DNA from: Patescibacteria group bacterium
GTDB lineage: Bacteria; Patescibacteriota; Minisyncoccia; Phycocordibacterales; SBAW01
Assembly: GCA_028866155.1 (NCBI GenBank)
Contig: JAGWIT010000004.1
Coordinates: forward strand, 1 to 39,947
Length of the DNA: 39,947 nucleotides
Direction of reading: 5' to 3'
In this document: piece after piece, positions 1 to 39,947 of the stretch
Position numbering within the stretch: the first letter of the stretch is position 1
How the letters are laid out: each line of letters begins with the position of its first letter
Position numbers and translations under genes: made by a program
Notes under the pieces: generated by a model
What the model saw: the letters and a program-made list of their open reading frames with translations, nothing else
What the model was told of the DNA's origin: nothing
Database searches by the model: none

Positions 1-1040
1 CGCACCTCAGCCAGCTCAGTTCGGCGATGCCGTTTGGCTACACGGTCACCACCGACGGCACGCTCGCCGACACAGCAAACATCTCGCAAGAGCCGTGGAC
101 CAGCTTTATCGCGGCGGCCAAAGCAGCCAAAGTGCGCGTGGTGCCCACCGTGATGTGGGGCAACGGTACGGCTGAGCAGGCAATTTTAAGCGCCTCGACC
201 TCGCGCATAGCACTTGAGAACCAGATAGCAAATATGGTCAAACAAAACGGCTTCGACGGCGTCGACATCGACTTTGAGGCAAAGCAGGCGCAAACGATAA
301 ATTATTTCTCAACTTTTCTTAAAGGCCTCTACCAGCGCATGGGCAACAAGTGGGTCTACTGCACCGTCGAGGCCCGCATGCCGCTTAACGACCGCTATAG
401 CCCAGGCGCCACCATCCCGCCCGACGCCACCGACTTTGCCAACGACTACGTGGCGATGAACAAATACTGCGACCGCGTCGAGATCATGGCCTACGACCAG
501 GGCACCATAGACGTGCGGCTCGACACCGCGCGCTCGGCGCCCTACGCGCCGGTCGCCGACCCGGGGTGGGTCGAGGACATCGTCAACTTGGCGGCGCAAA
601 GCATCTCAAAAAATAAAATCATTATCGGGATTCCGACCTACGGGTATGAGTATAAAGTGACGCCTATCCCCGGCGATGGCAACCAATATGACGTGCTATG
701 GCCGTTCAATCCAAATTACGCCACGCAAATTGCCGCACAGCTCGGCATCACGCCCCACCGCACCAGCGCCGACGAAATGGGATTCATCTATGTTGACCAT
801 GCGACCGCACCTACCGACGGCAACTCGACCCAAACCCAGCAAGCGGCAGCCACCACCACCGTCGCAGAAAACCTCGGCTCGCAGGTGGACACTTCGCAAC
901 CCTACAACTATGTTACGTGGAGCGATGCGCAGGCCGTGGCCGACAAAGTGGCGCTCGCCAAAAAGCTCGGCGTCAGAGGGGTCGCGCTCTTTAGTCTCAG
1001 CGGGGGAGAAGACCAAAACATTTGGAGTGTTTTGAAGTAA
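1..1040 (+). CDS. Glycosyl hydrolase family 18 (chitinase-like) protein, 5' partial
   Basis: Frame is open to the window edge (HLSQLSSAMPFGY...). GH18 active-site motif FDGVDIDFE and C-terminal GVRGVALFSLSGGED. Confidence 0.85.
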   Translation, partial: HLSQLSSAMPFGYTVTTDGTLADTANISQEPWTSFIAAAKAAKVRVVPTVMWGNGTAEQAILSASTSRIALENQIANMVKQNGFDGVDIDFEAKQAQTINYFSTFLKGLYQRMGNKWVYCTVEARMPLNDRYSPGATIPPDATDFANDYVAMNKYCDRVEIMAYDQGTIDVRLDTARSAPYAPVADPGWVEDIVNLAAQSISKNKIIIGIPTYGYEYKVTPIPGDGNQYDVLWPFNPNYATQIAAQLGITPHRTSADEMGFIYVDHATAPTDGNSTQTQQAAATTTVAENLGSQVDTSQPYNYVTWSDAQAVADKVALAKKLGVRGVALFSLSGGEDQNIWSVLK

Positions 1041-1053
1041 TGTGGTCGTCGGG

Positions 1054-1083
1054 ATTATCAAGGACTGTCCTTGATAATTTTCT
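1054..1083 (+). terminator. Rho-independent terminator after GH18 gene
   Basis: ATTATCAAGGAC-T-GTCCTTGATAAT, perfect 12-bp stem followed by a T-rich tract. Confidence 0.75.
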
Positions 1084-1111
1084 CAAATCACCTGCGGAGG
1101 CTCTGTCTTAA

Positions 1112-1140
1112 TTGACATAAAAGCCTGTATATAGTAAGAT
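1112..1140 (+). promoter_or_regulatory. Sigma70-type promoter for DEAD-box helicase
   Basis: TTGACA, 17-nt spacer, TAAGAT. Confidence 0.6.
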
Positions 1141-1150
1141 AGTGCTGTCA

Positions 1151-2410
1151 ATGCCTCAGTATAGAAGTTCGGGGAGCAAGTTTTCTGGTAATTCACACAG
1201 CAAATTTTCGCAGCGCCGCCCCTTTAACCGGCCATTCAACAGACGCCCTTTTAACAAAGGGGGGCGGGGTTTTAGCGCGCCCGCTATCGATATCTCAAAG
1301 TTCATCAATAAGGCGGTGATTACCGAAGCGGTCGAACACTTCGTGCCCGAGCACCAGTTTACCGATTTCTGTCTAGACGAATCACTCAAGAAAAATATCG
1401 TCGCCAAAGGATACACGACTCCGACGCCCATTCAGGACCGCTCTATTGCCCACATTCTGCGCGGCGATGACTTGGTGGGCATCGCCAACACCGGCACCGG
1501 CAAGACCGCCGCGTTCCTTGTCCCATTACTTAACAAAGTCCTGCGTGATCGCACGCAAAAAGTGCTCATTATGGTGCCCACGCGCGAGCTCGCGGTGCAG
1601 ATAGGCGACGAGCTTCGCGGTTTTGCGGCGGGTATGCGGATTTTTTCTGCCACATGCGTCGGCGGTGCCTCGATTCATAATCAAATCCAGGACCTGCGCC
1701 GCAACCCCGGCTTCGTTATCGGTACGCCTGGGCGGCTCAAAGATCTCATCGAGCGAAGAGCGCTGGTGCTCGGCGGGTTTGCCACCGTCGTTCTCGACGA
1801 AGCCGACCGCATGCTCGACATGGGTTTTATAGCCGATATGAAGCTCATCCTCTCAAAGGTCGCCCCGGTGAGGCATACGCTCTTTTTCTCGGCCACCCTC
1901 TCGCGCGAGGTTGAGATGCTTATTAAAGATTTTCTCAAAGAGCCGGTGCGTATCTCGGTCAAAACAGGCGACACGTCAAAAAACGTCGAGCAGGATATCG
2001 TGCACATCGCGGCAGGCCAAAACAAGCTCGACGTCCTGCACGACTTGCTCATCAAGCCGGGCTTCAGCAAGGTTCTCGTCTTCGGCCGCACCAAGCACGG
2101 CGTCGAGAAGCTGTCTAAAAGTTTGGAGGCGCGCGGATTTAAATCAGAATCGATTCACGGCAACAAAACGCAGAATAAGCGCCAAAAAGCGCTTGACCTC
2201 TTTAAAAAAGACCACGTGCAGGTGCTAGTGGCGACCGATGTGGCCGCCCGCGGGCTCGACATCAGCGACGTCTCGCACGTCATCAACTACGACATGCCTT
2301 CGAGCCATGAGGATTACATCCACCGCATAGGCCGGACCGGCCGCGCGGGTAAAAAGGGCATAGCGCTCACGTTCGTCGAAGCGCGCCTGCCGGCCGGCAG
2401 GGCAGGTTGA
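1151..2410 (+). CDS. DEAD-box RNA helicase (RhlE-like)
   Basis: Motifs ANTGTGKTAAF, PTRELAVQ, DEADRMLD, SATLS, HRIGRTGRAG. R/F/G-rich N-terminus. ORF track begins at GTG 1142; ATG 1151 is the more likely start. Confidence 0.92.
   Translation: MPQYRSSGSKFSGNSHSKFSQRRPFNRPFNRRPFNKGGRGFSAPAIDISKFINKAVITEAVEHFVPEHQFTDFCLDESLKKNIVAKGYTTPTPIQDRSIAHILRGDDLVGIANTGTGKTAAFLVPLLNKVLRDRTQKVLIMVPTRELAVQIGDELRGFAAGMRIFSATCVGGASIHNQIQDLRRNPGFVIGTPGRLKDLIERRALVLGGFATVVLDEADRMLDMGFIADMKLILSKVAPVRHTLFFSATLSREVEMLIKDFLKEPVRISVKTGDTSKNVEQDIVHIAAGQNKLDVLHDLLIKPGFSKVLVFGRTKHGVEKLSKSLEARGFKSESIHGNKTQNKRQKALDLFKKDHVQVLVATDVAARGLDISDVSHVINYDMPSSHEDYIHRIGRTGRAGKKGIALTFVEARLPAGRAG
2386..2401. repeat. 16-bp perfect GC palindrome CCTGCCGGCCGGCAGG at 3' end of helicase gene
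   Basis: Read directly. Encodes most of the terminal RLPAGRAG. Confidence 0.8.
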
Positions 2411-2440
2411 CTATAAAGGCTTTTTAGACTAGGGTAGGCC

Positions 2441-2469
2441 AGCCCATCCTTCTAGGTAGGGCTTTTTTT
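2441..2469 (+). terminator. Probable terminator downstream of helicase
   Basis: AGCCC...GGGCT stem followed by TTTTTTT. Confidence 0.5.
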
Positions 2470-2664
2470 ATGGCTCAAAAGGCCCAAAACCCCCGAAAAT
2501 ACGTTCAAACCAAAGGGCCGACCAAGACCTTTCAAAAGGACGGCCATTGGGTAGAAAAGACTCAAAAAACACCTATTTTGCTGTGCGAGTGCGGCAATCG
2601 CTACCTCAAAACCCGCGCCCGCCAAAGCAAGTGCCTGCGCTGCCTCTCTCTAGCGGGGAAATAG
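2470..2664 (+). CDS. Small CxC...CxxC zinc-ribbon-like hypothetical protein
   Basis: 64-aa ORF, basic, with CECGNRYLKTRARQSKCLRC. Confidence 0.5.
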   Translation: MAQKAQNPRKYVQTKGPTKTFQKDGHWVEKTQKTPILLCECGNRYLKTRARQSKCLRCLSLAGK

Positions 2665-2973
2665 CTATAAATATTTTTTGCCGTAGGTGCGCAGGGCCTT
2701 CTCCACAGGAGCAAGGCCTTTTCCTTTTTTAGTCAATATATAGACGGCGTCTTGGTGGAGTATGATGCCGCTTTTTTCAAGACTTTTAAGCTTGTTGGTG
2801 AGTGTGCGGGAGGAAATGCCTTGAAGCGACGCCTGAAGATCGCCGAAGCGCTTGGAGCCGCTGAGCAGGTCGCGCACGAGCAAAAGGGTGCAAGAGTCGC
2901 CCAATACGTCGGCCGCTCGGGCGACGGGACAGTCTCTGCAGAGGGTCTTTTTTTGCTGAGCCGTCCTCAACAT
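2665..2973 (-). CDS. HxlR-family winged-helix transcriptional regulator
   Basis: CPVARAADVLGDSCTLLLVRDLLSGSKRFGDLQASLQGISSRTLTNKLKSLEKSGII is characteristic of HxlR. Confidence 0.88.
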   Translation of the reverse strand: MLRTAQQKKTLCRDCPVARAADVLGDSCTLLLVRDLLSGSKRFGDLQASLQGISSRTLTNKLKSLEKSGIILHQDAVYILTKKGKGLAPVEKALRTYGKKYL

Positions 2974-3001
2974 GGTGTTTCTATCGTATCATAGGTTATC
3001 C

Positions 3002-3018
3002 ACTTTACAAAGTAAAGT
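3002..3018. promoter_or_regulatory. Candidate HxlR operator
   Basis: Inverted repeat ACTTTAC-AAA-GTAAAGT in the divergent HxlR/LUD intergenic region. Confidence 0.6.
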
Positions 3019-3065
3019 AATGCCGATAGACTGTATCCGTACTCATTAAAAATAATCACACTCAT

Positions 3066-3683
3066 ATGACTTACGACACCCTTGCCGTCGCGGACACGGT
3101 AGAGAAAACCGCCACCGCGCTCAAAGAAAGAAATTTTCTGCCTATTATCGTTGCCACCAAAGCTGAAGCGCTCGCCAAAATTAAAGAGCTCACACCCGCG
3201 GGAGCCTCCGTGATGAACGGCTCATCGCGCACGCTCGAAGAGATTGGTTTTATTGATTATCTAAAATCCGGACAGCACGGGTGGAACAACTTGCACGCGG
3301 CCGTCTTTGCCGAAAAGGATCCGGCTAAACAGGCGGCGCTTCGCAAACAAAGTGTCATCTCCGACTTTTATCTCGGCAGCGTGCATGCCGTGGCCCAAAC
3401 GGGGGAGCTGTTCATCGCCTCGGCCTCAGGGAGCCAGCTGCCGCATCTTGCCTATACTTCGCCGAATATTATTTTGGTAGTAGGCGGCCAAAAAATCGCC
3501 CCGACCTTTGAAGACGCGTTTGCCCGCGTGCGCGACTATGTCTACCCACTTGAGGATGCGCGCATGAAGAGCGCCGGAGCGGCCGGCAGTGTTTTTGCCA
3601 AGGTGCTCATTTTGGAGCGCGAGCCGACCTTTATGGGTCGCAAGGTGCACATAATCTTCGTCAACGAAAAACTCGGGTTTTAA
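3066..3683 (+). CDS. LUD-domain (LutC/YkgG-type) protein
   Basis: NGSSRTLEEIGF, AQTGELFIASASGSQLP and VVGGQKIAPTFEDAFARVRDYVYPLEDARM match the LUD fold pattern. Confidence 0.8.
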   Translation: MTYDTLAVADTVEKTATALKERNFLPIIVATKAEALAKIKELTPAGASVMNGSSRTLEEIGFIDYLKSGQHGWNNLHAAVFAEKDPAKQAALRKQSVISDFYLGSVHAVAQTGELFIASASGSQLPHLAYTSPNIILVVGGQKIAPTFEDAFARVRDYVYPLEDARMKSAGAAGSVFAKVLILEREPTFMGRKVHIIFVNEKLGF

Positions 3684-3704
3684 AACGCACCTTTTTCATT
3701 CAAA

Positions 3705-3724
3705 GTACACCCGCGCGGGTGTAC
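3705..3724. repeat. 20-bp perfect palindrome GTACACCCGCGCGGGTGTAC
   Basis: Exact inverted repeat between the LUD gene and the next ORF. Confidence 0.7.
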
Positions 3725-3761
3725 AAACAGTGCTGTGCGATTAGCATCTAACTATAATCGT

Positions 3762-4079
3762 ATGGCAAGAAAGAACACTCAAAAAACGCGCACTATTAAC
3801 CACGAGGAGATAGAGCAGTGGGCCAGGGAGCGCGGTGGCCGGCCCGCTGCGGACACTCGTTCGGGCGGCATGCTGAAAATCGATTTCGGCGAAAAGGGCG
3901 ACGGGTTAGTCCAGATGTCGTGGCCGGAGTTCTTCAGCATTTTCGACGAGAGCGACCTTGCTTTCGTATATGAGGATATAACCGGCGACGGCGAGGTGAG
4001 CTATGAGTATGCGTTCGTTCCGCGCGGCCCCGAGGATGAGATCGAGGAGGCAGACGTGTTCGAAGACGACGCGATGTAA
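3762..4079 (+). CDS. Hypothetical acidic protein
   Basis: ORF from ATG 3762 (MARKNTQKTRTINHEEIEQWARERGGRPA). Family not recognised. Confidence 0.6.
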   Translation: MARKNTQKTRTINHEEIEQWARERGGRPAADTRSGGMLKIDFGEKGDGLVQMSWPEFFSIFDESDLAFVYEDITGDGEVSYEYAFVPRGPEDEIEEADVFEDDAM

Positions 4080-4116
4080 AAATGGTATACTGCTATTTAT
4101 TAGCAGGCTTTATGCT

Positions 4117-4602
4117 ATGAAAACATCGACCATCGTTTGGATAGTCATCGTCCTTATCATCATCGTTGGGGGGGTGTGGTGGTATTCTTCTTCCTCAAAC
4201 AATGCTCCGGCCGCGGGCCAGGCGCAGGACAACACACAAGCCGCCGCTGCCGGCAATACACAGGCGAATGCTCCCGCCAATAGCGCACCGATGAGTGCCA
4301 CGGTCACCTACACCGCGCAGGGCTTTTCTCCTTCGACGGTCACTATCGCAAGCGGCGGCACCGTGAGGTTCGTCAATCAGAGCGGCGGCGCGATGTACAT
4401 CGCGTCCAATCCTCATCCGACGCACGAGGGGTACGACGGCACCACGCGCTCTGAGCACTGCGCGGCCGGTTATACCGGTCCGGCGCCGTTTGACCAATGC
4501 ACTACCGGCAATACGTTCAGCTTTACGTTCACCAAGACCGGCACCTTCGGTTATCACAACCACACTGACCCGTCGATAATGGGTACCGTCATCGTCCAAT
4601 AA
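4117..4602 (+). CDS. Membrane-anchored cupredoxin-like protein
   Basis: N-terminal TM anchor (MKTSTIVWIVIVLIIIVGGVWW), then cupredoxin pattern YTAQGFSPSTVTIASGGTVRFVNQSG ... GTFGYHNHTDPSIMGTVIV. Confidence 0.85.
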   Translation: MKTSTIVWIVIVLIIIVGGVWWYSSSSNNAPAAGQAQDNTQAAAAGNTQANAPANSAPMSATVTYTAQGFSPSTVTIASGGTVRFVNQSGGAMYIASNPHPTHEGYDGTTRSEHCAAGYTGPAPFDQCTTGNTFSFTFTKTGTFGYHNHTDPSIMGTVIVQ

Positions 4603-4605
4603 AAA

Positions 4606-4968
4606 ATGAACAAGACGGCACAATTGATCCTGCGCCTGAGCGTCGCGTTCGCGTTTTTGTATCCACCGATAGACGCGCTCTTTGACCCGTACTCGTGGAT
4701 AGGTTACTTTCCGCCGTTTTTGCGCGGCATTGTGCCGGACCTGGTACTGCTCCATGGATTCGGGATTATTGAAGTGATTATCGCGCTGTGGATACTCAGC
4801 AATTATAAGATCTTCATTCCGGCCGTCCTTGCGGCGCTCATGCTCGCGACTATCGTGTTCTTCAATTGGCCCGAGTTTCAAGTGCTCTTTCGCGACATGA
4901 GTATTGCGTTGGCGGCGCTGGCGCTTGCGGTCGATTCATACAAAACACAAATTCCGGCGGCAGTCTAA
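4606..4968 (+). CDS. DoxX-like small membrane protein
   Basis: Four predicted TM segments, DoxX-like layout. Confidence 0.55.
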   Translation: MNKTAQLILRLSVAFAFLYPPIDALFDPYSWIGYFPPFLRGIVPDLVLLHGFGIIEVIIALWILSNYKIFIPAVLAALMLATIVFFNWPEFQVLFRDMSIALAALALAVDSYKTQIPAAV

Positions 4969-5027
4969 GACTGGGCCGGAGTTTGTGCGCGCCTTGCACC
5001 CGTGATGACGGGGGAGCACACGCGTTC

Positions 5028-8000
5028 TTACCGCTCTTTAGCCTCTTGGTGCGGCGCTCTAAAAAAGAGCACCGGCACCAGCACCAGCGTGAGTGTGATA
5101 GCGAACGCCAGGCCGAACATCACCGCGTAGGCGAGCGGTCCCCAGCTGGCGTTGCTAAAGGCGAGCGGTAACATGCCGATGACGGTCGTCACGGTCGTGA
5201 GCACGATGGGGCGCAGGCGGGTCGCCGCCGAATCGACTACCACGTCGATGATGGGTTTGCCGGGGTTTGAGCGCACATGGTGGATCATCGAGTCCATGAG
5301 GATGATGGCGTGGTTGATGATGACCCCGCCGAGCGCGATAACGCCGAGGAGCGAAGTAAACGACACGGGCTGGCCGGTGAGAGCCAAGCCGTCGAGCACC
5401 CCAATGAGCGAGAGCGGTACGATAAGCAGAAGGTAGAGCGTGTAGCGGATAGAGTTGAACGCGATAATGAGTATCATGAACATCAACACGAGCCCCGCGA
5501 TAAGCGCCACGAACATGTCGGAGAATGACTGATTGATGCTTTGGCTTTCGCCGCCGTATGAAACGCTCACGCCCGCGGGCAAATTGAGCTCGCCGATGCG
5601 CTTTTGAAATTCGCCGGTCACGTTGGTGGCGGTTGTTTTATCATCAGGATAGGCCGAGACGGTCTCGATGCGCTTTTTGTCCTTGTGGGAGATGGTCGCA
5701 TTGCTTGTGCCGAGCGACGCGGTGAGGACCGAACCGAGCAATACCGGGCCGCTTGGCCCCTGTATCGAGAGATTTTTTATGCTGTCTATCGTGGTTTGTG
5801 TCGTGCCGGAGGGTTCGGTGTAGTTGGGGTTGAGGTCGAGCTTTACCACCACATCGATGTCCTGCGAGGGCTGCGTGATAGTCGTGGCTTTGGTGCCCTG
5901 TATGGCGGCCCGCAGCTCCTGCGCGACCTGCACGGTCGAGAGGCCGAGCGCGGTCGCTTTGGCGCGGTCTATCGCGAGGTCGAATTCGGTGCCGTTATTT
6001 TGCGTCGAGGAGGTGATGTTGATGACGTGCGGTATGGTGCCGAGCATCTGCCTGCCGTTGTCCGCGGCGGCGATGAGCGCATTGAGGTCGTCGCCCTCGA
6101 ACTGGATCTGGATAGGCGCGCCGCCGCCCGGGCCGCTGCTTGCCTGCAGCACCTGCACGTTGGCGTCGGTCACGGCCGCGAGCTTCTGCTGGAGCTCCTG
6201 CATCACCTGCGTGCTCGTTTTGGCGTGGCCGGAGGGGAGGTTGACTGTGATGTTCGCCTGACTGCTGCCTGCCGTGGCGCTGCCGCTTAACGCCGAGCTT
6301 TGTCCCACCGTGGTTTGAAAGGACGCGATGTCCCGATCGGCGTATAAAATTTCTTCGACCTCCCGCGCCGCGAGATCGGTCTGCGAAAGAGTGGTGCCGG
6401 TGGGTTTTTCGATATTTATATACAAAAAGTCCTGGTCACCTTGCGGGAAGAACACCGTCTGCACCAAGCCTGTGGCTGGCAGCACGAGCGAAAGGCAAAA
6501 CAAAATGCCGAGCGTCCAAAGGAATATTTTTTGCCCGCGGCGGCTTTCAAGCAGGCGGTGCAGCATGCGCTTGTACCAGAGCGTGATGCGCTCGGTGTGC
6601 TCCTCCTGCCACCGCTCGAGCCGGTTTTGTCGCTCTTTGGTAAACAGCACCGCGATGAGCGGCACGATGCCGAGCGCCACAAAAATAGACGCCATGAGCA
6701 CAAAGATGAGCGTGTAGGGGATGCCCGCGATAAATTTGCCGACGATGCCCGAGATAAAAAACAACGGCGCGAACACTGCGACGGTTGCCATCGTGCCGGC
6801 GATGAGCGGCCACGCATAGTCGCGCAAGGCGGCGCGCGCGGCCTCGGTTTTACTGCCGTAGCTTTTTGTGCGCGTGTGGATGGCCTCGGTTACGACTATG
6901 CCGGAGTCGACCAAAATGCCAACCGCCAAAATAAGCGCGAAGAGGCTGATAAAGTTGAGCGTGTTGCCGCTGAGATAGAGCCCGATAAACGAGATGAGGA
7001 ACGACAGCGGGATAGACAGCGCCGCCACGAGCGACTCGCGCCACCCGATGGTGATGAGCAGTACGGCAATGACAAGCGCCACGGTCTCCGCGCCGGTCCT
7101 GGTGAGGTCGCCCAATTGCTTGCCCACTTGCGCGCCCTGGTCGGTCGCGGGAGAGATAAGCACACTCTGCCCTTTGAGCGTCGTCTGTCCGAGCGCCGCA
7201 AACTCTTTTTTAACGCTGTCTGCTATCCCTTGGATGCTGCCGCCTTGCTGCTTGTATATAAGGAGCGTTATCGCCTGTGAACTCGGCTTGCCGGCGATGG
7301 ACGCGCGCGAGTAGGTGGTCGCGGGTGCGAGCCCGTCGGATATAGTGGAGATATCGCGCAGGTAGACCGGCGAGCCGCCTTTGGTGGTCACCGCGATATT
7401 CTGCAATTCGCTTGGGTCCGCGATGCCGCCTTTAAAGTTGACGTCATAGTTGACGCCCTGCATAGAAATTGATCCGGCCGGCAGCGCCGCGTTGCTTGCC
7501 CCTATCGCGCTGATTATGTTGGCGAGCGTGAGCCCGTACTGCGCGAGCGATGCCTGCTTAACAATGACATCCACCTCGCGATCGGGCACGCCCGCGACAT
7601 CGACGCGCGAGACGCCCTGGATATTTTTTAGGTCGTCGGACACTTCTTTCCCCAATTTAGAAAATTCGGTCGGCGGCAGGCCGCCCTCGATCGATGCCAC
7701 CAAAATTGGCTGGTCGTTAAAGTTGACCTTGCTCACCTGCGGCGCGGCGGCGTCGGTCGGCAAGTCGGGCACCGCTTTGGCGACCGCGTCGCGCAGGTCT
7801 TGAATGGACTGGTTGGTGTCCGCGTTGGCGGTAAACTGCACGACGATAGAGGACACGCCGTCGCTTGAGTCCGAGGTCATCGTGTCGATGTTGCTGATGT
7901 TCGCTATCTGGTCCTCAAGCTTGTCGGTGACGAGCGTTTCGATATCGGCGGCCGAGGCGCCGGGGAGCGAGGTGGTAACGACGCCGTAGGGTATCTCGAT

Positions 8001-8120
8001 GGGAGGGAAATTTTCTTTGGGGATGCGCAACAGCACAAACAGGCCGGCTATAACAAGCGCCACGATGAGCGCGTAGCTAAATTGCCGTCGTTCGAGAAAA
8101 AAGTTCCACAGCCACAACAT
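5028..8120 (-). CDS. RND-family efflux transporter (AcrB/MexB-like)
   Basis: 1030 aa with the two-repeat RND layout. LRIPKENFPPIEIPYGVVTTSLPGASAADIETLVT and GGVIINHAIILMDSM. Confidence 0.92.
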   Translation of the reverse strand: MLWLWNFFLERRQFSYALIVALVIAGLFVLLRIPKENFPPIEIPYGVVTTSLPGASAADIETLVTDKLEDQIANISNIDTMTSDSSDGVSSIVVQFTANADTNQSIQDLRDAVAKAVPDLPTDAAAPQVSKVNFNDQPILVASIEGGLPPTEFSKLGKEVSDDLKNIQGVSRVDVAGVPDREVDVIVKQASLAQYGLTLANIISAIGASNAALPAGSISMQGVNYDVNFKGGIADPSELQNIAVTTKGGSPVYLRDISTISDGLAPATTYSRASIAGKPSSQAITLLIYKQQGGSIQGIADSVKKEFAALGQTTLKGQSVLISPATDQGAQVGKQLGDLTRTGAETVALVIAVLLITIGWRESLVAALSIPLSFLISFIGLYLSGNTLNFISLFALILAVGILVDSGIVVTEAIHTRTKSYGSKTEAARAALRDYAWPLIAGTMATVAVFAPLFFISGIVGKFIAGIPYTLIFVLMASIFVALGIVPLIAVLFTKERQNRLERWQEEHTERITLWYKRMLHRLLESRRGQKIFLWTLGILFCLSLVLPATGLVQTVFFPQGDQDFLYINIEKPTGTTLSQTDLAAREVEEILYADRDIASFQTTVGQSSALSGSATAGSSQANITVNLPSGHAKTSTQVMQELQQKLAAVTDANVQVLQASSGPGGGAPIQIQFEGDDLNALIAAADNGRQMLGTIPHVINITSSTQNNGTEFDLAIDRAKATALGLSTVQVAQELRAAIQGTKATTITQPSQDIDVVVKLDLNPNYTEPSGTTQTTIDSIKNLSIQGPSGPVLLGSVLTASLGTSNATISHKDKKRIETVSAYPDDKTTATNVTGEFQKRIGELNLPAGVSVSYGGESQSINQSFSDMFVALIAGLVLMFMILIIAFNSIRYTLYLLLIVPLSLIGVLDGLALTGQPVSFTSLLGVIALGGVIINHAIILMDSMIHHVRSNPGKPIIDVVVDSAATRLRPIVLTTVTTVIGMLPLAFSNASWGPLAYAVMFGLAFAITLTLVLVPVLFFRAPHQEAKER

Positions 8121-8126
8121 AGTTTT

Positions 8127-9671
8127 TTATTGCGGGTTCACCGCCACGGTTTGCCCGTCCGAGAGTCCGCGCGCATCGGTCACTATCTGCATGTCCTGCG
8201 TGAGTCCCGCGAGCACGGTTACCTGGTCGCCCAAAATAGTGCCGAGCGTTATCGGGTGGATAACCAGCGTCGAGCTTGCCGAAACGGTAAATACCGCCGG
8301 GCCCTGCGGCGTTATCTTCGCGGCAATAATGGGGATGAGCATTGCGCCCGCCGTTTTTGGCGGCGCGGCGGCGCGCGAAAGCGAGACACTCACCGTGTCG
8401 CCGTCGGTAAGGCCGTCTTGTCCCGCCGAGAGCCCGACCTTAACCGGTATGGCGCCTGTCGACGGGTCGAGCGCCGGAGCGATAGAGACAACGATGCCCT
8501 GCGTGCTGCCGTTGATGATCGCTTTGCTTCCCACCGTGAGCGTTTTTGCATCACTTGGCGTGACGCCGATATCAATCTCCAAAGCGCCGGGATTCGAAAC
8601 CTGCGCCACCTGCCCGAAGGCGGAGACATAGTCGCCCTGATGTACCGGCAGGCTCACAATGGCTCCCGAGATAGGGGAGCGCGCAATGGTCTTCTCCAGG
8701 TTTGCTTCTGCACTCGCGAGCGCGGCCTGCTCCTGCGCCACTTGAGCCTGCGCCGACGCGACGTCGGGCGACGCGCTGCCCGAGCCGCCGCTCACAAGCG
8801 TCGCTTGCGCGGAAGTAAGTGCTGAAAGTGCTGAGGTCAACGAAGTGCGCGCTGCGGTCGCCGCGCTGATGTCGGCGGTCAGCTGCGCCTGCGAGACATT
8901 TTGGTTTGGAATAGCGGTATTGAGCGCCTGCAAAATATTGTCGAAGAAGGTGCGTGTGTCGCGGACCTCGCCGAGCGTGGTCGTAAGTTCTGCGTTGAGG
9001 TCGTCGCTCTGCGAGAGCGTTTTAGCGCGCGCGGTCTCGCGCGCCCACGCCTGGCCGAGCGTCTCGCGCTCGTTCACGATAGTGATGGGGAGCTGCGAGT
9101 TGGAGGTGGTTACCAAAAATTGCGGGTTCGTGCTGTCGGGGTTGCTGATCATCGTGTCCGCGGTGCCGCGGATGGCGCTGTCGACCGAGCCGTATGCGGC
9201 AAGGAGCGCGTTGACCGCGGCCGCTTTTGCCGACGTGCCGGTCGGACCCGACACTTTGGCGAGGTTTGCATTGGCCGCGTCAAGCGCGCCTTGCGCCTGC
9301 GCTACCGCCGCCTGCTGGCTGCTGTTCTCGAACTCGGCGATTATCTGGCCGGCCGACACATAGTCGCCCACCTTTTTGCTGAGCGTCGTTATCTGTCCGC
9401 CGGTTTGTGCGAGTATCGTCGCCTGGTTGAGCGATGTCACTTTACCCGTCACCACCAAGGGTCCCGTCTGCTGCGACAGGTTGGCGACCGTTTCAACTTG
9501 CACATGCGACACCTCGGCGGGCGCCTGCGCGGCGGGCGAAGAGCGGGTGGCAAAATGCACGCCAAGCAAAACCGCCGCGATAACCAATGCGCCGCCAATA
9601 CCAACCTTTATCGCTCCAAAACGCTGCACTAGCAATACAAAAGGCCTCCCGATCTTCCTCAAAAAATCCAT
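8127..9671 (-). CDS. RND efflux periplasmic adaptor (membrane fusion protein)
   Basis: TM anchor, biotinyl/lipoyl-like halves, long coiled coil, TIARSPISGAIVSLPVHQGDYV. Start MDFLRKIG preferred over the longer ORF start. Confidence 0.85.
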   Translation of the reverse strand: MDFLRKIGRPFVLLVQRFGAIKVGIGGALVIAAVLLGVHFATRSSPAAQAPAEVSHVQVETVANLSQQTGPLVVTGKVTSLNQATILAQTGGQITTLSKKVGDYVSAGQIIAEFENSSQQAAVAQAQGALDAANANLAKVSGPTGTSAKAAAVNALLAAYGSVDSAIRGTADTMISNPDSTNPQFLVTTSNSQLPITIVNERETLGQAWARETARAKTLSQSDDLNAELTTTLGEVRDTRTFFDNILQALNTAIPNQNVSQAQLTADISAATAARTSLTSALSALTSAQATLVSGGSGSASPDVASAQAQVAQEQAALASAEANLEKTIARSPISGAIVSLPVHQGDYVSAFGQVAQVSNPGALEIDIGVTPSDAKTLTVGSKAIINGSTQGIVVSIAPALDPSTGAIPVKVGLSAGQDGLTDGDTVSVSLSRAAAPPKTAGAMLIPIIAAKITPQGPAVFTVSASSTLVIHPITLGTILGDQVTVLAGLTQDMQIVTDARGLSDGQTVAVNPQ

Positions 9672-9768
9672 AAACATAAAATTAACCATACTCCACTTAT
9701 GTATAAATCTCAATTAATCCTTCCATGTAGGCTTCCTTGTGCCTTCATGAAGTTTCGCCTACGATAGA

Positions 9769-10734
9769 ATGATGAATAGATTTGCCGCCACCATGCTCGC
9801 ACTCATTATCGTGGTCGGGGGCGTGTTCTTGTGGGAGTATCGCGACGCGCCGTGGCTGGCGCCCTACCTCGGTTCGGGCGCCAAGCAACAGCAGCTGGTT
9901 GGCACCGCATCCTATTTATGTGATCAAGGCAAAACTATCAGCGCGTCATACTATCAGGGTACACAAGGCCAACCTGCCTCGACCAGCGCGTCGGGAATGC
10001 CGCCAACGCCCAACGGCTCGGTTGCGCTCACGCTCTCCGACGGCCGTTCGATGACCCTGCCGCAAACCATCTCCGGCTCGGGCATTCGCTACGCCAGCTC
10101 GGGCGACGCGTTTGTTTTTTGGAGCAAGGGCAATACCGCGTTTGTCGAAGAAGGTGCTTCGAGCCAGCAAACCTACGCCAACTGCATAGCGCTAAGCAAC
10201 ATTGCGGGGCAGGAGCAGTGGACTGCGTTCGCATCGTCAACGTTTGGCTTCTCGGTTAAATATCCGCAGGGTTACACTCCCGCTTCCTATGTCTACCAAG
10301 AGCTAGGCCCGGGCAAAGATATTAAAGGAGTGAAGTTCACCATCCCTGCGTCAGTAGCGACCGGCACTAATCTCGCGAGCGACTCCTATATTTCAGTCGA
10401 GCAGTTGCCCAGTGTTCAGCCTGCCACGACTGGAGTGTCGGGGGATTGCACCGCCGATAAATTCCTCGACATGGGCAACGGCTCCCATATACAAACGGTA
10501 ACCGATAATGGCGTCGACTATTCGGTCGCCTCCTCAACCGGCGCGGGGGCCGGGAACCGCTACGAAGAGTGGGCGTGGGCAATACCCGGCACCAACCCGT
10601 GTCTGGCAGTGCGCTACTTCATCCACTATGGCGTGATTCAAAATTATCCGCCCGGCATGGTCCAGCAGTTCGACGAAGCCGCGCTGTTGAAGCAATTCGA
10701 CGGCATCCGCCAGTCGCTCGTGATAGGGAAGTAA
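9769..10734 (+). CDS. Membrane-anchored protein with MliC-like lysozyme-inhibitor domain
   Basis: ASYLCDQGKTISASYYQ...VALTLSDGRSMTLPQTISGSGIRYASSGDAFVFWSKGNTAFVEEG fits the MliC pattern (YxCxxG, L-S-GxRY, WxKGNxA). Confidence 0.75.
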   Translation: MMNRFAATMLALIIVVGGVFLWEYRDAPWLAPYLGSGAKQQQLVGTASYLCDQGKTISASYYQGTQGQPASTSASGMPPTPNGSVALTLSDGRSMTLPQTISGSGIRYASSGDAFVFWSKGNTAFVEEGASSQQTYANCIALSNIAGQEQWTAFASSTFGFSVKYPQGYTPASYVYQELGPGKDIKGVKFTIPASVATGTNLASDSYISVEQLPSVQPATTGVSGDCTADKFLDMGNGSHIQTVTDNGVDYSVASSTGAGAGNRYEEWAWAIPGTNPCLAVRYFIHYGVIQNYPPGMVQQFDEAALLKQFDGIRQSLVIGK

Positions 10735-10735
10735 A
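10712..10735 (+). repeat. 24-bp direct repeat flanking RAYT element, copy 1
   Basis: agtcgctcgtgatagggaagtaaa, identical to 11465..11488. Confidence 0.95.
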
Positions 10736-10746
10736 TTGACCCATAT

Positions 10747-10774
10747 TACGGATTTACGAAACCCGTATTTTTTT
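10747..10774 (+). terminator. Element-end hairpin plus T-tract (terminator-like)
   Basis: tacggattt-acg-aaacccgta imperfect hairpin followed by T7, directly after the MliC-like gene stop codon. Confidence 0.55.
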
Positions 10775-11429
10775 ATTCAAGAAAATATGGAGAGAGTTTT
10801 TTCAAGTTCATATCGTTGAGGAATTCTTTCGTTTTCTTTTCCACGTTTCCGTAGGAGTCAGCAAAGAGATCAGTGGCGATAACAGAAGGAAAATTACGTT
10901 CGCCGCAATAGTCGAGATAGCTGCTCCATTTATAATTCTTTAGATGTGCTATCGCCTCGGCGAGGCTCTTGATATGGCCATTGCGCCAGCTGCGGGAGTC
11001 GTTGAAGTAGTCTAGCGGATTCAAATGGATGTAGTGAAGGATATAAAGAAAGTAGGCATCCTCATCTATCAATTTTTTCTTTGTTCTGCCTTGAAACAAT
11101 GTTCCGCTTCTTTTGTACCGTTCGTTAAAATAATTTGCATACCCTACATTCAGTTTCCGCAAAAATAACGTTAGACCTCCCTCGACCCTTTCGGAGACCA
11201 GTAGATGGTAGTGATTTTTCATCAAGCACCATCCATGTAAATCAACAATCTTCTCCCGCTCAAAATACGGGTTTCGTAAATCCGTATTTCGTTGATGGTG
11301 CCGGACATTGTCGGCAGGTTTTACGTCATTGAACTCATACAGATCGTGCACAAAGCGTGCATAATCGCGGCCGTCCATGAATAGGCGCCTTTTTTCTACG
11401 CCGCGGTTGAACACATGATATATATCCAT
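10773..11429 (-). CDS. REP-associated tyrosine transposase (IS200-like Y1/HUH family)
   Basis: MDIYHVFNRGVEKRRLFMDGRDYARFVHDLYEFND...HGWCLMKNHYHLLV...YANYFNERYKRSGTLFQGR...LHYIHLNPLDY. Confidence 0.9.
   Translation of the reverse strand: MDIYHVFNRGVEKRRLFMDGRDYARFVHDLYEFNDVKPADNVRHHQRNTDLRNPYFEREKIVDLHGWCLMKNHYHLLVSERVEGGLTLFLRKLNVGYANYFNERYKRSGTLFQGRTKKKLIDEDAYFLYILHYIHLNPLDYFNDSRSWRNGHIKSLAEAIAHLKNYKWSSYLDYCGERNFPSVIATDLFADSYGNVEKKTKEFLNDMNLKKLSPYFLE
11262..11286 (-). repeat. Internal inverted copy of the element-end hairpin
   Basis: aaaatacgggtttcgtaaatccgta is the exact reverse complement of 10747..10771 and lies inside the transposase ORF. Confidence 0.9.
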
Positions 11430-11443
11430 CGGCCGGACTATAA

Positions 11444-11457
11444 ACGGATTTACGAAA
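11444..11457 (+). repeat. Right-end copy of hairpin motif acggatttacgaaa
   Basis: Same orientation as 10748..10761. Confidence 0.85.
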
Positions 11458-11464
11458 TCGGTAA

Positions 11465-11488
11465 AGTCGCTCGTGATAGGGAAGTAAA
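11465..11488 (+). repeat. 24-bp direct repeat flanking RAYT element, copy 2
   Basis: agtcgctcgtgatagggaagtaaa, identical to 10712..10735. Confidence 0.95.
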
Positions 11489-11534
11489 AAAATAATCCCG
11501 TCTCGCGCAATTGTAGCGGGACAGGATCTTTAGT

Positions 11535-12119
11535 TCACTCGGCGGCTTCGGATAGACTTTCGGCCTCTTTCACCACTATCGTCCACCGGTTGGTCGAAAG
11601 ATTGCAGTTAAGCCGCTCATCGCGACCCGAGGGCCTAATGGTGAACTTCTCGGTTTGCGTTATGTTCACTCCCTCGATGCTTTTGGCAACATCTTGATCT
11701 GCGAGCAGTGCCTCCTTGTTCACCTCTTCTTTGACGCGGATAAACCGCTCAAGCTTCAGCGTTTTAAGCCGCTTCACAATAGTCTCGGCTTTTTCGGCAA
11801 GCTCGACCGCAGGCGGCGAGGTCGACCACGCCACGATCCCGCCGCTTTGCAGTGTCGCGCTCTTGCGCCCCGGTTCGAGTATCTCCTCACGATGCTCTTC
11901 GGCAAAAGCGCGGATAGCCTTGGCTATCTCACGGACTTCAGCGGTGTACTCTTTTATCTTTTTCTCCGCTGCCGTTTCGAACTGTTTTATAGCAAGCGCT
12001 GCATCGAGTCGGCATTGTTCCGACCGCGAAAGCAGGGTGCCGAGCCGGCGATCGAGCTGTGCCGCCTCGAACATCGACTTGGGCGGCGGCACTCGCTTGG
12101 GCCGTTGTTTTTTGGCCAT
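11535..12119 (-). CDS. Phage Mu Gam-like host-nuclease inhibitor protein
   Basis: Coiled-coil N-terminus, then LQSGGIVAWSTSPPAVELAEKAETIVKRLKTLKLERFIRVKEEVNKEALLADQDVAKSIEGVNITQTEKFTIRP. Confidence 0.82.
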   Translation of the reverse strand: MAKKQRPKRVPPPKSMFEAAQLDRRLGTLLSRSEQCRLDAALAIKQFETAAEKKIKEYTAEVREIAKAIRAFAEEHREEILEPGRKSATLQSGGIVAWSTSPPAVELAEKAETIVKRLKTLKLERFIRVKEEVNKEALLADQDVAKSIEGVNITQTEKFTIRPSGRDERLNCNLSTNRWTIVVKEAESLSEAAE

Positions 12120-12156
12120 AACAAACTCCTATTTTGTGCGTTGCTCCAGCCTCCAG

Positions 12157-12187
12157 TATACCAAAATTGGTGTAAAAAATTGGTGTA
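12157..12187. promoter_or_regulatory. Divergent gam/pif1 control region with palindrome and repeated TTGGTGTA
   Basis: TATACCAA-AA-TTGGTGTA (one mismatch pair) and a second TTGGTGTA 13 bp later. TTGGTG (12167), 18-nt spacer and TACTAT (12191) form a plausible promoter. Confidence 0.5.
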
Positions 12188-12202
12188 CGGTACTATGTCC
12201 CG

Positions 12203-13795
12203 ATGACCCAGGCCGAGGCTCTCACCATTCTTAAAACCGGCGCGAATGTTTTTTTGACCGGTGAGCCGGGCGCGGGCAAGTCGCACACCGTCAACGAGTT
12301 TGTTGCGCGGCTCCGGCAACATGGCATCGAGCCGGCCATCACCGCCTCAACCGGCATTGCGGCGACACACATCGGCGGGATGACCATCCACTCGTGGTGC
12401 GGCATCGGCATCAAGCGCACGCTCAATCAATATGACCTCGATCGTATAGCCTCGAGTGAGCACGTGGTCAAGCGGATGCGGCGCACCAAAATTTTAATCA
12501 TCGACGAAGTGTCCATGCTTTCTCCCGACACGCTGTCGATGGTCGACGCCGTGTGCCGCGAAGTATTGGGCTCCTCTCGCGCATTCGGCGGCCTGCAAAT
12601 TATTTTTGTCGGCGATTTCTTTCAATTGCCACCAATCGTAAAAAGGCAAGAGGCACAGCAGTCAGACAGCGGCCTCTCTTTTGATTCACTTGAAGACTCG
12701 CGCCCAAGGTTTGCCTACGACTCCGACGCGTGGGCGCACGCCAACCCGGTGGTGTGCTACCTGACCGAACAGCACCGCCAAGACGATAAAATCTTTCTCG
12801 ATATTCTCTCGGCCATTAGGCGCAACTCTTTTGGCGAGGAGCATCTCGAGCATATAGAGGCGCGCAAAGTGTCGCGCGGCAAGCAAGTGGCGGGAGCGAC
12901 AAAACTTTTTTCGCACAACGCCGACGTTGACCGCCTCAACGATGAAACTCTCGGCAATATAGCAGGCACGCCAAAAAGTTTTGTCATGCAGTCTCAGGGT
13001 GCGCCGTCTATAGTCGCCGCGCTCATCAAAAGCTGTCTCTCGCCCGAAGCGCTCTTCCTCAAAGTAGGCGCGTCGGTGATGTTCACCAAAAATAATCCTA
13101 AAGAAGGCTACGTCAACGGCACGCTCGGTACCGTTGTGTCGTTTAATTCGTTCAACAGCTATCCGACGGTTGAGACGCGCGCGGGGCGCATGATAGAGGT
13201 CGAGCCGATGGATTGGACAGTCGAGGAGGGCGGCAAAATTCGCGCGCGCATAACCCAGCTGCCGCTTCGCTTGGCGTGGGCTATTACGGTCCACAAGAGC
13301 CAGGGGATGTCGCTCGATGAAGCGGTGATGGATTTAAGCGATGTGTTCGAGTTCGGCCAAGGATACGTTGCGCTCTCCCGCGTCCGGCGCCTCTCGGGTT
13401 TGCACTTGCTGGGGTGGAACAAGCGCACGTTTGAGGTGCATCCCGAGGTGTTAGCCAAGGATGAGCAATTTCGCGAGGCGTCCGAGGAGGCCGCCGAGGC
13501 GTTTGAGAAAATTGGCGCGGACGAGTTGCGTAAGATGCAGGAGAATTTTATTAAAGCGTGCGGTGGGCGGGTCGAGAAAGTTGAGCGCACTCCAAAAACT
13601 ACTGGTCGACTCGCACAGATTAGAGAGGCACACCCCAACGCCTATCGCCCGTGGGACGAGGCGCAGGACAAACAGCTCACGACACTGTTTCAAAACGGCA
13701 TACCACAAAAAGAAATCTCAAAAACCCTGGGCCGACAAAGCGGGTCAATCAGGGCACGGCTCATCAAGCTTGGGCTTATCGAAGAAGTGGCTTAA
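12203..13795 (+). CDS. Pif1-family ATP-dependent helicase with C-terminal HTH-like domain
   Basis: GEPGAGKSHTVNEF Walker A, STGIAATHIGGMTIHSW, LIIDEVSMLS, VGDFFQLPP, AITVHKSQGMSLDEAVMDL. C-terminal RPWDEAQDKQLTTLFQNGIPQKEISKTLGRQSGSIRARLIKLGL. Confidence 0.9.
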   Translation: MTQAEALTILKTGANVFLTGEPGAGKSHTVNEFVARLRQHGIEPAITASTGIAATHIGGMTIHSWCGIGIKRTLNQYDLDRIASSEHVVKRMRRTKILIIDEVSMLSPDTLSMVDAVCREVLGSSRAFGGLQIIFVGDFFQLPPIVKRQEAQQSDSGLSFDSLEDSRPRFAYDSDAWAHANPVVCYLTEQHRQDDKIFLDILSAIRRNSFGEEHLEHIEARKVSRGKQVAGATKLFSHNADVDRLNDETLGNIAGTPKSFVMQSQGAPSIVAALIKSCLSPEALFLKVGASVMFTKNNPKEGYVNGTLGTVVSFNSFNSYPTVETRAGRMIEVEPMDWTVEEGGKIRARITQLPLRLAWAITVHKSQGMSLDEAVMDLSDVFEFGQGYVALSRVRRLSGLHLLGWNKRTFEVHPEVLAKDEQFREASEEAAEAFEKIGADELRKMQENFIKACGGRVEKVERTPKTTGRLAQIREAHPNAYRPWDEAQDKQLTTLFQNGIPQKEISKTLGRQSGSIRARLIKLGLIEEVA

Positions 13796-13813
13796 CCACA
13801 AGGCAGTGAGGGG

Positions 13814-13822
13814 TTATCCACA
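13814..13822 (+). promoter_or_regulatory. Perfect DnaA-box-like 9-mer TTATCCACA upstream of LexA-like gene
   Basis: Exact match to the consensus DnaA box. Confidence 0.35.
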
Positions 13823-13827
13823 AACTG

Positions 13828-13845
13828 GTGTATTGTGTGTATTGT
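13828..13845 (+). repeat. Tandem 9-bp repeat GTGTATTGT x2 in LexA-like gene upstream region
   Basis: gtgtattgt gtgtattgt, exact. Confidence 0.7.
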
Positions 13846-13896
13846 AGCATAAAACTGTGTGCTAGAATATACATATATCAATAATTTATAAACTCT

Positions 13897-14553
13897 ATGC
13901 AACAACTGCTCACCTACAAGCAAAAGCGTGTGCTCGACAACATTCGTTTATATATGGAGGCCAAGGGTGAGCCGCCTACACTCGAGGAGTTGAGCCGCAA
14001 TCTCGGCCTGCGTTCTGTCCGCACCGTGGTCCAATATCTCGAGATCCTCGAAAACAAGGGTTATATCCTGAGGCGCAAGAACGCGTGGCGCAATATAGAA
14101 TTGCGCAACGCTGACGGTGCGTGGGGCACTGTCTCCATCCCCGTGGTGGCCAACGTCGGCTGCGACGACCTCTCGGTCTTTGCGCAGGAACAGCACGATG
14201 AGTTTATTGAAGTCGACAAAAAGATAGTCGAAGAGAGCGGAGAAATAGTCGCCGTGCGCGCGGTGGGCGATTCGATGCTCGACGCCGGCATCAAGAGCGG
14301 CGACTACATCTTGGTGCAGTTTACCGACAATGTCCAGAACGGCGACCGTGTCGCGGCGATAGTGGGCGACATGGTCACGGTCAAGCGCCTCGAGCGCCGC
14401 GACGGTGTCACCATCCTCTATCCCGAAAACAAAGACCCAAAGTACAAGCCGATAATCTTAAGAGAAGACTTCAAAATCACCGGTAAAGTGTTGTGCGTCA
14501 TCCCGGCCGAGTCAACGATAACTAACGAGGTGGTGCCTATAAGGGAAGAATAA
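13897..14553 (+). CDS. lexA: LexA-like repressor (S24 peptidase family)
   Basis: Winged helix LTYKQKRVLDNIRLYMEAKGEPPTLEELSRNLGLRSVRTVVQYLEILENKGYI. Catalytic GDSM and VTVKRL. Confidence 0.85.
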   Translation: MQQLLTYKQKRVLDNIRLYMEAKGEPPTLEELSRNLGLRSVRTVVQYLEILENKGYILRRKNAWRNIELRNADGAWGTVSIPVVANVGCDDLSVFAQEQHDEFIEVDKKIVEESGEIVAVRAVGDSMLDAGIKSGDYILVQFTDNVQNGDRVAAIVGDMVTVKRLERRDGVTILYPENKDPKYKPIILREDFKITGKVLCVIPAESTITNEVVPIREE

Positions 14554-14657
14554 AAAATGCTTATCCTAGATAAATGAAAAGAATGGGTAATAGATTAGAA
14601 GAAATTGGCCAAGATGAATTCAAAGAGATAAATATTCATCGCTAAATCTCGGAATAT

Positions 14658-15053
14658 CTATTGGCACTTCAAACACCGACACCCTTTCTTTTTTATATGC
14701 TCGTCGAAGAAGTCTTTGCCGTAGTCGTAGGCTAGCTCTTCGCCCACCTTTATATTCCTTTTGGCCATTATCCAGACTCTGCCTTTGTAGGTTTCGGCTT
14801 CGCAGTTGGGCTTGCAGGAATGGTTTATATATTTGGCAATGTTTCCTTTGACGTTACCGTCTATTGTTTTTTTCTTGGTCACTTCAAACAAATAGAGGCT
14901 CCGGCTCGTATACTCTTCGGGCTCGGTGAGGGTGCGGCCGAAGTATTCAACCACGCACGTGCCTTTTTTAATGGGCGAGTAGGCAAAAAGCCCGCGGCCG
15001 CTGCTGCCGCGCTTGACCCTCAAATCATATGTGCCGGGTATGTACTTGCTCAT
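14658..15053 (-). CDS. SET-domain protein (putative protein-lysine methyltransferase) with post-SET Cys motif
   Basis: SGRGLFAYSPIKKGTCVVEYFG, YINHSCKPNCEAE, GEELAYDYGKDF, GCRCLKC. Confidence 0.88.
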   Translation of the reverse strand: MSKYIPGTYDLRVKRGSSGRGLFAYSPIKKGTCVVEYFGRTLTEPEEYTSRSLYLFEVTKKKTIDGNVKGNIAKYINHSCKPNCEAETYKGRVWIMAKRNIKVGEELAYDYGKDFFDEHIKKKGCRCLKCQ

Positions 15054-15105
15054 TCGAAATCGTGTTCAAAAAAAGCTATCATATCTCATTTGCTATACTA
15101 GTGCC

Positions 15106-15678
15106 ATGCTTAGCCTCACGACGTTGGGGAAGTTTGTTTTCGCCGCCATACTACTCGTTGTGGTGCTTGTCGGCGCCGGGGTGTGGTACCTAACGCGCTC
15201 GCCCGCGGGCAGCCCGGTCGCCTGCAGTGCCGATGCCATGCAGTGCCCCGACGGTTCGTGGGTGGGTCGCTCGGGCCCCAACTGCGAGTTTGTGTGCCCT
15301 GCGTCGGCGGCAACTTCAACCGCGACAACGACCAACGGCGGTGGAGGAAGTATCTTGCCCTACAACTCCGGCATCCGCGGTACCGTCATGGCCGGGCCGA
15401 CCTGCCCGGTTGAGCGCGTGCCGCCCGACCCCGCATGCGCCGACAAGCCTTTGCAGACGCTCGTTTCTATTTATCGCGCAAGTGACACCGAGCGCGCATT
15501 TGCCACCACCCACAGCAATGCCAACGGGAGTTTTGAAGTGTCGCTCCCGCCCGGCAGTTATGTCGTGGGCGCGGGCGACCCCGGCGCCATACTCCCGCGC
15601 TGTGCCAACACGCCGGCAGAGGTGGGCGCTTCGGGCTACGCCGCCGTGGCGGTCTCGTGCGACACCGGCATCCGCTAA
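15106..15678 (+). CDS. Membrane-anchored hypothetical protein with Cys-rich segment
   Basis: N-terminal TM, then VACSADAMQCPDGSWVGRSGPNCEFVCP and a carboxypeptidase-regulatory-like tail. Confidence 0.65.
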   Translation: MLSLTTLGKFVFAAILLVVVLVGAGVWYLTRSPAGSPVACSADAMQCPDGSWVGRSGPNCEFVCPASAATSTATTTNGGGGSILPYNSGIRGTVMAGPTCPVERVPPDPACADKPLQTLVSIYRASDTERAFATTHSNANGSFEVSLPPGSYVVGAGDPGAILPRCANTPAEVGASGYAAVAVSCDTGIR

Positions 15679-15733
15679 GCACGCAGCTCTTTCGCTTTAG
15701 CCTTGACTAAAAATAGGGGTATACTACAGGCAT

Positions 15734-16024
15734 ATGCACAACTGGGGCGGCGGTTATTATGGGGGCGGATACGGGTGGGAGCCGGGGGCATGGATGCTCG
15801 GGGCGATGGCGTTTTTGGCGCCGTTTATTTTGCTCGTCGTGCTGTGGTCAATATTCTGGAAGGGGCTCGCCTTGTGGCACTCGGCGCGGCGCGGGCAGTA
15901 TTGGTGGTTTGTTATCATGCTCGTCGTCAACACGCTCGGGATACTCGAGATAATCTATCTCTTCTTTGTCGCCAAGCTCGCCTGGAAGGATCTTTTCTCA
16001 ACGCACGAGCATCATAATCACTAA
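15734..16024 (+). CDS. DUF5652-like small membrane protein
   Basis: FWKGLALWHSARRGQYWWFVIMLVVNTLGILEIIYLFFVAKL. Confidence 0.7.
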   Translation: MHNWGGGYYGGGYGWEPGAWMLGAMAFLAPFILLVVLWSIFWKGLALWHSARRGQYWWFVIMLVVNTLGILEIIYLFFVAKLAWKDLFSTHEHHNH

Positions 16025-16036
16025 TTTTTTGCGGCC

Positions 16037-16753
16037 ATGTTTAAAATTATCGCGGGGATAGTAGTATTGATCGCGCTCGTCGCCGGAGGCGCTTGGTGGG
16101 TCGTGCAAACCAGCACGCAAGCTTCGCCAAACAACTCCGCAAATACTATATCCACGACGAGTCCTCCGAGTTCAACCTCCACTTCTGCCAGTTCGACCAG
16201 CTCCCTGGTCGGGCAGATGCCACAAACTAATCAACAAACTAGTCAACACACTATGCCGGACACAGCAAACATCACCCAGGCGACGCTGCACACCAGCCTT
16301 GGCGACATCACCATCGAGTTCTTGTCTCAGCAGGCGCCGCAGACCGTCGCCAACTTTATCAAGCTCGCGCAAGGCGGATTTTATGACGGCACCAAGTTTC
16401 ACCGAGTCATCAAAGGTTTTATGGACCAGGGCGGTGACCCTTTAACCAAGGATGATTCGAAGATGGCGAGCTGGGGGACCGGCGGACCGGGCTACACCAT
16501 CCCCGATGAGATAACTTCGGCCAACAGCAACACTGCCGGCACTATCGCGATGGCCAACACCGGCCAGCCAAACAGCGCGGGCAGCCAATTCTTCATCAAC
16601 GCGGTCGACAACCCGAGCCTCAACAGCGGTTACACGGTGTTTGGCAAAGTCACCGCGGGCATGAGTGTGGTGACCGAGATAAACAACGTGGCCGTTGACG
16701 CACAAGACCGCCCCCTCACGCCGGTCGTTATCACGAGCATTACGCTCAAATAA
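16037..16753 (+). CDS. Membrane-anchored cyclophilin-type peptidyl-prolyl isomerase
   Basis: LGDITIEFLSQQAPQTVANFIKLAQGGFYDGTKFHRVIKGFMDQGGDP...NSAGSQFFINAVDNPSLNSGYTVFGKV. Confidence 0.93.
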   Translation: MFKIIAGIVVLIALVAGGAWWVVQTSTQASPNNSANTISTTSPPSSTSTSASSTSSLVGQMPQTNQQTSQHTMPDTANITQATLHTSLGDITIEFLSQQAPQTVANFIKLAQGGFYDGTKFHRVIKGFMDQGGDPLTKDDSKMASWGTGGPGYTIPDEITSANSNTAGTIAMANTGQPNSAGSQFFINAVDNPSLNSGYTVFGKVTAGMSVVTEINNVAVDAQDRPLTPVVITSITLK

Positions 16754-17089
16754 TGAAGGGGCGGCGAGCGCACTACCTACGACACAGGGAAAACGCGCGG
16801 GCGCTGGCGCATGAGGGGGTGCGCCGCTATGCGCGCACCTATGGCGTCGAGGTCAAAAAAAATATTCATCAAGAACCTCAAAACCCGCTGGGGCAGTGCT
16901 TCAAAAAACGGCAACCTCAACTTTCATTACAAAATTCTCTTTCTCCCGCCACACCTCGCGAGTTATTTGGTGGTTCACGAAGTATGCCACCTTAAAGAGT
17001 TCAATCACTCCAAAGAATTTTGGGCGCTGGTCGCGAGTGAGTTGCCGGATTATAAAAAGCTGCGCAAAGAACTACGCTTGATAAAATAA
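16753..17089 (+). pseudogene. YgjP-like metallopeptidase, frameshifted at an A8 run
   Basis: ORFs 16753..16995 (ARALAHEGVRRYARTYGVEVKK) and 16811..17089 (KKIFIKNLKTRWGSASKNGNLNFHYKILFLPPHLASYLVVHEVCHLKEFNHSKEFW) join into one protein if one A is removed from 16855..16862. Confidence 0.8.
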
Positions 17090-17138
17090 TTAGGCATATA
17101 ATAGACATTGGCAGCCCTTGTGTTAGGATGCCGCTCGC

Positions 17139-17837
17139 ATGAGCCCCGCGCCCAAACGAAAAACCCCGACCCGCTCAACCCCCAAAAAGGCGGCCCCCTT
17201 GCCCCCTGTGGCGCGCCGCTCTTTTTCGTTTGACCGCATGTGGCGCCTGGTGCGCTGGCCTCTGCTCATTGTCGCGCTCCTTTATATAGCATTGGTTATA
17301 TACCGTATCCCCGCGGTGGGTGACCAGCAAAAAACTACTCAAGCGGTGGCGCAGATACAATCGCAGCACATCACGCTTGCCGACGTGATGGGCGACAACC
17401 TGCCGTTTGTGCCCTATGAGCCCAACAACGACGCAACCGTCGCCGGCATCGACCAAAACAATAACGGCATCCGCGACGACGTTGAGTTAGCCATCTTTAA
17501 ACTCCACCCCGACTCGGCAAAAATAAGAGCGGCCGAGTTGCAGTATGCGCTCGATCAACAGATTATGATAACTGAAGTCCTTAATAATCAGACATGGATT
17601 GCGGCAGCCCAAGAAGATTCTCGAGGATTTGCATGTATTGGTGATTCAGTTCCGATCACTTCTGATTCAAGTAAGGATTTGAAAACTGTGAATGCACGAG
17701 CAAAAGAAGTTAGAGATTTAGTATTAAATACTCCTGCTCGCCAAAACGCATGGCACACAGCATATAATTTTACAACTAGTTACGGGGACTTGAACGCAAG
17801 TGACTGCGATATTGACATAAATTTACTTCCCAATTAG
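17139..17837 (+). CDS. Membrane-anchored hypothetical protein
   Basis: Pro/Lys-rich N-terminus, one TM segment, extracytoplasmic domain. Confidence 0.6.
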   Translation: MSPAPKRKTPTRSTPKKAAPLPPVARRSFSFDRMWRLVRWPLLIVALLYIALVIYRIPAVGDQQKTTQAVAQIQSQHITLADVMGDNLPFVPYEPNNDATVAGIDQNNNGIRDDVELAIFKLHPDSAKIRAAELQYALDQQIMITEVLNNQTWIAAAQEDSRGFACIGDSVPITSDSSKDLKTVNARAKEVRDLVLNTPARQNAWHTAYNFTTSYGDLNASDCDIDINLLPN

Positions 17838-17849
17838 AACTACTGGGCT

Positions 17850-20522
17850 TTGATTAAAAAAAGAGCTTTTACAGCCTTAAATATAGGCTTTTTATTATTG
17901 TTTTTACCTGCCATTGTCTCGGCGCAGGCTAATTCGCCTGCGCCCACATGCTCGGCAAGTGGGTATACAGTTGTGTATGTGAACGGTGTTTTTGATACTT
18001 TAGATCAGGCGAAAGTAGATAGAGAACAACTAGAATTTTCTTTTAAACGTCATCAAAAAAATATTAGTGAACCTGTAATCTTTCAACTCGGCTACAACCC
18101 TACCCACATCGCCGGAGCGGGGGATGCTATTCAGTCTACCTTCCAGCAGTTTAATTCGTCCGTTAGCAATTATGACCTCGACACTATTTTGATGGAGATT
18201 GCTCCGGAGGTCACGACGCGCAAGCTGCTTATTGTTGGACACTCGCAAGGCGCAGATTATGCAAATGAAATGTATGATTATTTGACTGGGCATGGCGAGT
18301 CAAAAGAGGCTGTCGGCGTCTATGCGGAGGCGACTCCAGCAAATTATGTCGCCAGCAATGGGAAGTATCTCACCTCAGCAACCGACAATGTCATCAGCGC
18401 TGTTGCCGCGGCCGCCGGCGCCGCCGCTCAGTACGGAGTTCCTGTTGTGCAGCCTTTGCCGCCCAACATAATCATCCCTGTATCTGCGGCCGAGGAAACT
18501 TTGCCGACCGGCGGGCATTCATTTATTGATGATTACCTCGCGGGCGCGTCCGACCGCATCGTCTCCGATATCTCAGGCGAGCTTTCGGCTTTGGTGCCGA
18601 GCGGCGCCGGCAATGGCGGATGTTTTACTCCCCCGGCACCAAGCCTCGGATACAAAGCGCAAACTCTCGGTTTTGCAATCGCTGACCCGGCCGCGGTCGC
18701 CTTAAGGACCGGCGTCATTACTACCGCGAAGGCATCCGAGGTTGCTGTTACTGCCGCGTATACGCTCGTCGCAGGCGCTACGCAGTTTTTGGCAGACACG
18801 GTGAAAGTGACCACTTCGCCGCCGAGCCAAGCGCAAGCCGACCACAAAACGCTCAAAATAGTCGACAAATTATACGGCGGCGACTTGTCTGACCCGGAGC
18901 TTCAAGACTTGCTCGGCAATAATCAAGGTTCGGCAGTGGCGCTCGCCGCACAAGGCAGCGAGCAGCCCGTGCCCGTCGACGGCGGATTTGTCGAAGGGAC
19001 TTCGACTTCAGTTGTTATTGCGGCTGTTATTGCAACTTCTTCTGCTCCGACCTCAATGCCGAGCATCTTTCCTCAAACAGCCAATGGGCAAGTATGGGTC
19101 GGCGGCGGCTCGGCGCCCGCACAAAATCCTCCAGCACAAAACGCTCCGACTCCGGCTGTTTCTGATACTTCTGACGCTACCGCAGACGACGCAAGCACGA
19201 GCGCTCCAATGATACCGCCTGAGCCGTTTGATGCATCGACAACTGCGCCGATCGTCTCGGTGCCCGCGTGTGCCGCGTCGCTGTCGCCCGAATTTTGTTT
19301 TTTGCCCGCCACCGACGTGACGCTTACCTGGGACTCGGTAGAAAATGCTTTGCAATACGGCATCAATATCAATGGCACGCAAATTAATACCATTACCGGC
19401 ACGAGCACGACTGTCACCCTTGCCGATGATGCGTCGAGCACGGTGAAAGTTGTCGCCTATGACGCCTCAAGCACGCCGCTCGCTTCAAACACACAGACGG
19501 TCTATGCGTTCACCAAGCCGGTCGTCATCAACGAGGTGGCATGGAGCGGGACCAATACCTCGCCGACCGACCAGTGGGTCGAATTAAAAAATCGCACGCC
19601 CTATCTGCTTGATGCTTCAAAACTGATTTTGCTCGCCGAGCAGGGAGGCGCGCAGTATGTGCCGCTCACCGGAACTATCTATGGTCTCAATGTGAATCAA
19701 GGGTTCCCGTATCTTTATTTGCTTGAGCGAACGCAAACAGTATTTACCGGAGTCAGTGGTTCGACGCCGCAGTTCGCGGGCGAATTTGACCCGCTCGACG
19801 CCGCAGGCGAACAACTCGCGCTCGCGTGGTCGGATGGAGAGTCGACCACCACGCTCGATGAAACGCCCGCGGTCGCAACGTGCGGAGGTTGGTGCGCCGG
19901 CCGGCAAGCAGAGGTCGGCGGCTATGCCTACGCGTGGGGCAACCCCGAGCCAATATCGATGGAGCGCATCAGCTCGGACGTTTCAGGAACGCTGGCTTCT
20001 AATTGGGCGAGCAACGACGGCTATATCACCAACGCGGATGACGGTAATGGGCAGCGCATCATAGGCTCTCCCGGCTATCAAAACTCAAACAATTGGCCGC
20101 TCGCGGGGTTCTTCTGCGACGGCGACGCGTCGATACTCGTGCCAACTACGGGGACGCCTCCGGTGTACGCGCCGCAAAGTTCTCACTGCACGTACCTCGC
20201 CGGATTTATTGGCAGTACTAAAAGCGCGCAGGGCGGGATATTCGAAGGCACGGTCGGCAGTTCGACGCTGATCAACAGCTCATATTTTTCTTCGAACAGC
20301 CCCAGCTATACCGGCTCGGGCATCAGTCTCGGCGGCTACCCGCCGGGGCAATATTTTGTCGCGATGTGGGAGCTCAACTACAACGTGGGTAGCGGGTACA
20401 ACGGATGGTCTGCGGGAGACATGATGTCCTATATTAAGACCGGCTTTCAAGAAGATGGTGTCACTGCGATGCCGCCCGTTAACAACTATGTCATCATCCC
20501 ATTCACCTACGCGCCGCAGTAG
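17850..20522 (+). CDS. Large secreted protein with lipase-like GHSQG motif and lamin-tail-like domain
   Basis: TTG start, signal peptide, LLIVGHSQGADYANEMYDYL, Fn3-like LTWDSVENALQYGININ, and VVINEVAWSGTNTSPTDQWVELKNRT (lamin-tail pattern). Confidence 0.7.
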   Translation: MIKKRAFTALNIGFLLLFLPAIVSAQANSPAPTCSASGYTVVYVNGVFDTLDQAKVDREQLEFSFKRHQKNISEPVIFQLGYNPTHIAGAGDAIQSTFQQFNSSVSNYDLDTILMEIAPEVTTRKLLIVGHSQGADYANEMYDYLTGHGESKEAVGVYAEATPANYVASNGKYLTSATDNVISAVAAAAGAAAQYGVPVVQPLPPNIIIPVSAAEETLPTGGHSFIDDYLAGASDRIVSDISGELSALVPSGAGNGGCFTPPAPSLGYKAQTLGFAIADPAAVALRTGVITTAKASEVAVTAAYTLVAGATQFLADTVKVTTSPPSQAQADHKTLKIVDKLYGGDLSDPELQDLLGNNQGSAVALAAQGSEQPVPVDGGFVEGTSTSVVIAAVIATSSAPTSMPSIFPQTANGQVWVGGGSAPAQNPPAQNAPTPAVSDTSDATADDASTSAPMIPPEPFDASTTAPIVSVPACAASLSPEFCFLPATDVTLTWDSVENALQYGININGTQINTITGTSTTVTLADDASSTVKVVAYDASSTPLASNTQTVYAFTKPVVINEVAWSGTNTSPTDQWVELKNRTPYLLDASKLILLAEQGGAQYVPLTGTIYGLNVNQGFPYLYLLERTQTVFTGVSGSTPQFAGEFDPLDAAGEQLALAWSDGESTTTLDETPAVATCGGWCAGRQAEVGGYAYAWGNPEPISMERISSDVSGTLASNWASNDGYITNADDGNGQRIIGSPGYQNSNNWPLAGFFCDGDASILVPTTGTPPVYAPQSSHCTYLAGFIGSTKSAQGGIFEGTVGSSTLINSSYFSSNSPSYTGSGISLGGYPPGQYFVAMWELNYNVGSGYNGWSAGDMMSYIKTGFQEDGVTAMPPVNNYVIIPFTYAPQ

Positions 20523-20546
20523 ACGGCAAATGGTAAACTTGGGGTT

Positions 20547-21230
20547 ATGCGGTGGCAAACGCTTTTGCGATATGCGATGGAGGCGGCGATTGTTGTCGTG
20601 GTTTTAATACTTTTTGTTGTTGTCGGATATATCGACTACGAAACGCGCCCATATATTTTTAATTCAATAACTGACGTGCCGACCACGCAAACGGCGCTGG
20701 TGCTGGGCGCTTCGGTCACCTCGACCGGAGCATTATCACCGGTTCTCAAAGAGCGCGCCGACGAGGCGGTGGCGCTGTATCGCGCGCAAAAAGTCTCAAA
20801 AATTTTGGTGACGGGTGATGACGCCGCCGTTTCGTACAACGAGGTCGACCCCGTTGGCAGATATCTCAATGCGCAGGGCATACCCGAGCGGGACATCTTT
20901 CTTGACCATGCGGGGTTTGACACCTACTCAAGCATGTACCGGGCCAGAGACGTCTTCGGCGTCTCGTCGGTCATTATCGTGTCGCAACCCTTCCATCTGC
21001 CGCGCGCGGTGTTTATTGCGCGCGAGCTCGGACTCAACGCCTATGGCGCGGCGGCGGGGCAGGGCGAGCTGTTTTTGTTCAACGATGTGCGCGAGATACC
21101 CGCGTCGATCAAAGCGGTCTATGACTTGGCCGCCTTACGCGTGCCAAAATATTTGGGAGAGAAGTATCCGATAGGAGGCGACGGCTCGGCAACTTGGATA
21201 GGGACGTCCACCGCACTACGCGTTAATTGA
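20547..21230 (+). CDS. SanA/YdcF-like (DUF218) membrane protein
   Basis: ALVLGASVTSTGALSPVLKERADEAVALYRAQKVSKILVTGDD ... DTYSSMYRARDVFGVSSVIIVSQPFHLPRAVFIARELGL. Confidence 0.85.
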   Translation: MRWQTLLRYAMEAAIVVVVLILFVVVGYIDYETRPYIFNSITDVPTTQTALVLGASVTSTGALSPVLKERADEAVALYRAQKVSKILVTGDDAAVSYNEVDPVGRYLNAQGIPERDIFLDHAGFDTYSSMYRARDVFGVSSVIIVSQPFHLPRAVFIARELGLNAYGAAAGQGELFLFNDVREIPASIKAVYDLAALRVPKYLGEKYPIGGDGSATWIGTSTALRVN

Positions 21231-21290
21231 CAAACTATACTAAAAGTTGCACTCTAAGGACAGAAATCAATATCACCCAAGGAGGATGGG

Positions 21291-21893
21291 ATGAGGCTCT
21301 TTGTTGTCGCGGCCGCAGTTGCCGCAATGCTGTGTTCAGCTTCTGCGACTTTGGCAATTGCGAGCGAGCTCTACATATCCATCGGCGCGGTCACCAATCC
21401 GCCTATCGGGTGGACAGACTTCTGTGCCAGGTATGCGCCGGAGTGCGATACGCAACCGCTCCAGGTGCTCGACGTCGCGCTGGGGCCATGGGTTTGGGAG
21501 GAACTCAAGCGAATCAATAAGTACGTCAATGATACGGTCAAACCGATGAGCGACTTGGAGCACTGGAGGACGCCCGAACATTGGGATTACCCCGACGATG
21601 GCTATGGCGACTGCGAGGACTATGTCTTGCAAAAGCGCAGGTTCCTACTCAAACTAGGGTGGCCGCGCCAAGCATTGCTCATTACCTTCGTCCGCGACCA
21701 AAAAGAAAAAGGCCACGCAGTGCTCACCGTAAAGACCGACCGCGGCGAATACATCCTCGACAACCTTACTGATGAAATTTTGCTTTGGTCGCACACGGAC
21801 TACGGCTTCATCAAGCGACAGTCGCAGACCGACCCAAACGTGTGGGTGTCGGTTGGATACCTATGGACGGTCGGTTCAATAAAATTGAAGTAA
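21291..21893 (+). CDS. BTLCP/LapG-like transglutaminase-like cysteine peptidase
   Basis: Signal peptide, WTDFCARYAPEC, YGDCEDYVLQKRRFL (Cys), KGHAVLTVKTDRGEYILDN (His/Asp). Strong SD aaggagg. Confidence 0.82.
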   Translation: MRLFVVAAAVAAMLCSASATLAIASELYISIGAVTNPPIGWTDFCARYAPECDTQPLQVLDVALGPWVWEELKRINKYVNDTVKPMSDLEHWRTPEHWDYPDDGYGDCEDYVLQKRRFLLKLGWPRQALLITFVRDQKEKGHAVLTVKTDRGEYILDNLTDEILLWSHTDYGFIKRQSQTDPNVWVSVGYLWTVGSIKLK

Positions 21894-21908
21894 GCGTCTT
21901 ATTTCACG

Positions 21909-21934
21909 GCCCCGAGGAAACCTCGGGGCTTTTT
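21909..21934 (+). terminator. Rho-independent terminator
   Basis: GCCCCGAGG-AAA-CCTCGGGGC-TTTTT. Confidence 0.9.
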
Positions 21935-21948
21935 GTTATAATAAAGTA

Positions 21949-22350
21949 ATGGATAACGACATGCCGAAGGACGAGGACGAATGGAAGCAAAAGCTGACGC
22001 CCGAGCAATACCATATTTTGCGCGAGAAGGGGACCGAGGTGCCTTTTACCGGCGCACTTCTTAAAGAAAAGCGCATGGGGCTGTACACCTGCGCCGCGTG
22101 CGGCAACGTTCTCTTTGCTTCAGACGCAAAATTTGACTCGGGTACCGGTTGGCCGAGCTTCGACCATGCCATCCCGGGCGCAACAAATTTAATTGAAGAT
22201 GATTCGATGGGAATAAAACGAACCGAGGTGGTGTGCGCCAGATGCGGCTCGCACTTGGGCCACCTGTTTAACGACGGCCCCGCCGAAACCACCGGCAAAC
22301 GATATTGCATCAATTCGGTCTGCCTCGATCTGAAGCCAAAAAAAGAGTAA
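21949..22350 (+). CDS. msrB: Peptide-methionine (R)-S-oxide reductase MsrB
   Basis: GLYTCAACGNVLFASDAKFDSGTGWPSFDHAI...EVVCARCGSHLGHLFNDGPAETTGKRYCINSVCL. Confidence 0.95.
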   Translation: MDNDMPKDEDEWKQKLTPEQYHILREKGTEVPFTGALLKEKRMGLYTCAACGNVLFASDAKFDSGTGWPSFDHAIPGATNLIEDDSMGIKRTEVVCARCGSHLGHLFNDGPAETTGKRYCINSVCLDLKPKKE

Positions 22351-22367
22351 AAAACTATAATTGTTAA

Positions 22368-22442
22368 ATGGCTCTGCTTCTTGTTGCGTTCATGGCGGGG
22401 TTGCTCACGGTCTTGGCACCCTGCACCTTTACGTTCGGCTAG
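22368..22442 (+). pseudogene. CcdA/DsbD N-terminal remnant (24 codons)
   Basis: MALLLVAFMAGLLTVLAPCTFTFG*. The first ~19 residues match the first TM of CcdA-type proteins (AGLLTVLAPC), then stop. Confidence 0.6.
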
Positions 22443-22496
22443 AGAGCGGAGTATACTTGGGACTGGTCACTTTTAGCAGTTTACATTTACGCATAT

Positions 22497-22802
22497 ATGG
22501 CAAAATGGATTATCGGCATCGTCGTTATTATCATCGCCGCGGCGGCGCTGTGGTGGAGCGGCTGGTTGGGACGCATAACCCCCTCGCAGGCTCCTTCTCA
22601 GACGGCAACGACCACTTCGACAGGCTCAGAGCAAGCGACCACGCAGGCTCCCATTAACGGCATGAGTGCATCTAACAACGCGTCCGATGCGGCGGTTACC
22701 CAAGACACCGCGGCGATAGACGCGCAGATGCAGGGGCTCAATTCGGACTCGGCAAACGTCAATTCGAGCATGAACGACCAGGCTGTGACCCAGTCATACT
22801 AA
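22497..22802 (+). CDS. Small membrane-anchored hypothetical protein
   Basis: TM segment then Ala/Thr/Ser/Gln-rich tail. Confidence 0.6.
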   Translation: MAKWIIGIVVIIIAAAALWWSGWLGRITPSQAPSQTATTTSTGSEQATTQAPINGMSASNNASDAAVTQDTAAIDAQMQGLNSDSANVNSSMNDQAVTQSY

Positions 22803-22823
22803 ATTATCAATAACTCCATACTC

Positions 22824-23666
22824 ATGACGAACTTCAAACAACTCACTCTCATGCTCGCGGTGCTGCTCGGCCTGGTGACGCTCGCCCCCGCGCTTGCATT
22901 TGCACAAAGCTACGGCGCGTCGGTAACCGCGAACACTTCGGCGAATGTGGGCGCTGCCGGCGCTTCGGCAAACGTATCCGGCTCGGCGACGCTCACCGCG
23001 GCCGAGACAAAAGCGATTAGCCGCGGCGACCAGGAGATAACCCGTCGCATCCAGGCACTTAACGACCTCAACACGCGCGTGCAGGGGATGCAGGCGGTGA
23101 CCGACTCCTTCAAGCAGAATCTTGCCGCCAGCATTCAGACCGAGATAACCACCCTGACCACCCTCAAAGCTAAGATAGACGCCGATACCGATTTGGCAAC
23201 GCTCAAAACCGATATCCAGTCGATAACAAAATCCTATCGCGTCTACGTGCTCATCCTCCCGCAGGGGCGCATCGCGGCGGCGGCCGACCGCGTCGTGACC
23301 ATCGTCAGCATGATGTCGACGCTCGGCAGCAAGCTACAGGCGCGCGTCCAAACCGCTTCTTCGGCGGGGAATGACACGACCGCGCTCACCGCCGCATTGA
23401 CCGACATGAGCAGCAAGCTCCAGGATGCCCAGACGCAGGCGCAGGCTGCGGTAACGGCAACCGCATCTTTGCAGCCCGACAATGGCAACGCGACCGTCAT
23501 GGCTTCCAACACTGCAGCGCTCAAGCAGGCGCGTACCGATATTCAAACAGCAACCAAAGATTTGCAGGCCGCACGCAAGGACATCACGACCGTCGTGTCC
23601 GGCTTGGCCAAGTTCAATGCCAATGTGAACGCATCTTCGACAACGCAGACCAGCACAACTCCGTAA
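22824..23666 (+). CDS. Secreted coiled-coil/Ala-Thr-rich hypothetical protein
   Basis: Signal peptide ...ALAFAQ, helical repetitive body. Confidence 0.65.
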   Translation: MTNFKQLTLMLAVLLGLVTLAPALAFAQSYGASVTANTSANVGAAGASANVSGSATLTAAETKAISRGDQEITRRIQALNDLNTRVQGMQAVTDSFKQNLAASIQTEITTLTTLKAKIDADTDLATLKTDIQSITKSYRVYVLILPQGRIAAAADRVVTIVSMMSTLGSKLQARVQTASSAGNDTTALTAALTDMSSKLQDAQTQAQAAVTATASLQPDNGNATVMASNTAALKQARTDIQTATKDLQAARKDITTVVSGLAKFNANVNASSTTQTSTTP

Positions 23667-23687
23667 AGCAGGCAATCAGCACTTGCG

Positions 23688-23725
23688 AAAATCCCGCCTC
23701 TTTATATCCTTGGGGCGGGATTTTT
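23688..23725 (+). terminator. Rho-independent terminator
   Basis: ATCCCGCC...GGCGGGAT followed by a T tract. Confidence 0.85.
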
Positions 23726-23764
23726 CGCGCTACACTTTTTATATAGTAAGTAACTTATTTTGGT

Positions 23765-24181
23765 ATGCTTAATCGCATCAGCAGGTATTGGTTCAACAAA
23801 ACGCTCGGGATGTTCTTTATTCGCGCGGCAACGGGGCTTATCTTTATCATGCTCGGCTGGATGAAGCTGCAAAGCCTGCCCATGATGAACAGTTTCTTTA
23901 CCAACAAACTCGGCCTGCCGCCCGGCACCGCTACCTTCATTGCGCTCGTTGAGCTCATCGGCGGCTTGATGCTTATCCTTGGCGTATGGGCACGTGTCGC
24001 GGGCGTGGTGCTCGGGATAGAGATGCTCGTCGCGATATTCATCACCTTGCCGACCAGCCAAGCCTTCGGCGGCCACGAGCTTGAAATAATGCTCATGGCG
24101 ACCTCCTTCGGCGTCGCGCTCACCGGCCCGGCCGCGTGCGCCTCACGCATCTCTTCGAGCACGATTAAAAAGCTGGTATAG
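23765..24181 (+). CDS. DoxX-family membrane protein
   Basis: RAATGLIFIMLGWMKLQSLPMM...ELIGGLMLILGVWARVAGVVLGIEML. Confidence 0.75.
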   Translation: MLNRISRYWFNKTLGMFFIRAATGLIFIMLGWMKLQSLPMMNSFFTNKLGLPPGTATFIALVELIGGLMLILGVWARVAGVVLGIEMLVAIFITLPTSQAFGGHELEIMLMATSFGVALTGPAACASRISSSTIKKLV

Positions 24182-24918
24182 TGCTCACAGCCATGACCGC
24201 TGTATTAGTTGCCATTGCAGCCGCTTGCGCCACCATGCTAGGCGGTTCTTTGGCGCTCAAGCTGCGCGACAAGCTCCACATTATTTTGGGATTCAGCGCC
24301 GGCGCGGTCGTGGCGGTGGCTTTTTTTGACCTTTTGCCCGAGGCGCTCGAGCTGGGAGGGAAGGTGCATCAACTCTCAACGGTTGTCTCGTTTGCTGCGC
24401 TCGGGTTTTTGCTCTACCTCACGCTCGACCGGATTATTTTGCTCCACAATCATGCGCACGAAAACGGTGATGAGCATCCGGTGGAGTCGCGCGGACACAT
24501 CCGCGCTGGGTCGCTCTCAATACACAGCTTCCTCGACGGTGTTGGCATCGGTTTGGCGTTTCAGGTCTCGGCCGCGGTCGGCGCGGTGGTCGCGGCCGCG
24601 GTGCTGGCGCACGATTTTAGCGACGGCATCAACACGGTCAATGTTGTGGTACGCCATGGCGGCGAACGTTCAAAAGCCTTGCGCTGGCTCTTGGTGGATG
24701 CATTAGCGCCCGTCTTGGGCGTCATCGTTACGTTATTTTTTACCCTCAGCGAGGATTCCCTCGGCCTTCTGCTCGCAATGTTCGCCGGCTTCTTTCTTTA
24801 CATAGGCGCGTCCGACTTAATCCCCGAGTCCCACCATCAGCATCCAAAATTTTTAACGACTCTCATGACGCTCATCGGCGCTGCGGTCCTCTATCTAGCC
24901 ATCCACTTCGCGGGATAG
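24181..24918 (+). CDS. ZIP-family metal transporter
   Basis: GTG start. FSAGAVVAVAFFDLLPEALE, IHSFLDGVGIGLAFQV, LAHDFSDGINTV, GASDLIPESHH. Confidence 0.88.
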   Translation: MLTAMTAVLVAIAAACATMLGGSLALKLRDKLHIILGFSAGAVVAVAFFDLLPEALELGGKVHQLSTVVSFAALGFLLYLTLDRIILLHNHAHENGDEHPVESRGHIRAGSLSIHSFLDGVGIGLAFQVSAAVGAVVAAAVLAHDFSDGINTVNVVVRHGGERSKALRWLLVDALAPVLGVIVTLFFTLSEDSLGLLLAMFAGFFLYIGASDLIPESHHQHPKFLTTLMTLIGAAVLYLAIHFAG

Positions 24919-24953
24919 TGAATACAAAAAGTAAATATACATGCGCGGGGTAA

Positions 24954-26456
24954 TCATCCCTCCGCGACCACTTGGTGCTCGTGGCCCAGCACATTTCTCG
25001 GTACGGTGATAAGAAGCGCGGTGAAGGAACCGAGCATGACGACAAATGCGGCGGCTTCGAACACTGTGGCGTAGGCGGCGACCTGCGCTTTAAGCGCAAT
25101 GAGCGCGATGAACGTCTGGAGATTTTGCGGCGTGACCACGTTAAGCACGCTGCGCTGAGCTATCGCGATGACGTTCGCATTTTCGGAGTTGGTGAGAAGC
25201 GTGCTGAATACCGCGAGACCGAATGCGCCGGCGATGTTGCGCACGAGCGCCAAGACCGCCGACGCCTCGCCAATGTCTTTTTGCGGGACGGAAACGGCGA
25301 TCAGGTTGGTTCGCTGGGCCATCCCGAAGCCAAGCGAGAACGCCATGACGCACATGGGGATGATGATATCGAGCGCCGTTGAGCGCGGGTCGATATAAGA
25401 GAGCAGGAATATTCCCACGCCGGAGAGAAAGGTGCTGGCGAATATTACAAGCCCAGGTTTTACTTTGCCGATAAGGCGGCCGCCCAAGGGTGCCGCAAAC
25501 ATCATCATGACTGCGAGCGGGATAAAAAGATATCCCGTCTGCGTTGCGCTGTAGCCGAGGAACGTCTCCGCGAATATCGGGATGAGAAATATCGCGCCCA
25601 TGAGCGCCATAAAGACAATGAAATTGTTGAGCATCGTGTACACGAACGTGGGTATTTTAAAGAAATTAAGGTTGACGATGGGCTCCGGCTCTCGGCGCTC
25701 GATAAAGTAGAATGCGATGCCAAAGACCAGCGTGCCCGCGTAGCTGAGCACGCTCGGCGCCGAGGCCCATCCCCACGTCTGCCCCTGGTCGAGCACGAGC
25801 ACGAGCGTCGCGAGCGCGGCGCCGAGCGATAATGACCCCCACCAGTCGAATTTGACGCTTCTCTTCTCGCCGACCGACTCGTTAATGAACATAAACGCCA
25901 GCAAAAGGCCGATGATGCCGAGCGGGATATTGATAAAAAAGACCGACCGCCAGCTGAAGTTGTCGATGAGCGGTCCTCCGATGAGCGGTCCGAAGACGGC
26001 GGCGACGGCAAAAGCGCCCGACCAGATGCCGAGTGCTTGTGCGCGCTCCTTCGCATTGGTGAACGTGATGGCGATGATGGCCATCGCGGTGGGGTAGTCT
26101 GCCGAAACGGCGAATCCCTGAACGATGCGAAACACGATCATCGAGGGGAGATTCCACGCCAGCGCACACAGGCCCGAAGCGACGGTGAACCCGATGAAGC
26201 CGATAAGATAGATGCGCTTCCTGCCCGCGGTGTCGCCGAGCTTGCCCCACACGGGGACAAACACGGCGTTGGCTAAAATATACGCCGTCGAAATCCACGC
26301 GGCGTCCGTCACCCCGATATTGAAATCGCCGATTATTTTAGGAAGGGCGAGGTTCACCACCGTTTGGTCGAGCCTCCCGAGAAAAGTGCCGAAGATGACC
26401 GTTGCGAGGACTATCCAGCGAACGCTGCTTTTTTCAGTGATTTTCTCATCGCTCAT
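24954..26456 (-). CDS. MFS transporter, DHA2/EmrB-like
   Basis: LDQTVVNLALPKIIGDFNIG, GKLGDTAGRKRIYLIG, 14-TM-like length. Start MSDEKITEK. Confidence 0.92.
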   Translation of the reverse strand: MSDEKITEKSSVRWIVLATVIFGTFLGRLDQTVVNLALPKIIGDFNIGVTDAAWISTAYILANAVFVPVWGKLGDTAGRKRIYLIGFIGFTVASGLCALAWNLPSMIVFRIVQGFAVSADYPTAMAIIAITFTNAKERAQALGIWSGAFAVAAVFGPLIGGPLIDNFSWRSVFFINIPLGIIGLLLAFMFINESVGEKRSVKFDWWGSLSLGAALATLVLVLDQGQTWGWASAPSVLSYAGTLVFGIAFYFIERREPEPIVNLNFFKIPTFVYTMLNNFIVFMALMGAIFLIPIFAETFLGYSATQTGYLFIPLAVMMMFAAPLGGRLIGKVKPGLVIFASTFLSGVGIFLLSYIDPRSTALDIIIPMCVMAFSLGFGMAQRTNLIAVSVPQKDIGEASAVLALVRNIAGAFGLAVFSTLLTNSENANVIAIAQRSVLNVVTPQNLQTFIALIALKAQVAAYATVFEAAAFVVMLGSFTALLITVPRNVLGHEHQVVAEG

Positions 26457-26457
26457 T

Positions 26458-27090
26458 TCATTGTTTGTAGACCCAGATTTTTGCCGACATGCCGTTCTTG
26501 AGTTGCGGATACTGCGCTGTGTCATACTGCACCTTCACGTCGAAGTTCTGCTCCTGCCGCTGGTTGGATACGTTAAAGACCACATCCGAGCTCTTTGCGG
26601 TCGGCGCGACTTCGGACACGACGCCCTCGAACTTTGTGCTGCCGAATGCGTCAACGGTGAAGCTTGCTTTGTCTCCGACATTGATGTCCACCAGCCCTTT
26701 GTCCTCCTGCACCTGTCCGACGACGCGCAGCTGTGCGGGGTCGATTGTCTCGACGATGATGTCGGTGGGCGACACTTGCTTGCCGATATTATTATTGACG
26801 GTAACGACGAGGCCGCCCGCGGTCGACTTGATGAGCTCGGTGCCGACCTCGGCAACAACCGTGTTGGGCGGGACGGTTTGGCCCTCGGTAACGTACACCT
26901 CCTTAAGCACGCCGGGTGCAGTAGGGGAGAGATCGACGAGCGGCGCCTCTATCTGTGCATTGTCGATATATACCGTTTTGCTCGAAGCGGCGAGATAGCT
27001 GAGTGCTGCGATGCCGCCGCCGATGATGAAGACAATACACGCAGCCACTGCGAGCACCCACGGGTTTCTTTCTTTTTTAGGAGTAGGCAT
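26458..27090 (-). CDS. HlyD/EmrA-like adaptor
   Basis: TM anchor, YIDNAQIEAPLVDLSPTAPGVLKEVYVTEGQTVPPNTVVAEVG. Confidence 0.85.
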   Translation of the reverse strand: MPTPKKERNPWVLAVAACIVFIIGGGIAALSYLAASSKTVYIDNAQIEAPLVDLSPTAPGVLKEVYVTEGQTVPPNTVVAEVGTELIKSTAGGLVVTVNNNIGKQVSPTDIIVETIDPAQLRVVGQVQEDKGLVDINVGDKASFTVDAFGSTKFEGVVSEVAPTAKSSDVVFNVSNQRQEQNFDVKVQYDTAQYPQLKNGMSAKIWVYKQ

Positions 27091-27095
27091 ACAAT

Positions 27096-28469
27096 TTATT
27101 GGTTGAGCGGAATAGAAACGTTTGCGGTCATGCCGGATGATATTGCCGGGTCGGCCTGCGCGAACTGGAGCGTCGCTTGATAGCCTTCAGCTGCGGTGGG
27201 AGAGGTGTCGACCGAGACCACTTGCGCGGGGAAGACGCGGCCGCTCCCATAGGCATCGAGCGTCACGCTGGCCTTCTGGCCGGTTTTTATTTTTGTGGCG
27301 TCGATCTCGGAGAAGTATGCAGTAACCTGGAGCGCGCTCTTGGGGTTGAGCGACACCGCGACCGTATTGGGAGAGACAATATCGCCTTGTTTTACCTGTA
27401 CGCTCGCGACCGTGCCCGAAAAGGGCGCCGTTACCAGCGCGTTTTGTATCTGTGCATCAAAGTTCCGCACGTTCGCTGCGGCCGCGTCGACCGTTGCCTG
27501 CTCAGACGCGATGTCTTGGGGAGTTGAGCCGGCCAAGAGCTGGTTGAGCGCGTCCTGTGCGGATTGTACCGCCAGTTCGTCGGTGCTGATTTGCTGCTGC
27601 GAACCTTGGAGCGAGAGAATGAGTGTGTTGAAGGTATCGCGCAGCGTGCCGACCGAAGTCTGCGCCGCGGCTATAGACGCCTGCGGAAAACTGCCCGACG
27701 GCACTGCAGTGCCGAGTATCTCAAGCAGCGTATCGGCATACATGCGCAGCGTCTGCAAATGTGCGATAGAGGACGAAAGCTCCGCATCAATTGCGGCGGG
27801 AGAGGAGTTCGATGTAAGAGCGTTTGTCTCCGACTTCCACGCGGCAAGTCCGACGGATACCGCCCCGCGTGCGGCTATCGCATTTTGTGCGCCCTGACTA
27901 TCGGTCGTCGAGAAGGCCAGCGTTGCGTTCGGGGTGTTCGGCTGGTTGAACAGGGTATCGGTGTCGGCAGAGACGCCGCTGAACGATTTGTCGTATGCCG
28001 AGGCTATAGTTGCGGGCAGGCTCGCGTACAGGTTTGAAAGAGCCGTGCTCGCCTGCGCCACCGCGGTTTGCTTGGCGCTGACGTCGACTTGGCGCGGTCC
28101 CGCTTTCATCGAATCGAGCTTCGCCTGCTGGCTCTCGAGGCTGGCTTCGGCCTGCGCGCGCTGTGCCGACAGCGATGCGGTATCGAGCGAAGCGAGCACC
28201 TGGCCCTGTGCCACGGTTTGACCTACGGCGACGTTGACGCGCGCGACGCGGCCGCCGCTCTCGAAGGCGAGGTTCGGGTTCTCTGCCGGCTCAACGGTGC
28301 CGGTGCCGGTTACCGCCGCGGGGGTTGAGCTCGCGGTCACTGCAAGCGAGCCTTGAGGCGCGCGCGTCGCCACATAGTAGTAGACGCCGCTGCCGAGCGC
28401 TATGACAACGACCGCCGCGATGGAGAAGAGGATGATGGGATTGAAAAATAATTCTTTGAGACCTTTCAT
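27096..28469 (-). CDS. MacA/RND-type adaptor with long coiled coil
   Basis: GTVEPAENPNLAFESGGRVARVNVAVGQTVAQGQVLASLD, FDAQIQNALVTAPFSGTVASVQVKQGDIV. Confidence 0.87.
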   Translation of the reverse strand: MKGLKELFFNPIILFSIAAVVVIALGSGVYYYVATRAPQGSLAVTASSTPAAVTGTGTVEPAENPNLAFESGGRVARVNVAVGQTVAQGQVLASLDTASLSAQRAQAEASLESQQAKLDSMKAGPRQVDVSAKQTAVAQASTALSNLYASLPATIASAYDKSFSGVSADTDTLFNQPNTPNATLAFSTTDSQGAQNAIAARGAVSVGLAAWKSETNALTSNSSPAAIDAELSSSIAHLQTLRMYADTLLEILGTAVPSGSFPQASIAAAQTSVGTLRDTFNTLILSLQGSQQQISTDELAVQSAQDALNQLLAGSTPQDIASEQATVDAAAANVRNFDAQIQNALVTAPFSGTVASVQVKQGDIVSPNTVAVSLNPKSALQVTAYFSEIDATKIKTGQKASVTLDAYGSGRVFPAQVVSVDTSPTAAEGYQATLQFAQADPAISSGMTANVSIPLNQ

Positions 28470-28487
28470 AAAACTTTCTAAATGTGA

Positions 28488-28907
28488 TTATACCGCTAAT
28501 AATATCTTTTTTAATATGCGATTGAGCTCGGCGCGGTCCGCATTATTGAGCGAGTCAAAGATGCTGCTCAATACTTGGGTGCGCTTGCGCATCAGCACCT
28601 TGCATTCGCGCTTGCCCTTCGGCGTAAGCGCTACCTCGACCTTGCGCCGGTCCTTGGTACTCGCTTCGCGCACGACTAGCCCCGAGCGCACCAGCTCGTC
28701 GGCCAAAAACGTGGCCGAAGGGGCGGTAATTTTAAAGTGCTTTGCCACATCCTGCATGTTGGGCCGCCCCTGCCGGGCTATAAACCACAGCGTCTGGCAC
28801 TGTGAAAAGGGCAGCGGGAGCGCCTGTTGCAAGCGGCCCTTGATGAGGGCGCCGACATCAGTGAACAAGGGTATGGTGGCCGATGACGCAATGCGAGGTG
28901 CTTTCAT
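28488..28907 (-). CDS. MarR-family transcriptional regulator
   Basis: MQDVAKHFKITAPSATFLADELVRSGLVVREASTKDRRKVEVALTPKGK. Confidence 0.9.
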   Translation of the reverse strand: MKAPRIASSATIPLFTDVGALIKGRLQQALPLPFSQCQTLWFIARQGRPNMQDVAKHFKITAPSATFLADELVRSGLVVREASTKDRRKVEVALTPKGKRECKVLMRKRTQVLSSIFDSLNNADRAELNRILKKILLAV

Positions 28908-28913
28908 ACACTA

Positions 28914-28934
28914 ATAGTTAGACTATCTAACTAT
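28914..28934. promoter_or_regulatory. Candidate MarR operator
   Basis: Perfect 9-bp inverted repeat ATAGTTAGA-CTA-TCTAACTAT immediately upstream of the MarR start codon. Confidence 0.75.
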
Positions 28935-29022
28935 ATACCCGCGTGGCTGTAGCATCAAGCCGACGCACAAGGCGGTCGGCTCTCGACCAAAGCGTCGGGA
29001 TGAATGGATGTATAATAAATTC

Positions 29023-29271
29023 ATGAACGAACCCTTCGATACTACTCAGGGCGGGCAGCTCGACCGGATAGAACTCAAGCTCGCGGAGTTGCAGGGCAAG
29101 GTCGAGGAGACCTACGCTTCGGTCGATAAGATGCGCAAATATATGCTGTGGACGGCCATCATCACTGTCGCGGTCATCATTATCCCGATCCTTATATTGC
29201 CGCTGTTTTTGCCGGCGTTTCTTTCTTCGCAAGGCGTCGGCAACCTTAATAGCGTCCAAGGGTTGCAATGA
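29023..29271 (+). CDS. Small coiled-coil/TM hypothetical protein
   Basis: LDRIELKLAELQGKVEETYASVDKMRKYMLW then TM. TATAAT 6 nt upstream of ATG 29023. Confidence 0.65.
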   Translation: MNEPFDTTQGGQLDRIELKLAELQGKVEETYASVDKMRKYMLWTAIITVAVIIIPILILPLFLPAFLSSQGVGNLNSVQGLQ

Positions 29272-29723
29272 GTATGAAAGAAAAAAAGAAAAAGGTCGTC
29301 GCGGTCTCGGGCGGGTTTGACCCAGTGCACATAGGCCATGTTCGGATGTTTCAAGAGGCTAAAAAACTGGGCGATGAGCTTGTCGTCATCCTCAACAACG
29401 ACACATGGCTCGTGCTTAAAAAGGGCTTTAGTTTTATGCCGGAGCATGAGCGCCGGGAAGTGATAGAAGCATTTGCCGCGGTCGACAAAGTTATCCTAAC
29501 CTCCCACGAGCCGGGAGGAGCAGATATGTCGGTGTGCCGCGAGCTCGAGATACTGAAACCCGATGTTTTTGCCAACGGCGGAGATAGAAAAGAGGACAAC
29601 ATTCCCGAGTATGCGCTCTGCGAGCGGCTCGGCATACAAATGGCGTTCAACGTGGGAGCGGGCGGCAAAGTGCAGTCAAGCTCGTGGCTTATCGAAAAAG
29701 CCGCCAAAAAACCCAAAAACTAA
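29268..29723 (+). CDS. Cytidylyltransferase-like (nucleotidyltransferase) protein
   Basis: AVSGGFDPVHIGHVRMFQEAKKLGDELVVILNND...FMPEHERREVIEAFAAVD. Confidence 0.88.
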   Translation: MSMKEKKKKVVAVSGGFDPVHIGHVRMFQEAKKLGDELVVILNNDTWLVLKKGFSFMPEHERREVIEAFAAVDKVILTSHEPGGADMSVCRELEILKPDVFANGGDRKEDNIPEYALCERLGIQMAFNVGAGGKVQSSSWLIEKAAKKPKN

Positions 29724-29726
29724 AAC

Positions 29727-29755
29727 TTGCAATATTTTAAAACCTCTGGTATGGT
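29727..29755 (+). promoter_or_regulatory. Promoter for LPxTG-protein gene
   Basis: TTGCAA, 17-nt spacer, TATGGT. Confidence 0.55.
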
Positions 29756-29759
29756 AGCG

Positions 29760-29786
29760 CCTGTCTCGCCGCCAAGGCGGGCCAGG
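29760..29786 (+). repeat. GC-rich hairpin at predicted 5' end of transcript
   Basis: CCTGTCTCGCC-GCCAA-GGCGGGCCAGG, 11-position stem with one G-T and one mismatch. Confidence 0.6.
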
Positions 29787-29853
29787 GTCTCTTCGGGCTA
29801 TCTTCACGGTCACTACAGTATCCTTATTTATTAACACTTTTTTCACTATACAT

Positions 29854-30750
29854 ATGTCGCTTAAATCGCTCCTCGCCCCTCTTGCCGCTCTCGCTTTGAT
29901 GGCCAGCTTTGTCCCCGCGCTCGCGTTTGCGCAGACCTATCCATACAACTATTGCAACAGCTCCTACAGCGGCAACTATCAGAACTGCATGCCCGGCAAT
30001 TTGCTCGTCTACATGCAGGTGCTTAATCAGAACAACGGCATAGCCGGCAACCCGGGGAATTTTACCGTCACGGTCTCGGGTACTAATCCCACTCCCGCAT
30101 CGTTCCCCGGCTCGCAAAGCGGCACGCAGGTTTCGGTCGGCGGGAGTTACTCGGTCACGGCGCTCCCGCTCCAAGGTTACACCGCCACCTACTCGGTAGG
30201 CTGCACCGGCACGCTCGCCAACAATCAGCAAGCGACCTGCGTTATCACCGAAAATAATGCTTACAGTTATTACAGCCCATATCCGACGCCATATCCGTAT
30301 AACTACGCGCCCCAGCCGCTCGTGTGCCTGCCGCAAACTCAGACGGTCAACCTGGGGGCAACCGCGACCTTCACCGCTGAAGGCGGCGACGCAAGCCAGT
30401 ACAATTGGCAGACGCCGACGCGCTCGTTTCTCAATATCGGCCAGACGCTTAATGTCGCCTTCACCCAGACCGGCACGCAGACCGTGACCGTGACCAACGG
30501 TACTCAAACTGCCAACTGCATGGTCAATGTCGTCCCGGGCGGCGCTCCAGTACCGGTTGGCGCTTATGTCAATCCGTACCAAACGCAGCCGCAGGCGTAT
30601 GTGACGCCGACTTATTACCCGGCGTTACCTAACACGGGTTTTGAACCGCAGAACGGCGCTGAGATCGCGTTCGCAGTTGCGGTACTCTTGGGCTTTGGGT
30701 TGATTATGCTGCCATATGTCAGAAAAGCCTTTGCTATTGTCCTCCGCTAA
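29854..30750 (+). CDS. Secreted LPxTG-anchored surface protein
   Basis: Signal peptide, PKD-like domain, LPNTG (30625..30639), hydrophobic helix, VRKAFAIVLR basic tail. Confidence 0.82.
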   Translation: MSLKSLLAPLAALALMASFVPALAFAQTYPYNYCNSSYSGNYQNCMPGNLLVYMQVLNQNNGIAGNPGNFTVTVSGTNPTPASFPGSQSGTQVSVGGSYSVTALPLQGYTATYSVGCTGTLANNQQATCVITENNAYSYYSPYPTPYPYNYAPQPLVCLPQTQTVNLGATATFTAEGGDASQYNWQTPTRSFLNIGQTLNVAFTQTGTQTVTVTNGTQTANCMVNVVPGGAPVPVGAYVNPYQTQPQAYVTPTYYPALPNTGFEPQNGAEIAFAVAVLLGFGLIMLPYVRKAFAIVLR

Positions 30751-30763
30751 ATCAGGAGTGCTG

Positions 30764-31420
30764 GTGAGCGAAACTAAAACTGCCGTATTTTTGCGCGGCG
30801 CCGCTGTCGCGATGGGCATCTTTGTCGTGCTCGTCGGCGCCGCAAACGTGACCGCGCGCCTCGCGCGCATGACGTTTGGCGACAGTGCGGCGTTCACAGC
30901 GTTTGCGCCTGCAATCACGCTGTTTAATCCGGTGCTCTCTTCTACGACGCTCGCCGGGCAGAGCCCTCTGGGCGGTGCCGCGACTTCGACCGCCGTCACG
31001 CCGGTGCGGCTTGTCATCCCGTCGATTGGCGTTGATGCGCCAGTTGAGCAGGTAGGCAAAAAGGCCGATGGTACGATGGGCACGCCGCAGAACTTTACCG
31101 ATGTCGCGTGGTATGCGCTCGGCCCCAAGCCGGGCGAGCCGGGCGATGCGGTCATCGACGGCCACGTCAACAATGCGCGCACGACCGCGGGGGTATTCGA
31201 GCATCTCGGCGAACTCAAGCCGGGCGACGCCGTCATGGTCGCCGGCCAAGACGGCCGCACGCTCACCTATACCGTCAAATCCGTACAAGAGTACGCGCCG
31301 GATGCTTCTATTTTTACCGCGTCGGGTCCGTCCCAACTGGTACTCATTACCTGCGACGGCGATTGGGTGCCGGCTGAGCACCAATTTAACGAGCGCTTGG
31401 CTGTGGTTGCGCAGCTCTAG
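30764..31420 (+). CDS. Sortase (class E/F-like)
   Basis: PSIGVDAPVEQVG, AVIDGHVNN (His), LVLITCDGDW (Cys), FNERLAVVA (Arg). GTG 30764 preceded by AGGAG. Confidence 0.88.
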   Translation: MSETKTAVFLRGAAVAMGIFVVLVGAANVTARLARMTFGDSAAFTAFAPAITLFNPVLSSTTLAGQSPLGGAATSTAVTPVRLVIPSIGVDAPVEQVGKKADGTMGTPQNFTDVAWYALGPKPGEPGDAVIDGHVNNARTTAGVFEHLGELKPGDAVMVAGQDGRTLTYTVKSVQEYAPDASIFTASGPSQLVLITCDGDWVPAEHQFNERLAVVAQL

Positions 31421-31435
31421 TAAATGTGCTAGGGT
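31407..31435 (+). promoter_or_regulatory. Promoter for RRM protein
   Basis: TTGCGC, 17-nt spacer, TAGGGT preceded by TGC. Confidence 0.5.
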
Positions 31436-31533
31436 GGGGGCGTTCGAGTAAGTATCTCCAGTGTGCCGGTTACAGGCGTCAGGAGGGTCGCCTTACGAAG
31501 AACAGAATTATCTAATTGTTTTTCGCGTAAATC

Positions 31534-31788
31534 ATGGCACGCAAATTGTTCGTAGGCGGTCTTCCGTACCGCACTACGGGGGACGAGCTTCGCGACGCAT
31601 TCGCTCAGGCGGGTGAAGTCGCATCGGCCTCAATTGTGACCGATCGCGAGACTGGCCGCTCCCGGGGCTTCGGCTTCGTGGAGATGGCAAATGATGCAGA
31701 CGCCGAAGGCGCTATTGCCATGTGGAATGGCAAAGAGTTTGGCGGTCGCATGCTCACGGTCTCCGAGGCACGTCCTAAGGCGGCATAA
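31534..31788 (+). CDS. RRM-domain RNA-binding protein
   Basis: RNP2 LFVGGLPY and RNP1 RGFGFVEM. Confidence 0.95.
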   Translation: MARKLFVGGLPYRTTGDELRDAFAQAGEVASASIVTDRETGRSRGFGFVEMANDADAEGAIAMWNGKEFGGRMLTVSEARPKAA

Positions 31789-31821
31789 GTCGCCTAAATA
31801 TAAGCAGACTGCTTGTATTTC

Positions 31822-31847
31822 AAAAAATCCCCGCAAGGGGATTTTTT
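31822..31847 (+). terminator. Rho-independent terminator
   Basis: AAAAAATCCCC-GCAA-GGGGATTTTTT. Confidence 0.9.
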
Positions 31848-31863
31848 GTTATTATGTTTTTTG

Positions 31864-32673
31864 ATGGAAGAGATTGAAAAATTGCTTCGCGAAATTAAAA
31901 AGTTTTACAAAAAAGAAGGGAGGAGCCATTTGCCGTGGAGAAACACTCATGACCCCTACAAAATTTTAGTTTCAGAAATAATGCTCCAGCAGACGCAGGT
32001 TGATCGTGTCATCCCATTTTATAACCGCTTTATCAAGCAATTCCCGACATCCAAAACTCTGGCCAAAGCGCCGCTTGGCGAGGTGCTTAAGACATGGCAA
32101 GGCCTCGGCTACAACCGCCGGGCAAAATATTTGTGGGAGGCGGCAAAAATAATCGCTCAAGAGGGGTTTGCGGGCCAAAAGCTACCGGGGGTAGGTCCGT
32201 ATACTGCTGGGGCTATTTCCGCTTTTGCTTTTAATAAACCCGAAGTTTTTATAGAAACAAATATCAGAACCGTGTTCTTTCACTTTGATATATCAAAGTA
32301 CAAAAAAACAAGAAAAATATCTGATAAAGAACTTCTGCCGCTCGTCGCCGAGACGCTCAAGAGATCGAAGATGCAGCCGCGGGATTTCTACGCCGCTTTG
32401 ATGGACTACGGCGCTTCTCTCAAGCAAAATGGAGTCAAATTAAACTCGCGAAGCAAACACTATACCAAACAATCAAAGTTCGAAGGCTCCGCCCGCCAGC
32501 TGCGCGGTGCATTGTTGCGCGAGCTGTTGAAATCTTCGGCAAACAAGGCGCAACTGATAAAAAAATTCTCCCCGGCGCGTAGCAGGGGAGAGATAGAACG
32601 GGAACTGACTAAGTTTATCGCGGAAGGGTTGCTTACTTTCAGCCGCGGTAGATATGCAGTCGCGGCAAAGTAA
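31864..32673 (+). CDS. MutY-like HhH-GPD adenine glycosylase
   Basis: LPWRNTHDPYKILVSEIMLQQTQVDRVIPFYNRF, LPGVGPYTAGAISAFAF, RDFYAALMDYGASLK. Confidence 0.85.
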   Translation: MEEIEKLLREIKKFYKKEGRSHLPWRNTHDPYKILVSEIMLQQTQVDRVIPFYNRFIKQFPTSKTLAKAPLGEVLKTWQGLGYNRRAKYLWEAAKIIAQEGFAGQKLPGVGPYTAGAISAFAFNKPEVFIETNIRTVFFHFDISKYKKTRKISDKELLPLVAETLKRSKMQPRDFYAALMDYGASLKQNGVKLNSRSKHYTKQSKFEGSARQLRGALLRELLKSSANKAQLIKKFSPARSRGEIERELTKFIAEGLLTFSRGRYAVAAK

Positions 32674-32872
32674 CGCCGCGTTTGCTCGCTTCTTGCCGGA
32701 TCCGATGATCCTCGGTGCTCAAAAGATCTCTCGTGTCGGGTATCGTTCCGCGCAACACGCCTTCAACTATTGTGGCAACGCGTTTACCGAAGTTTAGCGT
32801 TACCCACGCCAGCAGGCCGCCCTCCGGGTCGGGGAGTTTGGCTTGTGGCGTGTCGACAAGCAGTAGGGTCAT
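32639..32872 (-). CDS. Hypothetical small protein
   Basis: Start MTLLLVDTPQAKLP preceded by strong SD ggaggagaac. Confidence 0.55.
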   Translation of the reverse strand: MTLLLVDTPQAKLPDPEGGLLAWVTLNFGKRVATIVEGVLRGTIPDTRDLLSTEDHRIRQEASKRGVTLPRLHIYRG

Positions 32873-32946
32873 GTTCTCCTCCCTCGTGTGTCTGCACATG
32901 ACAATAGCGCATCCGAGTATATTTAACAAACTATTTTTACCCAACG

Positions 32947-34827
32947 TTACACTCCAAGCACTACCGGTATCACTATCGGCCTTTTGTTGGTTTTCTCGAA
33001 GAGGAAGCGGGCCACCGCGTCGGTGACATTGTTTTTTACGAAGTCGAAGTTGACCGGCTGCTGGCCCTTGCTGCTGTCTTCGATTGTTTTTTTGACGATA
33101 AGCCGCGTTTGCTGGAGCAGTTCTTGATTCTCGCGCAAATAAACGAAACCGCGCGAGATGATGTCGGGACTCTTGCGCAATCTGCCGTTCTTGGGGTTGA
33201 CGGTCGCGATAATCACGAACATGCCTTCTTGCGCCAGCACCGTGCGGTCGCGGATGACCACTTCCTGGATATCGCCTATAGCGAAGCCGTCAACGAGCCG
33301 CAGGCCCGACGGCGCGCTTTCTTTCAGCCGAACAAAGCGCTGGCCCTCGTCCTGAATCTCGAGTATAGCGCCGTTGTCGGGGACGATAATCTCATCTTCG
33401 GTGCGGCCGGCCGCTTTGGCGATGTCGGCGTGCACTCTTAGCATGTAGTGGTAGCCGTGCAGCGGCATAAAGAAGCGCGGGTTTATTTTTGAATGTATCC
33501 AAAACGTCTCGTCGCGGTTGGCATGGCCCGAGGCATGCACATCCATCGTCTCGCGGTGGATTATCCTGGCTCCCTGGCGCGAGAGATTGTCCTTCAATTT
33601 TTGCACCGAGCGCTCATTGCCCGGCACGACCGATGAGGAGAGCACGATGGTGTCGCCTTTTTTTATCTTCACATATTTGTGCGTCTTCATGGCAATCCGC
33701 ATGAGCGCGGCGAACTCGTCGCCCTGCGCCCCCGTCGCCAGGATGACCACTTTGCTGTCGGGGAGGTGGTCGAGCTGCGAGGCGTCGATGAAGGTTTTGT
33801 CCGAGACTTTGAGCATGCCGAGATGTTTGACTATCTCGATGTTGACTTTCATCGAGCGGCCCTCAACCAACACTTTTTTGCCGACGCGCTCGGCGACCTC
33901 GAGCATGCGCATGATGCGCTCGAGCTGGGATGAGAACGTGCCGATGATGAGCCGGCTGGTTGCCGTGGTGATTATCTCGTCTAGGTTTTTTTGCACGATG
34001 TGCTCGGGCAAAGAAAAGCCCGGCTTCTCGGCGTTGGTAGAGTCCGCGGCAAGGAAGAGCACTTTTTTATCTTTAAAGAACGCAAACTCCTGCTCCTCTT
34101 TTTCGCTCGGGATGCCGTCGACATGGTCGAGGCGCAAGTCGCCGGTAAAGACCATGAGGCCATAGGGCGTTTCGACAATGATACCCATCGAGTCGGGGAT
34201 GGTGTGGCTCACTTCAAAAAAGCGCACGCGCAAAGCGCCGATACGCACGGTGTCTTCGGATTCGACCTCGTGGATGTCCAGCGGCTTGAGGTGGGGGAAT
34301 TCTTCTTGCCTCTTGCGTATCATCACCGAGGTAAGCTGGCGCGTATAAATGGGCGGATAGCCGAGCCGGTCGATGATGTAGGGGATACCGCCGATGTGAT
34401 CGAGGTGCCCGTGCGTGATGAACATCCCGCGAATCTTGCCGCGGCGATCCTCCAAATATTTAGTGTTGGGTAAAATGTAGTCGATGCCCGGCGTGTCATC
34501 CTCGCGGAACTGAAAGCCGCAGTCGATGATGATGATGTCGTCGCCAAATTCAACCGCGGTCATGTTGCGGCCTATCTCCTCAACGCCGCCCAGAGGGATG
34601 ATGCGAATATTGCCCGCCTCGAGAGGCGGGATAGGCTTCTCGTCGCCGTTTAGCTGGGTATGCGAGTCGCGAGCCCCGCCCATTTCGGGGCGCGGCGGGT
34701 GCACTTGGTGCGGGCGGGGGCCGCCGTGCCGCGGGCGGCGCGGGTTAAACGATTTGCGTCCGCCGGGTTTTTTTGCTCCGAAGGAAGATCCTCCTCTCGG
34801 AGTAATTGGTTTTTTCTGTGGTTCCAT
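32947..34827 (-). CDS. rnj: Ribonuclease J
   Basis: PLGGVEEIGRNMTAVE, FITHGHLDHIGGIPYI, FTGDLRLDH, beta-CASP motifs. Basic Gly/Pro/Arg-rich N-terminal extension. Confidence 0.93.
   Translation of the reverse strand: MEPQKKPITPRGGSSFGAKKPGGRKSFNPRRPRHGGPRPHQVHPPRPEMGGARDSHTQLNGDEKPIPPLEAGNIRIIPLGGVEEIGRNMTAVEFGDDIIIIDCGFQFREDDTPGIDYILPNTKYLEDRRGKIRGMFITHGHLDHIGGIPYIIDRLGYPPIYTRQLTSVMIRKRQEEFPHLKPLDIHEVESEDTVRIGALRVRFFEVSHTIPDSMGIIVETPYGLMVFTGDLRLDHVDGIPSEKEEQEFAFFKDKKVLFLAADSTNAEKPGFSLPEHIVQKNLDEIITTATSRLIIGTFSSQLERIMRMLEVAERVGKKVLVEGRSMKVNIEIVKHLGMLKVSDKTFIDASQLDHLPDSKVVILATGAQGDEFAALMRIAMKTHKYVKIKKGDTIVLSSSVVPGNERSVQKLKDNLSRQGARIIHRETMDVHASGHANRDETFWIHSKINPRFFMPLHGYHYMLRVHADIAKAAGRTEDEIIVPDNGAILEIQDEGQRFVRLKESAPSGLRLVDGFAIGDIQEVVIRDRTVLAQEGMFVIIATVNPKNGRLRKSPDIISRGFVYLRENQELLQQTRLIVKKTIEDSSKGQQPVNFDFVKNNVTDAVARFLFEKTNKRPIVIPVVLGV
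34613..34630. repeat. Palindrome CCCGCCTC-GA-GAGGCGGG inside RNase J N-terminal linker
   Basis: Perfect 8-bp arms. Confidence 0.7.
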
Positions 34828-34843
34828 GAATAAGAATTAATGA

Positions 34844-36568
34844 TTACTGGTGTTTTAAAAAGATTGGCCAGACATAGTCCGTCTCTATGTGCCACTGCGG
34901 GCTGGAGAGGAACCGGTCGCTCGGCGTTTCTATGAATCCAAGCGTGAGGCCCCGGATATCGTTGGGTACAATATACACGAAATCTGGCGTATAGAGAAAT
35001 ATCGCCGGAATGTCCTTTTGGAGCTGGGCATTAAACTGCGCATACAATTGCTGGCGCGTCGCGTCGTCGGCGGTCGTGCGCAGTTCTTCGAGCAGCTTGT
35101 CGGCGGTCGCGTTTGTGTACTCAGCGATGTTGAGTCCCGGGTCGTTACGCTGGCTTGAATCCCAAAACGCGAAGAGGTCCGCCTCGCGGCCGATAACTTC
35201 GCCGAAGAGGAGTGCGTCGTACTTGCGCGGGCGGATGACATTTTGCGACAGATCGCCCTGGTCATAAATTTGCACGGTAACCTGCGCCCCCATCTTTGAC
35301 CATACTTGTTTGAGGTATTGCGCCGCGGCCACGAGCTCGGGTACGTTGTCGGTCGCGAGGCTAAACTGGAGCGTCTCGGTCGAAGCAGATTTGCCCTTGC
35401 CGGTTGTCTTGGCGAGGACCCCGTTTGCGCCGAGTATCCAGCCTTTTTTAATCAACTCCTGCTGCGCTGCGAGCGCCAAGTCGGCCGAGCTTGTGGTGCT
35501 CGCCGACATTTGCGGGGCATTGAGCACGCTTGGCGGCAGGGGCCCGGTTATCGGCGTGCCGTAGCCGCCGAGCACTTGTGCAACAAGCGCCTGCCGGTCA
35601 ATAGCGTCCTCCAGAGCCTGGCGCACGTCGTGGTCGCGCAGAATGGTCGATTGGTTTTGGTTGAAGAACACCGCGAACACGCGATTGAGCGGCGCATTGT
35701 CGATGTTGAAGTTCTTCAATGCCGTGAGCGAAGCGGGAGAGATGCCGCTCGCCGCCTCAATGTCTCCCGACTTCAGAGCGCCCACCAGGCCGCTCTCATC
35801 CTGATAGAACTTCAGCGTCAGCGAGTCAAGATACGGCCGGCCGAGCGTGTAGCCGCTAAACGCCGAGAGCTCATAGGAGGAGGGTATGCCCGAGTTGCTG
35901 CGAGATATCGAGCTCACCTTAAACGGCCCCGAACCGACCGGCTCTGTGTTGAGGTCGCTAAATGAGAACTCGTCGTCGCTGACGTTCTGCCACAAATGCT
36001 TGGGCAGGATGCCGAGCGTTACGTTTTCGATGAACGGCGCATACGGGCTCTTGAGCGTGAACTCAACGGTGTGCGCGTCCACCTCGCTCACGGTAACGCC
36101 CTCCCAATTGGCGAGCTGGGGGGACTTGAGCGCCGGGTCCTGCGCTTTGCCGATGGTAAAGACGACGTCATCGGCGGTGACCGGCGTGCCGTCATGGAAC
36201 GTGGCGTTTGGCCGCAGCACGAAGGTGTATGTCTTGCCGTCGGGAGACACCGTGTAGCTTTGCGCCAAATCGGGCACGTAGTCGCCGCTTGGCGCGGCTT
36301 TAAGCAGTCCGGAGTATACCAGCGAGGTGAGGTCGTGGTCGGAGTCCGAGATGGCAAGTACGGGGTTGATGAAGCGGGGCGAGCCGATTAGCCCCTCGCT
36401 GAGGCTCCCGCCGTAGGCGGGCGTCGCTACCAAAAGAGACTCATTGAGCAGGTATACAAGTGACACCGAACTGAGAAGGGACACGGCTGCAAAAAAGAGA
36501 AACAGCGCGCGGCCGCTTTGCGAGAAGGACTCGTATGTTGAGGAGGCAGTGCGCAATAATCCGCGCAT
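34844..36568 (-). CDS. ABC-type peptide substrate-binding protein (SBP family 5)
   Basis: FINPVLAISDSDHDLTSLVYSGLLKAAPSGDYVPDLAQSYTVSPDGKTYTFVLRPNATFHDGTPVTADDVVFTI. Confidence 0.9.
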   Translation of the reverse strand: MRGLLRTASSTYESFSQSGRALFLFFAAVSLLSSVSLVYLLNESLLVATPAYGGSLSEGLIGSPRFINPVLAISDSDHDLTSLVYSGLLKAAPSGDYVPDLAQSYTVSPDGKTYTFVLRPNATFHDGTPVTADDVVFTIGKAQDPALKSPQLANWEGVTVSEVDAHTVEFTLKSPYAPFIENVTLGILPKHLWQNVSDDEFSFSDLNTEPVGSGPFKVSSISRSNSGIPSSYELSAFSGYTLGRPYLDSLTLKFYQDESGLVGALKSGDIEAASGISPASLTALKNFNIDNAPLNRVFAVFFNQNQSTILRDHDVRQALEDAIDRQALVAQVLGGYGTPITGPLPPSVLNAPQMSASTTSSADLALAAQQELIKKGWILGANGVLAKTTGKGKSASTETLQFSLATDNVPELVAAAQYLKQVWSKMGAQVTVQIYDQGDLSQNVIRPRKYDALLFGEVIGREADLFAFWDSSQRNDPGLNIAEYTNATADKLLEELRTTADDATRQQLYAQFNAQLQKDIPAIFLYTPDFVYIVPNDIRGLTLGFIETPSDRFLSSPQWHIETDYVWPIFLKHQ

Positions 36569-36585
36569 GTGAGAGAGGTTAATTA

Positions 36586-36837
36586 TTATCTGGTGAGCAG
36601 GAGCGTCAAGAATGCGCTCAGGGCGAAGAGGATGCCGAGCACTATCGAGCTGTAGAACAGAAACTTTTCAGACCCGCGGCGCGTGTGGTATGCGGCGCTA
36701 AAATTGTCGCCGCCGAAAGCGCCGCCCAAAGAGGCCCCTGTTTGCTGCAGCAAAATGCTGATTATCAGGAGCACGCTTAAGACTACTTGTATGTAGGGCA
36801 AAATGCCGCCCAAGGTCATTGCTAGATACCCTAACAT
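36586..36837 (-). CDS. secG: SecG-like preprotein translocase subunit
   Basis: IQVVLSVLLIISILLQQTGASLGGAFGG...RRGSEKFLFYSSIVLGILFALSAFLTLLL. Confidence 0.88.
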   Translation of the reverse strand: MLGYLAMTLGGILPYIQVVLSVLLIISILLQQTGASLGGAFGGDNFSAAYHTRRGSEKFLFYSSIVLGILFALSAFLTLLLTR

Positions 36838-36865
36838 AAGCAAAAAGTCTATGCAACAACAAATA

Positions 36866-36907
36866 GAAAAACCCCTCACCACGTACGCAGTACTGTGTGG
36901 TGAGGGG
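36866..36907 (-). terminator. Rho-independent terminator (minus strand)
   Basis: CCCCTCACCAC...GTGGTGAGGGG 11-bp stem with A-rich side giving a U-tract on the minus strand. Confidence 0.85.
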
Positions 36908-36928
36908 TCTCGCAGCTGCCCTCCGCAA

Positions 36929-37201
36929 TTAATTGTCGTCCGGGACCGAGCCGTAGGCCAATTGGTAGCCGTCGATTACTCGGCCTTGGCAATCATTGTA
37001 CCTCTGGAGTTTACCAGACTCGAGAAGCCCGCCGCAGTTCTCGCGAATGAGTCCCGCGAGAGAGGGCAGGATTAGTTCTAGACGCGGCGATTCTTTTTGA
37101 ACCCGCCGCGCCTCAATAGTTTTTTCTGTGATGGCGGCCATCACAGCTGCAAACAGCGCTGCCAAGGCGAGCGTAACGAGAATTTTTTTGCCGAAGTCCA
37201 T
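36929..37201 (-). CDS. Small secreted/membrane hypothetical protein
   Basis: Start MDFGKKILVTLALAALF with SD ggaggaaaaa. Confidence 0.6.
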   Translation of the reverse strand: MDFGKKILVTLALAALFAAVMAAITEKTIEARRVQKESPRLELILPSLAGLIRENCGGLLESGKLQRYNDCQGRVIDGYQLAYGSVPDDN

Positions 37202-37290
37202 TTTTTCCTCCTTGCCCACTAGGGGCTTCCGGTTAACTTTCCAACAAGAGTATATACCATTAATATGAATTTGTCAAGTGTCCGAAAGTG

Positions 37291-37319
37291 TTGACTCACA
37301 GGGTATTTTTGAGTATCGT
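37291..37319 (+). promoter_or_regulatory. groES promoter
   Basis: TTGACT, 17-nt spacer, TATCGT. No CIRCE element seen. Confidence 0.5.
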
Positions 37320-37329
37320 TTGGCCACTT

Positions 37330-37704
37330 ATGAAGAAAAAAATTAAGAAATCTAAGCCTAAATCAAAGGCTAAAAAGAGCATTGCAAAATCGGCAGGCAA
37401 TAAATCGGGCGTCATGCCGCTTGGCGACCGCGTCTTGGTAAAACCTCTTTCACAAGAGGAGATGGGCAAGGCCACAAGTTTCGGCATTATCATCCCCGAG
37501 ACCGTGGATAAAGAAAAATCCGAGCAGGGCATCGTTGTGGCTGTGGGCCCGGGTAAGAAAACCGACGCGGGGCACGTGGTGCCGGTTTCGGTGAAGGTCG
37601 GCGACAAAGTGATATTCAACAAATACGGCTATGACGAGGTCAAGGTCAGCGGGGTGGAGTATTTTATCGTCGCCGAAAGTAACGTATTAGCAATCCTAAA
37701 TTAA
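37330..37704 (+). CDS. groES: Co-chaperonin GroES with Lys-rich N-terminal extension
   Basis: MPLGDRVLVKPLSQEEMGKATSFGIIIPETVDKEKSEQGIVVAVGPGK, preceded by MKKKIKKSKPKSKAKKSIAKSAGNKSGV. Confidence 0.93.
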   Translation: MKKKIKKSKPKSKAKKSIAKSAGNKSGVMPLGDRVLVKPLSQEEMGKATSFGIIIPETVDKEKSEQGIVVAVGPGKKTDAGHVVPVSVKVGDKVIFNKYGYDEVKVSGVEYFIVAESNVLAILN

Positions 37705-37706
37705 TC

Positions 37707-39381
<1,675 letters not shown>

Positions 39382-39404
39382 GCCCAAAATGCTACAATGG
39401 AGGC

Positions 39405-39947
39405 ATGATTATCTTTTATATAATCGTCGCCATTATTGTTGTGCTCGTGCTGTGGGTTGTTTTTGCCTACAACCACCTTGTGCGGATGGTTCAGCGCGCC
39501 AAGGAGGCCTGGGCTGACATCGATGTACAGCTCAAGCGCCGCTATGACCTCATCCCCAATTTGGTCGAGACGGTCAAGGGCTATGCCGCGCACGAGCGCG
39601 GTGTGTTTGAGAGCGTCACTGCCGCGCGCACGGCGGCGATGGGCGCGACCAGTCTTGCGGCAAAAGATGCCGCCGAAAACCAACTGAGCGGCGCGCTCAA
39701 ATCGCTCTTTGCCGTCGCCGAGGCGTACCCTGACCTCAAAGCAAACCAGAACTTTTTGGAGCTCCAGCGGCAGGTGGCCGACACCGAGGACAAGCTCCAG
39801 GCGGCGCGCCGCTTCTACAACGGCAATGTGCGCGACCTCACCACCGCAATGCAAGTCTTCCCGGGCTCGCTCATCGCCTCGACGTTCCACTTCTCGCCCA
39901 TGGAGTACTTCCAGCTTGGGCCCGAAGACGCGGCGGCAAAAGAGCCG
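39405..39947 (+). CDS. LemA-family protein, 3' partial
   Basis: YNHLVRMVQRAKEAWADIDVQLKRRYDLIPNLVETVKGYAAHERGVFESVTAARTAAM; runs off the window. Confidence 0.9.
   Translation, partial: MIIFYIIVAIIVVLVLWVVFAYNHLVRMVQRAKEAWADIDVQLKRRYDLIPNLVETVKGYAAHERGVFESVTAARTAAMGATSLAAKDAAENQLSGALKSLFAVAEAYPDLKANQNFLELQRQVADTEDKLQAARRFYNGNVRDLTTAMQVFPGSLIASTFHFSPMEYFQLGPEDAAAKEP

Follow-up and report, generated by a model that had tools for sequence, protein, structure and literature searches.

How did a RAYT gene come to lie between two identical copies of the end of a neighbouring gene? This question is raised by a locus in the window, a stretch of 39,947 nucleotides analysed here from a Patescibacteria group bacterium (assembly GCA_028866155.1, contig JAGWIT010000004.1). 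The initial annotation had described a transposase unit of 729 bp bracketed by an exact 24-bp direct duplication, and both the duplication and the length of the unit were confirmed: AGTCGCTCGTGATAGGGAAGTAAA occurs in two exact copies, one at each edge of the unit (Table 1). A scan of the whole window identified this pair as the sole direct repeat of ≥17 bp at a spacing of 200–4000 bp. The chance expectation for such a pair is about 4e-6, and the longest comparable repeats in shuffled 40-kb windows reached only 13–16 bp. Beyond its two copies, the 24-mer was found neither in the genome nor in 34 congeneric genomes when ≤3 mismatches were allowed; therefore, it is not a dispersed repeat.

Table 1. 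Coordinates of the features at the RAYT locus of the window.
Feature	Position	Strand	Remark
MliC-like gene (PF09864)	9769–10734	+	Pfam E 7.7e-14; last 7 codons and stop correspond to repeat copy 1
Direct repeat copy 1, gene side	10712–10735	+	Exact match
Inserted RAYT unit, 729 bp	10736–11464	-	Between the repeat copies
3' flanking palindrome REP3, TACGGGTTTCGTAAATCCGTA	10747–10767	-	Just past the RAYT stop; forms a hairpin
RAYT coding sequence, 218 aa and stop	10773–11429	-	HUH motif NHYHL, YIHLNP motif, IS200-like domain PF01797
Internal cognate palindrome, third copy	11266–11286	-	In frame within the RAYT coding sequence
5' flanking palindrome REP5	11443–11463	-	2 mismatches to consensus
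Direct repeat copy 2, far side	11465–11488	+	Exact match
Downstream flank, terminator-like stem of Gam-like gene	11489–11520	-	T tract runs into copy 2
AAAATAATCCCG			Flank that the MliC end would adjoin directly in an empty site
Gam-like gene	11535–12119	-	Neighbour beyond copy 2

The derivation of the 24-mer from the end of the MliC-like gene was borne out as well. The MliC-like proteins of relatives have a conserved C-terminus, FDxIRxSLVxGx or similar, and copy 1 therefore represents the native gene end. A second copy of the tail downstream of the MliC-like gene was found in none of 19 relatives, for most of which about 1.5 kb downstream was checked, so that the 24-mer is apparently a target duplication. 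On the far side, copy 2 is continuous with a terminator-like stem, which the initial annotation had placed behind the ancestral MliC end. The stem itself was found, but with its T tract on the minus strand, and it would therefore act on the Gam-like gene rather than on MliC. The sequence looks native on both outer sides, as expected of an insertion with duplication, and we consider it likely from these sequence comparisons that the duplication arose upon insertion at the end of the MliC-like gene. A DNA-level empty site for this locus was not present among the genomes examined, because even the nearest MliC homologue shares only about 55% identity; a search for the exact empty site in viral contigs gave no match either.

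The RAYT unit has a GC content of 42.2% as compared to 55.7% for the window, which marks it as foreign to its surroundings in the window. Another stretch of low GC content (about 41%, the minimum of the window) is located at about 17351–18380. With its orientation corrected, the RAYT gene reads on the minus strand from 11429 to 10773. Its product matched PF01797 with an E value of 3e-5, just above the cutoff, and the NCBIfam model REP_Tyr_transpos with 31.9 bits, below the cutoff of 80. In a Foldseek search, an AlphaFold model (mean pLDDT 80) had its top hit in 4er8 (E value 1e-4), a structure of the E. coli RAYT in complex with a REP hairpin; a sequence search against solved structures returned no match. 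The genome encodes two further RAYTs which are 35–36% identical to the one in the window. Except for palindrome pieces, DNA copies of the unit were not found elsewhere in the genome, and no relatives of the RAYT were found in viral contigs.

The palindrome TACGGATTTACGAAACCCGTA occurs three times in the unit, namely after, before, and inside the RAYT gene. REP3 and REP5 read in the same direction; the internal copy is inverted and is the exact reverse complement of REP3 over 25 nt. Folding of REP5 was no better than that of shuffled sequences. REP5 spans the spacer of a sigma-70-like promoter match, TTTACC-17-TATAGT (11465–11437), and the 5' palindrome of RAYT genes is often located directly before a TATAAT-like box; such an arrangement would fit autoregulation. 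Outside the unit, the cognate palindrome was found in the genome in two more copies only, on contigs C60 (G000:C60:25598, L269) and C62 (G000:C62:9009, L270). They lie in frame, one within uvrC and one within a glycosyltransferase-like gene, both gene names being assigned by eye.

Genomes of the genus and of the order, together with named GTDB genomes, yielded 204 unique RAYT units; 187 of them had adequate flanks and were tested for direct repeats. Non-palindromic (non-REP) flanking direct repeats of 23–53 bp were identified at seven of the 187 units, a rate which is only approximate because the seven units were curated by hand, with palindrome-derived repeats removed. The repeats comprise 23 bp at L206, 24 bp in the window, 36 bp at L105, 39 bp at L186, 41 bp at L127, 46 bp at L097, and 53 bp with one mismatch at L191. 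The same procedure applied to 363 comparable genes in 619 kb returned the window RAYT and one case of tandem paralogues (L211), which was set aside as a run of paralogous genes; this leaves 0 unexplained flanking repeats among 362 control genes (Fisher P = 0.0005; P = 0.0014 without the window). The initial annotation had linked duplication on insertion to the presence of flanking duplications at other RAYT copies; these were found at six further units, but about 96% of units are without them. Palindromes or promoters gave rise to the apparent repeats at L074, L080, L135, L146, and L202, and a pilin-like paralogue motif to that at L156, while a 17-bp repeat at L130 is part of a diverged repeat; all of these were rejected. 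A DnaA-box-like sequence, TTATCCACA, was observed ≤300 nt from 23 of the 204 units (e.g., L060, L062, L069, L151) and in 7 of 431 control windows; this comparison is rough because the control windows are mostly coding.

For two of these units, relatives carry sites with a single tail. The piece duplicated at L105 comes from the end of a recQ-like gene, and relatives with 68–78% DNA identity have one tail at the end of this gene. At L191, the end of a recJ-like gene is duplicated; across the genus, the recJ-like gene has one tail, and in many genomes it is directly followed by an RNase H gene. Both genes were identified by eye, the recQ-like gene without use of a profile. Furthermore, RAYTs with the same palindrome are located directly past the recJ-like stop codon in two species (G011:C49, L268; G033:C13, L187, L278), with a tail duplication in G011 and without it in G033. 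In G422, the L105 gene may have received a second insertion, which ends at contig edges. The interpretation of the locus as a single-unit insertion with an unusual junction is hence supported for the insertion and for the duplication of the MliC end. The junction is not unique: six other RAYT units have a like junction, and two of them single-tail sites in relatives.

We favour, with a probability of roughly 0.52, an insertion that is initiated by the RAYT and finished by break or fork repair, with duplication of the target end. A RAYT unit with cognate palindromes upstream, downstream, and inside the gene would insert where the 3' end of the MliC-like gene lies; target sequence of 24 bp, the stop codon included, would be duplicated, so that the MliC-like gene kept its native end. 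The RAYT would set off the movement with a nick at its own hairpins in single-stranded DNA, and host repair or replication would complete it, either by fill-in of a staggered break or by a template switch at a fork that re-enters the target upstream by a few tens of bases. Completion of this kind would account for duplications of variable length and for ragged ends, and survival of those inserts that spare the host gene for the location of several junctions at gene 3' ends. Against this reading stand the small share of units concerned (~4%), the additional 300–500 bp enclosed between the repeats at three of the seven (L127, L186, L206), and L097, whose two copies have diverged in the sequence next to the exact 46 bp; such divergence is not what a simple target duplication would lead one to expect.

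The main competing explanation assigns no role to the RAYT itself: the RAYT gene would have come with imported donor DNA in which the same gene end was present, integrated through homology at one edge and, at the other, by an illegitimate or single-crossover join that duplicated the gene end. Such a course has a precedent in E. coli, where single-crossover integrations left partial-gene duplications of 109–950 bp (PMC3240628), and it would suit L097, where one exact block of 46 bp is common to two diverged gyrA-like tails. The RAYTs of G011 and G033 point in the same direction, being 78% identical to each other and 74% at the DNA level as compared to about 60% for the recJ-like host gene. However, in our sample such repeats occur at RAYT units only and not at other genes; in six of the seven units, the distance from repeat to element palindrome is ≤15 nt on one side or both; and the copies in the window and at L105 are identical with homology ending at their edges, those at L191 differing by one mismatch. 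We regard import of donor DNA as possible, though less likely. A true target-site duplication, made by the RAYT cutting both target strands at an offset, would account for repeats that closely abut the palindromes, as at L191 (0 and 4 nt) and in the window (about 1 and 11 nt). The corresponding distances are 27 and 31 nt at L105 and 10 and about 85 nt at L097; together with the spread of repeat lengths (23–53 bp) and the lack of fixed element ends, they make a precise duplication by the transposase improbable. Furthermore, most units show no duplication, and, as described, the related IS200/IS605 elements move without larger target duplications (PMC2817692). Still more remote is an insertion between pre-existing tandem 24-mers, or an artefact of assembly or chance. 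The genome is a 66-contig assembly, which would allow for such an error, but the chance expectation is far too low, tandem tails are absent in relatives, and repeat lengths vary across independent genomes, where an assembler k-mer would give a fixed length.

The internal palindrome is not confined to the window. Among 191 RAYT units, 102 (53%) have a gene that shares ≥13 nt exactly with its own flanks, as compared to 6 of 573 (1%) mismatched gene/flank pairs used as a control (P about 1e-64, related units not being independent). In 91 of the 102 units the match is located roughly 16–30 residues ahead of the HUH motif, in one loop, and 77 of these 91 match both flanks. Orientation relative to the flanks is even (51 and 51). 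The palindromes and the peptides they encode both vary between units, and internal and flanking copies diverge together (window copy, L072–L098, 204 RAYT units). In the window, the internal palindrome encodes part of a loop predicted to be disordered (residues 41–55, pLDDT <50) and, in an alignment with 25 relatives, falls into the same variable stretch. This co-divergence points to selection at the DNA level or to repeated self-targeting in reduced genomes; alternatively, the hairpin may merely be tolerated. No description of a cognate palindrome within a transposase gene was found in the literature searched.

The window unit is a variation on the known RAYT type and not a new class. It shares with RAYT/REPtron systems (TnpA_REP with flanking REPs; E. 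coli rayT) the Y1/HUH fold and short palindromes at both gene ends. It differs in that the GTAG tag is missing from the palindromes and from 10 nt on either side of them, in its score under the NCBIfam cutoff, and in flanking palindromes that are direct rather than inverted; the flanks of E. coli K-12 rayT likewise share a 37-nt direct match. Furthermore, an internal cognate palindrome is absent from E. coli K-12 rayT, and a minority of the units described here have long flanking duplications. The Y1 transposase fold and subterminal hairpins are also found in IS200/IS605 elements (IS608, ISDra2); these are described as lacking larger target duplications, whereas duplications of 23–53 bp recur here. 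Short in-frame palindromes in protein genes, repair genes included, are already known from intragenic REPs and Rickettsia palindromic elements (PMC3733652, PMC10969869); here, in contrast, the transposase gene itself carries its own palindrome at one conserved site. In uvrC of the genus, several in-frame palindromes were seen (L310, L324, L331, L332), and the same uvrC loop is struck by different palindromes in several congeneric genomes.

The mobility of the RAYT gene itself has been doubted (PMC8266576). Parcubacterial RAYT units may use a route that leaves variable duplications of 23–53 bp, unlike described Y1 transposons, and may employ the internal hairpin as a functional site of processing or autoregulation; this proposal as a whole is a tentative one, and we hold it to be rather doubtful. 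As an insertion footprint, the duplicated target ends would provide defined junctions for testing how RAYTs move.
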